A stretch of DNA of 64,000 bases from Croceivirga sp. (GTDB lineage: Bacteria; Bacteroidota; Bacteroidia; Flavobacteriales; Flavobacteriaceae): assembly GCA_028281025.1 (NCBI GenBank), contig JANQKR010000039.1, positions 1 through 64,000 of the forward strand. The letters are read 5' to 3'. The notes under the pieces were generated by a model that saw nothing but the letters and a program-made list of their open reading frames with translations, had not been told where the DNA came from and did no database searches. Positions within the stretch are counted from its first letter, which is position 1; each line of letters starts with the position of its first letter. A program made the position numbers and the translations under genes. Below, piece after piece: positions 1 through 64,000 of the stretch.

Positions 1-26
1 ATTTGGGGCAACATCGTCACTCTTAG

Positions 27-99
27 AGCGGGAGACCGGGTTCGAACCGGCGACATTCAGCTTGGAAGGCTGACGCTCTACCAACTGAGCTACTCCCGC
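27..99 (-). tRNA. tRNA-Gly (anticodon TCC)
   Basis: Reverse-strand cloverleaf. The acceptor arm GCGGGAG (99-93) pairs with CTCCCGC (34-28), the D-arm contains GCTCAGTTGGTAGAGC, the T-loop is GGTTCGAACCC, and the anticodon loop CCTTCCAAG gives TCC. It is 73 nt and CCA is not encoded. It is the last of three tRNAs transcribed leftwards after hpf; in related genomes such a cluster leads into tuf, which would lie outside the window. Confidence 0.96.
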
Positions 100-159
100 T
101 TATTGCTATCCAATATTTCAAAAAACCATCCTTTTCAGGATTATTCCGGTTTTCACCCG

Positions 160-242
160 TGGGGAGAGCAGGATTCGAACCTGCGAAGGTAAAAACCAAC
201 AGATTTACAGTCTGTCCTCGTTGGCCGCTTGAGTATCTCCCC
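160..242 (-). tRNA. tRNA-Tyr (anticodon GTA)
   Basis: Reverse-strand type II tRNA of 83 nt with a long variable arm. The acceptor arm GGGGAGA (242-236) pairs with TCTCCCC (167-161) and A is the discriminator. The anticodon stem-loop GACTGTAAATC gives GTA, and the T-arm reads GGTTCGAATCC. The variable arm and the D-arm (ACTCAAGCGGCC) are typical of bacterial tRNA-Tyr. Confidence 0.96.
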
Positions 243-265
243 TCCTTGATTTTCAGTAAATTACG

Positions 266-339
266 AGCCGATAGAGGGACTCGAACCCACGACCTGCTGA
301 TTACAAATCAGCTGCTCTAGCCAGCTGAGCTATATCGGC
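266..339 (-). tRNA. tRNA-Thr (anticodon TGT)
   Basis: Reverse-strand cloverleaf of 74 nt. The acceptor arm GCCGATA (339-333) pairs with TATCGGC (273-267), the D-arm is GCTCAGCTGG, the anticodon loop ATTTGTAAT gives TGT, and the T-arm contains GGGTTCGAGTCC. It is the first gene of the Thr-Tyr-Gly cluster, about 100 bp downstream of hpf. Confidence 0.96.
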
Positions 340-357
340 TTTTCAGCCACTTTTTTA

Positions 358-388
358 CACAAAAAAAGCCCGTTATTTCTAACGGACT
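358..388 (-). terminator. Rho-independent terminator downstream of hpf
   Basis: On the minus strand AGTCCGTTA and TAACGGGCT form a 9-bp stem (one G-U) around a GAAA tetraloop, followed by seven T residues. It lies between hpf and tRNA-Thr and should end the hpf transcript. It also sits right at the predicted start of the tRNA transcript. Confidence 0.75.
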
Positions 389-389
389 G

Positions 390-420
390 CAAATGTAGCG
401 TTTTATTTGTTTAATCAAAA
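390..420 (-). promoter_or_regulatory. Predicted promoter of the tRNA-Thr/Tyr/Gly cluster
   Basis: The minus strand carries TACATTTG (397-390), an exact match to the Bacteroidota -7 box TAnnTTTG. A TTTTG lies 18 nt upstream, slightly short of the usual 19-21. The predicted start near 386 falls on the edge of the hairpin at 367-388. No other -7 match fits between hpf and the tRNAs. Confidence 0.5.
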
Positions 421-441
421 CAAACTGAAAAAAAATTTTGA

Positions 442-744
442 TTAGGCATGTGCCCTTGTTTTCTCCTTTGTTTTCACCAATTGCCGCTCCAATGAATTGC
501 ATGCATTATCAACGGCCTCCTCAAAAGACTTACATTGTTTTTTTACGATAAATTGGTTCCTGGGCACCTTCACCTTGATTTCCACACTTTTGTTCTCCTT
601 GGAACTGGTGTTCTCAACTTTTAAATAAACATCCGAACTAATGACTCTGTCATAGAACAGTTCCAATTTATCCATTCGCGCCTGAATGAATTCAATTAAT
701 TTTTTGTCGGCCACAAAATTTACAGATTGTGCATTAACCTTCAT
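442..744 (-). CDS. hpf: Ribosome hibernation-promoting factor, HPF/YfiA family (short form)
   Basis: A 100-residue protein, the length of short HPF/RaiA, without the C-terminal dimerisation domain of long HPF. Visible family features are an N-terminal strand (KVNAQSVNF), a helix with DKLELFYD, the strand SSDVYLKVEN, the basic strand KVKVPRNQFIVKKQ, and a second helix (SFEEAVDNACNSLERQL) with a lysine-rich tail. Such proteins bind the 30S decoding and mRNA channel region and shut down ribosomes in stationary phase. It follows xerC by 57 bp and ends in its own hairpin terminator, in a translation-related neighbourhood with rpsU and tRNAs. Start: ATG at 744, with no alternative upstream. Confidence 0.92.
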   Translation of the reverse strand: MKVNAQSVNFVADKKLIEFIQARMDKLELFYDRVISSDVYLKVENTSSKENKSVEIKVKVPRNQFIVKKQCKSFEEAVDNACNSLERQLVKTKEKTRAHA

Positions 745-801
745 AAAAATTTCTCTTTTAGGTCCACTCCAAGGTGGATAGGTTATACATTACAAGGAGT
801 A

Positions 802-1692
802 CTATTCCTTGTTTCTAGGATGGGTAGTTGCGTGCACCTCCTTTAGTTTGGCAATACTACTATGGGTATATACCTGTGTAGAAGCCAAACTGGAATGACC
901 CAACAGTTCTTTCACAGCATTTAAGTCCGCTCCTTGGTTCAAGAGATGTGTCGCAAAAGTATGCCTTAACATATGTGGACTTTTCTTGACTTTGGGCGAA
1001 ACCCTACTAAGATACTTATTTATAACCCTGTAAACAAGGGTTTCGTATATTTTGTGGCCTGTATTTGTCAATAAAAAATGTGTGGCATCCACTATCTTTG
1101 GCACAGCCGATCTTTGCTCTAAATAGGATTGTATGGAACCGATCAATCGGGGCATTAAAGGTAGTATACGTTCCTTGTTGCGTTTGCCCAACACCTTTAC
1201 CGTTTTTCCATTAAGGTCAACATCAGTAAGCTTAAGATGAACCAGCTCTGACCTGCGCATACCTGTGGCATACAGCAGTTCTATGATCAATTTGTCCCTA
1301 AGGCCCAAAAAGTCATCATCGTATTCCATAGCGTCCAATACCCGTTCCATTTCATTTTCCGAAAAGGGAACCTGAATTTTTTTTTCGGACTTAAGCGCCC
1401 TGTGCTTGGCCAAAGGATTGTGTTCGATCATTCCAATTTTCAACAGAAACCTATAGTATGCTTTTAAGGAAGCGATTTTTCGATTTATCGAACGATTGGA
1501 TACCCCCTGTTCCACTAATGCCACAATCCAGCTCCTAATGAGCCCATACTCCACCTTTTGGATTTCTTCAAGTTGATAATGGTCCAAGATGTAGTTTTGA
1601 AAGGCATCAATATCCTTGGCATAGGCCTTAATGGTGTGGGGCGAGTAGTTCTTCTCCAGATCCAAATATGAGGTAAAGGCATCCAAACTCAT
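802..1692 (-). CDS. xerC: Tyrosine recombinase XerC/D (chromosome dimer resolution)
   Basis: A 296-aa site-specific recombinase of normal Xer length. The N-terminal SAM-like DNA-binding domain spans about residues 1-90 and the catalytic domain about 110-285. The catalytic set is complete: Arg146 in GMRRSEL, Lys170 in LGKRNKER, His240 and Arg243 in HMLRHTFATHLL, His266 in LLGHSS, and the nucleophile Tyr275 in TQVYTH. It would act with a partner Xer protein at dif. Its place between rpsU and hpf and its lack of linked cargo argue for the housekeeping enzyme and against a transposon integrase. It is transcribed after the rpsU terminator, so probably from its own start. Confidence 0.93.
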   Translation of the reverse strand: MSLDAFTSYLDLEKNYSPHTIKAYAKDIDAFQNYILDHYQLEEIQKVEYGLIRSWIVALVEQGVSNRSINRKIASLKAYYRFLLKIGMIEHNPLAKHRALKSEKKIQVPFSENEMERVLDAMEYDDDFLGLRDKLIIELLYATGMRRSELVHLKLTDVDLNGKTVKVLGKRNKERILPLMPRLIGSIQSYLEQRSAVPKIVDATHFLLTNTGHKIYETLVYRVINKYLSRVSPKVKKSPHMLRHTFATHLLNQGADLNAVKELLGHSSLASTQVYTHSSIAKLKEVHATTHPRNKE

Positions 1693-1717
1693 ATCCTAAA
1701 GGTAGTAATCTACTTTG

Positions 1718-1750
1718 AAAAAAAAATCCCGCTCTTATGGCGGGATTTTT
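1718..1750 (-). terminator. Terminator of rpsU
   Basis: AAAAATCCCGC (1722-1732) and GCGGGATTTTT (1740-1750) form a perfect 11-bp stem with a 7-nt loop. T or A runs lie on both sides, so it may work in both directions. It lies between the rpsU stop and the xerC start and should isolate rpsU as a short transcript. Confidence 0.88.
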
Positions 1751-1771
1751 AATTTTTTCCAGAAAAGGGTC

Positions 1772-1966
1772 CTAAAGTTCCTCTTTGTCCCTTAAGCTCT
1801 GGATATATTGTGCTTTTTGAATTTCAGCTCTACGCCTAACGGAAGGTTTGGTGAACTGCTGTCTGCTTCGTAATTGACGCATTGTTCCCGTTTTATCGAA
1901 CTTCCTCTTAAAACGCTTCAGTGCTCTATCAATGTTCTCTCCCTCTTTTACCGGTATTATTAACAT
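1772..1966 (-). CDS. rpsU: 30S ribosomal protein bS21
   Basis: A 64-aa basic protein with the bS21 pattern: the N-terminal strand MLIIPVKEGENIDRALKRFKRKF, a KTGTMRQLRSRQQF segment, and a basic C-terminal helix with KPSVRRRAEIQKAQY. In Bacteroidota bS21 helps to bury the 3' tail of 16S rRNA, so ribosomes read most mRNAs without Shine-Dalgarno pairing. The gene is flanked by an 11-nt anti-SD match (1975-1985) upstream and a strong terminator downstream. This fits a single-gene transcript under translational autocontrol. Start: ATG at 1966, 9 nt after the SD. Confidence 0.95.
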   Translation of the reverse strand: MLIIPVKEGENIDRALKRFKRKFDKTGTMRQLRSRQQFTKPSVRRRAEIQKAQYIQSLRDKEEL

Positions 1967-1974
1967 AGGCTACA

Positions 1975-1985
1975 ACCTCCTTTCT
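1975..1985 (-). promoter_or_regulatory. Full-length Shine-Dalgarno of rpsU
   Basis: The minus strand reads AGAAAGGAGGT, ending 8 nt before the ATG at 1966 (GGAGG to ATG is 9 nt). It is complementary over 11 nt to the usual 16S rRNA tail ACCTCCTTTCT. Almost no other gene here has such a site. In Flavobacteriia a strong SD on rpsU is known to let ribosomes lacking bS21 translate it preferentially, which gives autoregulation. Confidence 0.85.
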
Positions 1986-2001
1986 TTTAAATTTTGGTGT
2001 G

Positions 2002-2017
2002 CAAATATACAAATGTA
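2002..2017 (-). promoter_or_regulatory. Tandem -7 boxes upstream of rpsU
   Basis: The minus strand carries TACATTTG (2017-2010) immediately followed by TATATTTG (2009-2002). Both match TAnnTTTG exactly. No clear TTTG -33 box is seen at 19-21 nt, so which of the two is used is open. The predicted transcript starts are near 1998 or 2006, giving an rpsU leader of about 30-40 nt that includes the SD. Confidence 0.55.
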
Positions 2018-2020
2018 TTT

Positions 2021-2037
2021 ATAACCACGGTGGTTAT
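2021..2037. repeat. 17-bp inverted repeat at the acyl-CoA dehydrogenase stop codon
   Basis: ATAACCAC and GTGGTTAT surround a single G. The palindrome covers the stop codon of the acyl-CoA dehydrogenase gene and lies just upstream of the tandem -7 boxes of rpsU. It has no following T-run, so it looks more like a protein-binding site or weak hairpin than a terminator. Confidence 0.5.
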
Positions 2038-3233
2038 TTGAAAATTTCTTCGTTGGTGTTCACGCTCGTGGAAGCTGGGCGATATTCCTTTTTGTCCACA
2101 ATAATCTTTGCAATGATTTCCTTGAGAATCTCAGAAGTTCCCCCGCCAATTGGCCCCAATCTACTATCCCTTAACATGCGGGCCATGGGATAATCCTCAA
2201 TATAGCCGTAACCTCCAAGGAATTGCAGGCAGTGGTAAATAACATCATCTGCCATTTTTGTGGACTTCAATTTGGATATGGTGGCCTCTTTTACCACATA
2301 TTCCCCTTGCTCCATTCGATATACAACGGAGTAATTATAGTTTTTGCACATCTCCATATCGGCATAGAGATCTACCAATCTGTGGCGAAGTGCTTGATAC
2401 TGGTTTATGGGCTTCCCGAATGTTTCCCGTTCGGACATATATTGTAGGGCATAGTCGATGGCGTGTTCGGCCCTGGCATGGGCATTGATTCCCATAACCA
2501 AACGCTCCAGGGCAAAGGCCTCCATGATGAATCCAAAACCAGTGCCCTCCTCACCCATCAGGTTTTTGGCGGGAACAATGACATTATCAAATGCCAATTC
2601 CGCAGTATCCGAAGCACGCCATCCAAGTTTGTTGAGTTTGTTGGCAGTGACCCCTTCACTTTTAAGGTCAACAATGAAAATGCTGATTCCTTTATTGCCC
2701 CTGGAAGGATTTGTTTTTGCGGCCAGAATGATATAATCGCCATAAACCCCATTGGTAATGAAGGTTTTTGAACCGTTGATAATGTAATGATCACCCTTTC
2801 TTACCGCAGTTGTGCGCATCCCTGCCACATCACTTCCCCCAAAGGGTTCGGTTACCCCCAGGCAACCTATTTTTTCACCATTTACACTTGGTGCCAAGTA
2901 CGCTTCTTTCTGCTCGTGGTTGGCATTTTTGTTCAAATGGGTCATCGCCAGGTAAACATGCGCCCAAATGGCGGCAGCAAAACCCCCTGAGTTAATTTTT
3001 TGAAGTTCCTCCAGCAGAATTACCGTGTAGAACAGATCCAGTCCCAATCCATCATATGCTTCCGGGGTGGCCAAACCAAAATAACCCATTTGACCCATTT
3101 TTTTCCAAATAAAACGCTCAATGGTTCCTGTTTCTTCCCATTTATCCAAATGCGGGACGACTTCTTTCTGTAAAAAATCCTTTAAACTCTCCCTAAATAA
3201 TTGATGCTCTTCCGTGAAGTACATACTATCCAT
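2034..3233 (-). CDS. Acyl-CoA dehydrogenase (IVD/LCAD-type catalytic layout)
   Basis: A 399-aa FAD-dependent acyl-CoA dehydrogenase of full length. The N-terminal helical domain spans about 1-125, the middle beta domain (CLGVTEPFGGSDV, INGSKTFITNG, LGWRASDTAELAFDNV) about 126-235, and the C-terminal helical domain about 240-385 (ETFGKPINQYQALRH, FLGGYGYIEDYPMARMLRD). The position that carries the catalytic Glu in MCAD/SCAD is Gly here (GGGTSEI). A Glu is instead present at residue 243 (ALERLVM), as in isovaleryl-CoA and long-chain enzymes. Substrate cannot be named; branched-chain or long-chain acyl-CoA is likely. The ATG at 3233 has AAAGGAG 5 nt upstream. Confidence 0.9.
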   Translation of the reverse strand: MDSMYFTEEHQLFRESLKDFLQKEVVPHLDKWEETGTIERFIWKKMGQMGYFGLATPEAYDGLGLDLFYTVILLEELQKINSGGFAAAIWAHVYLAMTHLNKNANHEQKEAYLAPSVNGEKIGCLGVTEPFGGSDVAGMRTTAVRKGDHYIINGSKTFITNGVYGDYIILAAKTNPSRGNKGISIFIVDLKSEGVTANKLNKLGWRASDTAELAFDNVIVPAKNLMGEEGTGFGFIMEAFALERLVMGINAHARAEHAIDYALQYMSERETFGKPINQYQALRHRLVDLYADMEMCKNYNYSVVYRMEQGEYVVKEATISKLKSTKMADDVIYHCLQFLGGYGYIEDYPMARMLRDSRLGPIGGGTSEILKEIIAKIIVDKKEYRPASTSVNTNEEIFK

Positions 3234-3241
3234 ATCAACTC

Positions 3242-3260
3242 CTTTAATACGACAAATATA
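3242..3260 (-). promoter_or_regulatory. -7 box and SD-like site of the acyl-CoA dehydrogenase gene
   Basis: The minus strand has TATATTTG (3260-3253), an exact TAnnTTTG match, inside the 3' end of the upstream helix-hairpin-helix gene, then AAAGGAG before the ATG at 3233. No clear -33 box is seen. The gene probably has its own promoter apart from read-through. Confidence 0.4.
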
Positions 3261-4098
3261 AGGCTATTCTGTCTATTTTGTTTATCGGAAATCCAGAAAC
3301 GTTAAACAAATCTTCTTTTGATCTATACGCACCATGTTCCTCTCTATATATAACGATGTTTTTTGCCACTTTATACTTTAGGTACACCAAAGATGCAATT
3401 TCATCTGGATTGGCCGTATTAATATTGATTTTTTTAACCTTTGGAGGATGCAGTACCCGAAATTTTTTTAGGGTCCTTTCCACAACCTGTGGTTCAAGAC
3501 CGTACACATCGTAAAGCTGCTCATTTACCAGAAAACCGCCAAGCCTATCCCGAAATTTAATTATTCTGGCAGACAACTTTTCCCCTATTCCATTGACTTT
3601 CTTCAAATCTTGGGCCGAAACAGTATTCAGATCCAAAATCCTGGCCCCTAAGTTGTTGTTGCCTTCGGTTTTTTTCGTTGTCGGCTTTGTAGTTCGGATC
3701 CATTCCGGAAATTTAAAAAATGGTGAGATGCCATTCAGCAAGGAATCCGATATTCCAGTAATTTGTTGAAACTCCTCCGCAGAATGCACAAATCCATTTT
3801 GTGCCCTAAAGCTATGTAGTCTATCAAGTTCCAATGGGGACAGCCCCAACAAGTATCCCTTATAATCGGAAATATAATTTGGATTAAAGGGCTTGAACTG
3901 TAATTTCGACTTCTGTTTTTCAATACCCAAGCTATCGGTCAGCAACTGGTTTTTTATGTCCAATGAGAATACATCGGTACCCTTGGCGGTCGAAAATCGA
4001 TTCAAACCAAAATAGCCCAATTGAAATAGTGCAATCAACACCAATAAAAAGAAAATCCCCCTTCGTTCCTGTTTGGTGAAGTTAAAGTAGGATTTCAT
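3244..4098 (-). CDS. Membrane-anchored helix-hairpin-helix (ComEA-like) protein
   Basis: A 284-aa protein with a short cytoplasmic start (MKSYFNFTKQERR), one transmembrane helix (about 14-34) and then HhH modules. Two are clear: one around NTVSAQDLKKVNGIGEKLSARII (about 155-175) and one around NTANPDEIASL (about 225-275). A degenerate third lies around 75-125 (LSPLELDRLHSF, ITGISDSLL). The layout matches ComEA-type DNA-binding proteins facing the periplasm, but with more modules than the single pair in classical ComEA. A role in DNA uptake is inferred only. It sits 10 bp after the symporter gene and 10 bp before the acyl-CoA dehydrogenase, so co-transcription is likely. Confidence 0.8.
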   Translation of the reverse strand: MKSYFNFTKQERRGIFFLLVLIALFQLGYFGLNRFSTAKGTDVFSLDIKNQLLTDSLGIEKQKSKLQFKPFNPNYISDYKGYLLGLSPLELDRLHSFRAQNGFVHSAEEFQQITGISDSLLNGISPFFKFPEWIRTTKPTTKKTEGNNNLGARILDLNTVSAQDLKKVNGIGEKLSARIIKFRDRLGGFLVNEQLYDVYGLEPQVVERTLKKFRVLHPPKVKKININTANPDEIASLVYLKYKVAKNIVIYREEHGAYRSKEDLFNVSGFPINKIDRIALYLSY

Positions 4099-4108
4099 GG
4101 TTTATGTA

Positions 4109-5722
4109 CTACACTTGCTTATTCGCCTTAATGGCATCCATATAACGCCGTAGTTGTTTCTTAACAATAGGGAACAGGAAATACAAGCCTACCATATTGG
4201 GAAACACCATGGCAAAAATCATGGCATCCGAAAAGGCCCAAATGGAATCCATACTCGCAGCAGCCCCAATAATGACAAAAACGCAGAATAATAATTTATA
4301 GGTCAAATCCGTGGTCCTACCCCTACCAAAAAGGTACTTCCATGACTGCAGACCGTAATACGACCATGAAATCATTGTGGATACCGCAAAAAGGACAACT
4401 GCAACGGTAAGGAACACATTGGAAAAGGGGATGTATTCACCAAATGCCTTGGAAGTAATACCTGCACCTTCATAGGGCAATCCGTCTATCATCACCACTC
4501 CAGAACCATCACCTCCATATTCAAAAAACCCTCCAAAATTGAAAATGACGATTACCAAGGCAGTCATGGTACAGATAACGACGGTATCAATAAAAGGTTC
4601 CAATAACGCAACCAGTCCCTCTGAGGCCGAGTATTTGGTCTTTACGGCCGAGTGGGCAATGGAAGCCGAACCCGCACCTGCCTCATTTGAAAAGGCCGCC
4701 CTTCTAAATCCTACCAAGAGCACCCCAATAACTCCACCAACACCCATGGCCGTTGGATTAAAGGCTTCTTTTACGATCAAACCTATGGCGTCATCAATCA
4801 AGGGAAAATTACTGAAAATGATATATAGGCAGCATACCACATAGAGAACCGCCATAAAAGGGACTACTTTTTCAGTAACCGAAGCAATTCTTTTAATACC
4901 ACCAATAATAATGATTGCCACCAAAACGGCAAGTACTACCCCTATTATGGTACCGGCCATTGTACTTTCCCATCCAAAGAGTTCCTTGACCACAATGGTA
5001 GCCTGATTGGATTGTGCTGCATTTCCGCCACCAAAGGACCCACCAATGCAGAATACGGCAAAAAGCGCAGCGGCAATTTTTCCCAAGGTCTTAAAGCCTT
5101 TATCCTTAAGTCCCCTGCTAATGTAGTACATTGGTCCTCCATAGACCGTGCCGTTTTCATCCACGTCCCGAAATTGGACACCTAACGTACATTCCACAAA
5201 TTTTGTGGACATTCCCAATAGCCCACAGATGATCATCCAAAATGTAGCGCCGGGTCCTCCAAGGGCAATGGCAAGGGCCACCCCGGCAATGTTCCCATTA
5301 CCGACCGTACCGGATACGGCGGTTGCCAATGCCTGAAAATGGCTTACTTCGCCTTCCTGGCTCTCATCTCGGATCGTATCGGGCAGATCCCCATCAACAA
5401 TATTTATTTCCGCCTTTTCCACCCCGTGGCCTTCAGGATATTCCAATTCATCATATTTGCCCCTGACCACACTTATGGCGGTCCAAAAATGCCGGATATT
5501 GGGAAACTTAAAATAGAGGGTGAAAAAAAGGGCACTACCTACTAAAAGAATCAATACGAAGGGAGTTCCCATTATTTCAAAGAAGATGACATCATTAAAA
5601 AAGTCCGAAACTGGCTGAAAGGCCCTATCAATCCTTTTGTCCAAACCAACCTCCTCGGCTTCCTGGGCCATGGAAAAAATTGGTACTAAGAAAGAGAGAA
5701 GGGTAAAAAGTCTATACTTCAT
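4109..5722 (-). CDS. Alanine/sodium:amino acid symporter family (AGCS) transporter
   Basis: A 537-aa polytopic membrane protein. It has the AGCS signature region GTVGNGNIAGVALAIALGGPG and conserved stretches such as FVECTLGVQFRD, GGPMYYISRGL, FRRAAFSNEAGAGSASIAHSA and STMISWSYYG. It should import alanine, glycine or similar amino acids with Na+. It is longer than the usual 440-480 residues because of an N-terminal signal-peptide-like segment (residues 1-19, ending SMA-QEAEE) and an acidic loop at about 85-125 (KYDELEYPEGHGVEKAE). The start is ATG at 5722. The substrate is not determined by the sequence. Confidence 0.9.
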   Translation of the reverse strand: MKYRLFTLLSFLVPIFSMAQEAEEVGLDKRIDRAFQPVSDFFNDVIFFEIMGTPFVLILLVGSALFFTLYFKFPNIRHFWTAISVVRGKYDELEYPEGHGVEKAEINIVDGDLPDTIRDESQEGEVSHFQALATAVSGTVGNGNIAGVALAIALGGPGATFWMIICGLLGMSTKFVECTLGVQFRDVDENGTVYGGPMYYISRGLKDKGFKTLGKIAAALFAVFCIGGSFGGGNAAQSNQATIVVKELFGWESTMAGTIIGVVLAVLVAIIIIGGIKRIASVTEKVVPFMAVLYVVCCLYIIFSNFPLIDDAIGLIVKEAFNPTAMGVGGVIGVLLVGFRRAAFSNEAGAGSASIAHSAVKTKYSASEGLVALLEPFIDTVVICTMTALVIVIFNFGGFFEYGGDGSGVVMIDGLPYEGAGITSKAFGEYIPFSNVFLTVAVVLFAVSTMISWSYYGLQSWKYLFGRGRTTDLTYKLLFCVFVIIGAAASMDSIWAFSDAMIFAMVFPNMVGLYFLFPIVKKQLRRYMDAIKANKQV

Positions 5723-5786
5723 GCTGGTTATTTTGCTTTGTTGAGTAGATGTAAAGCCGACAATATCCTAAAAAAAACCAATGCAA

Positions 5787-6815
5787 TCAAATTTCATCGG
5801 TTTTTAACTGATGAATGTGGAACATTTGATTCAGTTTTTGTATCTGCTCCGGGCGGCCCAAAACAATTACCTTTCCTTTGGGCTCCAGTTGCAAATCAGG
5901 TTCGGGATTAATGATGTATTTCCCGTTGGGCTTTATGTAGCCAATAATGGTGCAGCCTGTTTTGCTCCTCAAATTCAGGTCACGAATGGATTGGCAATCC
6001 ACTTGGTCCGTAAAATCGGCAATTTCCACTTCCTCTAAATTGGTTGTACTCTCCCCTTCTATGGAAAGTTGATCCATAAATGTTATTAGATCTGGCATAA
6101 CCACCAAAGAGGCCATATGATCCCCTCCTATTTTATCTGGCATAATGACTTTGTTTGCACCGGCAAATTCCAATTTTTTAACCGACGTGGCTTGGGAGGC
6201 CCGACTGATGATGAAAAGATTTTTGTTCAACTGCCGTGCCGATAGGACCACAAAGAGATTTAAGGCATCATCGGGCAATGCGGCCACAAAGTACTGCGCT
6301 CTTTTAATACCGGCCTGTACCAGGACCTCATCATCATTTACATCACCTTCAACAAACAATACCTCGTCCTCATTGGCACTGATCACTTCTTTGTCCTTTT
6401 CAATGACGACAAATGGTTTTTTGTACGCCTTCAATTTATGTGCTGCCTGTTGGCCATTTCTGCCATAACCACAGACCACCACATGATTCTTTAAGCCATT
6501 AATTGTATTCTTCACCCTTTTCTTCTTTAAAAGTTGCAATGAATTCCTGCTCAGCACATATTCGGAAACCACGGAGATGGCAAACCCAAATATAAAAACG
6601 CTGCTAACAATGAGAAAAATAGTAAAAATCTGGGCATTCTGATCAAGCGGCCTTACTTCCGAAAAACCTACCGTGGTAATCGTAATAATGGTCATATATA
6701 TCGCCTCCACCCAGGTATATGACGCTACCATTTTGTAGCCAAATACCCCAATGGTAAACACCAAAATCATTAGGGACAATGCCAATACGAGTTTGGAACG
6801 GAATAGTTTGATCAT
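5787..6815 (-). CDS. Two-TM potassium channel with RCK (TrkA-N/TrkA-C) domains
   Basis: A 342-aa protein. TM1 (about 8-28), a pore helix and filter (TITTVGFSEV, about 46-55) and TM2 (about 62-86) are followed by an RCK-N Rossmann domain starting NHVVVCGYGRNGQ (about 110) with an acidic ligand end (VVIEKD), and an RCK-C domain (about 255-340, LNLRSKTGCTIIGYI). This is the MthK/Kch architecture: a K+ channel gated by ligands at the cytosolic ring. The filter reads TVGFSE where TVGYGD is typical. It lies 3 bp downstream of the PspC gene. Confidence 0.88.
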   Translation of the reverse strand: MIKLFRSKLVLALSLMILVFTIGVFGYKMVASYTWVEAIYMTIITITTVGFSEVRPLDQNAQIFTIFLIVSSVFIFGFAISVVSEYVLSRNSLQLLKKKRVKNTINGLKNHVVVCGYGRNGQQAAHKLKAYKKPFVVIEKDKEVISANEDEVLFVEGDVNDDEVLVQAGIKRAQYFVAALPDDALNLFVVLSARQLNKNLFIISRASQATSVKKLEFAGANKVIMPDKIGGDHMASLVVMPDLITFMDQLSIEGESTTNLEEVEIADFTDQVDCQSIRDLNLRSKTGCTIIGYIKPNGKYIINPEPDLQLEPKGKVIVLGRPEQIQKLNQMFHIHQLKTDEI

Positions 6816-6818
6816 AGG

Positions 6819-7046
6819 TCACAAGTCAAAAACGGAGGTTCTTTTGGTATACACCAAATCTTTTATCCTTAACCAAAAGGCAATGAACAGATAAAGGGCA
6901 AATCCAAAGCCCAATGTTACAAAGGTGAGGTAAATAAATGTGGTACGCACAACCCGGGCCCTGATGCCCAAACGTTCAGCAATACGTTCACATACTTGGA
7001 ACCCCCTTTTTTGAAAATAATACAACAGACCGTAAAACCACCGCAT
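6819..7046 (-). CDS. PspC domain protein (small)
   Basis: I place the start at the ATG at 7046, giving 75 aa. A longer reading frame to 7118 would overlap the upstream gene. The protein has an amphipathic N-terminus (MRWFYGLLYYFQKRGFQVCERIAERLGI), the PspC-type segment RARVVRTTFIYLTFVTLGFGFALYLFIAFW with one long transmembrane region, and a short tail. PspC proteins are membrane parts of envelope-stress circuits. No PspA or PspB gene is near, so its role here is open. It is 8 bp after the DUF2851 gene and 3 bp before the K+ channel. Confidence 0.75.
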   Translation of the reverse strand: MRWFYGLLYYFQKRGFQVCERIAERLGIRARVVRTTFIYLTFVTLGFGFALYLFIAFWLRIKDLVYTKRTSVFDL

Positions 7047-7054
7047 GGCTAAAA

Positions 7055-8338
7055 TTAGTTTTTTCTTGCCAATAAATTGGTTCCTACATGACATTGAAGA
7101 CATTTGTTCACCGTACAATACCCATTGTACAATTGGATCTTCGCTTGACTTTCAGATGCTGATTCCGTAGGAACCCCAATACGTTCAAATCGATCGATTA
7201 TGCTGTTTTTTTCAGCCGGAACAGTATTGGCCAACTCCAACAATTCTTCGGTATTGTTCCTTCCCAAATAGTTGTCATAACAAAATTTTATGGGGATTAT
7301 GGTATTTATTAGGACCAAATGCACAAAATCCTTGGAAATCCCCTTTTTTCTTTTACTGGACTCCTTACCAAAGGTATAGTGGTCGTCCCAATAGGCACTG
7401 GCATGGACGTCAAAAAGCCTGTAAAAATCGTCCAAATTTGTACATTCCATTATCTTGCTGAACAGGTTGGGGTGCCGGTTATGCACCCTAGCAAGCTGGG
7501 ACAAACGAATGGTAGGGAAATTGGAGGGCCTCAATCCAAAGAAAATGGGTCTCTCCCCCTTGTATTCCTTTATTTGAAACTTGTTCCGAAGGAAGGTGAA
7601 CTCGTTTTGAAGGCACAAAAAATAGTCATCCAGAATTTCTGCTTTGGACAGAAAACCGGCCACTCCAAAAAACAAACTTTCCAGTTGTAACAAATCCTTG
7701 GATACTTTTTTTATCACCGCATAATCCAAATGTTTTGCCATATCCAAAAAGGCTTCACCATTTTTGTTGAGGCCAAAGTTCTTCATTACCATGGCAAAAA
7801 GGACGGCTTCCCAGTCGTTCCTGGTCCCTTCCAATAGTGTTTTGATGTGTTTTGACTTCTGTTCCAAGCGTTCTATATACAGCCGCTGCTGCCATTGACC
7901 CCAAATGATACTCTTGACACTGTTCGCATCTTTTTCGCAATTGATGAATTTGCGCCCTTTATTGCCTACCAAGTTTTTATAGGACGAAAGTAGTTCTTCA
8001 TCCAAATACTCCTTTAAGGCCAAAGTGGGAATCTTAGTACCATCTTTTCTAAACACGCTCAGGTCATCTTCCCAAACTACATGAAGTATGACATTGTCAT
8101 AGTTTTGGTCTTGCTCATGTCCATGTGCGTACCAATCCGAAGATTTGGTATGAATTTCCACATTACCGGCCCATTCCTGGCTTTGAATACGTATTCGGGC
8201 ATTAAAAAAATCGGGGCCACTGGAAGTATTGTATTGCCCAATATGGATAATTTCTATCGGCTCTTGGGAAGAAGTCCGTAAATCAAGGTTCTGAAACTTT
8301 TGGGTCTTCCAAACATAATGAAGCAAATCTTCACGCAT
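7055..8338 (-). CDS. DUF2851 family protein
   Basis: A 427-aa soluble protein recognised by the DUF2851 N-terminus (REDLLHYVWK, IIHIGQYNTSSGPDFFNARIRI, WAGNVEIHTKSSDWYAHGH, YDNVILHVVWEDD). The family is widespread in Bacteroidota and has no established function. The C-terminus has paired cysteines in a CTVNKCLQCHVG stretch, which may bind metal or be structural. The start is ATG at 8338, 21 bp after DinB, in a run of minus-strand genes. Confidence 0.85.
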   Translation of the reverse strand: MREDLLHYVWKTQKFQNLDLRTSSQEPIEIIHIGQYNTSSGPDFFNARIRIQSQEWAGNVEIHTKSSDWYAHGHEQDQNYDNVILHVVWEDDLSVFRKDGTKIPTLALKEYLDEELLSSYKNLVGNKGRKFINCEKDANSVKSIIWGQWQQRLYIERLEQKSKHIKTLLEGTRNDWEAVLFAMVMKNFGLNKNGEAFLDMAKHLDYAVIKKVSKDLLQLESLFFGVAGFLSKAEILDDYFLCLQNEFTFLRNKFQIKEYKGERPIFFGLRPSNFPTIRLSQLARVHNRHPNLFSKIMECTNLDDFYRLFDVHASAYWDDHYTFGKESSKRKKGISKDFVHLVLINTIIPIKFCYDNYLGRNNTEELLELANTVPAEKNSIIDRFERIGVPTESASESQAKIQLYNGYCTVNKCLQCHVGTNLLARKN

Positions 8339-8359
8339 GCAACGAAAATAGAAATTTGA

Positions 8360-8869
8360 TCACCATTTTCCTGCATAGGACAAATCATCTTTACTGGAAA
8401 ATTTTAAATACGCATGATGGATTCGATTTATTTGCCTGATATGATGGTAATCGTGCGCCAACCAATTTACCAGGAATTTTTTGGCACTTCTTGGCCCTGC
8501 TTCGGGATGGTCAACCGACTGCTCCCAATTTGGGTTTTCAAGGGATTGCAGCCAATCTATGGACTGCTGCCTTTCCTTCAGGAAACTTTGGAGAACGGTT
8601 GCAAAGTTCCGTTGTAAATACCCACGTTCCTTAGGCCATTCTTCCGGACTGATGGGTTTCAAGGGCTGATTTGGATCCAATAGGACACTTTTTACCCGAG
8701 CCCTAAAATCTTCTACCTCCTCATCCAATAAATGGCAAACGATCTCCAATAGGCACCAAGAATCTGCATTGACCCTAAAAGAGTACTGTTCTTCGGTACA
8801 GGTTTCCAGCAGGTGCCGAAAGACCAGTTTGTTGGCCTGCAGTTTTCCTATGATGGTCCTGGGAAGCAT
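8360..8869 (-). CDS. DinB family four-helix protein
   Basis: A 169-aa protein with the DinB/YfiT four-helix pattern. His residues suited to metal binding are seen in LLEIVCHLLDEEVEDF, an SVDHPEAG loop, and WLAHDYHHIRQINRI near the C-terminus. DinB-type proteins include bacillithiol- and glutathione-transferase-like enzymes, but many are uncharacterised. I use the ATG at 8869, one base after the rhodanese stop. An upstream TTG (8878) would overlap that gene. Close spacing suggests an operon with the rhodanese gene. Confidence 0.82.
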   Translation of the reverse strand: MLPRTIIGKLQANKLVFRHLLETCTEEQYSFRVNADSWCLLEIVCHLLDEEVEDFRARVKSVLLDPNQPLKPISPEEWPKERGYLQRNFATVLQSFLKERQQSIDWLQSLENPNWEQSVDHPEAGPRSAKKFLVNWLAHDYHHIRQINRIHHAYLKFSSKDDLSYAGKW

Positions 8870-8870
8870 C

Positions 8871-9179
8871 TTACTCAACTACCTCCCCTTCCCAATTGGA
8901 AAAACCCCCTTCCAAATTGTAGGCAGTTTCAAAACCGACACTGTTCATTATGGCGCAGGCTTGGCCACTTCGGTTGCCGGAACGGCAATAAACATAGTAG
9001 TTTTTGGATTTATCCAATTCCTCCAATCCATCCAAAAAGCCTTGCCCCAAATAAATATCAATATTTGTGGCTCCTGGAATATAGCCCTCCTCCACTTCTT
9101 CAGGGGTTCTAACGTCCAGTATGAAGGCATTTTCGTCATTCGCTAATTTTTCGGCCCATTCTTCTTGGCTCAAATCCAT
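8871..9179 (-). CDS. Single-domain rhodanese-like protein
   Basis: About 102 aa from the ATG at 9179 (MDLSQEEWAEKL); a TTG at 9203 lies inside the terminator region and is less likely. The protein is one rhodanese domain: FILDVRTPEEVEEGYIPGATNID followed by the active-site loop YVYCRSGNRSGQA with the catalytic Cys. Such proteins transfer sulfane sulfur or act in thiol redox. It shares a transcript with DinB and follows two thioredoxin-fold genes across a terminator. Confidence 0.9.
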   Translation of the reverse strand: MDLSQEEWAEKLANDENAFILDVRTPEEVEEGYIPGATNIDIYLGQGFLDGLEELDKSKNYYVYCRSGNRSGQACAIMNSVGFETAYNLEGGFSNWEGEVVE

Positions 9180-9204
9180 AAGTGTATTGTTTAGATTACC
9201 CAAA

Positions 9205-9234
9205 AATAAAAGTCCAGAGCATTACTCTGGACTT
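9205..9234 (-). terminator. Terminator after the redoxin gene
   Basis: AAGTCCAGAG (9210-9219) and CTCTGGACTT (9225-9234) form a perfect 10-bp stem with a 5-nt loop. On the minus strand TTTTATTTTT follows. It lies between the redoxin gene and the rhodanese gene. Confidence 0.88.
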
Positions 9235-9255
9235 AAAAACCAAATATTTTTTCAA

Positions 9256-9864
9256 TTATACCTTAATGGAACATCCAATGGCCCTGGTGGTCTCAACTTT
9301 GATCTCTTCTCCTGCCAACATGGCGTCCATAGCCTGTTCAACATATTTTTCCTCTACCTGGGAGGCATCTTGGTAATTATCGTCTATGGCCCCTATATAA
9401 CGGACTACGTTACCCGATTCCTTTTTTTCCAATAAAAAAACATGAGGGGTGCGTGTAGCTCCGTATTGTGGGTACACCTTTTGACCATCGTCCAGGAGAT
9501 AAGGAAAGGTAAAACCTTTTTGTTTTGCCCTGGTTTTCATTTCTTCAAAACCATCTCCGGGTTTGGCCTTGGGATTATTGGGATTGATTGCGATAACCGG
9601 CACGCCCAAAGATTTGTATTTAGTATCCAAAGCAATGATTCGGTCTTCATAGGCTTGCGCATAGGGACAGGTATTGCACGTAAATATGACAAGAAAACCC
9701 TTGGCATCTTCATAATTGGAAAGGGAAACCATTTTTCCATCAACATTTTTCAACGAAAAATCCGTTGCCATATCGCCAATGCCATATCCCTTAACAGGGT
9801 TTGGGGAAAAAGCCGTAATTCCAATTAGTATGACAAGGAATCCTAAAAAGTTTAGTGTTCGCAT
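9256..9864 (-). CDS. Exported thioredoxin-fold (redoxin/AhpC-TSA-like) protein
   Basis: A 202-aa protein with an N-terminal signal peptide (about 1-26) and a redoxin domain. The domain contains DMATDFSLKNVDGKMVSLSNY, the redox motif with Cys63 and Cys66 (FTCNTCPYAQ), and later VIAINPNN, the cis-Pro region (RTPHVFLL) and DDNYQDASQVE. The CNTCPY motif resembles periplasmic peroxiredoxin-like proteins of the alkyl hydroperoxide reductase family. It is 5 bp after the TlpA-like gene, so the two probably form an extracytoplasmic thiol-redox operon that ends at the hairpin at 9205-9234. Confidence 0.88.
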   Translation of the reverse strand: MRTLNFLGFLVILIGITAFSPNPVKGYGIGDMATDFSLKNVDGKMVSLSNYEDAKGFLVIFTCNTCPYAQAYEDRIIALDTKYKSLGVPVIAINPNNPKAKPGDGFEEMKTRAKQKGFTFPYLLDDGQKVYPQYGATRTPHVFLLEKKESGNVVRYIGAIDDNYQDASQVEEKYVEQAMDAMLAGEEIKVETTRAIGCSIKV

Positions 9865-9869
9865 TTCTC

Positions 9870-10421
9870 TTAATTTAAAAATTTTTGAAGTTCCGTATGC
9901 AATTCGTCGTATGAAAAGCCCTTTTGATAAAAAACCCTTTTCTTTTCATTGTATATCAAGGTGGCCGGTATGCCCCCACCCCAGTCTTTATTGATTTTTG
10001 GAATCCACTCATTCATTTTTGGATCGTCCAAAATAACCAACTTACCTTTCAATCCTTTTTTCTCAACATAGGGAACCAGTCTCTTTTCCCACATGGATGG
10101 CATATCCAGACTTACCAAAATCAATTCCACGTTATTGTCGCGCTGTTCCTCATAGATTTGTTGAAAATATGGCATTTCCTCCAAGCAGGGTTTACACCAA
10201 GTAGCCCAAAAATTGACAATATATGTTTTACCATCATTCTTGTCCAACAGCGGTTCAAGGCCTTCATAATCGTAAACTGGAAAAGGAAGTTCCACCGTAT
10301 TGCCCACAATCACCTTATCCGTCAATTGTGCTTTCTCTTCGTTTTTCAATTGTTTCTTATCCTCTGCACAACCAATCATGAAAAGAAAACAACTACCAAA
10401 AACAAGGCTATTTAGCTTCAT
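9870..10421 (-). CDS. TlpA-like thioredoxin-domain lipoprotein
   Basis: A 183-aa protein with a lipobox ending at Cys18 (FMIGC) and a thioredoxin fold. The active site WATWCKPCLEE has Cys76 and Cys79, and a cis-Pro follows in GGIPATLIYN. It is likely anchored in the envelope and reduces disulfides, for example in apo-cytochrome c or other periplasmic proteins. It is first in a two-gene unit with the redoxin and diverges from the MarR operon, sharing the intergenic region 10422-10553. Confidence 0.9.
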   Translation of the reverse strand: MKLNSLVFGSCFLFMIGCAEDKKQLKNEEKAQLTDKVIVGNTVELPFPVYDYEGLEPLLDKNDGKTYIVNFWATWCKPCLEEMPYFQQIYEEQRDNNVELILVSLDMPSMWEKRLVPYVEKKGLKGKLVILDDPKMNEWIPKINKDWGGGIPATLIYNEKKRVFYQKGFSYDELHTELQKFLN

Positions 10422-10499
10422 ACCATAGGATTACAGATTAAAAATAACCATTGCACAATCCATGGTCTGATTTTTTAACAAAAAATTATCGATGGACCC

Positions 10500-10531
10500 T
10501 TGTGGTGTTCATGAATACAGTTATACATTTG
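10500..10531 (+). promoter_or_regulatory. Promoter of the marR-nitroreductase-yceI unit
   Basis: TTG at 10500-10502 and TACATTTG at 10524-10531 are separated by 21 nt, matching the Bacteroidota TTTG-N19-21-TAnnTTTG promoter. The transcript should start about 10535, some 20 nt before the marR ATG at 10554, within the adjacent palindrome. Confidence 0.6.
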
Positions 10532-10540
10532 TATATACAA
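10529..10540. promoter_or_regulatory. Candidate MarR operator palindrome
   Basis: TTGTATATACAA is a perfect 12-bp palindrome that overlaps the end of the -7 box and the predicted transcript start of marR. The flanking TATACATTTGTATA adds a second set of 6-bp arms. The size and symmetry suit a MarR dimer, so negative autoregulation is likely. Confidence 0.6.
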
Positions 10541-10553
10541 TTATTGTAATGGC

Positions 10554-11000
10554 ATGAATGTAGAAGAAATCATAAAGACCAAGAAAAAATTACCGCTCAA
10601 AGTTAGAACGATGATTCATTTTGCCTTGGTCGGAAATAAAATCAATGAAACCTTTGCCGCTACACTAAAACCGTACGAAATGTCCGAACAACAATTCAAC
10701 GTTCTCAGAATTTTGAGGGGACAGAACGGCAAGCCTGCCAATCTTTCCACCATCAATGAACGCATGGTGACCAAAATGAGCAATACCACAAGACTTGTGG
10801 ACAAACTCATTTTAAAGGGATATGTGGATCGGGAGGTTTGTGCCTTAAATAGACGCAAGGTAGAAATTACCATTACGGACAAAGGCAACAGGATATTATC
10901 CCAATTGGATAAAATCATGGAACAAACGGAAAATGAACTCTTAAAAAATTTCAGCGATACTGAACTACATCAATTGAATCGATTATTGGATAAATTTTAA
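10554..11000 (+). CDS. MarR family transcriptional regulator
   Basis: A 148-aa winged-helix protein of MarR length. The DNA-binding region is LSEQQFNVLRILRGQ-like followed by LSTINERMVTKMSNTTRLVDKLILKGYVDREV and the wing CALNRRKVEITITDKG (about 50-120). N- and C-terminal helices form the dimer domain. It heads a unit with a nitroreductase 1 bp downstream and yceI. A perfect palindrome lies over its promoter. A Cys in the wing (REVCALNRR) could sense oxidants or electrophiles, but this is only a suggestion. Confidence 0.9.
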   Translation: MNVEEIIKTKKKLPLKVRTMIHFALVGNKINETFAATLKPYEMSEQQFNVLRILRGQNGKPANLSTINERMVTKMSNTTRLVDKLILKGYVDREVCALNRRKVEITITDKGNRILSQLDKIMEQTENELLKNFSDTELHQLNRLLDKF

Positions 11001-11001
11001 T

Positions 11002-11634
11002 ATGGACGATACCCTATCAATTAGAAAATGGCGTTATGCCACAAAAAAGTTTGATGCGAACAAAAAAGTATCAAACGAAGATTTGGAAACACTGTTGGAA
11101 GCAACCAGGCTAAGTGCCTCTTCCTATGGATTACAACCTTATCACATTTATGTAATCTCCAATCAGGAAACAAAAGAGAAGCTTAGGCCCATCAGTTGGG
11201 GACAATCACAGATTTCCGATGCATCCCACATCATTGTTTTTGCGAATTCAACGGATTTTGATGGGAATTTGGTAGATGATTACCTGGAGAATGTATCAAG
11301 GACCAGAAATATCCCACAAGAAGGACTAAAAGGATATGGTGACTTCATGAAATCCAAATTATTGGATTTACCCTTGGACAGTAAGGGAAGCTGGACAACG
11401 AAACAGGTATATCTGGCATTTGGCAATGCCATGCAGGCCGCTGCCGAATTGAAAATTGATACCTGTCCCATGGAAGGTTTTGAACCGGAGAAATACAATG
11501 AAGTTTTGGGACTGGACGAAAAAAATCAGAATGCTGCCGTTGTTTTGGCCATTGGGTACCGATCCGAGGAAGACGAGACCCAGCACTATGCCAAAGTCAG
11601 AAAATCAAGAGAGGAATTATTCACTTATATATAA
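11002..11634 (+). CDS. NAD(P)H-dependent nitroreductase family oxidoreductase
   Basis: A 210-aa FMN enzyme of the NfsB type. The N-terminal FMN-phosphate region is IRKWRYATKKFD with LSASSYGLQPYHIYVIS following. The C-terminal part has QAAAELKIDTCPMEGFEPEKYNEVLGL and AVVLAIGYRSEED. It should reduce nitroaromatics or quinones by two-electron transfer. It begins 1 bp after marR, so it is the probable target of that regulator, and it is followed 41 bp later by yceI. Confidence 0.9.
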   Translation: MDDTLSIRKWRYATKKFDANKKVSNEDLETLLEATRLSASSYGLQPYHIYVISNQETKEKLRPISWGQSQISDASHIIVFANSTDFDGNLVDDYLENVSRTRNIPQEGLKGYGDFMKSKLLDLPLDSKGSWTTKQVYLAFGNAMQAAAELKIDTCPMEGFEPEKYNEVLGLDEKNQNAAVVLAIGYRSEEDETQHYAKVRKSREELFTYI

Positions 11635-11675
11635 ATCATTAACCCATTTTTAAAACAAAAATTAATTCTAAAATC

Positions 11676-12248
11676 ATGAAAAAGAACATTTTAACCCTAG
11701 CATTGACCTTGGTATTTGGAACAGCACTTGCCAATCCGGTTGATGGTGAGAAAAAAGAGGTAAAGACCGAGTCAAGTACCGTTACCTGGAAAGCCTACAA
11801 AGTTACCGGCTCACACACAGGTACCATTGACCTTAAATCCGGCGCCCTCATGTTTGATGAAGGCAAACTTACAGGTGGGGAATTTACCGTTGATATGACC
11901 ACCATCAACACTACCGACCTAACAGGGGACTACAAGCAAAAACTGGATGGACACTTACATTCGGACGACTTTTTCTCCACAGCTTCCAACCCAACCTCAT
12001 CCCTAAAATTTACGAAGGTGGAAGCTTCCGGCAAAAATTCATATAAAGTAACAGGTGACCTCACTATAAAGGGAATCACCAAACCAGTGACTTTTGATGT
12101 TTCGGTGTATGGCAGCAAAGCGACCGCTACCATGAAAATTGACCGGGCACAGTACAATGTAAAGTATGGTTCCGGAAGTTTTTTCGACAACTTAGGTGAC
12201 AAGACCATTTATGATGAGTTTGACCTGGTTGTCGATTTGGAGTTCTAG
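11676..12248 (+). CDS. YceI family periplasmic protein
   Basis: A 190-aa protein with a signal peptide (about 1-19, ending ALA) and a YceI lipocalin-like barrel. The barrel includes SSTVTWKAYKVTGSHTGTIDL, GGEFTVDMTTINTTDL, LDGHLHSDDFFSTASNPTSSLKFT and the conserved GDLTIKGITKPVTFDV. YceI proteins bind isoprenoid-type lipids such as quinones. This fits its pairing with a quinone/nitro-reductase. A strong terminator follows, so it closes the marR unit. Confidence 0.92.
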   Translation: MKKNILTLALTLVFGTALANPVDGEKKEVKTESSTVTWKAYKVTGSHTGTIDLKSGALMFDEGKLTGGEFTVDMTTINTTDLTGDYKQKLDGHLHSDDFFSTASNPTSSLKFTKVEASGKNSYKVTGDLTIKGITKPVTFDVSVYGSKATATMKIDRAQYNVKYGSGSFFDNLGDKTIYDEFDLVVDLEF

Positions 12249-12291
12249 ACACCTTGAAATTATAGAAAAAGAAAATTAGTTTGAGTGTTTG

Positions 12292-12334
12292 AAAATCCTG
12301 TTGCGGTACCACTGCAGCGGGATTTTTATTTTTT
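12292..12334 (+). terminator. Terminator of the marR-nitroreductase-yceI unit
   Basis: AAAATCCTGTTGC (12292-12304) pairs with GCAGCGGGATTTT (12314-12326) in a 13-bp stem with two G-U pairs and a 9-nt loop, followed by a long T-rich run. It separates yceI from the trp promoter that begins at 12337. Confidence 0.88.
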
Positions 12335-12336
12335 TG

Positions 12337-12367
12337 TTTGGTTTCATCAAATACATTTCTATATTTG
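12337..12367 (+). promoter_or_regulatory. Promoter of the trp operon
   Basis: TTTG (12337-12340), a 19-nt spacer and TATATTTG (12360-12367) match the Bacteroidota consensus exactly. The predicted start is at about 12371-12373, on or next to the ATG of the leader peptide at 12372, so the trp transcript may be leaderless. Confidence 0.75.
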
Positions 12368-12371
12368 GGAC

Positions 12372-12428
12372 ATGAAAGGTAAACAACAATTGAACTGGTG
12401 GTGGAACAACTTGCGTATACTATCGTGA
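12372..12428 (+). CDS. trpL: trp operon leader peptide with three consecutive Trp codons
   Basis: An 18-codon ORF reads MKGKQQLNWWWNNLRILS and then TGA. The three TGG codons lie at 12396-12404. It sits between a consensus promoter and a hairpin terminator that precedes trpE by 13 nt, the classical layout for Trp-tRNA-sensing attenuation. The ATG is only 4 nt after the -7 box. The peptide itself need have no function; ribosome stalling at the Trp codons is the signal. A Bacteroidota trp leader RNA motif (Bacteroid-trp) has been described from comparative genomics, and this is probably an instance. Confidence 0.88.
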   Translation: MKGKQQLNWWWNNLRILS

Positions 12429-12434
12429 GCTAGT

Positions 12435-12489
12435 CCTATATATCCAGAACCCATATAAGGCTTGTCATCACGACAAGCCTTACTTTTTT
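12435..12489 (+). promoter_or_regulatory. trp attenuator: antiterminator and intrinsic terminator
   Basis: Terminator: TAAGGCTTGTC (12456-12466) pairs perfectly with GACAAGCCTTA (12472-12482) over an ATCAC loop, followed by CTTTTTT. Candidate antiterminator: CCTATAT (12435-12441) can pair with ATATAAGG (12453-12460, one bulged A) and would take the 5' arm of the terminator. A ribosome stalled on the Trp codons leaves 12435-12441 free. One at the stop codon (12428) would cover it and allow termination. The terminator is clear; the antiterminator is my inference. Confidence 0.85.
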
Positions 12490-12502
12490 GAACCAATTTG
12501 AA

Positions 12503-13900
12503 ATGAAATTTGAACTAAAAACCTATTACAAACAGATACTTGCAGATACCATTACCCCTGTTAGTGTGTATCTAAAAATACGGGATAAGTATCCCAATAG
12601 TATTTTATTGGAAAGTAGTGATTACCATGCCAACGACAACAGCTTCTCCTATATTTGCTGCAATCCCATTGCGTACATTAAAATTGAGGGCAATTCCATT
12701 ATCCAACAATTTCCGGATGGTACAGTGGAGGAAATGGAGATTACGGATTCCACGGACGTAACCGCCATAATCCATGGTTTTTCGCAGCGGTTTTCAGTGG
12801 AGAACCACAATTTCAAGTTCATAACCAACGGCCTTTTTGGATATATGGCGTATGATGCCGTCCGTTATTTTGAATCTGTTGAAATCTCCGAAAAATCCAA
12901 TTCCGTTAAAATACCGGATATCTTCTACGCGGTGTATCAAAACATTATTGCGATAAACCATTTTAAAAATGAGGCTTACCTGTTTGCCCATTGTTTTAAT
13001 GCTGAAAATAATGTTGACGACCTGGAGCAATTACTTAAGGTAAGAAGCTTTGCAACCTATAATTTTTCAAAACAAGGTGAAGCCAGATCCAATCTTAAAG
13101 ACGAAGAATATCGGGAACACGTGGAACTGGCCAAAAAACATTGCAAGCGCGGTGATGTATTTCAGTTGGTATTGTCAAGACGGTTTTCCCAAGATTTTAA
13201 GGGGGACGAATTCAATGTGTACCGTGCGTTGCGCTCCATAAATCCATCCCCCTATCTCTTCTATTTTGATTATGGGGATTTTAAAATATTTGGTAGTTCC
13301 CCTGAGGCACAACTGATCGTAAAGGACGGAAAGGCCGAAATACATCCCATTGCCGGGACTTACAAAAGAACGGGCAATGATGAGCAAGATGCCGAACTCG
13401 CCAAAAAACTGGCCGGTGATGAAAAAGAGAACAGTGAACACGTGATGCTGGTGGATCTGGCCCGAAACGATTTGAGCAGAAATGGTAATCTAGTGAATGT
13501 GGAGACCTATAGGGAAGTCCAGTATTTCTCGCATGTCATCCATTTGGTCTCCAAAGTCACCGGACATAAGAAACCGGACATCCCAACTTTAAAAATTGTG
13601 GCGGACACCTTTCCCGCCGGCACTTTGAGCGGGGCTCCAAAACATATGGCCATGCAACTTATTGAAAGATATGAAAAGACCAATAGGGCTTACTATGGGG
13701 GCGCCATTGGATTTATGGATTTCAACGGAAATTTCAACCATGCCATTATGATCCGGACTTTTTTGAGTAAGAACCATCAACTCCATTACCAGGCAGGTGC
13801 AGGTTTGGTTGCCGCATCCAACCCGGAAAACGAATTGCAGGAGACCTATAATAAATTGGGTGCCTTGAACAGGGCATTGGAAATTGCAGAAACGATCTAA
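12503..13900 (+). CDS. trpE: Anthranilate synthase component I
   Basis: A 465-aa chorismate-using enzyme. N-terminal regulatory half: LLESSDYHANDNSFSYIC (the LLES motif for Trp feedback binding) and GLFGYMAYDAVRYFE. C-terminal catalytic half: KKHCKRGDVFQLVLSRRF, PSPYLFYFDYGDFKIFGSSPE, IHPIAGTYKRTG, EHVMLVDLARNDLSR, TFPAGTLSGAPKHMAM, YYGGAIGFMDF and QAGAGLVAASNPENE. It makes anthranilate with TrpG. I use the ATG at 12503; a TTG at 12488 lies in the T-run of the attenuator. trpG starts at the next base after its stop. Confidence 0.96.
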   Translation: MKFELKTYYKQILADTITPVSVYLKIRDKYPNSILLESSDYHANDNSFSYICCNPIAYIKIEGNSIIQQFPDGTVEEMEITDSTDVTAIIHGFSQRFSVENHNFKFITNGLFGYMAYDAVRYFESVEISEKSNSVKIPDIFYAVYQNIIAINHFKNEAYLFAHCFNAENNVDDLEQLLKVRSFATYNFSKQGEARSNLKDEEYREHVELAKKHCKRGDVFQLVLSRRFSQDFKGDEFNVYRALRSINPSPYLFYFDYGDFKIFGSSPEAQLIVKDGKAEIHPIAGTYKRTGNDEQDAELAKKLAGDEKENSEHVMLVDLARNDLSRNGNLVNVETYREVQYFSHVIHLVSKVTGHKKPDIPTLKIVADTFPAGTLSGAPKHMAMQLIERYEKTNRAYYGGAIGFMDFNGNFNHAIMIRTFLSKNHQLHYQAGAGLVAASNPENELQETYNKLGALNRALEIAETI

Positions 13901-14470
13901 ATGGGACGACAGATTTTAATGATAGACAATTACGATAGCTTCACCTATAATTTGGTACACTATCTGGAGGACCTGGGTTGCGAAGTAGTGGTAAAACGAA
14001 ATGACGAACTTACCTTGGACGATGTGGACAGGTTCCAGGAAATTGTCCTTTCACCCGGCCCGGGAATACCTGATGAGGCTGGCCTTTTAAAACCCATAAT
14101 CAAGAAATATGCCCCAAGCAAACGAATTTTTGGTGTTTGTTTGGGACAGCAGGCCATTGGAGAGGTTTTTGGGGGCACCCTTATTAATTTGGATGAAGTA
14201 TACCATGGGGTGGCAACTACCATAGCGATTATAGAGGACGATTACATCTTTCATGGAATGTCAAAAACCATGGAGGTGGGGAGGTACCATTCCTGGGTTG
14301 TGGACAGCGAGCTCCCAAAGGAACTTACGGCCACTTCGGTGGACGAAAAAGGACAGATTATGTCCCTAAAGCACAATACCTATGATGTAAGGGCAGTACA
14401 ATTCCATCCGGAATCCGTACTTACACCGCAAGGAAAACAAATGCTTAAAAATTGGTTGATAGGATCCTAG
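13901..14470 (+). CDS. trpG: Anthranilate synthase component II (glutamine amidotransferase)
   Basis: A 189-aa class I amidotransferase. The catalytic triad is visible: Cys80 in GVCLGQQAIGE, and His169 and Glu171 in QFHPESVLTPQGK. The IDNYDSFTYNLVHYL start and SPGPGIPDEAG oxyanion region are typical of TrpG/PabA. It supplies ammonia from glutamine to TrpE. The ATG follows the trpE stop without any gap, so tight translational coupling is likely. Its stop is followed at once by a heptamer repeat array. Confidence 0.95.
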   Translation: MGRQILMIDNYDSFTYNLVHYLEDLGCEVVVKRNDELTLDDVDRFQEIVLSPGPGIPDEAGLLKPIIKKYAPSKRIFGVCLGQQAIGEVFGGTLINLDEVYHGVATTIAIIEDDYIFHGMSKTMEVGRYHSWVVDSELPKELTATSVDEKGQIMSLKHNTYDVRAVQFHPESVLTPQGKQMLKNWLIGS

Positions 14471-14519
14471 ATGTGAGATGTGAGATGTGAGATGTGAGAT
14501 GTGAGATGTGAGATGTGAG
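14471..14519. repeat. Heptamer tandem array (ATGTGAG)x7
   Basis: Seven perfect copies of ATGTGAG start directly after the trpG stop codon and end 5 bp before the four-helix-bundle gene. There are no spacers and no variation among copies, so it is recent or subject to slippage. It is one of two heptamer arrays in the trp operon. Confidence 0.95.
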
Positions 14520-14524
14520 ATAAA

Positions 14525-14881
14525 ATGAATAATTATAAAGAATTAATAGTTTGGCAAAAATCCATGTCATTGGTTGAAATGGTATACCAATTAACAGCTT
14601 CATTTCCTGAAGAAGAAAAGTTTGGACTAACGAACCAAATTCGAAGAAGCGCGGTTTCCGTTTCGTCCAACATTGCAGAAGGTGCAGGAAGAAATTCAAA
14701 AAAGGAGTTTAGAAATTTTCTTGGTATCGCCAATGGTTCCCTTAATGAATTGATGACCCAGTTGGAGCTTGCCGATAGATTAAGATTCATAGAAGGACAA
14801 AAAATGGAGGAAACCATAGGTTTAGGAAACGAAATCCAAAAAATAATATATACCCTTATCAATAAATTTTCCCATATCTAA
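14525..14881 (+). CDS. Four-helix bundle protein (bS23 / 23S rRNA intervening-sequence protein family)
   Basis: A 118-aa helical protein with the family signature: YKELIVWQKSMSLVEMVYQLT, FPEEEKFGLTNQIRRSAVSVSSNIAEGAGR, KKEFRNFLGIANGSLNELMTQLELA and a C-terminal helix. The family was first seen in 23S rRNA intervening sequences and has since been found as scattered single genes. Here it lies inside the trp operon between trpG and trpD, after the ATGTGAG array, in the same orientation. It has no known role in Trp synthesis. It is intact and likely co-transcribed; an inserted cassette is the likely origin. Confidence 0.9.
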   Translation: MNNYKELIVWQKSMSLVEMVYQLTASFPEEEKFGLTNQIRRSAVSVSSNIAEGAGRNSKKEFRNFLGIANGSLNELMTQLELADRLRFIEGQKMEETIGLGNEIQKIIYTLINKFSHI

Positions 14882-14903
14882 TTTCTCATATCTATATACC
14901 ATA

Positions 14904-15896
14904 ATGAAAGAGACTTTAAACAGACTTATCAATCACGAAATCCTGGCAAAGGAAGATGCCAAACAAATCCTGGTAAATATTGCCAAGGGGCAATACAATA
15001 CTAGTCAAATTGCCGCTTTTCTAACCGTTTATATGATGCGAAGCATTACCATTGAGGAGTTGGAAGGTTTTCGGGATGCGCTCTTGGAACTGTGCTTGGC
15101 AGTGGATTTAAGCGATTATAACCCTATTGACCTCTGTGGAACGGGAGGGGATGGTAAAGACACGTTCAACATTTCCACTTTGGCCTCTTTTGTAACCGCC
15201 GGAGCGGGAATAAAAGTCACCAAGCATGGAAATTATGGGGTTTCCTCCAAATGTGGAAGTAGCAATGTCATGGAGTTTTTGGGCATCAAATTCAGTAACG
15301 AGGCCGATTTTCTCAAAAAATCCATAGATGAAGCCGGTATCTGTGTATTGCATGCGCCCCTTTTTCATCCTGCCATGAAAAATGTGGCCCCCATACGAAG
15401 GGAATTGGCCGTAAAAACCTTTTTCAACATGTTGGGGCCTATGGTTAATCCAGCTTTTCCAAAGAACCAAATGGTGGGCGTATTCAACTTGGAACTGGCC
15501 CGAATGTATGGATACCTCTATCAGAATACGGATAAAAACTTTACCGTACTCCACGCTTTGGACGGCTATGATGAGATCAGTCTAACAGGGGCGACCAAGA
15601 CCATATCCAATGGTTCCGAAGGCATTTTACAGCCCTGGGATTTTGGTTTGGAAAGTGTAAATGCAAATGCCATTGCCGGCGGTGAGGACGTTGCCGAATC
15701 CGCGCAGATTTTTATGAACATTTTACAGGGCAAAGGGGCAGAAGCACAGAATAATGTGGTCTGCGCCAATGCTGGGATAGCCATAGCCACAGTTGAGGGC
15801 CTTGCGCCAAAAGAAGGATTTGAAAAAGCGAAGGAATCCTTGCTAAATGGCAAAGCGTTAAAAGCATTAAGGAAATTACAGGAGTTGAGTAATTAG
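14904..15896 (+). CDS. trpD: Anthranilate phosphoribosyltransferase
   Basis: A 330-aa enzyme of normal length that joins anthranilate to PRPP. It has the glycine-rich PRPP loop CGTGGDGKDTFNIST, the KHGNYGVSSKCGSSNVMEFLG segment, the anthranilate-binding region HPAMKNVAPIRRELAVKTFFNMLGPMVNP, and the DEISLTGAT motif. It is cut off from trpG by the repeat and four-helix-bundle insertion (433 bp), and its stop is followed at once by a second heptamer array. Confidence 0.96.
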   Translation: MKETLNRLINHEILAKEDAKQILVNIAKGQYNTSQIAAFLTVYMMRSITIEELEGFRDALLELCLAVDLSDYNPIDLCGTGGDGKDTFNISTLASFVTAGAGIKVTKHGNYGVSSKCGSSNVMEFLGIKFSNEADFLKKSIDEAGICVLHAPLFHPAMKNVAPIRRELAVKTFFNMLGPMVNPAFPKNQMVGVFNLELARMYGYLYQNTDKNFTVLHALDGYDEISLTGATKTISNGSEGILQPWDFGLESVNANAIAGGEDVAESAQIFMNILQGKGAEAQNNVVCANAGIAIATVEGLAPKEGFEKAKESLLNGKALKALRKLQELSN

Positions 15897-15935
15897 TTGT
15901 TGGTTGTTAGTTGTTGGTTGTTGGTTGTTGGTTGT
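15897..15935. repeat. Heptamer tandem array (TTGTTGG)x5.5
   Basis: Five copies of TTGTTGG, the second being TTGTTAG, plus a partial TTGT, start on the base after the trpD stop. A small ORF begins 1 bp after the array. The unit length and placement copy the ATGTGAG array after trpG, but the unit sequence differs. Confidence 0.92.
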
Positions 15936-15936
15936 A

Positions 15937-16164
15937 ATGGATTTAAAGTCTTTTTTTCAAAAGCAACTGTTTTGGTCGATTCCAATTGTTTCAACCATCG
16001 GAAATTTAGTTACCCAAGACCTAACCATTGGGATAAATAGTGTACAAAGGATGTATGACATAAGCACGATAATGGCGTTTGAAGTCTTCAATACTACTGT
16101 AGTAATGGGGGGAGCCTTACTTATTATTTCTGGATCAATGTTCACAATTCCATTAAATGAATAA
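15937..16164 (+). CDS. Small hypothetical membrane protein in the trp operon
   Basis: A 75-aa ORF from the ATG at 15937 (MDLKSFFQKQLFW) to 16164. Two hydrophobic stretches are visible, one around FWSIPIVSTIGNLV and one around TTVVMGGALLIISGSMFTI. I do not recognise the family. It follows the TTGTTGG array and precedes trpC by 22 bp, in the same direction. It may be a true small protein or chance coding in inserted DNA. A longer version would begin with a TTG within the repeats and read them as amino acids, which is unlikely. Confidence 0.45.
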   Translation: MDLKSFFQKQLFWSIPIVSTIGNLVTQDLTIGINSVQRMYDISTIMAFEVFNTTVVMGGALLIISGSMFTIPLNE

Positions 16165-16186
16165 TCATAAACCAACAATCGAAAAA

Positions 16187-16972
16187 ATGAACATTCTGGA
16201 AAAAATAGTAGCGGATAAACGAAAGGAAGTTTTTCTCAAACAGTCTTTGATTCCAACGTTACAACTGGAAAAGTCGGTTTTGTTTGAGCGGAAATGCGCG
16301 TCCCTGGCTTCTGCTTTAAAGAACAGTAATACGGGAATCATTGCAGAACATAAACGACGTTCCCCTTCTAAACACACCATAAATCAAAATACCAACGTAG
16401 CCCAGGTAGCAAAGGGGTATCAAAACGCCGGCGTATGTGGAATGAGCGTACTTACGGATATCAAATACTTTGGAGGTTCGCTGGAGGATCTGCTCCTGGC
16501 AAGGGCATCTGTGGACATGCCCTTATTGAGAAAGGAATTTATGATAGACGAATATCAGGTATTGGAAGCTAAGGCCAATGGGGCGGATGTGATTTTACTC
16601 ATTGCCGCGGTACTGTCCAAAGAGGAACTAAAAGTACTTTCCGAGCTGGCCAAAAGTTTGGGGATGAACGTACTTTTAGAGGTCCACAACCAACAGGAAT
16701 TGAACAAGTCCTTACTGCCCAGTGTGGACATGTTGGGCGTTAACAACCGTAATTTAAAAACCTTTCAAGTGAGTTTGGAAACCAGCAAGTCGTTGGCCAG
16801 AGAAATCCCGGAGGATTTTGTAAAAGTATCCGAGAGTGGCATAAGTTCCATTAGTGCCATTACAGAACTTAAGGAATTCGGTTATCAAGGCTTTTTGATC
16901 GGTGAGAACTTTATGAAAACGGAAAACCCGGGAGAAAGCGCCGCGGAATTTATTCAAAAATTAGGGAGATGA
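16187..16972 (+). CDS. trpC: Indole-3-glycerol phosphate synthase
   Basis: A 261-aa TIM-barrel enzyme: NILEKIVADKRKEV at the start, IIAEHKRRSPSK (catalytic Lys and substrate loop), VCGMSVLTDIKYFGGSLEDL, PLLRKEFMIDEYQVLEAKANGADVILLIAA, LLEVHNQQELNKSL, LGVNNRNLKTF, VSESGISS and GFLIGENFMKTENPGESAAEF. The ATG at 16187 gives the usual family start. An ATG at 16157 would overlap the small ORF and add ten unusual residues. The stop overlaps the trpF ATG by 4 bp. Confidence 0.95.
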   Translation: MNILEKIVADKRKEVFLKQSLIPTLQLEKSVLFERKCASLASALKNSNTGIIAEHKRRSPSKHTINQNTNVAQVAKGYQNAGVCGMSVLTDIKYFGGSLEDLLLARASVDMPLLRKEFMIDEYQVLEAKANGADVILLIAAVLSKEELKVLSELAKSLGMNVLLEVHNQQELNKSLLPSVDMLGVNNRNLKTFQVSLETSKSLAREIPEDFVKVSESGISSISAITELKEFGYQGFLIGENFMKTENPGESAAEFIQKLGR

Positions 16973-17628
16973 AGCTTAAAATATGTGGTCAAAAACATAA
17001 TATTGCGGATGTGGCTGGTTTGCAACCGGATTACCTTGGTTTCATCTTTTGGGAACCCTCGTCCCGTTACTTTGATCATGAACCGTTCCCACTACCCCCA
17101 GAAATAAAGGGCGTTGGGGTTTTTGTGGACGCCCCCATTGAAAGCGTTTTGGAAAAGGTTGCAACATATCATTTGGATGCCGTTCAGTTACATGGAAATG
17201 AAACTCCGGAATACTGTACAAACCTAAAAAAGCGCCATTCCAAACTTGTTCCGGAATTCCAAACCAAAGAATTTGACATCATAAAGGTATTTTCAATCAA
17301 GGAAACATTCGATTTTTCCATCTTAAAAGCTTACGAGGATTCCTGTGACTATTTCCTATTTGACACCAAGGGAAAGCTGCCTGGAGGAAATGGTTACGCT
17401 TTTGATTGGGGAGTCCTGCAACAATACCCTTCAACCAAACCCTATTTTCTAAGTGGGGGTATTGGATTGGAGAATGTAAATGAATTACGGAAATTCTTGG
17501 AAACCGATACCTCAAAATACTGTTATGCCATTGATGTGAACAGCAAATTTGAAACGGAACCCGGACGTAAGGATATCAAAAAACTAAAAGAATTTAAAAA
17601 AGTGCTGGAAAATGAGTTATCACGCTAA
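16969..17628 (+). CDS. trpF: Phosphoribosylanthranilate isomerase
   Basis: A 219-aa TIM-barrel isomerase with the start [33 protein letters not shown] (the catalytic Cys is in KICG), [38 protein letters not shown] (phosphate loop), [13 protein letters not shown] and [16 protein letters not shown]. It overlaps trpC by 4 bp and trpB by 17 bp, so this part of the operon is tightly coupled, unlike the junctions on either side of trpD and at trpB-trpA. Confidence 0.94.
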
Positions 17629-18793
17629 CGAAAAAGGTTATTACGGAGAATTTGGAGGGGCATTCATTCCCGAGATGTTGTACCCGAATTGTGAGGAACT
17701 TCGCCAAAATTACATTCGGATCATGTCAGAACCTTCCTTTCAGGAAGAGTTCCATCAACTGTTAAAAGACTACGTAGGCAGACCTACCCCACTATATTTT
17801 GCAGAGCGTTTATCGGAAAAGTATCAAACCAAAATATATCTAAAACGGGAAGACCTTTGTCATACAGGGGCGCACAAGGTCAATAACACTATTGGGCAAA
17901 TTTTGATGGCCAAAAAATTGGGCAAAAACCGAATCATAGCGGAAACGGGTGCAGGGCAACACGGGGTTGCCACAGCAACGGTCTGTGCTTTAATGGGTAT
18001 TGAGTGCGTCGTGTACATGGGCGAAATTGACATTGACAGACAAGCGCCCAATGTAGCCCGCATGAAGATGTTGGGTGCAGAGGTCCGTGCGGCCAAGTCT
18101 GGCAGTAGAACGTTAAAGGACGCTACCAATGAAGCCATACGTGATTGGATCAACAACCCTGTAAATACCCATTACATTATAGGCTCGGTTGTAGGGCCGC
18201 ACCCCTATCCAGATATGGTAGCGCGTTTTCAATCCGTAATTTCTGAAGAAATCAAATGGCAGTTACGGGAAAAGGAAGGGAGGGAGAATCCCGATTATGT
18301 AGTGGCCTGTGTGGGCGGTGGTAGCAATGCCGCTGGTGCCTATTATCATTATTTGGACACTCCGGAGGTCGGTATCATTGCCGTAGAGGCAGCTGGCAAA
18401 GGAGTTAATTCCGGGGAAAGTGCTGCAACATCGGCCTTGGGAAAAGTAGGTATCATCCATGGTAGCAAAACCCTGTTGATGCAAACCGAAGATGGTCAAA
18501 TTACCGAACCGTATTCCATTTCCGCGGGACTGGACTACCCTGGAGTAGGACCCATGCATGCACATTTGTACAAAAGTGGTCGTGGGGAATTCATTTCAAT
18601 CACCGATGATGAAGCCATGACCGCCGGCCTGGAAATGTCGCAATTGGAAGGCATTATTCCTGCTATAGAAACCAGCCATGCCTTCGCTATTTTCGATTAT
18701 AAAAAATTCGAGAAGGATGATGTTATTGTAATCAATCTTTCGGGGAGGGGAGATAAGGATTTACAGACCTATATAGACTATTTTAAGTTATAA
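17612..18793 (+). CDS. trpB: Tryptophan synthase beta chain
   Basis: A 393-aa PLP enzyme. It has the start [26 protein letters not shown], the PLP-lysine motif [31 protein letters not shown] (catalytic Glu region), [15 protein letters not shown] (PLP phosphate loop), [10 protein letters not shown]-like text ([16 protein letters not shown]) and [11 protein letters not shown]-like text ([19 protein letters not shown]). It converts indole and serine to Trp. The start ATG lies inside the 3' end of trpF. Confidence 0.97.
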
Positions 18794-18821
18794 CGTCATT
18801 TCGAACGAACCTGGGAAATCG
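18794..18821. repeat. Remnant of a dispersed palindromic repeat between trpB and trpA
   Basis: Starting on the base after the trpB stop, CGTCATTTCGAACGAACC followed by TGGGAAATCG resembles the dispersed CGTCATTTCGA...GAAATC family common in flavobacterial intergenic DNA. The palindrome is not intact here. The match is from memory of the motif and needs a search. Confidence 0.4.
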
Positions 18822-18866
18822 AATAACAATTCCCAATCACATACCTGATTTTCAACAACTAAACAA

Positions 18867-19628
18867 ATGAACAGAATAAAAGCCAAGCTCCAGGAGAACA
18901 AAAAACTCCTCTCCATTTACTTCACCGCGGGTTATCCAAAATTGGACGATACCGTTCCAATAATTCAGGAATTGGAGAAGGCGGGAGTGGATATGATAGA
19001 AATAGGCCTTCCTTTTAGCGATCCATTGGCAGATGGACCTACCATTCAGAAAAGTTCCACAGCTGCACTGGGAAATGGTATGCACACCGAACTGCTATTT
19101 GAACAATTAAAGGACATTCGGAAATCCGTTTCCATTCCCTTGATCGTTATGGGCTATTTTAATCCAATGCTACAGTACGGGGTCGAGGCTTTTTGCCGAA
19201 AATGTCTTGAAATTGGGATAGATGGTATTATTATGCCCGATCTTCCCCTGGATGTCTATAAAGAAGCGTACGAAGCCATTTACAAAAAATACAATCTTAT
19301 CAACGTCTTCTTGATTACCCCCCAGACCAGCGAAGAACGCATTCGTGCAATCGACAATGCCTCGGATGGTTTTATTTATATGGTCAGTTCGGCGAGCACC
19401 ACCGGTGCCAAGGATGGTTTTGGTGAGGAACAGCAGGAATACTTCCAACGGATTGCCAAACTAAATCTCAAAAATCCACAGATAGTGGGGTTTGGCATTA
19501 GTAATGCGAACACCTTTCAGGCGGCCACGGCTAAAACCAAAGGGGCCATTATTGGATCTGCATTTATCAAGCATTTAACGGAAAACGGGATTGAAAAGAT
19601 TGGGAATTTCATCAAAACGATCCGATAA
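18867..19628 (+). CDS. trpA: Tryptophan synthase alpha chain
   Basis: A 253-aa TIM-barrel enzyme with the start LLSIYFTAGYPKLDDT, the catalytic Glu and Asp regions (DMIEIGLPFSDPLADGPTIQKSS), MGYFNPMLQYGVEAFCRKC, GIIMPDLPLDVY, NVFLITPQTSEERIRAID, FIYMVSSASTTGAKDGF and VGFGISNANTF with IIGSAFIKHL. It cleaves indole-glycerol phosphate to indole for TrpB. It is the last trp gene. A 73-bp gap separates it from trpB. No clear terminator is seen before the convergent SusD gene 20 bp away. Confidence 0.96.
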   Translation: MNRIKAKLQENKKLLSIYFTAGYPKLDDTVPIIQELEKAGVDMIEIGLPFSDPLADGPTIQKSSTAALGNGMHTELLFEQLKDIRKSVSIPLIVMGYFNPMLQYGVEAFCRKCLEIGIDGIIMPDLPLDVYKEAYEAIYKKYNLINVFLITPQTSEERIRAIDNASDGFIYMVSSASTTGAKDGFGEEQQEYFQRIAKLNLKNPQIVGFGISNANTFQAATAKTKGAIIGSAFIKHLTENGIEKIGNFIKTIR

Positions 19629-19648
19629 GGGACAAATTCAATTTCGTT

Positions 19649-21448
19649 TTAATAGCCCGGGTTTTGGACAACATTTGGGTTTAAGTTAATCTCATCGGCC
19701 GGTATTGGCCAGATATACTTATGTGGTGCAAATTGTTTGGAAAGACCAGGATTTCTGGTATTGAAGTCCTCAATGACCTCAGAGAGCAATTGGTTCCTTA
19801 TCAAAGCATCTTTATAGGAGCCCTCAAAACAGAGTTCTTTTCTATGTTGTGATAAAATTTCGGTAAGTAATTCGTTTTGGCTTAATCCATTTTGTAACAA
19901 GAAATCCGCGGAAGTATGCGATCTTGCTATGATTTGGTTTACCAATTCATACGCCTTTGCGGTAGGTCCATTAATCGCATTTTCAACTTCAGCTGCCATT
20001 AATAACACATTCGCATACCTTATAAAGGGAAAATCCTCGGAAGACAGTCCAATTCCCGGTGCGGTGGATACATCGCCAATATACTTAAGTGGTCTCCAAT
20101 TTTCTACGTCAGTTGCATTAATGGCCGTGCCATTTTGTACAGTGAATGAAGCTATATTGGTAAAAAACCGATTGTCCTCAATGTTCAAGGGAAAAGTAAT
20201 TGGATTTTGAAAGTCAGCCGCATCACTAAAAAACTCTTGCATAAATTTTGGATCCAATCTTAAAATGTCATTAACGGCATAGCCCAAAGGTCCCCAGAAA
20301 ACACCAACATTACCCCCACCATTTGTTTTCAAAACATCAAAATCAATGGAGAAAATGATTTCAGAATTGTTTGATTCATTGTCAACACGAAATACGCTGG
20401 AGTAGTCCTGTTCCAGATTGAATTGGTTCATTACTTTATCAAACTGGGAAGCGGCCAGGGCGTACTTTTCCACATCAAGATCCGGGAATCCGGCAGAATA
20501 CAGGTAAAATTGTCCTAAAAGGACCTGAGCGGCCGGAACCGAAGCACTTTTGGAGTTTATAAAGCTTTCCAAATTGGCTTCCGCAAACAGTAAATCCACC
20601 TCAATCAAGTCCTTTAAAGAAGACCTGTCCTGGCCCAAAACGGTAGCTGAAGTAGATGTCACAAGAACCGGGTTGCCATAAAGCTTCAATAGATTAAAGT
20701 ACAACAGTGCCCTCAAAAATCTAAACTCAGCATTCAATACACGCTCTTCTTTACCCAACTCTGAAACATAATTACCTTCGGCAATGAGTTCCAGGCCTAA
20801 GTTAGTATTGCGAATAGCACGGTAATGAATTGCCCACACATCATTGATAACCGTATTTGATGGTTCAAAAACATAGTTGTCCAATGATGAATATACTGCT
20901 GACGAATTTTGATCAACGTAAGCCAAATCCGTACCAATGTCCCCCCAATACAGGGAATATCCCTCCGTACCAAATAGGAACGGATCTTTGAGCATAGTGT
21001 AGGTATTGGCCAGTAAAACATCAATGTCCGGGTCGGTTTCTTGAATGGGTTGAACAGGTTCTATAACCTCGGCCTCCAATATTTCCGTATCATTTTCCTC
21101 AGAAAGGGTTACACTGAATTCGTAAATCAAACCTTCCACGAAAGCATCGGAATCCATGGACAATTCAACACTAACTTGATAAGTCCCCAGTTCCAGATCA
21201 TTAAACCTAACCGTCCCTTGATCATTGGTAACGAGCGTGCTATTTCCAGGGCTAAGGGTTACACTTGCATTTGGTTCCGGAGTTCCATCAGATATGCTTA
21301 CCACAACTATTAACGTTCCCGTAATGCTATCTTGAGCTTCATTATCGGAGCCACAACCGGAAACCATGATTGAAACAACCAGCACAAAAAATAGTATGGG
21401 GTTGCTCTTTGCACATCTTGACCGTAATACATCAAATCGATTCATCAT
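19649..21448 (-). CDS. RagB/SusD family outer-membrane lipoprotein with fused N-terminal beta-sandwich domain (orphan)
   Basis: A 599-aa lipoprotein (lipobox MVSGC, Cys32). Residues about 42-125 read as a carboxypeptidase-regulatory/CnaB-like beta-sandwich (ITGTLIVVVSISDGTPEPNA, TNDQGTVRFNDLELGTYQVSV). From about 135 it is SusD: VWAIHYRAIRNTNLGLE, ERVLNAEFRFLRALLYFNLLKLYG, a TPR-like middle, FPFIRYANVLLMAAEV, LSQHRKELCFEGSYKDALIR and the C-terminal HKYIWPIPADEINLNPNVVQNPGY. SusD lids normally sit on a SusC TonB-dependent transporter encoded next door. No SusC, sensor or glycanase gene is near. The beta-sandwich is usually found at the SusC N-terminus, so its presence here is odd. Confidence 0.9.
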   Translation of the reverse strand: MMNRFDVLRSRCAKSNPILFFVLVVSIMVSGCGSDNEAQDSITGTLIVVVSISDGTPEPNASVTLSPGNSTLVTNDQGTVRFNDLELGTYQVSVELSMDSDAFVEGLIYEFSVTLSEENDTEILEAEVIEPVQPIQETDPDIDVLLANTYTMLKDPFLFGTEGYSLYWGDIGTDLAYVDQNSSAVYSSLDNYVFEPSNTVINDVWAIHYRAIRNTNLGLELIAEGNYVSELGKEERVLNAEFRFLRALLYFNLLKLYGNPVLVTSTSATVLGQDRSSLKDLIEVDLLFAEANLESFINSKSASVPAAQVLLGQFYLYSAGFPDLDVEKYALAASQFDKVMNQFNLEQDYSSVFRVDNESNNSEIIFSIDFDVLKTNGGGNVGVFWGPLGYAVNDILRLDPKFMQEFFSDAADFQNPITFPLNIEDNRFFTNIASFTVQNGTAINATDVENWRPLKYIGDVSTAPGIGLSSEDFPFIRYANVLLMAAEVENAINGPTAKAYELVNQIIARSHTSADFLLQNGLSQNELLTEILSQHRKELCFEGSYKDALIRNQLLSEVIEDFNTRNPGLSKQFAPHKYIWPIPADEINLNPNVVQNPGY

Positions 21449-21617
21449 TCAAAAATACTTTGACAGTTTAATGTTCATTTGAAACAAAAATGGGTAAATC
21501 CCATTGCACCATTGACTCCCGCACTTTGGAACAACCATTACCCTCGTGTTTTCTCCTTCTTATAGCTCTTTTGGAAACTATGAATTTCGATGGCAACAAG
21601 ATTAATCAAAAAAATGA

Positions 21618-22934
21618 TTACTGAACAAGACCCAAACCGTGATTTATAGGTATGGACTTAAAAATTTGAATTTCGGCCAATACGCCTGTCTTACTTTTGG
21701 ACAGTTTTAGACGGGCATTATTGTTCTTGAGCATCCGCTTGCAAATAAAAAGCCCTTTTCCAGATCCTTTCTCCTTTTTTGTGCCAAGGGAACTGGTCAC
21801 CATTTGGCCCGTATTGATTTTGGAAAGCTTTTCTTCATCTACTGTTTCGGCACTGTTATGTACCCTTAAGCTAAAATGGTTTTCATCCTCCATATTATCC
21901 ACCAGAATCCGCTGGTTTTGTGGTGAGAACTTAATGGCATTGGTAATCAAATTCCGGATTGCCGTTTGAAAGACCTCCTTGGAATAAAACAAATTGAAGT
22001 CGGTATCAACAGCATTGACCAGACTTAATTCCTTTTCATTCAGGTTTTGTGAATACTGACTGCGTATCTCTTCGATCAGCTCGTGGAGGTTAATATCCAT
22101 ATAGGACTTTAAGGTTTCGTCATTTTGCATGGACCAGTTCAATAGATTGTCCAACATCCCGTAGGTCTTGTCAACGGATTGTTGCAATAAGTCCAAATAA
22201 CTGTTCCTATCGGTTTTTGAATTTGAATTTCTAATAATGGTGGTCAGCATCGAAATTTGATGTATCGGTGTCCTAAGATCATGGGCAATTATCTTCATAA
22301 TGTCCTTACGGAATGAAGTAAGCTCCAATAATTCCTCATTTTGAAGACTGACCAATTGATGCTGTCCCTGCAGTTCGTTCTGCAACCGTATGACCTTGCT
22401 GAAAACAAAGAAGCTGACCGCAGCAACCGATGAGATCATAATAAATGCAAGGATATATTTGCCAATGGACAAATCCGGATACAACATGGCACAGGCTATG
22501 ATGAATATGGTATTATAACCAATAACCACAAATTGATGCCATGGCCTTTCAAAAACCGCCAATAAAAGGCCCATTACAAATACAATCATCTCCACCCTGG
22601 AAAAATAGGCCTCAAAGTTCACATTTACATCGGCAATCCGAAAAGGTAAATATATCGTGGACGAGAGGATATTGATATAGACCATAATAATGAAGAGCAA
22701 ACTGGTGGTCATCCACTTTAATTTCCATATGACGGACGAAATCAAAACAATTGAAAATACCACTAAATGCTTTACGGCATATCTGTTAAATCCCCCCAGT
22801 TGATATTCCGTGAAGAAATTGGTGGCCAATCCGGCCAACACCAAAACAATGAGCACATGAAAAATTATGCTTGAGCGATTAATTGCAACAAGCACTTTTT
22901 TATCTTTAGCAGATGAATCAAGGGTTGTATTCAA
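21618..22934 (-). CDS. Membrane-bound sensor histidine kinase
   Basis: A 438-aa kinase. About six transmembrane helices fill residues 20-180, then a coiled linker (VIRLQNELQGQHQLVSLQNEEL), a HisKA H-box (MKIIAHDLRTPIHQISML, His near 216), the N-box NLITNAIKFSP and a G-box GSGKGLFICKRM. No extracytoplasmic sensor domain is seen, so the membrane part may sense. No ATG lies in frame before the first helix and a stop lies just upstream, so translation should start at the TTG at 22934. The nearest lone receiver is at 24651, across a divergent gene; pairing is possible but not shown. Confidence 0.85.
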   Translation of the reverse strand: MNTTLDSSAKDKKVLVAINRSSIIFHVLIVLVLAGLATNFFTEYQLGGFNRYAVKHLVVFSIVLISSVIWKLKWMTTSLLFIIMVYINILSSTIYLPFRIADVNVNFEAYFSRVEMIVFVMGLLLAVFERPWHQFVVIGYNTIFIIACAMLYPDLSIGKYILAFIMISSVAAVSFFVFSKVIRLQNELQGQHQLVSLQNEELLELTSFRKDIMKIIAHDLRTPIHQISMLTTIIRNSNSKTDRNSYLDLLQQSVDKTYGMLDNLLNWSMQNDETLKSYMDINLHELIEEIRSQYSQNLNEKELSLVNAVDTDFNLFYSKEVFQTAIRNLITNAIKFSPQNQRILVDNMEDENHFSLRVHNSAETVDEEKLSKINTGQMVTSSLGTKKEKGSGKGLFICKRMLKNNNARLKLSKSKTGVLAEIQIFKSIPINHGLGLVQ

Positions 22935-23001
22935 GATGAATGCATTCTTGGTTTATCAACGATAATTGGTGTATTTTCTTACTTTTTTGATTAAAATTTA
23001 G

Positions 23002-24507
23002 ATGAAACGCAACTTTTTTTTTGTTTGCTCCCTGGTCTTGACATTTGGCTTTGGCCAAAAATTGGACAGTACCGCTTTAAAGTCACAGGTAGCCGAGGCA
23101 ATCAGGGATTTAAGGGATTTTATTGCCATACCCAATGACGCCCTAAATCCCAGTGATATTGACGATAATATCTTTTGGCTCAAAAAGCAATTTGAAAAAC
23201 GGGGATTCAATACTGCTGTATTGGAAACCGACAACCTGCCCTTATTTTTTGCGGCCCTGCCGATGGACGATACCAAACCTTCGGTATTAATCTATATGCA
23301 TTTTGATGGGCAATCCGTGGATGCCTCCAAATGGGATCAGCCCAATCCCTATGAAGTGGTCCTTAAAAAACCGGATGGCGATACTTTTGAGAAGATGAAA
23401 TTTGAAGAACTGGGGGACGACATCAATTACGATTGGCGGCTTTTTGGCCGCTCCACTTCAGATGACAAGGGCCCCATTGTGATGCTGTTACATGCCTTGG
23501 ACCTTCTAAAAAAAGAGGAAACGGATCTTCCTTTCAACATCAAGGTGATTCTGGATGGGGAAGAGGAAAAAGGTAGTAAGCCGTTGCCCAATGCCGTAAA
23601 GCAGTATAGGGAGCTATTGCAAGCCAACTTTTTATTGATCCACGATGGACCAATGCACGCTTCAGGAAAACCAACTATCGTTTATGGCTGCCGCGGGATT
23701 ACCACGCTGACATTGACAACCCATGGCCCATTGAAACCCCAACATAGCGGACATTATGGAAATTATGCCCCAAATCCAGGTTTTCAATTGGCCCAACTTT
23801 TGGCCACTATGAAAAATACTGAGGGCCGTGTAACCATACCTGGTTATTATGATGGTATTTCATTAAATGAAGCAACCCGGACCATCCTCAAAAGCGTGCC
23901 TGATGATGCCAAGGCCATTTCAGAGAAACTACAATTTAAAACCCATGAAAAAGTAGGGAGTTTTTACCAAGAGGCCCTGCAATATCCAAGCCTGAACATT
24001 CGAGGTCTCGGCTCCGGATGGATCGGTGAAAAGGTCAGGACGATCGTTCCCGAAAGCGCCACGGCGGAGCTGGACCTGCGGCTGGTACCGGAATCGGATG
24101 GCAATCGGTTAAAACGTTTGGTCAAAGACCATATTAAAAAACAGGGATTTCATGTTTTGGACCATGTTCCCAACAAAGAGGAACGCCTGGCCCATGAGAA
24201 AATAGTTACGGTTACCGAAGGCGGTGTTACCGATGCCTTTAGAACCAGCTTTGACAATGCCTATGGGAAGTTTTTGATAAACACCTTACGTGGCACTTTT
24301 GGCGAGGAAGTCGTCCAGATTCGGATTATGGGAGGTACGGTACCCATTGCCCCCTTTATTAATGAGTTGAAAATACCGGCTTTTATAATACCAATGGTCA
24401 ATCCCGATAATAACCAACATAGCCCAAACGAAAATCTAAAAATTGGACAATTGGCTTATGGCATAAGGGCATTCCATTCCCTATTAAGTCATAGCCCGGA
24501 TAAATAA
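23002..24507 (+). CDS. Exported M20 family metallopeptidase
   Basis: A 501-aa protein with a signal peptide (about 1-18, FGFGQ) and the M20 di-zinc fold. Metal-site text: VLIYMHFDGQSVD (His/Asp), RSTSDDKGPIVMLLHAL (bridging Asp), VILDGEEEKGSKPL (catalytic Glu and metal Glu), FLLIHDGPMH and, near the end, NPDNNQHSPNENLKIG (last His). The dimerisation domain fills about 225-400. These enzymes are dipeptidases or carboxypeptidases. An exported version in this phylum usually takes peptides in the periplasm. The start is ATG at 23002, divergent from the histidine kinase. Confidence 0.9.
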   Translation: MKRNFFFVCSLVLTFGFGQKLDSTALKSQVAEAIRDLRDFIAIPNDALNPSDIDDNIFWLKKQFEKRGFNTAVLETDNLPLFFAALPMDDTKPSVLIYMHFDGQSVDASKWDQPNPYEVVLKKPDGDTFEKMKFEELGDDINYDWRLFGRSTSDDKGPIVMLLHALDLLKKEETDLPFNIKVILDGEEEKGSKPLPNAVKQYRELLQANFLLIHDGPMHASGKPTIVYGCRGITTLTLTTHGPLKPQHSGHYGNYAPNPGFQLAQLLATMKNTEGRVTIPGYYDGISLNEATRTILKSVPDDAKAISEKLQFKTHEKVGSFYQEALQYPSLNIRGLGSGWIGEKVRTIVPESATAELDLRLVPESDGNRLKRLVKDHIKKQGFHVLDHVPNKEERLAHEKIVTVTEGGVTDAFRTSFDNAYGKFLINTLRGTFGEEVVQIRIMGGTVPIAPFINELKIPAFIIPMVNPDNNQHSPNENLKIGQLAYGIRAFHSLLSHSPDK

Positions 24508-24650
24508 TCCCATTTGTCGATACCTAAGATTCCGTAATAGGGTCCAAATTTTGGAAATACGTATTTTCATCGAATATTTGTAGGATTTAACCTATAAATT
24601 TAGGCGCGGGAGCTGATGAAAGTAGCTTTAACCTACCCAAATTTAATCCC

Positions 24651-25040
24651 ATGAACTATAAAACGGTTATCATAGATGACTCTTCTGTACATCGCCTAGC
24701 TATTTCATTCCTAGTACAAAATCATCCAAAATTACAATTGACAGGAGCATATTCCGACCCTTATGAGGGTATTAAAGCAATCTACGAGCACAATGTTGAT
24801 ATTGTTTTTATGGACATTCTTTTGGACGATCTAAATGCTTTTGAATTATTGGATCAGATTCAAATACCTGCAGCCATTGTCATGAATTCCTCCTGGGAAA
24901 AGTTTTCGTCCAGGGCCAGGCGCTATGGCATCCAATATTTTTTGACAAAACCAATGCAAAAAAGCGCTTTTGAAGCCGCAGTTAAAGGGGTTTTACAATC
25001 ATTGGAAAGCGATAAAGTAAAAAAGCACGCTACTTCTTAA
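24651..25040 (+). CDS. Single-domain response regulator
   Basis: A 129-aa receiver-only protein. It has the acidic pair in VIIDDSSVHR, the phospho-acceptor Asp in VDIVFMDILLDDLN (near 54), the switch Ser in AIVMNSSWEK and the conserved Lys in YFLTKPMQKSAFE. It has no output domain, so it signals through protein contacts or as a phosphorelay part. The sequence QIPAAIVMNSSWEKFSSRARRYG resembles receivers of LytTR-type regulators. No kinase is adjacent on the same strand. Confidence 0.85.
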   Translation: MNYKTVIIDDSSVHRLAISFLVQNHPKLQLTGAYSDPYEGIKAIYEHNVDIVFMDILLDDLNAFELLDQIQIPAAIVMNSSWEKFSSRARRYGIQYFLTKPMQKSAFEAAVKGVLQSLESDKVKKHATS

Positions 25041-25088
25041 GCTTTAACCCATAAAAAAGTGGTGCAAAAGGCCAGCATTAGGATGGGA

Positions 25089-26264
25089 TCATGGCTTGTT
25101 CCCATAATTCCATCGCATGCCGAACAATACCCTAGTCATTACGGTTTTTCTAATGATGAAATGGTACAACGACCAAATAGTTGTTAAGCACACCAGCACT
25201 AGAAGCAGCAATTTTGGTAAAATGCCCATATCCCATTTCAATACGTAATATCCCGAGGCCACAATAACCGCCTGATGCGTGATGTAAAAGGGATATACCG
25301 CTGTATTGAGATAACTTAAGTTCTTGTTCGAAAAATTGAGGTATTTCATGGCGTAACCAATGGCAGCAAGGATAATGGTCCAAATATGCAGACCATTTAA
25401 AAGGCCATAAACATAAAGGTCCATATCCTGTTCCTTTGGTTTATTGAGTTCCCAGTTCCAGTAGAACCTTGCGAAAAGTACAATTGCCATGGTAAGGGCG
25501 ATCATTAGGAACATCCTTCTATACTTCAGACAGGTATCCCAGAAATTCTGAATGGCCCCAAGAAAAAAACCCAACACGTAAAATGTAATCGAAGAAGTAA
25601 AAACATACCAGTCGTTGATAAGACTTCCCTGTTCGGGCCAGTTGATATACAACCAAAAAATATACAGCACAAAGGGGGTCGCCAAAACAAGATGGGCGAT
25701 GGGATTTCCAAAAATTGGACCGGCCATTTTCCTGAACCCGTTGAACCATTTAATTTTTGCCATGGAGAAAATAGGTAGCAATAAAATGGTAAAAACAAAC
25801 AAATAGGCCACAAACCACATATGGCTCCACGTAAAAGAACCATCGGGATAGGGAACTATTTCATAGACCGAAGGGTAGAATTCCATATAACCGGGCGTTA
25901 TCCGGCCCTTTTGTAACCATTCAAAATATACTTGAATGGGAGTAATGAAAAAAATGGCAAAGGCGAGTGGAACAAACAATCGCACAAAACGTTCGCCCAT
26001 AAACTTGGGGATGCTCCGTTTGCGCAATGAGAACCGCACCCCTACCCCGGATATAAAAAAGAGCATGGGCAATCGCCATTGGTGTACCCACCAAATGATC
26101 CGTGTTATCCAAGGGGAAGTTTCCTCATTATTGATTTCCCAGGTATAGTGCTCCACAAAAGGTACGGCACAATGAAATAGAATTAAGGTCATAAAGGCCA
26201 GGACACGCAGCCAATCGATATAATGTAGTCGTTCCGGTTTCAAGATGCAAAAAGGTTGGTTCAA
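25089..26264 (-). CDS. Acyltransferase 3 family membrane protein (OpgC/OafA-like)
   Basis: A 391-aa polytopic protein with about ten transmembrane helices. The family start HYIDWLRVLAFMTLILFHCAVPF includes the catalytic His (FHCAV). Later conserved text is RLPMLFFISGVGVRFSLRKRS and FYITHQAVIVASGYYVL near the C-terminus. Members move acyl groups to sugars or other acceptors on the envelope. Acceptor unknown. The frame begins with TTG codons (26264 or 26243) because no ATG lies before the first helix. It stands alone between a receiver gene and ppc. Confidence 0.85.
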   Translation of the reverse strand: MNQPFCILKPERLHYIDWLRVLAFMTLILFHCAVPFVEHYTWEINNEETSPWITRIIWWVHQWRLPMLFFISGVGVRFSLRKRSIPKFMGERFVRLFVPLAFAIFFITPIQVYFEWLQKGRITPGYMEFYPSVYEIVPYPDGSFTWSHMWFVAYLFVFTILLLPIFSMAKIKWFNGFRKMAGPIFGNPIAHLVLATPFVLYIFWLYINWPEQGSLINDWYVFTSSITFYVLGFFLGAIQNFWDTCLKYRRMFLMIALTMAIVLFARFYWNWELNKPKEQDMDLYVYGLLNGLHIWTIILAAIGYAMKYLNFSNKNLSYLNTAVYPFYITHQAVIVASGYYVLKWDMGILPKLLLLVLVCLTTIWSLYHFIIRKTVMTRVLFGMRWNYGNKP

Positions 26265-26323
26265 TACTAAAGACGCATTATACCACCCCAGCGTTGCCTT
26301 ATCCTATAAAATTTACGCTTTCG

Positions 26324-28879
26324 CTATGCGGAATTACGACTGGCATTGATATTTCCGTACAAGGAACGGGTCACGATCTTTTCGTACAATTCCTTAAGAT
26401 TGGAATCTTGGGTGATGTGGTACAGCGCATTTTGTTGTATGACCAGCAGTGGTAATACAATGCGTTCCCGTATACGAACGGATTCCCTTGAAACCACTTC
26501 ATCCTCCATTAAGATTTTATGCCCGGAAACCTGAAGGAGCATTTTTTTTGATAGTTCAAACTCCTCGTTCAAAATGCTCCAAAACCCTCCAAATTCTTGG
26601 TCATCCCGCATATAACTGGTCAGATCAAAATTGGTTTTGGCCAGGGACATCATACTGTTGTGCATCAGTGCCCTAAAAAAGGGAACGTCCCTGTACAATG
26701 CTTTTACTTCTCCAAATCGACCTTCTTCCTTTAGCTTTTTTATGGCTGTTCCCAATCCAAAATAACCCGGTACATTTTGTTTCAACTGGCTCCAGGAGCC
26801 CACAAAGGAAATTGCCCTTAAATCGGAAAGGGTCAGTTGTTTTTTATTGCCGCGTTTTCCAGGTCGACTACCGATATTGGCCCTGGTATAATACTTTAAA
26901 GTACTCCGCTGTTCCAGATACGGAATGAATTTCTCGTGCTGTTTTAACGCTTCGTACTTCCCATAACTGAGTTCAGAGAGCTCTTCGATCAATTTCCGCT
27001 GTGCAGTGGGAATTAAATGTTCCTTCCCAAACAGATTGTTGCTCAATCCTGCGGTCAGTAATTGTTCCGCATTATGGATAAACTGCTCTTTGGTCCCATA
27101 CGTACTGGTAATGGTCTGTCCCTGGATGGTCAGCTGGATTTCATGATTGGCCACATCCTTGGTCTGTGCAGCATAAAAACGATGGGTTTTTCCCCCGCCA
27201 CGCGCCGGTGGACCTCCCCTACCATCAAAGAAAATGGCCTTGATCCCATTTTTCTTACAGATTTTACTGAGGGTTTCCTTGGTTTTTAAAATGCTCCAGT
27301 TGGCCTTTAAGTAGCCACCATCTTTGGTGCCATCCGAAAAACCGAGCATTATGGTATGTGTCTCTTTTCTACGTTTTAAATGATTCCTGTAGACCGGAGT
27401 ATCAAAAAGGGTTTGCATTACCGCTTCCGAGGCTTCCATACCCTTCATCGTTTCAAACAATGGAATGATATCAAAGGTAATCTCCTCGGTCTTCCAGCCA
27501 CACCATCGGAACAGACCAAAAACAAACAATACTGCAAAAATGTCCTCGGAGTTGCTGATGATATAGCGATTACATCCATCTTCACCATTCCTGTTCTGGA
27601 TTTCCTTTAACTGCTTGATATTGATTATGGTCTCTTGGACGATAGCTTCGTCAAAATCATTGGGATCCAAAGAAATATGCCCCTCCAATAACCATTTTAC
27701 CAATTCGCTTTCGGAAAGTTCGTCCAAGGAATCCTTTATTGCCCCTTGCTGTCTTAAAATGGTCTCCACGGTCAAATAATGCTTGCTATGGTCCTGGCGA
27801 ATATCCAAAGCCGCAAAATGGGTCTTGAAAATGTGTACTTTATCCAATAGGGCATTCAACTCATCCAAGTACAGGGAATGGTAATCGGTAATGAGTGTTT
27901 GTCTGATTTCGGTCAGCTTTTCGGCAATTTCCGTATACGACAACAAAAAGTTCTCTTGGAACATGGCTTTATAAAGCTTCAGGTTCAAGTCGTTTAAAGA
28001 TTCTTGGAGTCCCTTGAAGGTGAGCTTTCTCCGCAAGACCTTTAAATCGTTATAATAGCATTTCATTAAGGTCAGTCGAAGCTCGTCTGCGACTTTTCGG
28101 GTCATATCGGCAGTAACAAACGGATTTCCATCCCGATCCCCACCCGGCCAAAAACCGAGTTTTATAATGTTGTAATTGTCAAAATTACTGTCCCGGATAT
28201 TACTTTTTACATATTGAAAAAGTTCCCCAATGGCTTGGTAATACGTGTTCCGGAGAATATGGATAATATTCTTGGCCTCATCCAAAGGGGTAGGTTTTTT
28301 GGCATTGATCAATGAGGTAAGGCCCAACTGCTGTAAGGTCAAGTCAATATCATCAATACGATTTTCATCAATGAGCGCGCGCATATCCGCAATAATATCC
28401 AAGACCGAAGGGGAATAGAATTGCGTTGGATGTGCCGTTAGTACGATCCTGGCACTGAATGATGAAAGTTTTTTTGCGATTTTATCCCAGTTTTTGTTTT
28501 GATCTACCAATTCAAAGTAATCCTTTATGGAAAGGGAACTGGTATATTCCTGTAGTTTGGGAAAGGCAGCATCCTCCACACTATCGTAGAGGACCACTTG
28601 GCGTTCCACATATTGGATAATGCGGAACATAAAATCTATTTGTGCCTGCTCCTCTTCAATACCCACAAATTGTGTGAAAAAGTCACCCAAAATATCCTGG
28701 GGCTTTTTACCGGACTTAAGCCCTTTCTTGCATTGCTCAAAAAGAAGGGGCACCAACATGCCCACATTTTCCATATCCGTATAGGGCAGACTTAGAAAAA
28801 GACTATTGTAGATCTTGAATTTATTGGTGATCGATTTTTTGAACTCGTCCAACTTTTGGGACCGTTGCATTTCATTCAT
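26324..28879 (-). CDS. ppc: Phosphoenolpyruvate carboxylase
   Basis: An 851-aa enzyme that carboxylates PEP to oxaloacetate to refill the TCA cycle. Catalytic text: VLTAHPTQFYSPSVL (active-site His), FWPGGDRDGNPFVTADM, ALDIRQDHSKHYLTVE, MLGFSDGTKDGGYLKANW, FFDGRGGPPARGGG (glycine loop) and RANIGSRPGKRG near residue 650. The C-terminus has the conserved end RIRERIVLPLLVIQQNALYHI. It is slightly shorter than the E. coli enzyme (about 880). The start is ATG at 28879 (MNEMQRSQ). It stands alone, with no obvious operon partner. Confidence 0.94.
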   Translation of the reverse strand: MNEMQRSQKLDEFKKSITNKFKIYNSLFLSLPYTDMENVGMLVPLLFEQCKKGLKSGKKPQDILGDFFTQFVGIEEEQAQIDFMFRIIQYVERQVVLYDSVEDAAFPKLQEYTSSLSIKDYFELVDQNKNWDKIAKKLSSFSARIVLTAHPTQFYSPSVLDIIADMRALIDENRIDDIDLTLQQLGLTSLINAKKPTPLDEAKNIIHILRNTYYQAIGELFQYVKSNIRDSNFDNYNIIKLGFWPGGDRDGNPFVTADMTRKVADELRLTLMKCYYNDLKVLRRKLTFKGLQESLNDLNLKLYKAMFQENFLLSYTEIAEKLTEIRQTLITDYHSLYLDELNALLDKVHIFKTHFAALDIRQDHSKHYLTVETILRQQGAIKDSLDELSESELVKWLLEGHISLDPNDFDEAIVQETIINIKQLKEIQNRNGEDGCNRYIISNSEDIFAVLFVFGLFRWCGWKTEEITFDIIPLFETMKGMEASEAVMQTLFDTPVYRNHLKRRKETHTIMLGFSDGTKDGGYLKANWSILKTKETLSKICKKNGIKAIFFDGRGGPPARGGGKTHRFYAAQTKDVANHEIQLTIQGQTITSTYGTKEQFIHNAEQLLTAGLSNNLFGKEHLIPTAQRKLIEELSELSYGKYEALKQHEKFIPYLEQRSTLKYYTRANIGSRPGKRGNKKQLTLSDLRAISFVGSWSQLKQNVPGYFGLGTAIKKLKEEGRFGEVKALYRDVPFFRALMHNSMMSLAKTNFDLTSYMRDDQEFGGFWSILNEEFELSKKMLLQVSGHKILMEDEVVSRESVRIRERIVLPLLVIQQNALYHITQDSNLKELYEKIVTRSLYGNINASRNSA

Positions 28880-29003
28880 GCGAAACCCTATTTGAATTGA
28901 TGATGGTTAAAGGTCGTTATAAACCCCTGATTTTTTGGTATAATTTACCCAAATCACAAATTACGCCCGTGACCCTGCAAACCTAACAAAGGATGGGAGC
29001 AAA

Positions 29004-29663
29004 TCAAAAAAACTTTTGATATTGGAGCACCCTGAAATCCAACGTATTGAATTCAGGATTTTCGTTTTTAAGTTCTTTGTATTCCCTTAGGCTCCCTACT
29101 GCCCTGTTGGCCGCTCCGGACGGGGCAATCAAGGAAACGGTCGTAACGCTTTTCTGTGTGGCAGGATGTAGGAATTTATGGATCCGGGGTACCTGATCGG
29201 ATACGCGTTCCAACTGCAACCCATGTGCCTTTAGGTGCCTCCTAAAGAAATACTCGGGCCCATTTTTACTATTGCCCCCGGTGAACAAAAGGGTGTGGAC
29301 CGTAGGAAATCTTTCGAGATACCCAAGCATATCCCGAAGTTGCACATTCTGCATACCCAAATCCGAAGCATCCACCTTTTGACGTTCTGCAAGTTCCACA
29401 ATGTCACAAATACCGATATTGTGTTTTCTAAGAAATTGTTTTCGTTGATGGATTGCCTTATCGGTAGTCTCAAAAACCAGCCCTAATTGAAAAATCCTGT
29501 CCAGAATGGGCCATAGCTGTCCGTCCCTACTGCCGTAGCAGAAATCCACATCTCCTTCCTTTAATTTACGCGAAGTAAATCTGGGGGGTGGTAAGGTCCC
29601 AACTATTAATTTTTCCACACCCCTGAACAAAAATGGGGGATATGGGTGCTGATGTAAAAACAT
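29004..29663 (-). CDS. Uracil-DNA glycosylase superfamily protein
   Basis: About 219 aa from the ATG at 29663 (MFLHQHPYPPF). A TTG at 29690 would add nine residues. Signs of a UDG fold: an N-terminal VEKLIVGTLPPP motif (motif A-like GTxPP), DFCYGSRDGQLWPIL, a central LLFTGGNSKNG, and VSLIAPSGAANRAVG (motif B-like, S-P-S/A stretch). It may remove damaged bases or be a non-catalytic relative. The motif A Asn/Asp of classical UDG is not obvious. It stands alone, divergent from thx. Confidence 0.65.
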   Translation of the reverse strand: MFLHQHPYPPFLFRGVEKLIVGTLPPPRFTSRKLKEGDVDFCYGSRDGQLWPILDRIFQLGLVFETTDKAIHQRKQFLRKHNIGICDIVELAERQKVDASDLGMQNVQLRDMLGYLERFPTVHTLLFTGGNSKNGPEYFFRRHLKAHGLQLERVSDQVPRIHKFLHPATQKSVTTVSLIAPSGAANRAVGSLREYKELKNENPEFNTLDFRVLQYQKFF

Positions 29664-29779
29664 AAGGCATAAAGGTAATGGAATCCCCAATTTTTATTTA
29701 ACCATTGATTTTTCTTAAATTAAGGGAAAAACGGAATAACAGATTCCGGGCCAGTCGGTAACAACAAACAATACAAATC

Positions 29780-29908
29780 ATGGGAAAAGGGGACATTAAG
29801 ACCAAAAGGGGAAAAATTGCCAACAAATCTTTCGGGGCAAGAAGAAAACGGAAAATAAAAAAACGAACTTCAGTTGAGGAAAAGGTCAGTACGGAAAAGG
29901 CAAAATAA
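29780..29908 (+). CDS. 30S ribosomal protein THX (bTHX)
   Basis: A 42-codon ORF (ATG 29780, TAA 29906-29908). It begins MGKGDIKTKRGKIANKSFGARR and continues with a lysine/arginine-rich stretch. The N-terminus GKGDxKTxRGKI and the SFGxxR motif are the bTHX/Thx signature. This tiny basic protein sits in the head of the 30S subunit and is encoded in Bacteroidota and Thermus. The gene is short and easily missed. Confidence 0.92.
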   Translation: MGKGDIKTKRGKIANKSFGARRKRKIKKRTSVEEKVSTEKAK

Positions 29909-29916
29909 ACGAAGGC

Positions 29917-30282
29917 CTAATCTATCTTAAAATTAAAGATCAGTTCCCCTTCTTGATCAATATCCAATTGATAGGTATACAGACCAATGGGCAAAGGACT
30001 TGTTACGGTATCCGGGACAAAATTAAATACTCTGGAATCCGCTTCAACCCTTAAGGTATCCTGCTGAAATGCCAAATCAAATTCCATGTAGTCGGAAAAG
30101 CTATCTGCAGCAACATTTTCATAGAACAATGTATCTACCCGTACCTCCACACGTGAGAAATTTTGGCCGCTCCTATTTTGAATTCGAATGTTGGGACCGG
30201 TTAGGTTGTCATCACGATCATCACAGGACTGGGAAACCAAGACTAGGGAAAATAGCAATAGGGACCGTACAACATTTTTCAT
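29917..30282 (-). CDS. Small lipoprotein, function unknown
   Basis: A 121-aa protein with a signal peptide and lipobox (SLVLVSQSC, Cys20) followed by DDRDDN. The mature part is a predicted beta sandwich (FSRVEVRVDTLFYENVAADSFSDYMEF, YTYQLDIDQEGELIFNFKID). It recalls DUF-type lipoproteins of Flavobacteriaceae, but I cannot name a family. It is convergent with thx (8 bp apart) and is followed on its strand by an empty 44 bp after yaaA. Confidence 0.7.
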   Translation of the reverse strand: MKNVVRSLLLFSLVLVSQSCDDRDDNLTGPNIRIQNRSGQNFSRVEVRVDTLFYENVAADSFSDYMEFDLAFQQDTLRVEADSRVFNFVPDTVTSPLPIGLYTYQLDIDQEGELIFNFKID

Positions 30283-30326
30283 GGCAAAGCACTTTATGTA
30301 ATCAACGCTATTGCCGCTAAATTATT

Positions 30327-31088
30327 CTATCGAATAAATACGGGTTCGTTCTCCTTCACCGTATGTTCCTGACTAAATTGGTAATCATCATAATCAAATC
30401 CTTTGATATCATCCAAGGTATGGGCATCGTTGTCCAGAATGTACCGGACCATGGAACCCCGTGCCTTTTTTGCAAAAAAGCTAATGACCTTTAATTTATC
30501 ATTCTTCCAATCCTTGAATACCGGCGATATCACGGGAACTTTTAAGGCCTTGGTATCAATGGCGCCAAAATATTCATTACTTGCCAGGTTTATAAAAAGT
30601 TCACCGTCCATAAGTTCTGTATTTAAATGCGCGGTCAATGTTTTTTTCCAAAACTCATAAAGGTTCTTTTTACGACCAACCTTTAACTGGGTACCCATTT
30701 CAAGCCTATAGGGTTGAATCAAATCCAAGGGTTTCAAAATTCCGTAAAGACCGGATAGGATCCGCAATGTGGATTGTAATTGTTCCAGTTTGTTTTCGGG
30801 TATGGAATAGGCATCCAGGCCTTGATAGACATCGCCATTAAAGGCGTAAACCGCCGGTCTCGCATTTTCTGCGGTAAATGGGATGGAGAATTGTTGGTTC
30901 CTTTCCCAGTTCAATTGGGCAAGATTATCCGAAATTGACATTAATTGGGACAGTACCTTGGGTTTCTTTTTTACCAAGACCTTATTTAGTTTTTCCGACA
31001 ATCCCAGGAATTCAGGTTGACTAAATCTATCCGTGGGTAGGTCAGAATCAAAATCCAGTGATTTGGCAGGGGAAATAACAATTTTCAT
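30327..31088 (-). CDS. yaaA: Peroxide stress protein YaaA (DUF328)
   Basis: A 253-aa protein of YaaA length. It starts [18 protein letters not shown]. It has [81 protein letters not shown] and [18 protein letters not shown]. YaaA binds DNA and lowers free iron during peroxide stress in E. coli. I use the ATG at 31088; a TTG at 31097 is less likely. It follows the pseudouridine synthase gene by about 95 bp. Confidence 0.93.
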
Positions 31089-31184
31089 CGTAAGCAATTT
31101 AATGCTTCAAAAATAACACCTAAATCAAAATCTTGTCCAGCAATGCCCAACATGTTTTCAATGGTGGAATTGAAGATGTCTATA

Positions 31185-32213
31185 CTACCCATCCAGATGC
31201 TTGGCATATCCTTCCCATTTCTCGATACATTTTGCAATATCATCAGGGATTGGAGAATCAAAAAGTAGTTGCTTCCCCGTGGTGGGATGAATGAATCCCA
31301 AGGTCCTGGCATGGAGTGCCTGTCTTGGCAGAATCTTGAAACAGTTTTCCACAAACTGTTTGTATTTGGTAAAGGTGGTTCCTTTTAAAATTTTATCCCC
31401 TCCATATCGCGCGTCATTGAACAAGGTATGCCCCAAATGCTTCATATGCACCCGAATCTGATGTGTTCTGCCCGTTTCCAATTTACAGGAAACCAAGGTT
31501 ACGTATCCCAATCGTTTCAACACTTTGTAATGTGTAATGGCATCCTTACCCTGTTCCCCTTCCGGGAATACCATCATTTGCAATCTATTTTTGGGATTAC
31601 GGGCTATGGGTCCTTCAATAGTACCTTCATCTTCTTTTAAGCTCCCCCAGACCAGGGCAACATATTCCCGTTCGGTGGATTTTTCAAAAAACTGTTGTGC
31701 CAAATTGGCCATGGCCATATCCGTTTTTGCAATGACCAGTAAACCAGAGGTATCCTTATCAATACGATGTACCAAACCGGGTCTTCCAGAGCTATTGTTG
31801 GGTAAATCCTTAATGTGATGTACCAAGGCATTCAGTAATGTTCCCGAATAATTCCCATGTCCCGGATGGACTACCATTCCAGCAGGTTTGTTGACCACTA
31901 AAACCTGATCGTCCTCAAAAACCACGTCCAATGGAATAGCTTCCGGCGTCAACAAAAACTCGTACGGGGGGTGTTCAAAAAGTACTTTTACCTCATCCCC
32001 GGCCTTTACGCGATAATTCTGTTTTACTTGCTTGTTGTTTACCCAAATATGACCCTGTTTGGCCGCTTGCTGAATCTTGTTTCTTGTGGCGTTCTCAATG
32101 AAGTTCATTAAAAATTTATCCACCCTAAGCGGTTCTTGCCCCTTTGAAGCCTCAAATCGGTAATGTTCAAAAAGCTCATCTTGTGATAGATCGGAGGTAT
32201 CAGAATCCATCAT
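31185..32213 (-). CDS. RluD-family 23S rRNA pseudouridine synthase
   Basis: About 342 aa from the ATG at 32213 (MMDSDTSDLSQ), which overlaps the TGA of the PASTA gene. An N-terminal S4 domain (about 30-90, LRVDKFLMNFIENATRNKIQQAAKQGHIWVNNK) is followed by a catalytic domain with the HRIDKDTSGLLVIAKT motif (catalytic Asp), TGRTHQIRVHMKHLGHTLFNDARYGG and HARTLGFIHPTTGK. The layout S4 plus RluD catalytic core matches enzymes modifying helix 69 of 23S rRNA. RluC remains possible. It is translationally coupled to the PASTA gene. Confidence 0.9.
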   Translation of the reverse strand: MMDSDTSDLSQDELFEHYRFEASKGQEPLRVDKFLMNFIENATRNKIQQAAKQGHIWVNNKQVKQNYRVKAGDEVKVLFEHPPYEFLLTPEAIPLDVVFEDDQVLVVNKPAGMVVHPGHGNYSGTLLNALVHHIKDLPNNSSGRPGLVHRIDKDTSGLLVIAKTDMAMANLAQQFFEKSTEREYVALVWGSLKEDEGTIEGPIARNPKNRLQMMVFPEGEQGKDAITHYKVLKRLGYVTLVSCKLETGRTHQIRVHMKHLGHTLFNDARYGGDKILKGTTFTKYKQFVENCFKILPRQALHARTLGFIHPTTGKQLLFDSPIPDDIAKCIEKWEGYAKHLDG

Positions 32214-32803
32214 TTGTTTTGGGATTCTGCTTTTATGATGGCACGTCCAGGGATAGTACCGTTCCCACAAATCAATTCTACTTTGGAAGTTCTGGGCAAC
32301 TTATCCCCAGGATTCATCTCTTTGCCTTTGTACCTGATATAGTAGACCATATCCTTTCCCAATTCGTCTATATAGGTAACCCCTTGTACATCCAACCCAA
32401 CTGCCCGCAACATGGAAGTGGCATTACGCCGGGTAACCTGAATGATTTTGGGAATGGTCACCTTTTTATAACCGGAGGGGTTCACGGTAAAATAGATTTT
32501 TCGATTTTCCTTGACCTTGGTTCCGGCAGGGGGATCCTGTTCCAGAATGGAAAACCTCGGATACTCGGGATCGTAGTTTGTGGAATCCAAAACCTCGTAA
32601 CGCAGGCCGGCATCCTCGGCGGCTTTTCGCATCTCCATTACGGACATTTTTGAAAAATCGGGCACTTCAACAAACTCGCCATGGTTGGTGCTACCTTTTA
32701 ACCAGCGCAATGTCATAAAACAAATGGCGATCAAAACCAGAACTGCCAAGCCCAATTGAATCAAAAATGTTCTACTCCGCAGAAAATCCAGGAAATCCCT
32801 CAT
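32210..32803 (-). CDS. PASTA-domain membrane protein
   Basis: A 197-aa protein with one N-terminal transmembrane helix (about 13-33, FLIQLGLAVLVLIAICFMTLRW) and then about two PASTA modules: one around VPDFSKMSVMEMRKAAEDAGLRYEV and one around IPKIIQVTRRNATSMLRAVGLDVQG, each with a DPPAGTKVKENR- or NPGDKLPR-type end. PASTA domains bind peptidoglycan or beta-lactams. There is no kinase domain. The neighbour ddl, divergent 73 bp away, is a cell-wall enzyme, so an envelope role is likely. Confidence 0.88.
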   Translation of the reverse strand: MRDFLDFLRSRTFLIQLGLAVLVLIAICFMTLRWLKGSTNHGEFVEVPDFSKMSVMEMRKAAEDAGLRYEVLDSTNYDPEYPRFSILEQDPPAGTKVKENRKIYFTVNPSGYKKVTIPKIIQVTRRNATSMLRAVGLDVQGVTYIDELGKDMVYYIRYKGKEMNPGDKLPRTSKVELICGNGTIPGRAIIKAESQNK

Positions 32804-32876
32804 GCCAAATGGTTTGCCGACAAATATAGAAAAACAGCCCTTTTTTAATTACTTTGGTGGCGTTTAATCGACCAAA

Positions 32877-33851
32877 GTGAAAAAGAACATTGCCATTATC
32901 ATAGGTGGTTATTCCAGTGAGTACGAAATATCCGTGAAAAGCGGTACTGTGGTCCAACAGCATTTGGATAATGAAATATTCAATACGTACAACGTGGTTA
33001 TTGGACTTGATAACTGGTACCATGAACTGCAAACCGGGGAGAGAATCGAAGTTGACAAACACGATTTTAGTTTGAGCCTGCCCAATGAAAAAATAAAGTT
33101 TGACTGTGTTTTCAATGCCATACATGGAACCCCAGGGGAAGATGGTCTGCTCCAGGCCTATTTTGAGCTCCTGGGCATACCACAAACTTCCTGTGGTTAT
33201 TATCAAGCAGCTTTGACCTTTAACAAAAGGGATTTGCTGAGTACTTTAAAGCCCTATGGAATAAAATGTGCCACCTCCTATTACGTGGACAGAGGAGAGG
33301 AAATACATACCAATGAAATTGTTTTAAAAGTAGGATTGCCCTGTTTTGTAAAGGCCAATAGGGCGGGAAGCAGCTTTGGTATCAGCAAGGTTTACTTGGA
33401 GGAGGAGTTACCATCTGCCATCCAAAAGGCATTTGAGGAGGATGATGAGATCATCATCGAATCCTTTTTGGATGGAACTGAAGTCTCCGTTGGGGTAATT
33501 ACCTATAAGGGAGAAGTCAAAGTTTTACCAATGACGGAAATAGTAAGTGAAAATGATTTCTTTGATTATGAAGCCAAGTACCAAGGAAAGTCCCAAGAAA
33601 TTACACCGGCCAGAATCTCCGACACACAGTATCAAAACGCGGCCCGTATTGCAAAAAAAATCTACAGCGTATTAAAAATGACCGGATATACCCGAAGCGA
33701 GTTCATCTTTCAAGGGGATGAGCCCTATCTATTGGAAGTAAACACAACTCCCGGCCTTACGGAAGAAAGTATTCTTCCCCAACAGGCAAGGGAAGCAGGA
33801 ATTTCACTATCCCAATTATTTGAAAGTGCAATTGAAGAAGCTTTGAAATAG
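32877..33851 (+). CDS. ddl: D-alanine--D-alanine ligase
   Basis: A 324-aa ATP-grasp ligase. Family marks: IAIIIGGYSSEYEISVKSG, CVFNAIHGTPGEDGLLQAYFELLGIP, GLPCFVKANRAGSSFGISKV, EIIIESFLDGTEVSVGVI, and the metal/ATP end PYLLEVNTTPGLTEESILPQQA. It makes the D-Ala-D-Ala end of the peptidoglycan stem. The start is GTG at 32877; the first in-frame ATG would lose the glycine-rich start. coaD follows 37 bp later on the same strand. Confidence 0.95.
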   Translation: MKKNIAIIIGGYSSEYEISVKSGTVVQQHLDNEIFNTYNVVIGLDNWYHELQTGERIEVDKHDFSLSLPNEKIKFDCVFNAIHGTPGEDGLLQAYFELLGIPQTSCGYYQAALTFNKRDLLSTLKPYGIKCATSYYVDRGEEIHTNEIVLKVGLPCFVKANRAGSSFGISKVYLEEELPSAIQKAFEEDDEIIIESFLDGTEVSVGVITYKGEVKVLPMTEIVSENDFFDYEAKYQGKSQEITPARISDTQYQNAARIAKKIYSVLKMTGYTRSEFIFQGDEPYLLEVNTTPGLTEESILPQQAREAGISLSQLFESAIEEALK

Positions 33852-33888
33852 CAAATTCTGTGTATTTTTAGTCAAATTCCTTCCACAC

Positions 33889-34356
33889 ATGAGACGAGCC
33901 ATCTTTCCAGGTTCCTTTGATCCGTTAACATTAGGGCATTACGATATTATAAAACGGGGCATCACCCTTTTTGACGAACTCTTTATCGCCATTGGCATCA
34001 ATGCGGACAAGAAATACATGTTCACCTTGGAAGAACGCCAAAAATTTATTGTGGAAGCCTTTAAGGATGAGCCAAAAATAAAAGTGGTGACCTATGAAGG
34101 GTTGACCGTTGACTTCTGCAAGGAAGTGGATGCGGATTTCATCCTTAGAGGCCTTAGAAATCCCGGGGATTTTGAATTTGAAAAAGCCATTGCCCATACC
34201 AATAGGAAGCTATCGGAAATTGAAACGGTATTCCTGCTCACCTCCTCCGGAAAATCCTATATCAGTTCCTCTATTGTTAGGGATGTAATTAGAAATGGTG
34301 GCAACTATAAAGGGCTTGTTCCAGATACCGTAATCGTTACAGGTCACCGAAGCTAA
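33889..34356 (+). CDS. coaD: Phosphopantetheine adenylyltransferase
   Basis: A 155-aa nucleotidyltransferase of coenzyme A synthesis. The start RRAIFPGSFDPLTLGHYDIIKRG contains the T/HxGH motif. FILRGLRNPGDFEFEKAIAHTNRKL and FLLTSSGKSYISSSIVRDVIRNGG complete the signature. The length is standard. It follows ddl closely, so it may share the transcript. Confidence 0.96.
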   Translation: MRRAIFPGSFDPLTLGHYDIIKRGITLFDELFIAIGINADKKYMFTLEERQKFIVEAFKDEPKIKVVTYEGLTVDFCKEVDADFILRGLRNPGDFEFEKAIAHTNRKLSEIETVFLLTSSGKSYISSSIVRDVIRNGGNYKGLVPDTVIVTGHRS

Positions 34357-34531
34357 AATTGGATTTAACGTCAAAAAATAACATTCCAACCTCATTTTCT
34401 TACCAAAAAAGGAGAACAAACAACAGGTTTCCGCACATACACAACATATATTTAAAAATATAGTGATATACCACTAAAATTGTAGGAAATTACATATGTA
34501 TTAAGAGTCCCATATCTTAAAAACCTACAAT

Positions 34532-36379
34532 TTGAAAGCTTTAAAGACCGACTCATTTAGTTATTTTATAAGGCAATTGCCCCAACCCATAGCTTTTGTG
34601 GACACTTCTTTTAGGTTGGTTGGTATTTCAGACAAATGGTTGGAATATTTTGAATTCCCCCAGCAAAAAATAACAGGAACTTCCATTTTTCACCTTTATG
34701 GGGAAAAAATCAACACCCCTTGGAAAAATAGTTTTAAGAGCTGTCTTAAAGGAAATACTGAGTTCGGTATTCAAACCAGGATTACCAGTACTGGGAAGGA
34801 AAACTGGTACGAATGGACGAACGTTCCATGGTATGACGAGGAAGAAAATGTAATTGGGGTTATCAGTAAAATTGAGGACATCACCAAAAAGGTGGAAAAT
34901 GAAATGAAGTATGAAAAACTGGAAAACCTTCTTAAGGACCAATCCGAAATTACCAAAGTAGGTACCTGGGAGTACAACATTGGAACGGATACCTTAACCT
35001 GGTCTTCCATGACCAAAAAAATTCATGAGGTTACCATGAACTATGAACCCAATGTAGAAACGGCCATAGACTTTTATCAACAAGGGCATTCCAGAAATAC
35101 CATTGCCATGCTGATCCACAATGGGATGCACCGTGGAGAAAGTTGGTCCAAGAAACTACGCATAGAGACGGCCAAAGGAAACGGAAAATGGATTATTGCC
35201 GCCGGAAAACCACTTTATAAAAATGGAAGGATAACCAGACTAATTGGGACCATACAGGACGTAACCGAGCAAGTTGAACAGGAAACCAAAACCAAAGAGA
35301 GTGAAGAATTGCTAAGGACACTCATTGATAATCTGCCCTTAAACCTGTACATAAAGGATTTGGAATCCAGAAAAGTTTTGGTGAACAAATCGGAATGTGA
35401 TTATCTGGGTGTGCAAAATCAGGAGGACATTATTGGAAAAACGGATTTTGAATTATATGATGAGCGTATTGCCCAAATCTCCAGGGATGAAGATTTGCAC
35501 GTGATAAAAACCCAAAAACCCATTATTGGAAAAAGAACGATCAGTATAAAGAGGGATGGAACCGCTACTTCCTTCCTGACTTCAAAAATACCTTGGCTGA
35601 ACGGCAATGGGGAGAGCAAGGGACTCATAGGAATCAGTATTGACATTTCCGAACTTGTACAAAAGGAAAATCAACTTAGCAATTTAATCAATGTTACCGC
35701 CATCCAGAACAAAAAGCTCATCAACTTTGCCCATATTGTTTCACATAACCTACGCTCCCATGCAGCAAATTTTTCCATGCTGTTGAATTTCTTGGGAAAA
35801 GAGGATGAGGAGACCGAAAAGAAAAACATTTTGAAAATGCTGACCAAGGCTTCGGACAATCTAATGAATACCCTGGAAAACCTGAACGAAGTCGTGCATA
35901 TCAGTACAAATGTAAATTTGGAAAAGAAACCCATTAACCTAAATGGGCAAATTACCAAGGCACAGGAAAACCTTGCCGTTTTTTTACAACAGAAAAACGC
36001 AAAGATCGTGAATACAATCTCTGACAAGGTCTATGTGAACGCAGTACCGGCCTACCTGGAAAGTATTCTCTTGAACCTGCTAACCAATTCCGTTAAATAC
36101 AAACATCCCGATAGGGATCCGGAAATTATACTATCGACCAAAAAAGAGGAAGACCAAATTGTTTTTAGTGTAAAGGACAATGGACTGGGCATTGATATGG
36201 ATAAATATGGAAGAAAGCTCTTTGGAATGTACAAGACTTTCCATAACAATTCGGACGCCAGGGGTATTGGACTTTACATTACCAAGAACCAGATTGAAGC
36301 CATGGGCGGTTCCATAGTTGCCCATAGCCAAATAAACAAAGGATCGACGTTTAATGTATATTTTAAAGATGAAACTTAA
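34532..36379 (+). CDS. Soluble multi-PAS sensor histidine kinase
   Basis: A 615-aa kinase with no transmembrane helix. PAS domains appear at about 15-125 (PIAFVDTSFRLVGISDKWLEYF; PAC end WYDEEENVIGVISKIEDITKKV), about 130-240 (PAC only partly clear, RLIGTIQDVTEQV) and about 255-375 (DNLPLNLYIKDLESRKVLVNKSECDYLG; GLIGISIDISELV). The H-box is FAHIVSHNLRSHAANFSML, a form common in Flavobacteriia. Then come the N-box (LLNLLTNSVKYKHP) and G-boxes (DNGLGIDM, GIGLYITKNQIE). It starts with TTG (34532); an ATG further up runs into a stop. It overlaps the receiver gene by 11 bp, so the two form a pair. Confidence 0.9.
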   Translation: MKALKTDSFSYFIRQLPQPIAFVDTSFRLVGISDKWLEYFEFPQQKITGTSIFHLYGEKINTPWKNSFKSCLKGNTEFGIQTRITSTGKENWYEWTNVPWYDEEENVIGVISKIEDITKKVENEMKYEKLENLLKDQSEITKVGTWEYNIGTDTLTWSSMTKKIHEVTMNYEPNVETAIDFYQQGHSRNTIAMLIHNGMHRGESWSKKLRIETAKGNGKWIIAAGKPLYKNGRITRLIGTIQDVTEQVEQETKTKESEELLRTLIDNLPLNLYIKDLESRKVLVNKSECDYLGVQNQEDIIGKTDFELYDERIAQISRDEDLHVIKTQKPIIGKRTISIKRDGTATSFLTSKIPWLNGNGESKGLIGISIDISELVQKENQLSNLINVTAIQNKKLINFAHIVSHNLRSHAANFSMLLNFLGKEDEETEKKNILKMLTKASDNLMNTLENLNEVVHISTNVNLEKKPINLNGQITKAQENLAVFLQQKNAKIVNTISDKVYVNAVPAYLESILLNLLTNSVKYKHPDRDPEIILSTKKEEDQIVFSVKDNGLGIDMDKYGRKLFGMYKTFHNNSDARGIGLYITKNQIEAMGGSIVAHSQINKGSTFNVYFKDET

Positions 36380-36782
36380 TAAAATCTATATCGTTGATGA
36401 TGATAGTATCACCATTTTTGGATTGAGAAAGCTTCTGGAAAAGTTCAGCAAGGAACTTTGCATTGAAGAGTTCAGAAATGGAAGGGAAGCCTTGGATGCA
36501 TTATCTTCACTTTTAAAAAAGGGGGCAGCGTTGCCAGAGGTCATTTTTTTGGATATCAACATGCCCGTCATGGATGGTTGGACGTTCCTGGATGAATTCT
36601 TAAAACTTCCAAGTGTTTCAGGAGTACACATTAAGATCATCACCTCCTCCATAGATGTTAGGGATCGCCAAAAATGGAAGTCCTACGTAAAAAAAACCGG
36701 GCATCACATCGATTTCATCACCAAACCAATCTATGAATTGGATTTACGGGATGTTACCCACAATATGAATTTGGCTTCCTAG
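36369..36782 (+). CDS. Single-domain response regulator paired with the PAS kinase
   Basis: A 137-aa receiver-only protein from the ATG at 36369 (MKLNKIYIVDDDS). It has the acidic cluster IVDDD, the phospho-acceptor Asp in EVIFLDINMPVMDGW, the switch Ser region IITSSIDVRDRQK and the conserved Lys in FITKPIYEL. Overlap with the kinase gene suggests that its phosphorylation is controlled by it. With no output domain it may act on another protein, or pass phosphate on. Confidence 0.9.
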   Translation: MKLNKIYIVDDDSITIFGLRKLLEKFSKELCIEEFRNGREALDALSSLLKKGAALPEVIFLDINMPVMDGWTFLDEFLKLPSVSGVHIKIITSSIDVRDRQKWKSYVKKTGHHIDFITKPIYELDLRDVTHNMNLAS

Positions 36783-36828
36783 CAGCGGATCTTCTACTTT
36801 TGACCACACACAGTAGTCAAAGTAACCC

Positions 36829-38604
36829 ATGAAATCACGCTATCTGGTCTTTTTAATAATTCCTTTCCTTTTTTCCTGTAAGGATTCAATCCAACCGGAC
36901 GAAAAGACTTTTTCCACAATTTTTGAAGATTCCAACGGGATGCAAACGGCAACCTATGATCAGGTAATTGAATTCTATCTCCTGCTTGCCAGGGAATTTC
37001 CAGAAATCAACGTTCAGACCATAGGGGATACCGATAGCGGTCACCCTTTGCATTTAGTGACGTACAATCCTAATGCCGATTTTAATTTTCAGAAAATACG
37101 ACAGGAAAAAAGCATTGTCCTGATCAATAATGGAATCCACCCTGGAGAACCGGATGGCATTGATGCCACCATGCTTTTGTTCAGGAATTTGGCCCAAAAG
37201 AGGATTGACGCTCCAGAGAACGTGGTCATAACCTCCATTCCCGTTTACAATGTAGGGGGAATGTTGAATAGGAACAGTACCAGTAGGGTCAATCAGAATG
37301 GTCCCGAAACCTATGGGTTCCGGGGAAACGCCCAAAACTATGACTTGAATAGGGACTTCATAAAAATGGACACACGAAACGCTTACACTTTCGTGGATAT
37401 TTTCCATTTGTTGAAACCGGATATATTCATAGACAACCATGTGAGCAATGGTGCCGACTATCAATATACTTTGACCCATCTATTTACCCAACACAATAAA
37501 CTTGGCGGGGAATTGGGAAATTATTTGCATAAGGAACTCATGCCTTCCCTGGAAATGGAACTACAAAAGAACGGACTGGCGATCACTCCGTACGTCAATG
37601 TGTACAATAGGCCTCCCGATGGTGGTTTTTCGCAGTTTATGGACCATCCCAGATATTCCACCGGATATACTACACTATGGAGTACCTTGGGGATGATGGT
37701 CGAAACCCATATGTTAAAACCCTACAAACCTAGGGTTGAAAGTACCTACGAGCTATTGCAGGAAATGGTGGATATAGCGGATAGGGACTACGAAAAAATA
37801 AAATCCCTCAGGACCAGGGCCAATGAATCTGCCCTAAAATTGAAAGGATTTCCATTGAATTGGGTATTGGACACCACTAAGGTTACGCAATTGAATTTTA
37901 AGGGTTTTACGGCAGATACCCTTTTGAGCGAGTTGACCGGCATGCCAAGATTACGGTACGATAAAACGAAGCCCTTTGAGAAGGAAATCCCCTACCATAA
38001 TCATTTTTACCCCAAAGATACCATTGAAGTACCGGAAGCCTATCTTCTGAAAAAAGGGTGGCAAAAGGTCATTGATCGTTTGGCCGCGAACAATATTGAT
38101 TACTTTGAAGTGGAAAAGGATACGCTTCTAAGTGTTGAAGGTTATCATATTGAATCCTACGAAACGTATTCCAGACCGTACGAAGGACATTATCCGCATT
38201 ACAACACCCAGGTGACCAAATCCCAAATAGAGGTCCGTATACAAAAAGGGGATTACGTAATCCCCACACGGCAAGAGGGGATTCGCTATGTATTGGAAAC
38301 CTTGGAACCGGAAGCGGTCGATTCCTTTTTTAACTGGAACTTTTTTGATACCGTGCTGCAACAAAAGGAAGGTTTTTCCCCTTACGTTTTTGAAGATTCG
38401 GCCCTCAGGATTTTAGGGGAAAATGCGTTTTTAAAGGACAGTTTTGAGCTAAAAAAAGCAAAAGAAAAGGACTTTTCCGAAAACTGGTATGCCCAATTGG
38501 CATGGATCTATAAGAACTCCCAATATAGTGAATCTGCCCACCTGCAGTACCCCGTTTACCGTATACTAAAGGGAAGCGAAGCCGCTTTTCTGTTAAAAGA
38601 TTAG
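36829..38604 (+). CDS. Exported M14 family zinc carboxypeptidase
   Basis: A 591-aa protein with a lipoprotein-type signal (FLFSC, Cys17). The M14 zinc site reads NNGIHPGEPDGIDA (HxxE) and FIDNHVSNGADYQY (third ligand His). A catalytic Glu candidate lies in MVETHMLKPYKPR. A C-terminal half of about 250 residues of unknown fold follows. It likely trims peptides in the envelope. Its 3' end overlaps that of the convergent NUDIX gene by 12 bp. Confidence 0.88.
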   Translation: MKSRYLVFLIIPFLFSCKDSIQPDEKTFSTIFEDSNGMQTATYDQVIEFYLLLAREFPEINVQTIGDTDSGHPLHLVTYNPNADFNFQKIRQEKSIVLINNGIHPGEPDGIDATMLLFRNLAQKRIDAPENVVITSIPVYNVGGMLNRNSTSRVNQNGPETYGFRGNAQNYDLNRDFIKMDTRNAYTFVDIFHLLKPDIFIDNHVSNGADYQYTLTHLFTQHNKLGGELGNYLHKELMPSLEMELQKNGLAITPYVNVYNRPPDGGFSQFMDHPRYSTGYTTLWSTLGMMVETHMLKPYKPRVESTYELLQEMVDIADRDYEKIKSLRTRANESALKLKGFPLNWVLDTTKVTQLNFKGFTADTLLSELTGMPRLRYDKTKPFEKEIPYHNHFYPKDTIEVPEAYLLKKGWQKVIDRLAANNIDYFEVEKDTLLSVEGYHIESYETYSRPYEGHYPHYNTQVTKSQIEVRIQKGDYVIPTRQEGIRYVLETLEPEAVDSFFNWNFFDTVLQQKEGFSPYVFEDSALRILGENAFLKDSFELKKAKEKDFSENWYAQLAWIYKNSQYSESAHLQYPVYRILKGSEAAFLLKD

Positions 38605-39189
38605 GTTTTCCTCAAAAAGGATCCTTATGTTTCGGTAGGAATTTTTAAGGGCCTTTTCCGTTTTTTTGGGCCCTTTCCATTTTACTTTGGTTATGCCCTC
38701 CTCTTCCTGGGCAACAAACTTGCCCGAATAATCGGTATACATTTCAAACCAATACACTTTTTTTAATTTGAATTTATCCCCTCTCTTAAAAATATGGTAC
38801 GTAGTCTGTAAATACCGTTTTACGCTAAGGTTTTCTACCCCGGTCTCCTCTTCCACTTCCCTTACGGCGGCAGCCTCTATGGATTCCCCTTTGTCCAACT
38901 TCCCTTTGGGCAAGTCCCATTTTCCCTCCCTAAAGATAAAGAGCACCTTCCCCTTTTTATTTTTTACCAATCCTCCTCCGGCAACGATCATCGGTATTTT
39001 ACTGGTAAACTTCTCAAGGATATCGTTGCCCGGTTCAAAAATATAGGCGGTATCCAAAAGGTTTTTGGCAAGAGCGGTTATCGCGTAGTTTATGGCATTG
39101 TCCTCAAGGGTAAAAACATTTCCCAAAGAGTTGTCCGGTTGTTGATTGGTCAAAATCAACGGAGACTCATTAACAAAAACTTTATACAT
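38593..39189 (-). CDS. NUDIX hydrolase
   Basis: A 198-aa protein from the ATG at 39189 (MYKVFVNESPLIL); a longer frame to 39285 would run through pyrE. An N-terminal segment of about 70 residues is followed by a NUDIX domain with the full box GKLDKGESIEAAAVREVEEETGV (GX5EX7REVXEEXG). The early part (WDLPKGKLDKGE) fits pyrophosphohydrolases of nucleoside polyphosphates or sugar nucleotides. Its start is 7 bp from the pyrE start. Confidence 0.9.
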   Translation of the reverse strand: MYKVFVNESPLILTNQQPDNSLGNVFTLEDNAINYAITALAKNLLDTAYIFEPGNDILEKFTSKIPMIVAGGGLVKNKKGKVLFIFREGKWDLPKGKLDKGESIEAAAVREVEEETGVENLSVKRYLQTTYHIFKRGDKFKLKKVYWFEMYTDYSGKFVAQEEEGITKVKWKGPKKTEKALKNSYRNIRILFEENLIF

Positions 39190-39192
39190 TTG
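39185..39192 (+). promoter_or_regulatory. -7 box of pyrE, overlapping the NUDIX start codon
   Basis: TACATTTG at 39185-39192 matches TAnnTTTG exactly and ends 4 nt before the pyrE ATG (39197). It covers the NUDIX start codon (39187-39189, minus strand). No clear TTTG -33 box is seen at the right distance. The predicted start falls on or near the pyrE ATG, so a leaderless transcript is possible. Confidence 0.5.
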
Positions 39193-39196
39193 CGCA

Positions 39197-39838
39197 ATGA
39201 TTTTGGACAAGAACAGCGCTAAAAAAACAGCTGAGCTGTTGCTGCAAATTAATGCAATTAAGTTGAGTCCTGAAAGTCCATTCACATGGGCTTCCGGTTG
39301 GAAATCCCCAATTTACTGTGATAACCGAATAATTTTATCCTATCCACAGATTCGGAATTTTGTCCGCGAGGAAATGGCCAAACAGGTGGAGGGCATTTAT
39401 GGAAAGCCCGATGCCATTGCCGGAGTGGCCACGGGTGCCATAGGTATTGGTATCCTGGTGGCGGAATCCTTAGGGTTACCTTTTGTTTACGTAAGGCCCG
39501 AGCCCAAATCGCATGGAAGACAGAATCAAATTGAAGGCCATTTGGAACCAGGACAAAGTGTGGTGGTCATTGAAGACCTCATCAGTACGGGCAAAAGTAG
39601 CCTTAATGCGGTGAATGCCCTAAAATCGGCCAAATTGGATGTAAAGGGCATGGTAGCCATTTTCACCTATGGCTTTGAAACGGCGACCGAAAATTTTAAA
39701 AATGAACATGTCCAATTACATACATTAAGCGATTACGGGCATTTGATCGAGCAGGCTGCCCAAACACAGTATATCAGAGAATCCCAATTAAAAACGCTAA
39801 TGGAATGGAGAACGGCTCCGGACCAATGGCAACCTTAA
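39197..39838 (+). CDS. pyrE: Orotate phosphoribosyltransferase
   Basis: A 213-aa enzyme from the ATG at 39197 (MILDKNSAKKTAELL). It has SPFTWASGWKSPIYCDNRIILSYPQIR, AGVATGAIGIGILVAESLGLPFVYVRPEPKSHGR and the PRPP motif VVVIEDLISTGKSSLNAVNAL. It makes OMP in pyrimidine synthesis. The ATG at 39146 lies inside the NUDIX gene and would add 17 unusual residues. The SRPBCC gene starts 7 bp downstream. Confidence 0.96.
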   Translation: MILDKNSAKKTAELLLQINAIKLSPESPFTWASGWKSPIYCDNRIILSYPQIRNFVREEMAKQVEGIYGKPDAIAGVATGAIGIGILVAESLGLPFVYVRPEPKSHGRQNQIEGHLEPGQSVVVIEDLISTGKSSLNAVNALKSAKLDVKGMVAIFTYGFETATENFKNEHVQLHTLSDYGHLIEQAAQTQYIRESQLKTLMEWRTAPDQWQP

Positions 39839-39845
39839 GTGAATT

Positions 39846-40244
39846 ATGTATATAGAAGCACCTAAAAAAAGTTTGAATACCAGTGCAAAAGAAGTCTTTG
39901 ACTTTCTCTGCGACATCCGGAACTTTGAAAAGCTTATGCCAGAAAACATTGATAAGTTCGAGGTTTTGGACGAAAACACCTTTAGATTTGCCCTAAAGGG
40001 AATGCCCGAAATTGTACTGCGCCTAAAGGAGAAATACCCAAATTCCAAAGTGATTTATGGAGCGGCCAGCAGCAAACTTTCATTTACCCTAACCGCAGCT
40101 ATTCAAGAAATGGATGGGGATACCAGTGAGGTCACCCTAAGTTTTGAAGGGGAATTCAATGCCATGATGGCCATGATGATCAAAAGTCCCATTACCAATT
40201 TTATAGGGACCCTATCCTCCAATATGGACGTGATCGGTCAATAA
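39846..40244 (+). CDS. SRPBCC (START-like) family protein
   Basis: A 132-aa protein with the helix-grip pattern: SLNTSAKEVFDFLCDIRNFEKLMPENI at the start, beta strands with EIVLRLKEKYPNSKVIYGA and SEVTLSFEGEF, and a C-terminal helix (MMIKSPITNFIGTLSSNM). Such domains bind lipids or hydrophobic ligands, and some are carbon-monoxide-dehydrogenase subunit G-like. The function is open. It sits in one transcript with pyrE and overlaps the convergent birA end by 7 bp. Confidence 0.82.
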   Translation: MYIEAPKKSLNTSAKEVFDFLCDIRNFEKLMPENIDKFEVLDENTFRFALKGMPEIVLRLKEKYPNSKVIYGAASSKLSFTLTAAIQEMDGDTSEVTLSFEGEFNAMMAMMIKSPITNFIGTLSSNMDVIGQ

Positions 40245-40969
40245 ATAAAGGTTACTTCCTTAAAATTAAAGTGTTCCATTTGGCCGTTTTCCCGCTCTAT
40301 TTTTAACTGGCCACTTTCCGTAACGCCCTTGATCGTGCCTTTGAATGGTTGCCCTTTTCCCAAACGAAATGCCGCTTTGACTTCCATCCGAAATAGAACG
40401 GCTTCATATTGTTGTATGATTTCCTGAAAATTCAGTTTTGCCAAGGACTTCAAACGAAATTCGATGTAGTGTAAAAGCCTGTTCAATACTTCATCCAAAT
40501 CATGGTCCCTTCCCGTGGCCAGCTTTACGGAAGAAGCGTTTGCAAGTTCCCCAAAATTAGTTTGGTTCACATTAAGTCCTACACCAATAATACTTTGTTG
40601 CACTGTTGTTCCCTGAAGTGTATTTTCGATCAAAATGCCACATATCTTCTTATTTACTGACATAATGTCGTTAGGCCATTTAACCCTAACATCAGGAACT
40701 GACAGTTCCTGTAAAACGTCAAAAATAGCTAGGGAAACCAAGCAATTTAGACTAAAACCCTGCCTGGCCCTAAGGTTGGAAAATCGTTTTAACACACTCA
40801 AAGTAAGGTTTTTACCTTCTTCCGAAACCCAACTGTTCCCTTTTTGTCCCCTACCACTGGTTTGATGGTCACATACCACAACCGTTAAATCCCCAAGGTC
40901 TTTTTGCTGTGCCAATTGTTTCAAATAATCATTGGTCGAAGCGATGGCATTAAGTTTGATTATGTGCAT
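40238..40969 (-). CDS. birA: Biotin--protein ligase (catalytic domain only)
   Basis: About 243 aa from the ATG at 40969 (MHIIKLNAIASTNDYLKQL). Biotin- and ATP-binding text: SGRGQKGNSWVSEEGKNLTLSVL, VSLAIFDVLQEL, VRVKWPNDIMSVNKKICGILIEN and IIGVGLNVNQTNF. The protein lacks the N-terminal DNA-binding domain of E. coli BirA, so it ligates biotin but should not repress. It is divergent from rsfS (91 bp) and convergent with the SRPBCC gene. Confidence 0.93.
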   Translation of the reverse strand: MHIIKLNAIASTNDYLKQLAQQKDLGDLTVVVCDHQTSGRGQKGNSWVSEEGKNLTLSVLKRFSNLRARQGFSLNCLVSLAIFDVLQELSVPDVRVKWPNDIMSVNKKICGILIENTLQGTTVQQSIIGVGLNVNQTNFGELANASSVKLATGRDHDLDEVLNRLLHYIEFRLKSLAKLNFQEIIQQYEAVLFRMEVKAAFRLGKGQPFKGTIKGVTESGQLKIERENGQMEHFNFKEVTFIY

Positions 40970-41033
40970 GTAACTATGCTTTTTACCGTTCAATGTTATG
41001 TTAAAAACACCGTCGGTCAAAACAAAAAAGTAA

Positions 41034-41041
41034 TAACTTTG
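41034..41041 (+). promoter_or_regulatory. -7 box of the rsfS-ftsH operon
   Basis: TAACTTTG at 41034-41041 is an exact TAnnTTTG match, 19 nt before the rsfS ATG. The -33 region has no clear TTTG. It likely drives rsfS, ftsH and perhaps the downstream phospholipid genes. Confidence 0.5.
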
Positions 41042-41060
41042 TAGAAATTAAATTTTTTGG

Positions 41061-41435
41061 ATGCAGAAAAACAAAGCTAGCGCAGATGAACTAATTACCT
41101 TAATCATAGCGGGAATTGAAGAAGTAAAGGGGATAGACATAAACCTCTTGGATTTAAGGGAAATAGAAAATACAGTTTGCGATTACTTTGTAGTATGTAA
41201 CGGAACATCCAACACGCACGTCAACGCAATAGTATCTTCCATTCAAAAGACGGTCAGCAAATCAATTAAGGATAAACCTTGGCATATTGAAGGCGCGGAC
41301 AACGCAGAATGGGTTTTAATGGATTACGTTAATGTTGTTGTTCATGTTTTTCAAAAGCATACTAGGGAATTTTATGATATCGAAGGACTTTGGGGTGATG
41401 CCAAAGTCACTATGGTAGAGAGCAGCTACAATTAA
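41061..41435 (+). CDS. rsfS: Ribosome silencing factor RsfS
   Basis: A 124-aa protein of the RsfS/Iojap family. Marks: KGIDINLLDLREIENTVCDYFVVCNGTSNTHVNAIVSSI, KPWHIEGADNAEWVLMDYVNVVVHVF and TREFYDIEGLWGDAK. It binds bL14 on the 50S subunit and prevents joining of the subunits during starvation. ftsH starts 4 bp after its stop, which is the common arrangement in this phylum. Confidence 0.95.
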   Translation: MQKNKASADELITLIIAGIEEVKGIDINLLDLREIENTVCDYFVVCNGTSNTHVNAIVSSIQKTVSKSIKDKPWHIEGADNAEWVLMDYVNVVVHVFQKHTREFYDIEGLWGDAKVTMVESSYN

Positions 41436-41439
41436 AAAA

Positions 41440-43425
41440 ATGGCAAAAGAAAATTCAAATACCCCTAAAAAACCCCGGTTCAGTTCTTGGTGGATCTACG
41501 GTGTAATTATTGCCCTTATTCTGGGTTTTCAATTTTTTGGCAGTGCCACATTCTCCAATACGGAGAAGACCACCACTTCCGAAATGCAGGAATTTCTTAG
41601 AAATGGGGATATCTCTAAAATTATAATTATTACCAATACCAGACAGGCAAAGGTCTTTTTGACGGATGAAGGTCTTAAGAAAGATGTCCACAAAGGCGTA
41701 GCGGACAAGCCTATGCTCCCTACGACCGGTTTGGTACCCCAATATATCTTGGACTACGGGGACTTACAGATATTTCAGAATGAAATCAGCGAGATAAAAA
41801 AGGAAAACAATCTTGATACCATCGTTGAATTTGATACGGAATCCAATGTCCTTGGGGATTTGCTGCTATCCTTGCTTCCCTTCATTCTCATTATTGGGAT
41901 TTGGATTTATTTGATGCGCCGAATGTCCGGTGGTGGCGCTGGTGGCGCTGGCGGTCAAATCTTTAATATTGGAAAGTCCAAAGCCAAACTCTTTGATGAG
42001 AAAACGGATACAAGGACATCATTTAAGGATGTTGCAGGTTTGGAAGGTGCAAAAGAGGAAGTACAGGAGATTGTGGAGTTCCTGAAAAACCCGGACAAGT
42101 ACACTTCCCTGGGTGGTAAAATACCCAAAGGGGCTTTATTGGTAGGCCCTCCGGGAACAGGAAAAACGTTGTTGGCCAAAGCAGTGGCAGGAGAGGCCAA
42201 AGTTCCCTTTTTCTCCCTTTCCGGTTCAGATTTTGTAGAAATGTTCGTCGGTGTCGGTGCCTCCCGGGTACGTGACTTGTTCAAACAGGCCAAGGACAAA
42301 TCTCCGGCCATTATATTCATAGATGAGATTGATGCCATAGGTCGTGCCAGGGGAAAGAACAATTTCACGGGTTCCAATGATGAACGTGAAAACACCCTAA
42401 ATCAATTACTGACGGAGATGGATGGCTTTGGTACCAATACCAATGTTATTGTCCTTGCCGCAACCAACCGTGCCGATGTCCTGGACAAGGCCTTGATGCG
42501 TGCTGGTAGGTTTGACAGACAGATATATGTTGATTTACCGGACATCAGGGAAAGAAAGGAAATTTTTGAAGTCCACCTACGGCCCATAAAGACGGCAGAA
42601 ACTTTGGATTTGGATTTCTTGGCCAGACAAACACCTGGATTTTCAGGAGCGGACATTGCCAACGTTTGTAATGAGGCTGCATTGATTGCCGCAAGAAAAG
42701 AAAGAAAGGCAGTGACAAAACAGGATTTCCTGGATGCCGTGGATAGGATCGTAGGGGGACTGGAGAAGAAAAACAAAATAATTACACCAGAAGAAAAGAA
42801 AACCATTGCATACCATGAGGCAGGTCACGCAACGGTAAGTTGGATGTTGGAGCACGCAGCACCATTGGTCAAGGTTACCATTGTGCCCCGTGGACAATCC
42901 CTGGGCGCCGCATGGTACCTTCCAGAGGAACGATTGATCGTTCGCCCGGAACAAATGTTGGATGAAATGTGCGCCACTATGGGTGGAAGGGCCGCAGAAA
43001 AAGTTATTTTCAATAAAATATCCACTGGTGCTTTAAGTGATTTGGAAAAAGTTACCAAACAAGCACGGGCAATGGTCACTATTTACGGACTGAATGATGA
43101 GTTGGGCAATATTACCTATTACGACTCCTCTGGACAAAACGAATATGGTTTTACCAAACCGTACAGTGAAGAGACCGCTCAAAAAATTGATGAGGAAATC
43201 TCTAAAATTATCGAGAAGCAATATACAAGGGCCATTTCCATTCTTGATAAAAACAAGGATAAATTAACCCAATTGGCGGACAGGTTGTTGGAAAAAGAAG
43301 TAATTTTTAAGGACGATTTGGAAAAAATCTTTGGAAAACGTCCTTTTGAAAAGGAAGAAGAAGGGACGGAACAACCCAAATCCAACGATACTGAAACGGA
43401 AGAAGTAAAGGAAGAAACCAACTGA
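41440..43425 (+). CDS. ftsH: ATP-dependent zinc metalloprotease FtsH
   Basis: A 661-aa inner-membrane AAA+ protease. TM1 lies at about 16-36 and a periplasmic domain spans about 40-130, then TM2 (about 140-158). The AAA domain has Walker A GPPGTGKT (near 235), Walker [12 protein letters not shown] and the SRH region [28 protein letters not shown]. The peptidase domain has HEAGH (near 455) as zinc site with EEEG-rich acidic tail at the C-terminus. It degrades membrane proteins and regulators. It is downstream of rsfS. Confidence 0.97.
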
Positions 43426-43462
43426 TCCTTTCTCCCTTCCCATTTCATGGCCTAAAAGAAAT

Positions 43463-44071
43463 ATGAGCCTATTTGACAAACTTTTTGGAGGAGGTAAAAA
43501 AGTTTCCAAGGAAACTGCGGAAACTAGGGGCGAACATATGCCAGATTTGAAAATCCCCATAGATGAAAAGTTTACCATTTATTTTAAAAAGAACGGGGGG
43601 AAATTTATCTACTGTGAAGATTTTACCGAGGTTCAAACCGCTTTGGCCAATATTGTTTCGGAAAATAACTGGCAAGGTCATTTTTTCTACACCTTGAACA
43701 AAAGAATCAATGAGCGATTTGCCTCCGAAAAACTATCGTTCACGGACAACAGGAACGAAAGTGATATTTTCTTTACCACCTGTGAGCACCTCATAGCCCA
43801 CAATGGTTCCATTTTAGTATGCTCACATCAAATAAAAGAGAAAAAACTAAACGAATTGCCCAGCAATCTAATTGTTTTTGCCACAACGAGCCAACTGGTG
43901 GATTCCATTAGCGAAGCCCTAAAAATCATTAAGAAAAAGTATCCCCAAAAAATCCCCGATAATATAACCACCTTAAAACATTTTCTTCCCACACCAGAAA
44001 ACAAAAATGATTTTCTCTCCTACGGTAGTGCTTCAAAAAATGTCTATCTTTTGCTTTTGGAAGACTACTAA
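43463..44071 (+). CDS. LUD-domain (lactate utilisation LutB/C-like) protein
   Basis: A 202-aa protein with LUD-type features: FYTLNKRINERF, NESDIFFTTCEHLIAHNGSILVCSHQIKEKKLNELPSNLIVFATTSQLV and a KKYPQKIPDNITT tail. The N-terminus (MSLFDKLFGGGKK) is short. LutC proteins take part in lactate oxidation with LutA and LutB, but none is nearby. It lies between ftsH and cdsA, a conserved Bacteroidota setting in which its job is not established. Confidence 0.8.
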   Translation: MSLFDKLFGGGKKVSKETAETRGEHMPDLKIPIDEKFTIYFKKNGGKFIYCEDFTEVQTALANIVSENNWQGHFFYTLNKRINERFASEKLSFTDNRNESDIFFTTCEHLIAHNGSILVCSHQIKEKKLNELPSNLIVFATTSQLVDSISEALKIIKKKYPQKIPDNITTLKHFLPTPENKNDFLSYGSASKNVYLLLLEDY

Positions 44072-44078
44072 CTAGTGT

Positions 44079-44882
44079 ATGAGAGAACTTCTGCGTAGGT
44101 CACTTACCGGAATTGTTTACGTTTTTTTATTGCTATCCGCCGTTTTTCTGAGCTCGGATGCCTTTGATTTTCTCTTTATGGCCTTTGGACTGGCTTGCCT
44201 TTATGAGTTCAAAAGACTGATGAAAATAACCGGATATTATGTTTTTATTGCCTATTTGGCGTTGTGGTGGGCTTTTATCTACTTGATTCATGACTTTGCC
44301 CTAATCAAAATATTACTGGTTTTGACCATTACCGTGGACTTAGCATTGCTGGTGTATTTGTTTTCCCCCAAAAAAAATGCATTGACCACAGTGCAAAAAT
44401 ATGTGATAGCCACATTCTATATAGGCGGGGGCTGTGTTTTCCTCACCATGATTCCCTATCAAAACGAACATTTTGCAAAGCTCCTGATCATGGGGGTCTT
44501 CATTTTGATATGGGTGAACGATTCATTTGCCTATCTGGTGGGTAGAACTTTGGGAAAGCATAAATTATTTCCAAGAATTTCTCCCCAAAAAACAATTGAA
44601 GGTTCTTTGGGAGGTCTTATTTTTGCAATGGTTGCCGCGTACATTATTTCTAGGTATGAACCGATCATCACCATGGAACAGTGGTTAATTTTGGCCGTTG
44701 TTATCGTAATTATGGGTAACCTGGGTGATTTGCTGGAATCAAAATTCAAGCGAATGGCCGGTGTAAAGGACAGTGGTGCCATTTTACCCGGCCATGGTGG
44801 AATATTGGATCGATTGGATAGTTTGGTTTTTGCAGCACCATTTGCATATTTGACCTTAATTTTGTTTACCTATGTTTCATAA
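44079..44882 (+). CDS. cdsA: Phosphatidate cytidylyltransferase
   Basis: A 267-aa membrane protein with about eight transmembrane helices. The CDP-diacylglycerol synthase signature is seen near the C-terminus: ESKFKRMAGVKDSGAILPGHGGILDRLDSLVF. Also LGKHKLFPRISPQKTIEGSLGG. It makes CDP-diacylglycerol, the branch point of phospholipid synthesis. It overlaps psd by 11 bp. Confidence 0.95.
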   Translation: MRELLRRSLTGIVYVFLLLSAVFLSSDAFDFLFMAFGLACLYEFKRLMKITGYYVFIAYLALWWAFIYLIHDFALIKILLVLTITVDLALLVYLFSPKKNALTTVQKYVIATFYIGGGCVFLTMIPYQNEHFAKLLIMGVFILIWVNDSFAYLVGRTLGKHKLFPRISPQKTIEGSLGGLIFAMVAAYIISRYEPIITMEQWLILAVVIVIMGNLGDLLESKFKRMAGVKDSGAILPGHGGILDRLDSLVFAAPFAYLTLILFTYVS

Positions 44883-45537
44883 AGAAGGTAAGAACATTAT
44901 TCTTACCACCTTTTTTTTGGTGGTTGCCGTGATAATTCTGACGCAATACTTTGTTGCTTTGGAATGGCTCCGTATGCTTTTACAGGTCGTTTCTTTGGTA
45001 CTATTGATTTTGATCCTACAGTTCTTCAGAAACCCCAAGAGACCCTTGACCCCTAATTTTAATGAAATCCTAGCCCCAGTTGATGGAAAGGTTGTCGTAG
45101 TTGAAGAGGTGGAGGATACCGAATATTTCCAGGGAAAAAGAAGACAGGTATCCATCTTTATGTCCCCTTTGAATGTTCATGTTACGAGGTATGCCGCAAG
45201 TGGTACGATTACCTATTCCAAATACCATCCCGGAAAATACTTGGTTGCGTGGCATCCCAAGTCAAGTACGGACAACGAAAGAACCACGGTTGTCATCCAT
45301 ACCCCAAAATTTGGTGAAATCCTTTATAGACAAATTGCCGGTGCCATGGCGAGAAGGATTGTGAACTACGCCGAAGAAGGGGAACAAGTGGTGCAGGGTG
45401 ATGACGCTGGTTTCATCAAGTTTGGTTCAAGGGTGGATGTGTTGCTTCCCCTTGACTGTAAGGTCTGTGTGGGGTTAAATCAAAAAGTTGTGGGTGCAAG
45501 GACCTGCATTGCGATGTTACCGGAACAAGATGGTTGA
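44872..45537 (+). CDS. psd: Phosphatidylserine decarboxylase (short form)
   Basis: A 221-aa protein with an N-terminal membrane region (about 10-50) and the short Psd core: APVDGKVVVVEEVED, VSIFMSPLNVHVTRYAASGTI, YHPGKYLVAWHPKSSTDNERTTV, GAMARRIVNYAEEGEQVVQGDDAGFIKFGSRVDVLLP. The FGS in the last stretch is the site of self-cleavage that yields the pyruvoyl group. It makes phosphatidylethanolamine, the main phospholipid. It overlaps the ACBP gene start. Confidence 0.93.
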   Translation: MFHKEGKNIILTTFFLVVAVIILTQYFVALEWLRMLLQVVSLVLLILILQFFRNPKRPLTPNFNEILAPVDGKVVVVEEVEDTEYFQGKRRQVSIFMSPLNVHVTRYAASGTITYSKYHPGKYLVAWHPKSSTDNERTTVVIHTPKFGEILYRQIAGAMARRIVNYAEEGEQVVQGDDAGFIKFGSRVDVLLPLDCKVCVGLNQKVVGARTCIAMLPEQDG

Positions 45538-45793
45538 CAAAAGCTTACAAAATAAGTTCCAAGAAGCCGTTCAATATGTGAACAACTACGTAGAGCCCAT
45601 CCCGGCAGATATTCTCCTAAAGCTGTATGCGTATTATAAAATTGCCAACAAAAACTTTGACAATCCTGGAAGCAAAACACCACTGATCAATGCCTTTAAG
45701 GCCAATGCGCTTATCCAGGCCCAAAATATCAATAGGAATGAAGCAATGGCCAATTACATTGAATTGGTCAATAAGGAGCTAAAACCCGATTAA
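45530..45793 (+). CDS. Acyl-CoA-binding protein (ACBP)
   Basis: An 87-aa protein from the ATG at 45530, which overlaps the psd stop. The ACBP pattern is clear: LQNKFQEAVQYVNNYVEPIPADILLKLYAYYKIANKN, then LINAFKANALIQAQNINRNEAMANYIELVNKEL. The helix-2 KLYAYYKIAN stretch is the family mark for acyl-CoA binding. ACBP is mainly eukaryotic but occurs in some bacteria. Its place at the end of cdsA-psd suggests acyl-CoA supply to phospholipid synthesis. It overlaps the convergent gene by 4 bp. Confidence 0.92.
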   Translation: MVDKSLQNKFQEAVQYVNNYVEPIPADILLKLYAYYKIANKNFDNPGSKTPLINAFKANALIQAQNINRNEAMANYIELVNKELKPD

Positions 45794-47061
45794 GCTGTGA
45801 CATTTACTTCAGGTTTGGTTGAATTTTCCAAAAAAGAGAAGTACCATCCCCCAAAAACAGTGATTCCAAAATAAAACAAAATAGCGGTACTCCCCCACTT
45901 CCAATAGGCATTGATTCCAAACCAATCACCAGTAAACCAAATAAGCAAAAAGCCCATAACACTTCTCACCAATTCTATCCAAAAGGCATGGCGCTTCCTA
46001 TCCATTAATGAGGTATACCCATAAATGCCCACAAATACAAATGCTCCAAATAGGAGAAGGTTGTTAAATCCTATTTCAGAATAATTATAGAACATAAAAA
46101 GCATCAATCCCGTATTGAACAATAGCTGAAAAATGGCATACCCTTTTAAGGATGGGGAAGCCTGGGGCTTATACTTGTTGAAAGCATAGACATTTTCAAT
46201 TTTTGATATGGGATATTTTTCATTGACGTCATTTGGCCGCCATCCCGTTGGCATGAACCATATGCGCAATTTATCCTTCCAGTTCTTGGTACGCCATGCA
46301 TCTTTCATCAGTCTCCAAACATGTTGAAAGTTGATTATGATCGGATTCCAGGTTGCCGCTGGTTTTAAAACCCCATATTGTGGTGGCACATCATCCAACT
46401 CTTCCTGGAAAGTTCCAAACATACGGTCCCATATACAAAGTATCTGACCTAGATTTTTATCAATGTATTCCGGATTAATGGCGTGATGCACCCGATGTTG
46501 GGATGGGGTTACGATCACATATTCAAGCCAGCCCATTTTACCAATATGCTGGGTATGGTACCAAAATTGGGCAAATAAGTGGATAGGGGCCAAAATGGCA
46601 ATGACCTCATTGGGCACCCCCAGTAAAGCCGCTGGAATCAATAATAGTGCAAAGTACCCTATTACATTGGAAATGGACTGCCGCAATGCGCAGGCCAAAT
46701 TAAACTCCTCACTGCTATGATGGATAACATGTTGATTCCAAAAAATATTGACATGGTGGCTTAATCTATGGTTCCAGTACCCCGCAAAATCAATACAAAG
46801 AAAGGCCAAAAGCCAAACCAACCAAGTGGATTCAATTGTGAACAATGCCAAATACTCCAACAAAAACGGATAGCCTACCAGCACCAAAACGAGACCGAGG
46901 GAATCCTTTACAATATTGGTAAGACCAGAGCTTAAACTGCTCACCGTGTCCATAACATTGTGTTTTTGGTCCTTTACCAAATACCCATATCCTATTTCCA
47001 GAAGTACCAACCCAATGAAAAAGGGAATGGCATATAATAAAGCGTTCGCATAAGTTTCCAT
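45790..47061 (-). CDS. Sterol desaturase / fatty acid hydroxylase superfamily protein
   Basis: A 423-aa membrane protein. The di-iron histidine boxes are HRLSHHVNIFWNQHVIHHSSEEFN (HX3H and HX2HH) near residues 100-125, HTQH near 165 and HRVHHAIN near 185. A second half of about 180 residues holds four further transmembrane helices. This fits hydroxylases of fatty acids, sterols or carotenoids, and also the alkylglycerol-monooxygenase-like group in its length. Substrate unknown. It lies 9 bp after the OmpR-type regulator gene on the same strand and may be its target. Confidence 0.88.
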   Translation of the reverse strand: METYANALLYAIPFFIGLVLLEIGYGYLVKDQKHNVMDTVSSLSSGLTNIVKDSLGLVLVLVGYPFLLEYLALFTIESTWLVWLLAFLCIDFAGYWNHRLSHHVNIFWNQHVIHHSSEEFNLACALRQSISNVIGYFALLLIPAALLGVPNEVIAILAPIHLFAQFWYHTQHIGKMGWLEYVIVTPSQHRVHHAINPEYIDKNLGQILCIWDRMFGTFQEELDDVPPQYGVLKPAATWNPIIINFQHVWRLMKDAWRTKNWKDKLRIWFMPTGWRPNDVNEKYPISKIENVYAFNKYKPQASPSLKGYAIFQLLFNTGLMLFMFYNYSEIGFNNLLLFGAFVFVGIYGYTSLMDRKRHAFWIELVRSVMGFLLIWFTGDWFGINAYWKWGSTAILFYFGITVFGGWYFSFLENSTKPEVNVTA

Positions 47062-47070
47062 ACCTTGAAA

Positions 47071-47775
47071 TTAAGCAATATTTGGAATCCTAAGGATAAA
47101 ACCCTTGCCATGGACATTCTCAATTTTAAGGGTATCGTCCTTTTTTAAGTAATTACGCAATCTGGTAATGAACACATTGAGGCTTTTCCTGTTGAAATAA
47201 TCATTATCCCCCCAAAGCTTGACGAGAATTTCCTTATGCGTGCATAAATTGTTTTTGTTGGTGGCCAGTATCCTTAGCAATTCCATTTCCCTGGTGGTAA
47301 GTGTAGTGAAATCATCCCCAAAAATCAATTTTTGGTTCTTGCAGTCCAATTGATACTTCCCTAAAACCAGGATTTCCTGTTCCATGGAACGGCTTTCCGG
47401 AATCAATCGGGACAAAAGCGTATGAATACGTACCACCAGTTCCTCCTCGTCTATCGGTTTCTTTAAATAATCAACCGCGCCCAGGGCAAATCCCTTAAGG
47501 ACATCTATTTTGAGCGATCTTGCGGTAAGGAACAAAAATGGCAACTCCATGGCATTGATCCGCATCCGTTCGGCCAGGGCAAAACCATCCATTCGAGGCA
47601 TCATCACATCCAAAATGGCCAAATCGTAGTTTTTCTTCTCCATAAGTTCCAAAGCTTCCTCACCATCCTTGGCCCAAGTTACCTGAAACCCCTTCATTCC
47701 AAGGTATTCGGAGAGAAGATACCCTAGGGATTCTTCATCTTCTACCAATAACAATCTTTTTTTATTGGATTTCAT
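47071..47775 (-). CDS. OmpR/PhoB family response regulator
   Basis: A 234-aa regulator with a receiver domain (about 5-120: LLLVEDEESL, phospho-Asp in YDLAILDVMMPRMDG, Lys in YLKKPIDEEELV) and a winged-helix DNA-binding domain (about 140-230: LTTREMELLRIL, NRKSLNVFITRLRNYLKKDD, IENVHGKGFIL). It overlaps the histidine kinase gene by 14 bp, so it is the cognate regulator. It directly precedes the fatty acid hydroxylase gene. Confidence 0.94.
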   Translation of the reverse strand: MKSNKKRLLLVEDEESLGYLLSEYLGMKGFQVTWAKDGEEALELMEKKNYDLAILDVMMPRMDGFALAERMRINAMELPFLFLTARSLKIDVLKGFALGAVDYLKKPIDEEELVVRIHTLLSRLIPESRSMEQEILVLGKYQLDCKNQKLIFGDDFTTLTTREMELLRILATNKNNLCTHKEILVKLWGDNDYFNRKSLNVFITRLRNYLKKDDTLKIENVHGKGFILRIPNIA

Positions 47776-49033
47776 ACAGTGGAATTTGTACAGTAACCGT
47801 GGTCCCTTTAAGGGGTTCGCTTTCCAGCTTGATCCTTCCTTTATGTTGCCTCACGACCGTCTTTACATAATTAAGTCCCAATCCAAAACCCTTAACCGTA
47901 TGGACATTGCCCCTATTGGACCGATAGTACTTTTCAAAAACCTTTCCCTGCTCCTCCTTGGCAATCCCATATCCATTGTCTTTTATTTCAATATACAAGC
48001 TTTTTGTTTTCTTGCAAGCCGTTAACTCCACCTTAGGGGAATCTGCATATTTTTTGGCATTGTCCAAAAGATTATTCACCATGTTCTGCAAATGGAAGGA
48101 CTCCCCTTTTATGGGAAAAGGGCCTTTCTTTAACTCAAAGGAAAAGTCCACTTTTTCAAGGGCCGAAAGTGCTTTGAAATCCTTGCAGACTTTTTCCAAA
48201 TACGGGTAAAAATCAATGGGCATCAATTGTATTACCGCCTTTTTTCGCTCCATGGTAGCCAATTCCAGTACCTTTTCGATATGATTTGATAAACGTTCGG
48301 ATTGTTGATTTATGATCGTTACAAACGTCTGTGCGGAATCATCCACTTTATCCTTCAATATTTTGGAAGCAAGGCTAATGGAAAAAACGGGTGTTTTAAG
48401 TTCGTGGGTCAGGTTATTGATAAATGCGTCGGTAGTGGTGATGACCCTACGTTGCCAGTAATAGGTCCGCAAAATCCAAATCACCACAACAATGATTCCC
48501 AATAGAAAAATAATACTGGGGAGGGTAAGGCCATTCAATTGCGAAAGGAAATAGCGATTTAAATCCCGAAATTTAAGGTTCAGCACAAATCGCTGTCCAA
48601 AGAGATTGGGGAGATAACCATCCAATAGAATGGGATAGGAATTGCTCTTTTCACGTTCCCCAAACACATTTGGGGATTTAAGATAGTATGCAGAATCCCT
48701 GGTCGTCAAGGTATAGGTGAAATCTGCCTCCACCCCATTCTGAATCAAACTTTCCCTTAAAAAATCATTTAGAAAATAACTCGAAGCATCCAAAACACTA
48801 TCCGCACTGGTCCTGAAAAAGGACGTGTCCCGTCGCATTGCACTGACCATCAGGAAAGTAAGTTCATTCTCCGTTCCAAGGCCCCTCTTTATATCCGCCA
48901 TGGACCTTTCCACCTTTTCACTGAATTGAATCTTGGCAAGATTCAGGCCTATTCTAAGATATTGATATTGCACAAAAGCCAATCCAAAAATGGAAACCAC
49001 AAAAACGATTATGAAAAGGCTTCTGTTTTTCAA
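47762..49033 (-). CDS. Two-TM sensor histidine kinase
   Basis: About 423 aa when started at the TTG at 49033 (KNRSLFIIVFVVSIFG); the frame could also begin at a TTG at 49063. No ATG lies before the first helix. It has TM1 (about 3-22), an extracytoplasmic sensor region (about 25-165), TM2 (about 170-192), the H-box NNLTHELKTPVFSISLASK, the N-box NMVNNLLDNAKKYA and the G-boxes DNGYGIAKEEQG and GFGLGLNYVKTV. It pairs with the OmpR-type regulator. A 243-bp inverted-repeat element ends 64 bp upstream of its start. Confidence 0.9.
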   Translation of the reverse strand: MKNRSLFIIVFVVSIFGLAFVQYQYLRIGLNLAKIQFSEKVERSMADIKRGLGTENELTFLMVSAMRRDTSFFRTSADSVLDASSYFLNDFLRESLIQNGVEADFTYTLTTRDSAYYLKSPNVFGEREKSNSYPILLDGYLPNLFGQRFVLNLKFRDLNRYFLSQLNGLTLPSIIFLLGIIVVVIWILRTYYWQRRVITTTDAFINNLTHELKTPVFSISLASKILKDKVDDSAQTFVTIINQQSERLSNHIEKVLELATMERKKAVIQLMPIDFYPYLEKVCKDFKALSALEKVDFSFELKKGPFPIKGESFHLQNMVNNLLDNAKKYADSPKVELTACKKTKSLYIEIKDNGYGIAKEEQGKVFEKYYRSNRGNVHTVKGFGLGLNYVKTVVRQHKGRIKLESEPLKGTTVTVQIPLYEIQ

Positions 49034-49096
49034 TGGAGCAATACTTAAGGATTTATGGCACAATATACGGTGTTGTATGGTTTTGGAATAGCCTTA

Positions 49097-49339
49097 GCGC
49101 CTGTTTGGGAATTTGTCAATTGTTTTTGTATGTCCCTTTTTGCGGCCAGCGCACCATCTGGCTCCTCTTTCAAAGGCCAAACCGTTGGCCTTTTCTTTCG
49201 GTCCTGTTAAATTTTGATTCATAACGATGCCTATGCTTTTCCATCGCACTGGCTCGCCCATAGCTTTCGCTATATGGTGCCTTGTTCCACACTAAAAATG
49301 CCCTATACCAATTCCAATCACAAATTCCCAAACAGGCTC
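49097..49339. mobile_element. Miniature inverted-repeat element (MITE-like, IS5/IS1031-group style)
   Basis: 20-bp terminal inverted repeats with one mismatch: GCGCCTGTTTGGGAATTTGT at 49097-49116 and GAGCCTGTTTGGGAATTTGT read from 49339 to 49320. A TTA flanks each end (49094-49096 and 49340-49342), a likely 3-bp TNA target duplication of the kind made by the IS1031 group of IS5. The 243-bp unit has no transposase; the 62-aa frame inside is not a recognisable gene. This also accounts for the only gene-free stretch over 300 bp (49064-49477), together with the terminator at 49446-49471. Confidence 0.82.
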
Positions 49340-49442
49340 TTAATCTTTCATTAACCATTTTGATCTTTTGTTATCCCAGTGCTATTGGCAAGAACATTAG
49401 TTTTGTCCTAGTTTAGTTTTAATTTCTTTTCAAGTATTATAA

Positions 49443-49471
49443 ATAAAGAGAGGTCTTAATGGGCCTCTTTT
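49443..49471 (-). terminator. Terminator of the GH109/kinase/nucleotidyltransferase operon
   Basis: Positions 49446-49453 pair with 49464-49471 in an 8-bp stem (core AGAGG/CCTCT, one G-U) with a 10-nt loop. On the minus strand it is followed by TTTATTTAT. It lies just after the nucleotidyltransferase stop. The T-run is interrupted, so it may be weak. Confidence 0.6.
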
Positions 49472-49477
49472 ACATTT

Positions 49478-50320
49478 TCAGTCAAAGAAAGTGGCAATAT
49501 CCGATGCGGAGGTCAAATCCGGAATCTTTTCTGAGCGGGGAATACACAGCATGCTTTGGGGAAATTCCTTGACCATATTTCGAACAGCCTCAGGTAGCTC
49601 TTTCTCCTTTCTTACGGGATGAATGGGGCAGTCTTCCAAAAAAGGGTAAATGGTCGCTCCATGAAAATTGAAAATATTCATACTTACCCAAAGCCTCCCA
49701 TGTCTTTTGCGATAGTCCTCCAACACGGAACCGGTCGGTTTCTCCAAAATATCCGTTACAAAAGCAGCATCGTTGAAATCCAATAAGGCAAATCTGGCGA
49801 TTTTTTCTTGAGAATGGCCCAGACCCTCCCCATCATAGCCAATCAATGCATTGGTGACTTTTCTTCCTGCCATTAACGCCCTAAACGCCCCTACATCATA
49901 GAGGTTATCCCCATTGCAGACCGTGAAGTTTTCGTCCAGTAGATTTTGGTACTGACGTAAACACTGTTGGAGTGCATCAGCCGTACCCAAGGGCTTTTCC
50001 CTATGGGAGGGAATATATTGAACGGCAACCTTCACCTCCAGTCCACGAAATTTTTCCATGCTCCCCAACTCGGTTATAAAGTCCATAAAAGCTTCATTTT
50101 CCGGGGAAGTAATCAAATAAATCGTCCGTATACCGGCCGTTACGGCATTTTGGAACAGGTAGTACAAAAGGGGCCTGCCCATTTTACCTAGGGGAATAAG
50201 ACTTTTATGTAGTTTTTTAGCGGTCTGGATTATCGTACTGGACAAATTCGAATCTTCCAGGCTCTTTTTCATTCTGGAAGAAGCCCCCCCGGCCATAATG
50301 ACCAAACTATTGTTTCTCAT
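49478..50320 (-). CDS. Sugar-1-phosphate nucleotidyltransferase
   Basis: A 280-aa GT-A-type pyrophosphorylase. The N-terminal signature MAGGASSRMKKS replaces the standard GGxGTRL, with HKSLIPLGKMGRPLLYYLFQNAVTAGI, ITSPENEAFMDF, HREKPLGTADALQQCL and FTVCNGDNLYD (metal Asp) following. It should join a sugar 1-phosphate with UTP or another NTP. It overlaps the GHMP kinase by 4 bp (ATGA), so the two steps are coupled: kinase first, then nucleotide transfer. Substrate not known. Confidence 0.88.
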   Translation of the reverse strand: MRNNSLVIMAGGASSRMKKSLEDSNLSSTIIQTAKKLHKSLIPLGKMGRPLLYYLFQNAVTAGIRTIYLITSPENEAFMDFITELGSMEKFRGLEVKVAVQYIPSHREKPLGTADALQQCLRQYQNLLDENFTVCNGDNLYDVGAFRALMAGRKVTNALIGYDGEGLGHSQEKIARFALLDFNDAAFVTDILEKPTGSVLEDYRKRHGRLWVSMNIFNFHGATIYPFLEDCPIHPVRKEKELPEAVRNMVKEFPQSMLCIPRSEKIPDLTSASDIATFFD

Positions 50321-51378
50321 ACTTTGGGATATGTAAGTTTAACTTCGTAGGCGGCTTTTGCCCCATTGTCCAAAAAAGCGGTAATCACAGCATGTTTATG
50401 GCTATCCTCCACCATGGCGACCATGCAACCTCCTCCCCCGGAACCAATAATCTTTGCTCCATTTGCCCCTGCCTTTCTGGCCGCATCCATCATTGTGGCC
50501 ATTTCCCTAGGGGTGTTCCCAATATGGTCCTCCAATACTCTTTGATGGCGGTTCATGAGTTCCCCCAACTCCTTCAGATCGGGGTTTTCATTTTTTAAAA
50601 GCCTTTTCGCCTTTTGGGTAACGTCATGATTGTGTATGGTGGCATACCAGTATCTGATATACTTTTCCGGAATCACCGCCTTGTATTTTTCATAATCCAT
50701 TACGGTAGCATCCTGAATTCTAAATTCCGGGTTTTGGGCCTTTATCCGATATAATGCACTTTGTTGATGGCTTTTGGCATTTTGAAGCACATCCAAAGTG
50801 CTTTTGGCCATTCCGGACTCTGCTATCACCAAATTTCCCAATCTTCCTTTTAACCTCTCCGTTTTTCCATGTTGCGTGTCAATAAAAAGCAGTCCTTGCT
50901 GCGCAATGGTATATTGATCCATTAATCCACCTGGTTGATCAAAAAACCGTACCTCTGCTTCATAGGCCCAACGTCCTATGTCCGAATCCGTAAAACGGAT
51001 TCCCCCTTCTTGGATGGCAACCAAAAAACGAATCCAAGCAACGGTTAATGCGGAAGAGCTTGAAAGGCCAGCATTTATTGGAATATTTCCGGATATTTCA
51101 ATTTTGTAGCCCTGCCTAAAACGGAAACCTTTTTCCAGCAAAATAGCCATTGCGGAACGAATGTAGTCCCCAGGGGCCACCTTTTCCGCGTTTGTATCCA
51201 AAGGGACGGCTCTGAAGGAATTCATGTCCTTGAGTTCCAATTGAAACTCATGTGACCGAATGGGTTTGGCCCTCAGCTCCATATATCGGTCAATGGTACC
51301 GGCAATTACCGGCAGGCCCAAATAATCCTGATGATCTCCAAAAAAACAGATACGGGCTGGGACCCTTATTTTAATCAT
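50317..51378 (-). CDS. GHMP-family sugar kinase
   Basis: A 353-aa kinase. GHMP motif 1: RVPARICFFGDHQDYLGLPVIA; motif 2 (ATP loop): INAGLSSSSALTVAW; motif 3: GANGAKIIGSGGGGCMVAM. The start is similar to galactokinase and mevalonate-kinase relatives but carries FFGDHQDY in place of the galactokinase GEHTDYN. It should make a sugar 1-phosphate. Its immediate partner is a nucleotidyltransferase and its upstream gene a GH109-type enzyme, which suggests an amino sugar or similar hexose as substrate. Confidence 0.9.
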   Translation of the reverse strand: MIKIRVPARICFFGDHQDYLGLPVIAGTIDRYMELRAKPIRSHEFQLELKDMNSFRAVPLDTNAEKVAPGDYIRSAMAILLEKGFRFRQGYKIEISGNIPINAGLSSSSALTVAWIRFLVAIQEGGIRFTDSDIGRWAYEAEVRFFDQPGGLMDQYTIAQQGLLFIDTQHGKTERLKGRLGNLVIAESGMAKSTLDVLQNAKSHQQSALYRIKAQNPEFRIQDATVMDYEKYKAVIPEKYIRYWYATIHNHDVTQKAKRLLKNENPDLKELGELMNRHQRVLEDHIGNTPREMATMMDAARKAGANGAKIIGSGGGGCMVAMVEDSHKHAVITAFLDNGAKAAYEVKLTYPKV

Positions 51379-51381
51379 GGA

Positions 51382-52779
51382 CTAGGAAACGATTTGAAGT
51401 GGTTGGGTATGTTTCCAATTTCCCCGTGTAAAATCTGGAAATGGTTGCGGGTAACCTCCACTGGCCACGGACCGTTCGCTCAAAGGGGCAACTGCACTCC
51501 AAAAGCAACCTTCGTATACATTTTGATCCAGGGGCAATCCCTTCTGTAAACATTCCACAATTCGGTACACCATAATCCCATCCATTCCCCCATGGCCACT
51601 TTCTTTGGCGGCATCATTTAACCTTTTGTACAGCGGATGGTCGTACGTATCATAAAGTGCTTGAAGTTGGTCACCCTGCACCCACGAGTGATGATCTTTG
51701 GTAAGTCCCGCTACCCCGCCTTCCAAAGCTACCCGGGTTGGGAAGCCGGCCAAAGCCCCTTTTGTTCCTTGAACCAAATTTAATCTTGAATAAGGTCGGG
51801 GACTGGTTTCGTCCCATTGTACCATAATGGTTCTGCCAAAATGGGTTTTAATGATCGAGGTATTCAAATCACCTCCCTTAAAGTCCAATTGGTTCCATTT
51901 GTGATCCTTCGGATACTTTTTTTTGGCATATGCTTGTCGTCCCAACCCAGGGCTCGAGAAAGAGACCAAACTCCCAAAGGTATCTTCTTGCCTTCCCAAA
52001 CTCATATATTGGGCTACGGGCCCCAATCCATGGGTTGGATATAAATTTCCGTTTCTTTCGGCATAATGATAGGTCCTCCAAGAACCTGTTCCCCTGTCCT
52101 GTTCTTCCATTTGCCACCGTAATTCATGGATATAAGCAGCTTCTCCGTGTAAGAGCTCACCTATCACTTCCTGTCTGCACATATGGAGAAACATTAATTC
52201 GTCCCGACCATAATTCACGTTCTCCAACATCATACAGTGTTTTTGGGTCATTTCGGACGTATCTACGATATCCCACATTTCCTGGAGTGTCAACGCAATG
52301 GGAACCTCAACAAAGGCATGGGCGCCCTGTTTCATACTCTCAATGGCCATTGGGGCGTGATTTTGCCAATTGGTGGCGATGAACACAATATCCGGTTTGA
52401 CCTCCGTCAGCATGGTTTTCCATCGATCTTCATGCCCATGGTACAATTTGATGTTTTGATGTCTGCCTTGATCGGCAACTTCCCGCACCCATCCCTCTTT
52501 TTCCATGACCAAATCCTCATACAGATCACATATGGCCACAACTTCGGTTCCAGGCAAGGAAGCCAAAAACTTGAGATGATATCCACCTCTTGCCCCCACA
52601 CCGATAAAAGCCGCTCTAATGTTTTCCAGTTTTGGTGCGGCAAAGCCTCCCATATAGGTGGCTGCGGATGGCCGTTCCGACTGCCCTCTGATATACTCCG
52701 GAAACAAGGATAGTGCACCCATGGTTGCCGTTGCCATGGAGGTCTTTTTGAGGAAATTTCTTCGGTTAATGTTTTTCAT
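51382..52779 (-). CDS. Gfo/Idh/MocA-fold oxidoreductase, GH109-like (NAD-dependent glycosidase type)
   Basis: A 465-aa secreted protein with a Tat signal (NRRNFLKKTSMATATMG). A Rossmann start (FIGVGARGGYHLKFLAS) is followed by text of the GH109 type: NWQNHAPMAIESMKQGAHAFVEVPIALTLQEMWDIVDTSE, KHCMMLENVNYGRDELMFL, GELLHGEAAYIHELRW, NGNLYPTHGLGPVAQYM. GH109 enzymes use bound NAD+ to hydrolyse alpha-linked N-acetylgalactosamine. It heads an operon with a GHMP kinase (3 bp downstream) and nucleotidyltransferase. A dehydrogenase role remains possible. Confidence 0.85.
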   Translation of the reverse strand: MKNINRRNFLKKTSMATATMGALSLFPEYIRGQSERPSAATYMGGFAAPKLENIRAAFIGVGARGGYHLKFLASLPGTEVVAICDLYEDLVMEKEGWVREVADQGRHQNIKLYHGHEDRWKTMLTEVKPDIVFIATNWQNHAPMAIESMKQGAHAFVEVPIALTLQEMWDIVDTSEMTQKHCMMLENVNYGRDELMFLHMCRQEVIGELLHGEAAYIHELRWQMEEQDRGTGSWRTYHYAERNGNLYPTHGLGPVAQYMSLGRQEDTFGSLVSFSSPGLGRQAYAKKKYPKDHKWNQLDFKGGDLNTSIIKTHFGRTIMVQWDETSPRPYSRLNLVQGTKGALAGFPTRVALEGGVAGLTKDHHSWVQGDQLQALYDTYDHPLYKRLNDAAKESGHGGMDGIMVYRIVECLQKGLPLDQNVYEGCFWSAVAPLSERSVASGGYPQPFPDFTRGNWKHTQPLQIVS

Positions 52780-52887
52780 GTCTACAGTTAGTCCAGGAAT
52801 ACAAACAAAATGTATATTGAAAATAGGAAAAAAGTAGTTAACCCAGGGATATTGGCCACAGCGGTTTTCGTCATTATTGCATAAAAT

Positions 52888-52918
52888 ACAAAGAACCGAG
52901 GGGTATCCCTCGGTTCTT
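52888..52918 (-). terminator. Hairpin after the lamin-tail/spondin gene
   Basis: AAGAACCGAGGG (52891-52902) and CCCTCGGTTCTT (52907-52918) form a perfect 12-bp stem with a 4-nt loop. On the minus strand TTGTATTTTATG follows, a broken T-run. It lies 41 bp after the stop of the 943-aa lipoprotein and before the GH109 operon. Confidence 0.75.
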
Positions 52919-52958
52919 GCAACAATAAAACACCAAACACTAACTGAAAATGAAGTCG

Positions 52959-55790
52959 TTATTGTGGTTGAATCTCTACTCGAACAACATTATATCCCCC
53001 TCTTGGGTCCTGTAAGTAAACCACCCCGGGGCCACTGCTGATAAGTCCCTTTCCAAATTGAACATCTTCCAATTCACTTACCCTACGCACTGTGGTGTTT
53101 GCATCGGCAGGGCCTTCATTGGGTCCTCCCTGTCTTGGGGCCTGGTAAATGCCAAAGCCTACGGCTTCGTCCACTTCCGTTCCCGAATCGTATAGGTACG
53201 ATTTCTCACTGGCACCGAAACCGGATGCAGGCGTACCGTTTTCATCAAAAAGTGGATAACCGGCATTGTTATAGGCAATAAACCAATCATTGGTTTGAAC
53301 GTACATGGTGGAGAATCCAAACTTAAAGTTTTGATCTTGTGGCACCTCCAAGGTAAAACTTAGGTATTCCCCAGGACCAACGGGTGCTGCCTCATTACTG
53401 GCCGCAACGGGCAAACCTAGACTTTCCAGGTAGGCCACTGCCACGGAATTATCACCATCTTCGGCCAATTCCTCAAGTCCGTTCCCGGGATTGTTGGTTT
53501 CCCCCTGTAGCACCAGTGGATCCCTTTCTCCGTTAAAGGCGTAAACAAGCCCTGGTGAGAAAACGCTTAGCGACGATGCCAAACGCAATGGCGCGCCCTG
53601 TGAACCGGTTTCCTTGAACCAGTTGTACAAAGGCATTACATTGCCATCTTCGGCAATGGCTTCCAAGCCAACACCCCTATCCACTTGTCCCAAAGTGAAC
53701 AATGGTTCCGGTAGGGCATGCAATACTACCAATCCTGGAGTCACAACAAAACCGTTGTTAAACGTATTTGCTCCGTTATCGGAACCAAACGAAGGCGTGG
53801 AAGTCTCTGTCCAATTGGCAAATCCTGAGGCAATTCCATTGGAAATAATACTATTTGTTGGTGCGGCAACGGTTGGCAAATAATCACCTGCGGTCCAAAG
53901 ACCGGCTGCTACGGCCACGTTCTCGCGAGCACTACCTGCGGCACCCCATTGTACAAAATCCACCATGGCATTGGAATCCGTAAAGGCATTTGAGCTGTAC
54001 AAGCCCAATCCTTCAGAATCACCCATTTCAAAAGGTAATGTCAACGCTTCACCCGCAGCTAGGTTTATCGTTCCATTTACGGGAGTAAGGGTACCTATTC
54101 TGGCATATCTTCCCGGGCCCAAACACAACCAATAGTTATTTAGATCCAGGGTAGTTGAACCTGTATTTAAAATTTCTACATAATCCGCTCCTTGATACTG
54201 CACTTCACTAAGAATGGCACCGCGGTCAGTAGCCGGCTGTGGAGCCATTATAGCTTCGATGGTGAGTGTAAACGTTCCGGCCGAGGTTGCGGTACCAGGG
54301 GCATAATCCAATACAGCGGTAATATAGGTATCTCCCCTGCGACCACCACGGTCCACAAGGCGTACTGCGGTATTCGAATCCGCAGGGCCAACATTGGCGC
54401 CAGCTGGTGGAAAATAGGCAGGGTCATTGTCCGCTTCCGTACCTAAGTCGTAAAGAACGAGCTCATTGGCAATGTCCACACCATTAAGTGCCTGACCGTT
54501 GGGAAACAAATCGATACCTGCCAAATCCTCAGGTGCCAAAAACCAATCGTTACTGTTGCCCATCATAGTAATGGGAGTGAATTTGGTACCAGGCACTGCC
54601 TGAAATTGAATTTGGTATTGGGCTCCATTGATCGTCAATGGACCAGGTCCTGAACCACCTACCGGAGTAGTGAAGGCATGGACATTCAAATAATTGGTAA
54701 CATTACTAATGGTAATGTTAAAAGCTGTTGTTCTGGGAGCTGCATCGTTTGCTTCCCCTAAGGAAGGTATGGCTTCCGGGTTCCAATCCGCAGCAGTATC
54801 ACCCTCTCCATCATACTCAATACTTGCGGAAAGCCCTACCGTGGGAACATATTCCCCTTCGGTCCAGATACCGGCTTCAACGGCAACATTTTCACGTGCA
54901 CTCCCCGATGCACCCCACTGAACGAAATCTACGATAGCTTCTGCATTTGTAAAGGCATTTGTGGAGTAAAGACCCAATCCGCCTTGCGTATCCGGCAGGG
55001 TAACTGGCAGCACCAAAAATTCGCCTGCTGGCAACTCAATACTGCCCGTTTTAGGGGTGAGCGTTCCAATTTGGCTATACTCCCCAGGACCTAGGCATAA
55101 CCAATATCCACTAAGGTCAACGGCCACATTGCCATTATTGTAGATTTCCACATAATTGAGGTTCCCATATTGAACCTCATTTAGAACAATGGACTGTCTG
55201 TTGGCCACGGGCATGGTCAATACATTTTCCGCTCCAAATGTTGGGGTACTGGTTTCTGCCCAATTGGCCACACCATTACCATCCCCGTCAAAAATAATGC
55301 TGTTGTCCGCATTGCCTAAAACGGGAACAAACTCCCCAGCAGTCCAAATTCCGGCTTCTACGGCAACGTTCTCCCTAGCGCTACCAGCTGCGCCCCACTG
55401 TACAAAATCAACCAAGGCTTCCGCACTGGTGAATTGGTTACTGGAGTATAAGCCTATGCCGCCCTGCTCCTGTGGCATTTCAAAAAATATCGTAAGGTAT
55501 TCCCCGGCGGCCAAGTTAATATTACCCTCTGTGGTAATAGTACCAATTTGCGCATACTGCCCTGGGCCTAAACACAACCAATACCCACTAAGGTCACCGG
55601 CAGCATCACCATTGTTAAAAATTTCAACCCGGTCCCCCAGGTATTCTACCTCATTGAGTACAAAGGATGCTTGACCTGCAGCCCCTCCTCCATCATCGGG
55701 TGGATTTACTACGGGACCATCCGTGTCGTCGTCGGAACATGCCAGCGCAAAAAAGGACAGCGCAGCCACTTTTAAAAAATTCTTTTTCAT
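52959..55790 (-). CDS. Lipoprotein with three lamin-tail-like and two spondin-like domains
   Basis: A 943-aa protein. Lipobox ALAC (Cys18) is followed by an acidic linker. Modules: lamin-tail-like 1 (about 41-187, VLNEVEYLGDRVEIFNNG), 2 (about 198-347), a spondin-N-like domain (about 353-515: FNITISNVTNYLNVHAFTTP, NSNDWFLAP, LYDLGTEAD), lamin-tail-like 3 (about 523-670) and a second spondin-like domain (about 674-943: TNDWFIAYNNAG, LYDSGTEVDEA). The three tail modules share near-identical stretches such as SGYWLCLGPG and VDFVQWGAAGSARENVAVEAGIW. It is probably surface-exposed. Partners unknown; no Por secretion tail is evident. Stands alone. Confidence 0.82.
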   Translation of the reverse strand: MKKNFLKVAALSFFALACSDDDTDGPVVNPPDDGGGAAGQASFVLNEVEYLGDRVEIFNNGDAAGDLSGYWLCLGPGQYAQIGTITTEGNINLAAGEYLTIFFEMPQEQGGIGLYSSNQFTSAEALVDFVQWGAAGSARENVAVEAGIWTAGEFVPVLGNADNSIIFDGDGNGVANWAETSTPTFGAENVLTMPVANRQSIVLNEVQYGNLNYVEIYNNGNVAVDLSGYWLCLGPGEYSQIGTLTPKTGSIELPAGEFLVLPVTLPDTQGGLGLYSTNAFTNAEAIVDFVQWGASGSARENVAVEAGIWTEGEYVPTVGLSASIEYDGEGDTAADWNPEAIPSLGEANDAAPRTTAFNITISNVTNYLNVHAFTTPVGGSGPGPLTINGAQYQIQFQAVPGTKFTPITMMGNSNDWFLAPEDLAGIDLFPNGQALNGVDIANELVLYDLGTEADNDPAYFPPAGANVGPADSNTAVRLVDRGGRRGDTYITAVLDYAPGTATSAGTFTLTIEAIMAPQPATDRGAILSEVQYQGADYVEILNTGSTTLDLNNYWLCLGPGRYARIGTLTPVNGTINLAAGEALTLPFEMGDSEGLGLYSSNAFTDSNAMVDFVQWGAAGSARENVAVAAGLWTAGDYLPTVAAPTNSIISNGIASGFANWTETSTPSFGSDNGANTFNNGFVVTPGLVVLHALPEPLFTLGQVDRGVGLEAIAEDGNVMPLYNWFKETGSQGAPLRLASSLSVFSPGLVYAFNGERDPLVLQGETNNPGNGLEELAEDGDNSVAVAYLESLGLPVAASNEAAPVGPGEYLSFTLEVPQDQNFKFGFSTMYVQTNDWFIAYNNAGYPLFDENGTPASGFGASEKSYLYDSGTEVDEAVGFGIYQAPRQGGPNEGPADANTTVRRVSELEDVQFGKGLISSGPGVVYLQDPRGGYNVVRVEIQPQ

Positions 55791-56068
55791 AATACTATAT
55801 TTTAGATTTGAATTTGTTGATGGTACAAATGAACCCAGGAAACGGGCCCCTTCCCTATTAAAAGTGGGTGAAACGGAATTATGAGGTTTAAAACGGAATT
55901 ATCCCATAAACCTTAAGGTCCAGTATTTATGGGGGATATCCTGGAATGGGTTTTGGAAAAGCCAACCATAGGAGGTTGTATATAGGTTTTGCAATTTCTT
56001 TAAAAACCAATAGGGATAACTATATTTACAGGTATCCAATAACCCCACTATCGGGAATACATCCATCT

Positions 56069-57184
56069 ATGCGAAAAGACAGACTTTACCTCTATACCTT
56101 TTTGGCGATTACCATTTTATTTGTGCTCATAGGTGGTGTGGCAGCAAAGTATTTTGTTCAGTTGAGTGCTGAACAAATGCTGGATACCAAATTAATGTCC
56201 AGTAAAAGGGAGGCCAAGGAAGTGGCTTTATTGGTGGGGAGCCTTTTTGAAGCTGAAATATCCAAGGAAAAAATAAGGGAGCAGGTACAGCAAAGCATTC
56301 AAAACACCCACAATGGTACTAGTTTTGTGAGCATTATGGATTGGTCCGGCAATAGGGTCTGCTATCCGGACATTACCCTTGTAGGTACTTCAATTTCCAA
56401 AGAAACGTCTGAAGGCTTCACCATGAACAGCGAAATAAATCCTTCGGATTTTTACGAATTGATCACCAACAATCCCACATCCAACCAAAAGGAAATCCTA
56501 TCCTTGACCCCTGTACCGAATTCCGATTGGATTGTAGCTGCCTATGCCAATACCGGAAAAATTGCTTCACGATTGAAAAATATCAGGAATCGATTTTATA
56601 CCATTTTTAGCATCATGGGCTTTGTTATTGTCCTGAGCAGCGTAATTACGGTTCGGCTGATCGGAAGTTTATACGAGAAACAATTGGAACGTAAAAATGA
56701 AGCTCTGGAAACCGAGGTCATTGGCCTGGCAAAATTAAACAGTGATTTGGGGGAGTATCAAAAAAGGGTAAGTGAAAACCTGTCCATGCAAAGGCAATTG
56801 GATTCCCAACAGCGTACAAAAGAAAAAACCATTGCCAGGGAAACCGGTAAAAAAAGAATCTTGACCTATTTAAGGAACGAACTGTTGTCCATTGCCATAG
56901 ACGAAATTGCCTATATCTATACGGAAAATACAATTACTTATGTAGTGGATTTCAATGGAAAGAAATCAACCACCAATTCCAGTTTGGACGAATTGTATTC
57001 AGGATTGGATTCCAGCTTTTTCTACCGGGCCAATAGACAGTTCATTATCGCCATTTCGGCAATTGAAAAAATCATCCGGTATGGCAATAACCAATTAAAA
57101 ATAGTGGTGAGTCCCAATTCCGAAGTCGATATCATTATCGGAAAAAACAAGGCCGCGGAATTCAAACAATGGTTAAATCTGTAA
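56069..57184 (+). CDS. Membrane-anchored LytTR DNA-binding regulator
   Basis: About 371 aa from the ATG at 56069 (MRKDRLYLYTF). TM1 (about 6-28), an extracytoplasmic sensor of about 150 residues (dCache/PAS-like, SIMDWSGNRVCYPD, SLTPVPNSDWIVAAYA), TM2 (about 185-205), a coiled coil (RKNEALETEVIGLAKLNSDLGEYQKRV) and a C-terminal LytTR domain (about 270-371: LLSIAIDEIAYIYTENTITYV, SSFFYRANRQFIIAISAIEKI). This is a one-component receptor with DNA binding, without kinase or receiver. It is convergent with the DUF5777/YceI/OB operon (5 bp apart) and divergent from the lipoprotein. Either could be its target. Confidence 0.85.
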   Translation: MRKDRLYLYTFLAITILFVLIGGVAAKYFVQLSAEQMLDTKLMSSKREAKEVALLVGSLFEAEISKEKIREQVQQSIQNTHNGTSFVSIMDWSGNRVCYPDITLVGTSISKETSEGFTMNSEINPSDFYELITNNPTSNQKEILSLTPVPNSDWIVAAYANTGKIASRLKNIRNRFYTIFSIMGFVIVLSSVITVRLIGSLYEKQLERKNEALETEVIGLAKLNSDLGEYQKRVSENLSMQRQLDSQQRTKEKTIARETGKKRILTYLRNELLSIAIDEIAYIYTENTITYVVDFNGKKSTTNSSLDELYSGLDSSFFYRANRQFIIAISAIEKIIRYGNNQLKIVVSPNSEVDIIIGKNKAAEFKQWLNL

Positions 57185-57189
57185 GGACC

Positions 57190-58104
57190 CTACTTTTTTA
57201 AGCTATCGGGATTTCGTTTTTTTAAGTGTAGCACATAGGTGGCATTGACACCAATATGTAAGCCCCCGGGCCGAAAGTGAAAGTTATTTGGGTTGAAAAG
57301 ATAGCTCGAAATATCGTCAAAACTTTTGGCGTTTGACATGGAAAACTGCATGATCAAATCACCAACCTCCCAATTTACTCCCAAAGAAAACAAATTGAAA
57401 CCTTCCTCACCCTCGTTCCTTCCGAATAGATATCCATATTCCGAAGCCAAGGATACATGGTTACCCAATTTGTACCTGGCCCCAAATCCCATAAGAAACA
57501 AATCCTTTTGATTGGATACCGGTTGACCACTTCCAGAATGTATATAGGTAGGTGATACTTGAAAAGAAAAATTCCTGTCAAATTTCCTGGCAATGATTGC
57601 CTGGGTTACATAGGACAATCGTTCCGAGGAATTTAGGGGTAGACTATAGCGTAGGAAATCCCTGCTGAAATACGAGCCCCCCTGCACCAGGGTGATTCCA
57701 ATAGGTACGTTTTTATCCTGTCGTTGCCGTACCAGACGATACTTTGCAAAACCATTCAAAATTCCATCATAGGAGGTAATTCCCGCTCCAAAGGTGAATC
57801 TATCCGAAACTGCATATTGCATGCCAAAATGTCCCGAAAACTTATCAGCAGCAAAACTTTGGCTGTTATCGTTATTGGGGATGTTCCAATATCTGGTCCC
57901 CAAAATGAATTCCAAGGTGCCTTTTTTACGCGTTTCCACGGACTGTGTCAGGACCACCCTGTTGGTTTTAAAAATCGCTTGGGTATATATGGGCATTTTG
58001 GGGGATTCCTTTTCCAAAATATCCAATAATTCTTGGCCATTGACCCCAACGGTAAAAAAGAACGTCAGACAAAAGGGTACTAAAAACAAGGGTTTACTCT
58101 TCAT
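57190..58104 (-). CDS. DUF5777 family outer-membrane beta-barrel protein
   Basis: About 304 aa from the ATG at 58104 (MKSKPLFLVPFCL), inside the end of the yceI-like gene. A signal peptide ends near GVNGQ. The mature part is a beta barrel rich in alternating strands, with RTRY-like text: TRKKGTLEFILGTRYWNI, HFGMQYAVSDRFTFGAGITSYDGILNGFAKYRL and GFGARYKLGNHVSLASEYGYLFGRN. The family is known from Bacteroidota, function unknown. It closes the OB-fold/YceI operon. Confidence 0.88.
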   Translation of the reverse strand: MKSKPLFLVPFCLTFFFTVGVNGQELLDILEKESPKMPIYTQAIFKTNRVVLTQSVETRKKGTLEFILGTRYWNIPNNDNSQSFAADKFSGHFGMQYAVSDRFTFGAGITSYDGILNGFAKYRLVRQRQDKNVPIGITLVQGGSYFSRDFLRYSLPLNSSERLSYVTQAIIARKFDRNFSFQVSPTYIHSGSGQPVSNQKDLFLMGFGARYKLGNHVSLASEYGYLFGRNEGEEGFNLFSLGVNWEVGDLIMQFSMSNAKSFDDISSYLFNPNNFHFRPGGLHIGVNATYVLHLKKRNPDSLKK

Positions 58105-58651
58105 AGGGCACATATTCAAATCGGAACATAACTTGTATCTCTTTGGAAATATTCGGGACCAACAACGGGGGTACTTTTATGTCGAAATCATCTATGGAAA
58201 CATTGAAATCACCGGAAAGTACCAAATTATTGTTTTCATTTTCAATACTGATCTTTAGCGCGATCGTTTTCTGGACACCGTGAAAATCCATAATACCATC
58301 CACAAATTTAGGAGCGGTCGTCTCCCAAACGCCATCAAAGTCATTGATTTTTCCTGAAAATGTCAGTTTTGGATAGGTATCGGATTCTACATAGCTCTCA
58401 TTGAAATGCTCTTCCATTAGGGCCTTTTTAAATACAAAGGCGCGCATAAGCATTTGCACGGCAATTTCCCCACTGTTTTCATCCACAATGCTGACAACCT
58501 GATTATTGGTCGCTTCTATATTTTCAACGGCCGTATACGAAAAGAAAGAGACCTTTCCCTGTCTGCATATAAGGTTGCCGCTATGCTGACCGTATAGGCC
58601 CAAATGCAGCAATAAAATGAGAACCAGTGTGCTATTCTTTTGGTTTTTCAT
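58094..58651 (-). CDS. YceI family protein, second copy
   Basis: A 185-aa protein with a signal peptide (about 1-21, GLYGQ) and a YceI barrel: ICRQGKVSFFSYTAVENIEATNNQVVSIVD, FKKALMEEHFNESYVESDTYPKLTFSGKI and MDFHGVQKTIAL. It differs from the yceI at 11676 in length and text. It overlaps the OB-fold gene by 20 bp and the DUF5777 gene by 11 bp. The three genes are translated in one unit. Confidence 0.88.
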   Translation of the reverse strand: MKNQKNSTLVLILLLHLGLYGQHSGNLICRQGKVSFFSYTAVENIEATNNQVVSIVDENSGEIAVQMLMRAFVFKKALMEEHFNESYVESDTYPKLTFSGKINDFDGVWETTAPKFVDGIMDFHGVQKTIALKISIENENNNLVLSGDFNVSIDDFDIKVPPLLVPNISKEIQVMFRFEYVPYEE

Positions 58652-59078
58652 TGATCGGTACGCAATTTAACATTATTACATCTAGCAGGTATCCCTTACA
58701 GATACCCCTCAAGGTTATGGTATCCCCAACGGCAAGGTTTTCTATATATAACCCTTGGGGGGACATGTCACACATAACAAAACTTTTGGTTGAATTTTTA
58801 CTTTTTAGTAGTATGGTATGCCTATTGTTCAGAAAGGAAATCCCTTGGATTACTCCTTTGACTTCAATTACTTTTTCAACAAGTGTGGCATTAGCGTAAC
58901 TTTCATCGCTTTGAAACATTCCTATTAAATCATCGGTGTTGAGTATGGTTGCCTTTTCCAAAGTGGAAACTTGAACTTGGGCAGGCCTTTGGATTTCATA
59001 ATAGACATAGACAGCACACACGAAGACAATTGCCATCAATCCATACAAAACTATTTTGAGCTTTTCCTGTGTCCGCAC
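58632..59078 (-). CDS. OB-fold (tRNA_anti-like) membrane protein
   Basis: A 148-aa protein with one N-terminal transmembrane helix (about 8-27) and an OB-fold domain of the tRNA_anti-like type (about 45-142: LVEKVIEVKGVIQGISFLNNRHTILLKS, VMCDMSPQG, LAVGDTITLRGICKGYLLDVIMLNCV). In this phylum such domains are found with YceI and DUF5777 proteins. Function unknown. The start is GTG at 59078; no earlier start is available, and the transmembrane region would be cut by later ATGs. Confidence 0.78.
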   Translation of the reverse strand: MRTQEKLKIVLYGLMAIVFVCAVYVYYEIQRPAQVQVSTLEKATILNTDDLIGMFQSDESYANATLVEKVIEVKGVIQGISFLNNRHTILLKSKNSTKSFVMCDMSPQGLYIENLAVGDTITLRGICKGYLLDVIMLNCVPINEKPKE

Positions 59079-59092
59079 CGTATCAATTCTTT

Positions 59093-59128
59093 AAAAACGG
59101 GTAAGGACATTATGTTGACACTTACCCG
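59093..59128 (-). terminator. Hairpin between the MBL-fold gene and the OB-fold operon
   Basis: CGGGTAAG (59098-59105) and CTTACCCG (59121-59128) form an 8-bp stem with a 15-nt loop, followed on the minus strand by TTTTTAAAG. It could end the MBL-fold transcript (stop at 59281) or serve as a leader terminator 15-20 nt before the OB-fold gene. The 200-bp region 59079-59280 holds nothing else that I can name. Confidence 0.5.
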
Positions 59129-59280
59129 CTTCTTCATAGCAACAATGTTTCCCATTGATGCCACAAATGAAGCAATACCTTATACAAAATAAGATAAGAA
59201 ATTGGTTGAAAAGGAATCCTGGGGTTTAAAAGTGAATAGGACTTCCTTGAATCAAATGTGCCAATTACCCCATATACCTA

Positions 59281-60165
59281 TTAATCCGCCGATTTATAGA
59301 TAAACTCCACAATTCTATCCGGACCAATGAATCCAGTACCATGGGTGGCGTCCCATTCCTTTGAAAGACCCATTTTTTTTGTCTCTTCCAAGGAATTTCC
59401 ATCACTTCGTGCTTTTACTATCCGCCCTCTCAAAGCGGTCAACACATTTTTATAGCTTTCCAAATCGTTCTTACCGGCCACTTTTCCATGCCCTGGAATA
59501 ATTTTGGTTTCCTCGTCCACCATTCCCAATACCATACTCACATTACTGATCAGGCCGTCAATATCACCACCGGAATTTAAATCGATATAGGGATAGCGAC
59601 CTTCAAAAAAGTTGTCTCCCATGTGCAGTACATTATCTTCCGGGAAATAATAATAGGAGTCTCCATCGGTGTGGGCGTCGTTGACGTGCATGGCATACAT
59701 GGTTTTCCCATTCCCCAAATGGAGCGTCATTTTATCGTTAAAGGTGATGACGGGGAGGGCATCTTCCGGTGAGGGTTCCGAAATACGTCCACCCCCCCTA
59801 TCTTGTTTGGTGGACATCCGTTTTCGAACGTTGTCATGGGCAATGATCAATGCCCCTTGCTTGGCCATATTTTCGTTACCCCCTGTATGATCTCCATGCC
59901 AATGGGTATTCAGCACATATTTTACTGGCTTCGCCGTGATGCTTTTGATATGGGCAAGGATTTTATCGGTCAACGGGCCAAATTGATCATCTATGACATA
60001 GGCATGCGTTTCCCCAATGGCCAAACCGATATTACCACCGGCACCAAAGAGCACATGGATATTGTCCGAGAGTTTTTCCGAAGTAATCCCAACTTTGCTA
60101 AAATCCCGTTGGGCGTGCATTAAAGCCGTGAAAAAAAGGAAGTAAAAGGTAAAGGTCAATTTCAT
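59281..60165 (-). CDS. Exported metallo-beta-lactamase-fold hydrolase
   Basis: A 294-aa protein with a signal peptide (about 1-18, LMHAQ). The metal-binding motif is NTHWHGDHTGGNE (His88, His90, Asp92, His93), then AHTDGDSYYYFPEDNVLHMGD (third His with the Asp bridge) and IIPGHGKVAGK (last His). This is a glyoxalase-II/quinoprotein-linked-like or subclass B-type fold; a beta-lactamase role is not shown. The gene stands alone, 80 bp after valS. Confidence 0.9.
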   Translation of the reverse strand: MKLTFTFYFLFFTALMHAQRDFSKVGITSEKLSDNIHVLFGAGGNIGLAIGETHAYVIDDQFGPLTDKILAHIKSITAKPVKYVLNTHWHGDHTGGNENMAKQGALIIAHDNVRKRMSTKQDRGGGRISEPSPEDALPVITFNDKMTLHLGNGKTMYAMHVNDAHTDGDSYYYFPEDNVLHMGDNFFEGRYPYIDLNSGGDIDGLISNVSMVLGMVDEETKIIPGHGKVAGKNDLESYKNVLTALRGRIVKARSDGNSLEETKKMGLSKEWDATHGTGFIGPDRIVEFIYKSAD

Positions 60166-60245
60166 TTTAGACGAATTAGCTGTTCCCTAAAATAGCATTA
60201 TTTGACCGTTTTTGGACGTATTTGCCCCCTAACCTTTTGGTTGCC

Positions 60246-62870
60246 TCAAGACAAACTTGCCAAACTCTTCTCCAAAGTGCTTATTTTGGCCTCGGCATCG
60301 GCCGCTTTTTTACGTTCCAGTTCCACCACTTGTGGAGGGGCATTGTCCACAAAACGCTCATTGGAAAGCTTTTTTTGAACCGATTGTAAAAATCCACGGG
60401 TATACTTAAGTTCTTCATTGATCTTTTGAATCTCCGCTTCTACATCAATGGCCCCGGAAATGGGTATGAAGTACTCGTTACTTCTTACCCGAAAGCTCAA
60501 AGCACCGTCCACAGTGTGGTCCACGGTTTCAATTTCTTCAATATTTCCCAGTTTTCTAACGATGGCATCCAGTTTTCCAGAAGTATCCGCAGTTGTCAGT
60601 TCCATCAATTTCAGGGCATCTTTATTGGGAATATTTTTTTCCTTGCGAATGGTTCGTATACCTACGATTACTTCCTTGGCATAATCAAATTGTTCAATGA
60701 TCTTTTTATCGGATTCGAGTTTCTTTGGCCAATCCGCGATACAAAGGGCCTCTTCAACACTGCGCTCCTTCATATGTTGCCATACTTCTTCCGTCAAAAA
60801 TGGCATGAATGGGTGCAACAACTTTAGGTTCTGCTCAAAAAGGGCAATGACCATGTCCAGGGTCTTCCTGTCAATAGGCTGTTGGTAGGCTGGTTTAACA
60901 ATTTCCAATAGCCAAGAGCAGAAATCCTCCCAAACAAGTTTGTACATGGACATTAGGGCATCTGAAATACGATACTTGCCAAAATGGTCTTCAACTTCGG
61001 CCAATACTTGCTGAAAACGCGCCGTATACCACTTCAAACCTATTTTAGCTGCCTGGGGCTGGTCCATATCGGCCACTTCCCACCCTTTTACCAATCTGAA
61101 GGCATTCCAGATTTTATTGGCGAAGTTTGCCCCTTGCTGGCAAAGGTTTTCATCAAATAACAGATCATTACCTGCAGCAGAACTCAACAAAAGTCCTACA
61201 CGAACGCCATCTGCACCAAAATTTTCGATCAATTGTAGGGCATCTGGTGAATTTCCCAAGGATTTGGACATTTTTCGGCGTTGTTTGTCCCTGACCAGTC
61301 CCGTTAAATAGACATTTTCATAAGGACGTTCCCCTCTAAATTCGTATCCTGCCACAATCATTCGCGCTACCCAGAAAAACAGGATATCCGGAGCAGTGAC
61401 CAAATCATTGGTAGGATAGTAGTAGTTCACTTCGGGATTGTCCGGTTCCAAAATACCCCCAAAAACACTGATAGGCCACAACCACGATGAAAACCAAGTA
61501 TCCAGGACATCCGGGTCCTGTTTTAAATCGGATTCCTGGATATCCGGTCTTTTGGCCTTGGCAAGCTCAAAAGCCTGCGCCTTTGTCTCCGCAACCACAA
61601 AATCGTTTTGTCCATCGCCATAATAATAGGCTGGAATCTGCTGTCCCCACCATAACTGACGGGAGATGTTCCAATCCCTAATGTTCTCCATCCAGTGGCG
61701 ATAGGTGTTTTTAAATTTATCGGGGAAGAGCTTAACCTCGCCAGTTTCCATGACGGCTTCCAAGGCAGGTTTGGCCAAATCTTCCATTTTTAAAAACCAT
61801 TGATCGGAAAGTCGAGGTTCTATAACGGCTTTTGTTCGTTCAGAAGTGCCCACCTTATTGGTATACGGTTCAGTTTTGACCAAAAAGCCCTTTTCTTCCA
61901 ATTCTTTGGCAATTTCTTTTCGGACCACAAATCGATCTTTACCTTCATAATGCAGCCCATAGGAATTTAAAGTGGCGTCATCATTAAAGATATCTATGAT
62001 TTCCAGGCCGTGTTTTTCGCCAAGGTTCTTGTCGTTTTCATCATGGGCAGGAGTAACTTTTAGACAGCCAGTTCCAAATTGCAAGTCAACGTATTCATCT
62101 GTGATGATTGGAATTACACGATTGCAAATGGGCACAATGGCGTTTTTGCCTTTAAGGTGATGGTATCTCTCATCATTGGGATGGATACAAATGGCCGTAT
62201 CCCCCAAAATGGTTTCCGGTCGGGTGGTCGCAATCGTTACTTTTTGGTCCGAGCCTTCAATAGGATAGGTGATATAATACAGATGCCCTTGCCGTTCCTC
62301 ATAAATGACCTCTTCATCCGAAAGGGTGGTTTTTGCTTCCGGATCCCAGTTGACCATTCGATTTCCCTTGTAAATCAGGTCTTTATTGTACAAATCCACA
62401 AAAACCTTGATGACGGAGGCGGACATGTCGTCGTCCATTGTAAATTTTGTGCGTTTCCAATCACAGGAAGCACCTAATTTTCGAAGTTGCTTTAAAATGA
62501 CCCCTCCATATTGATCGGTCCAGTCCCAAGCATGCTTTAGGAACGTTTCCCTTGAAATTTCGGCCTTGGAAATCCCTTCTTCCTTAAGTTTTGCAACCAC
62601 CTTTGCTTCCGTTGCTATGGAAGCATGGTCCATACCAGGCACCCAACAGGCATTCTTTCCTTCCAATCGGGCTTTTCGTATTAAAACATCTTGAATGGTA
62701 TTGTTCAACATATGCCCCATATGAAGTACCCCGGTAACATTGGGAGGGGGAATCACTATGGTGTAGGGTTCCCTATCATCCGGTTTTGAGGTGAAAAAAT
62801 CGTTTTTTTCCCAGTATTGGTACCAATGTTCCTCAACCTTTTTGGGCTCGTATTTGGATGGTATCTCCAT
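60246..62870 (-). CDS. valS: Valyl-tRNA synthetase
   Basis: An 874-aa class I synthetase of normal bacterial length. The HIGH motif is [16 protein letters not shown] (near 40-55), an editing domain with [17 protein letters not shown] lies in the middle, KMSKS is in [15 protein letters not shown] (near 545), and a C-terminal coiled-coil arm (about 800-870, [24 protein letters not shown]) ends the protein. It charges tRNA-Val and edits threonine. The start is ATG at 62870. It is divergent from the DUF1573 gene. Confidence 0.97.
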
Positions 62871-63014
62871 ATAGTGGTATGGTTTTTGTCAAAACAAGAA
62901 AGGATTGGTATATTTTCGAAAGCCATTGATTCATATTGTATTAAGCTTTCATGAATTACCAACCCAATGAATACGAAACAAAAATAAGTAACGTTATTAC
63001 ATTACAAAAAGAAT

Positions 63015-63045
63015 TTTGGATCTAGGTTGAAATGACCTACTTTTG
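63015..63045 (+). promoter_or_regulatory. Promoter of the DUF1573 gene
   Basis: TTTG (63015-63018), a 19-nt spacer and TACTTTTG (63038-63045) match the Bacteroidota consensus exactly. The predicted start is near 63049, giving a leader of about 19 nt before the ATG at 63068. Confidence 0.7.
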
Positions 63046-63067
63046 AACTTACCCAAATACTAAAAAA

Positions 63068-63454
63068 ATGAAAAGAGGAATACTTTTATTGTTTGTAGGG
63101 CTCTTTACCTTAAGCCTTAGTGCCCAAGAAAAGACAGCGAAGATTGAATTCAAGAACGAAACCATTGACTACGGCGAAATTGAAAAGGGAAGTGATGGTG
63201 TCCGCGTGTTTGAATTTACCAACAACGGTAATGCCCCGTTGGTCATTAGCGATGTGAAGTCCAGCTGTGGATGTACCATTCCCAAAAAACCCGAAGAACC
63301 CATTATGCCAGGAAAAACCGGGGAGATTCAAGTTAAATATGATACCAATCGTGTAGGCCCCATCCGCAAAGCGATAACCGTAATTTCCAACGCGGATACG
63401 CCAACAAAGGTTTTAAAAATAAAAGGGACCGTTAAATCCGAAGGGGCGAAATAG
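63068..63454 (+). CDS. DUF1573 family exported protein
   Basis: A 128-aa protein with a signal peptide (about 1-19, SLSAQ) and one DUF1573 domain, an immunoglobulin-like beta sandwich with the family mark FEFTNNGNAPLVISDVKSSCGCTIPKKPEEPIMPGKTGEIQVKYDT. The CGC pair is the family hallmark. Its role is not established; it is common in Bacteroidota envelopes. It has its own consensus promoter and a shared bidirectional terminator after it. Confidence 0.92.
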   Translation: MKRGILLLFVGLFTLSLSAQEKTAKIEFKNETIDYGEIEKGSDGVRVFEFTNNGNAPLVISDVKSSCGCTIPKKPEEPIMPGKTGEIQVKYDTNRVGPIRKAITVISNADTPTKVLKIKGTVKSEGAK

Positions 63455-63474
63455 TTTCCTTAACAAATTGACTT

Positions 63475-63508
63475 AAAAAAGCCTTGATTTGATTATCAGG
63501 GCTTTTTT
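63475..63508. terminator. Bidirectional terminator between convergent genes
   Basis: AAAAAAGCCTTGAT (63475-63488) pairs with ATCAGGGCTTTTTT (63495-63508) in a 14-bp stem (one G-U) with a 6-nt loop. T-runs lie on both strands. It serves the DUF1573 gene (plus) and the PDZ gene (minus), whose stop codon at 63496-63498 is inside the stem. Confidence 0.88.
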
Positions 63509-64000
63509 GTTTTGAACAAATCTTTCAATACAAAGGAGTAAAGAATATCCCTATCGTAACGTTCAATAAGTACACGAACCCTTTTTCCTTCCCGTTGGTT
63601 CAGCATTTGCAGTATTTCCTGGAGTTTATAGTTGTGTATACTCTTACCGTTTACAGCCAAAATAACATCACCTTCCTTTAATCCCGCTTCTGCCGCAGGA
63701 CTCCCTGCGCGAATACTGGAGACCACAATTTCGGGGACCAGGCTCAATCGTGTGCTGTTTCCAAGAATGATCTGTACGTTTCCAAGGGAATTCTTACTAT
63801 GCTCCGCTTTGACCACACCCCTGGGATCGGTAATACTTTCCGAGATATAACGTACGCCATTATGCTGAAGGTCTATCCCTGCCAAATTGTACTGAAAGGG
63901 CGCATTGAAATTGGAATTTTTACTCAGGGACAGCTTATTGTTGGGATAATCAAATATAATGTTGAAGCGCTTTAGGACCTCTCCACCAACACTACCGTTT
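63496..64000 (-). CDS. PDZ-domain aspartyl-protease-family protein (partial, 5' end outside window)
   Basis: The reading frame is open to the window edge, so only the C-terminal 167 residues are seen. The upstream part reads GSVGGEVLKRFNIIFDYPNNKLSLSKN, as at the end of retropepsin-type aspartyl protease domains in Bacteroidota. It is followed by a PDZ domain (IVVSSIRAGSPAAEAGLKEGDVILAVNGKSIHNYKLQEILQML). The combination of aspartyl-protease-like domain and PDZ is common in this phylum. The internal TTG at 63885 is not the true start. The gene ends inside the shared terminator. Confidence 0.82.
   Translation of the reverse strand, partial: NGSVGGEVLKRFNIIFDYPNNKLSLSKNSNFNAPFQYNLAGIDLQHNGVRYISESITDPRGVVKAEHSKNSLGNVQIILGNSTRLSLVPEIVVSSIRAGSPAAEAGLKEGDVILAVNGKSIHNYKLQEILQMLNQREGKRVRVLIERYDRDILYSFVLKDLFKTKKP

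Follow-up and report, generated by a model that had tools for sequence, protein, structure and literature searches.

We conclude, with a probability of about 0.86, that positions 12337-12502 of the window (the whole 64,000-nt stretch of Croceivirga DNA that was analysed) are a classical ribosome-mediated trp transcription attenuator. Its anatomy, conservation and mutually exclusive helices were computed; ribosome stalling, coupling, termination and the start of transcription are inferred. This kind of regulator is already known; here its complete folding plan was worked out and followed through many Bacteroidia families. In the proposed mechanism the RNA would begin on the leader ATG, or no more than one nucleotide away from it, and its 5' end would be where a ribosome loads. 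If Trp-tRNA were scarce, the ribosome would stall at the three tandem Trp codons and cover region 1 (CUUGCG). This would free region 2 (UCGUGA onward) to pair with region 3 in a hairpin (12423-12473) that locks up the 5' arm, loop and first 3'-arm bases of the terminator, giving read-through into trpEGDCFBA. If Trp were plentiful, the ribosome would reach the UGA inside region 2 and mask that region, the terminator would form and transcription would end at T6. With no translation, region 1 would pair with region 2 and the terminator would again be free to form. The features are listed in Table 1.

Table 1. Features of the leader and of the trp genes downstream of it, in window coordinates
Feature	Position	Strand	Details or basis
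-33 element, TTTG	12337-12340	+	Bacteroidota sigma-A promoter; 19-nt spacer to the -7 box; sequence and consensus
-7 box, TATATTTG (TAnnTTTG)	12360-12367	+	sequence
Predicted transcription start, the A of the leader ATG	12372	+	predicted from the position of the -7 box
Leader ORF, MKGKQQLNWWWNNLRILS*, 18 codons	12372-12428	+	sequence; ATG AAA GGT AAA CAA CAA TTG AAC TGG TGG TGG AAC AAC TTG CGT ATA CTA TCG TGA
Three tandem Trp codons, codons 9-11 (predicted stall site)	12396-12404	+	sequence
Region 1, CUUGCG	12410-12415	+	protector helix with CGUGAG 12424-12429 in ribosome-free folds; -4.1 kcal/mol alone
Region 2, antiterminator 5' half	12423-12441	+	starts UCGUGA and includes the leader stop codon; stalled-state fold
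Region 3, antiterminator 3' half	12453-12473	+	most of the terminator 5' arm, the loop and UCACGA 12468-12473; folds and comparison
Intrinsic terminator hairpin, UAAGGCUUGUC-AUCAC-GACAAGCCUUA	12456-12482	+	11 bp, loop of 5, -16.0 kcal/mol
Terminator U tract, T6	12484-12489	+	sequence
trpE, first structural gene	12503-13900	+	PF04715 and PF00425; ATG 13 nt past T6
trpG	13901-14470	+	Pfam match
PF05635 gene between trpG and trpD	14525-14881	+	Pfam match
trpD	14904-15896	+	Pfam match
trpC	16157-16972	+	Pfam match
trpF	16969-17628	+	Pfam match
trpB	17612-18793	+	Pfam match
trpA	18867-19628	+	Pfam match

The leader, its promoter and the operon

Inspection of the sequence found each element that the initial annotation had listed for 12337-12502 (the promoter, the 18-codon ORF with WWW, the terminator of 11 bp followed by T6, and 13 nt further on the trpE ATG) exactly where it had been placed. 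A short leader ORF with tandem codons for the product amino acid precedes the biosynthetic operon, an intrinsic terminator lies between this ORF and the first structural gene, and trpE through trpA (12503-19628) appear to form one transcript. The 156-nt leader folded at -37.8 kcal/mol (z -2.98), a value that 0 of 200 dinucleotide shuffles equalled. An exact search of the genome for a second copy of the attenuator (GGCTTGTC-N3-8-GACAAGCC) gave no site beyond the one known.

Within the operon, the PF05635 product is a 118-aa 23S rRNA intervening-sequence protein (3.1e-40). By eye, a run of GTTGGTT-like repeats (15892-15936) lies 3' of trpD, and from 15937 to about 16164 a hydrophobic-looking frame of ~75 codons runs into the trpC start. 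A strong terminator-like hairpin (12290-12328, + strand) lies 3' of a YceI-like gene and ends 8 nt before the trp -33 element.

The promoter fits the Bacteroidota consensus TTTG/TAnnTTTG, as given in a passage of PMC7366714; an E. coli-type promoter was rejected, as a sigma-70 promoter scan gave no match and the Bacteroidota consensus fits. For F. psychrophilum, passages of PMC9723704 place the TAnnTTTG box at -12 to -5 and put leaderless mRNAs at 5.5% of those measured. When the end of the Croceivirga -7 box (12367) is set at -5, the predicted first base of the transcript is the A of the leader ATG, at 12372. The mRNA for the leader peptide is probably leaderless, its start being predicted from the -7 box rather than mapped. 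In the 5.1-Mb genome (both strands), TATATTTG followed by ATG after 2-7 nt occurred 23 times, and a reversed-pattern control gave 9 occurrences. This predicted leaderless start was missed in the initial annotation, as was the protector helix between region 1 and CGUGAG.

Mutually exclusive folds of the leader

A stalled ribosome would hide the RNA up to about 12409-12415. We modelled the stalled state by folding RNA exposed from 12409, 12412 or 12415 with the transcript end at 12475, and for all three exposure starts the minimum free energy structure was a single antiterminator hairpin (12423-12473, -12.5 kcal/mol) in which UCGUGAGC/AGUC/UAUAU (12423-12441) pairs with AUAUA/GGCU/GU/UCACGA (12453-12473). 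This predicted antiterminator spans the terminator 5' arm, its loop and the first two bases of its 3' arm. When the RNA was exposed from 12439, as it would be by a ribosome at the stop codon, the terminator was the only structure (-16.6); the ribosome-free fold had both the terminator and the protector helix. Almost the same hexamer, at the 3' end of the ORF, is therefore placed, in the three folds, in the protector helix, in the antiterminator or under the ribosome. The computed folds and the comparison below thus give an antiterminator that is exclusive with the terminator and that a Trp-stalled ribosome would expose, together with a 1:2 protector helix that is energetically weak in the family. 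For the full-length stalled transcript the terminator is still the favoured form at equilibrium (-16.0 vs -12.5), so the switch must be kinetic. The bare UCGUGA:UCACGA contact was rejected as the whole antiterminator, being too small where the fold gives one long hairpin.

The initial annotation had proposed that the antiterminator is just CCTATAT paired with ATATAAGG, placed directly after the leader stop codon. Part of this stands: UAUAU:AUAUA does pair, as the tip of the stalled-state hairpin, and local AU-rich hairpins occur at the same place in several other leaders. The pairing is only the apical part of the longer hairpin, however, and the predicted antiterminator has its 5' end within the leader ORF, at UCG-UGA, not past the stop codon. 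On 80 aligned family leaders, hand-picked for variety from the 132 listed, CCTATAT:ATATAAGG was paired at the level of shuffles (47.0% vs 47.2%), whereas UCGUGA:UCACGA was paired in 99.0% of cells, which 0 of 500 shuffles reached; the alignment test of the former is weak because the alignment is poor in the AU-rich part. An equivalent of UCGUGA:UCACGA also recurs with unrelated sequences in other families. With a longer hairpin in the fold and pairing at shuffle level, CCTATAT:ATATAAGG was rejected as the whole antiterminator, and we regard it as distinctly unlikely in that role.

The initial annotation had also suggested looking for covariation of both stems. The main terminator helix was paired in 99.6% of cells among the 80 relatives, with four pairs changed on both sides. 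Within the family UCGUGA:UCACGA covaried at two pairs changed on both sides (3 cells); a shift of the partner by +3 gave a higher covariation score (0.061 vs 0.041). The protector helix was paired in 74.8% of cells of the family alignment, and the middle antiterminator helix in 68.1%, the same as its shuffles (68.1%), with no covariation in that alignment. Among 131 close leaders UCGUGA holds the stop codon in 67, the stop lies elsewhere in 55, and 9 are without the exact hexamer; as UCGUGA is kept in those 55 without holding the stop, it is conserved as RNA.

Conservation through the Bacteroidia

TrpE orthologues were taken from the genus (present in 11 of 11 genomes), the family (149 genomes searched) and the class (247 genomes), the listed orthologues being ~46% identical or more, and gave 214 upstream regions from Bacteroidia. 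Nine listed places were left out (G076, G089, G157, which is partial, G163, G211, G316, G330, G368 and the second copy in G169). An automatic filter passed 199 of the 214 regions; it called for an in-frame ATG, then a pair of Trp codons with at most one codon between them, then a terminator. One of these, L209, was removed by hand as doubtful, as its W-x-W pair lies 338 nt upstream with a tRNA-like stretch (by eye) between the pair and trpE, and manual corrections were made to the terminators of L010 and L200. A leader ORF with Trp codons and a terminator therefore precedes trpE in 198/214 regions: 145 from the same family as Croceivirga and 53 from 21 other families. L058 is without an upstream start and was excluded from start-based counts.

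Among the 15 regions that failed the filter, L076, L102 and L126 resemble leaders that start with TTG or GTG, L217 carries W-C-C, and four have trpB directly 5' of trpE. In all four of the latter (4/4) the leader stands before trpB, and the four fetched operons show the same attenuator logic there. These leaders (L320, L321, L322 and L323) have WW, lie 157-175 nt before trpB at the new operon front, and have a region 2 of GUCGUAAG- or GUCGUGAG-type. Six further genomes showed no leader in the stretch covered upstream of trpB, which was 355 to 1,500 nt long.

In the named close relatives, a set that partly overlaps with the other genomes compared, WWW is kept in 80/80 (71/71 + 9/9), the terminator motif in 79/80 (70/71 + 9/9), and TGGTGGTGG in all 71 that were measured. 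Compared by TrpE, Flavobacteriaceae bacterium GF1 (98%) is the closest of the named relatives; next come records of Allomuricauda, Muricauda and Flagellimonas, none of them above 86%. The leader lies no more than 400 nt from trpE in 71/80 of this set and 466-554 nt upstream in 9/80. In these nine (L237, L238, L242, L247, L253, L265, L267, L272 and L293) extra DNA, about 400-500 nt before trpE, separates the gene from its attenuator. The insert of L272 has a 94-aa ORF that by eye is GIY-YIG-nuclease-like, and similar C-terminal codons occur in the other eight, so a foreign gene may have been brought under trp control.

The promoter and the spacing of the leader were compared in the same way. 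The -33 region has TTG in 68/71 measured named relatives, and a TAnnTTT[G/A] box lies 5' of the leader ATG in 184/197 leaders. The gap from box to ATG is 4-5 nt in 48/71 measured named close relatives and at most 8 nt in 70/71, which predicts a 5' UTR of 0-4 nt in 70/71; a gap of 4-5 nt was found in 45/143 family leaders, which have a second peak at 14-22 nt, and in 11/41 other-family leaders having a box. Eight codons precede the first Trp codon in 134/184 leaders measured, and region 2 begins 25-29 nt past that codon in 135/144 family leaders. In 9/53 other-family leaders the stop codon is more than 15 nt beyond region 2, so that a ribosome at the stop may no longer mask region 2. Some other-family leaders have their two Trp codons one codon apart: W-R-W in L166, L168, L170, L172 and L173, W-L-W in L180 and L183, and W-C-W in L161.

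The leaders were also folded singly. The pairing of a leader's own region 2 with its own terminator apex beat dinucleotide shuffles with a mean z of -2.09 in the family (n=145) and -1.54 in other families (n=53), and z was -2.3 for the Croceivirga leader; single-leader shuffles were convincing (at most 10/200 as good) only in 83/145 family and 23/53 other-family leaders, and z was at least 0.0 in seven of the 53 (L166, L168, L172, L201, L202, L203 and L226). Stalled-state fold energies had a mean z of -2.55 (145) and -1.99 (53), and only -1.3 for Croceivirga. These energies are a stronger result than the finding that region 2 was joined to the hairpin by at least five pairs in 198/198 stalled-state folds, as shuffles are expected to do this in 113.6. 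Region 2 was sequestered by upstream RNA in 140/144 family leaders and 46/53 others (50.6 and 29.3 expected when the upstream RNA was shuffled), and the energy gain of the protector had a mean z of -0.39 in the family and -1.47 elsewhere. A count in which region 2 was free of the stalled ribosome in 197/197 leaders was discarded as circular, region 2 having been sought only in RNA presumed to be exposed. A companion count, of region 2 masked by a ribosome at the stop codon, still includes those leaders (9/53) in which the ribosome would have moved past it.

Given how highly conserved the family is, a test that needs no alignment carries more weight. We took one leader from each of 22 families and paired its post-Trp segment with its own and with the other families' terminator apices. 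In 20 of 20 random draws, 0/5,000 permutations and 0/40 composition-preserving dinucleotide shuffles were as good as the true assignment; for the first fixed choice of leaders the counts were 0/20,000 and 0/200, and for 19 leaders with dissimilar hairpins 0/20,000 and 0/300, although in this last case the best shuffle (-62.7) nearly reached the observed value (-63.1). Of the summed signal, ~30% comes from base composition (mean of the shuffles -24.2, against -81.0 observed), and in each draw only 5-9 of the 22 leaders paired better with their own apex than with any other. Pairings of differing sequence include UGAAUCGG:CCGAUUCA (L190), GAUGAACA:UGUUCAUC (L194), CGCUGUGA:UCACAGCG (L200) and GGAUUCAG:CUGAAUCC (L153).

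These results bear on whether the arrangement is chance, with constitutive read-through of an ordinary terminator that happens to follow a spurious ORF. Short ORFs are common and the shuffle expectation of 113.6/198 for joining is high, but the conserved WWW, spacing, helices and operon-first position make the probability of such a coincidence close to negligible. They bear likewise on the alternative that a protein or small molecule, rather than the ribosome, reads the leader RNA, as TRAP-like, T-box or Trp riboswitch systems would. Such systems are known to control trp genes elsewhere; here the Trp codons are conserved in frame and region 2 keeps its spacing from them, profile searches of the genome for TrpR (PF01371) and TRAP (PF02081) gave no match, and Rfam at gathering thresholds found three tRNAs only in the 64,000-nt window, with no known T-box or riboswitch. 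Control by TRAP, TrpR or a T-box was thus not found among these searches, and we consider a reader other than the ribosome very improbable. As TrpR and TRAP are without a match, attenuation may be the main Trp-specific control. The ribosome-stalling attenuation at Trp codons put forward in the initial annotation is well supported by the comparison, in which WWW, the terminator and the alternative helices are conserved, and the loss from close relatives that would have spoken against it was not seen.

More broadly, and with a confidence that only leans in its favour, we propose a class-wide Bacteroidota trp attenuator in which the leader RNA of the Muricauda/Maribacter group would be leaderless and the stop-codon region would be the switch strand, pairing with the Trp-proximal strand, pairing with the terminator apex or lying under the ribosome. 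If this is true, its survival in 22 sampled families whose sequences have diverged widely would point to close coupling of ribosome and RNA polymerase at the start of the transcript, and intrinsic termination would be a main switch in Bacteroidota. To our knowledge, Bacteroidota do not rely on Shine-Dalgarno sequences. The sequence of the terminator stem is conserved across the family, possibly because its bases are shared by several pairings. The attenuator would also be a ready assay for transcription-translation coupling in Bacteroidota, as a classical attenuator should fail without coupling.

Comparison with known attenuators

The Bacteroidota trp leader motif mentioned in the initial annotation is Bacteroid-trp (RF01692), which has a row in a table of Weinberg et al. 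2010 (PMC2864571) and lies before trp genes in Bacteroidetes. The Croceivirga attenuator is homologous to this motif, as a divergent relative. It scored 23.8 bits (E 1.8) at 12357-12466, below the gathering cut-off of 49 bits, and is therefore not filed as an RF01692 match, although it would work like one. When 20 trp loci including that of Croceivirga were scanned, 13 passed and 7 failed, Croceivirga's own being among the 7; 13 of the 19 other loci thus pass, the same-genus leader L011 with 66.9 bits, and the locus is homologous to accepted members through these leaders of orthologous operons. The RF01692 model ends in AAGGCUUGUC, as does the 5' arm of the Croceivirga terminator. As aligned, it comprises a single hairpin of the protector type and reaches no further than the 5' arm of the terminator, so that it contains neither terminator nor antiterminator; the present analysis adds these and the predicted start site. 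No antiterminator model for a Bacteroidota trp attenuator was found in a search of open-licence literature; Lopatovskaya et al. 2010 may cover part of this ground.

F. psychrophilum, also a flavobacterium, has leader-peptide attenuators noted: a passage of PMC6414381 reports that the Bacteroid-trp motif precedes its trp operon, and one of PMC9723704 makes a general statement on leader-peptide attenuation. These passages do not describe the structure of the trp leader.

A further likeness is to S. meliloti trpLE(G), for which a passage of PMC7298713 gives an RNA 5' end at the trpL ATG and attenuation without Trp-dependent repression. The trpL of S. meliloti is thus leaderless and controlled by attenuation, like the leader predicted here; it differs in being alphaproteobacterial with a 14-aa peptide. 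The products of S. meliloti trpL, rnTrpL and peTrpL, act in trans, and the terminated leader RNA or the peptide of Croceivirga might do so too, besides attenuation. Strong conservation of the leader RNA sequence in the family would fit this, but it can be explained by the overlapping pairings, and the peptide before WWW varies among ten translated leaders; we think such an added function in trans unlikely.

The classical system is the E. coli trpL attenuator, with tandem Trp codons in the leader peptide and mutually exclusive 1:2, 2:3 and 3:4 helices. Unlike E. coli trpL, the Croceivirga leader is predicted to be leaderless, has a Bacteroidota promoter and stands in a genome with no TrpR match, and its region 2 holds the stop codon and reaches the loop and 3' arm of the terminator. 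It has three Trp codons to the two of E. coli. Common to both leaders are the tandem Trp codons and the exclusive 1:2, 2:3 and 3:4 helices.
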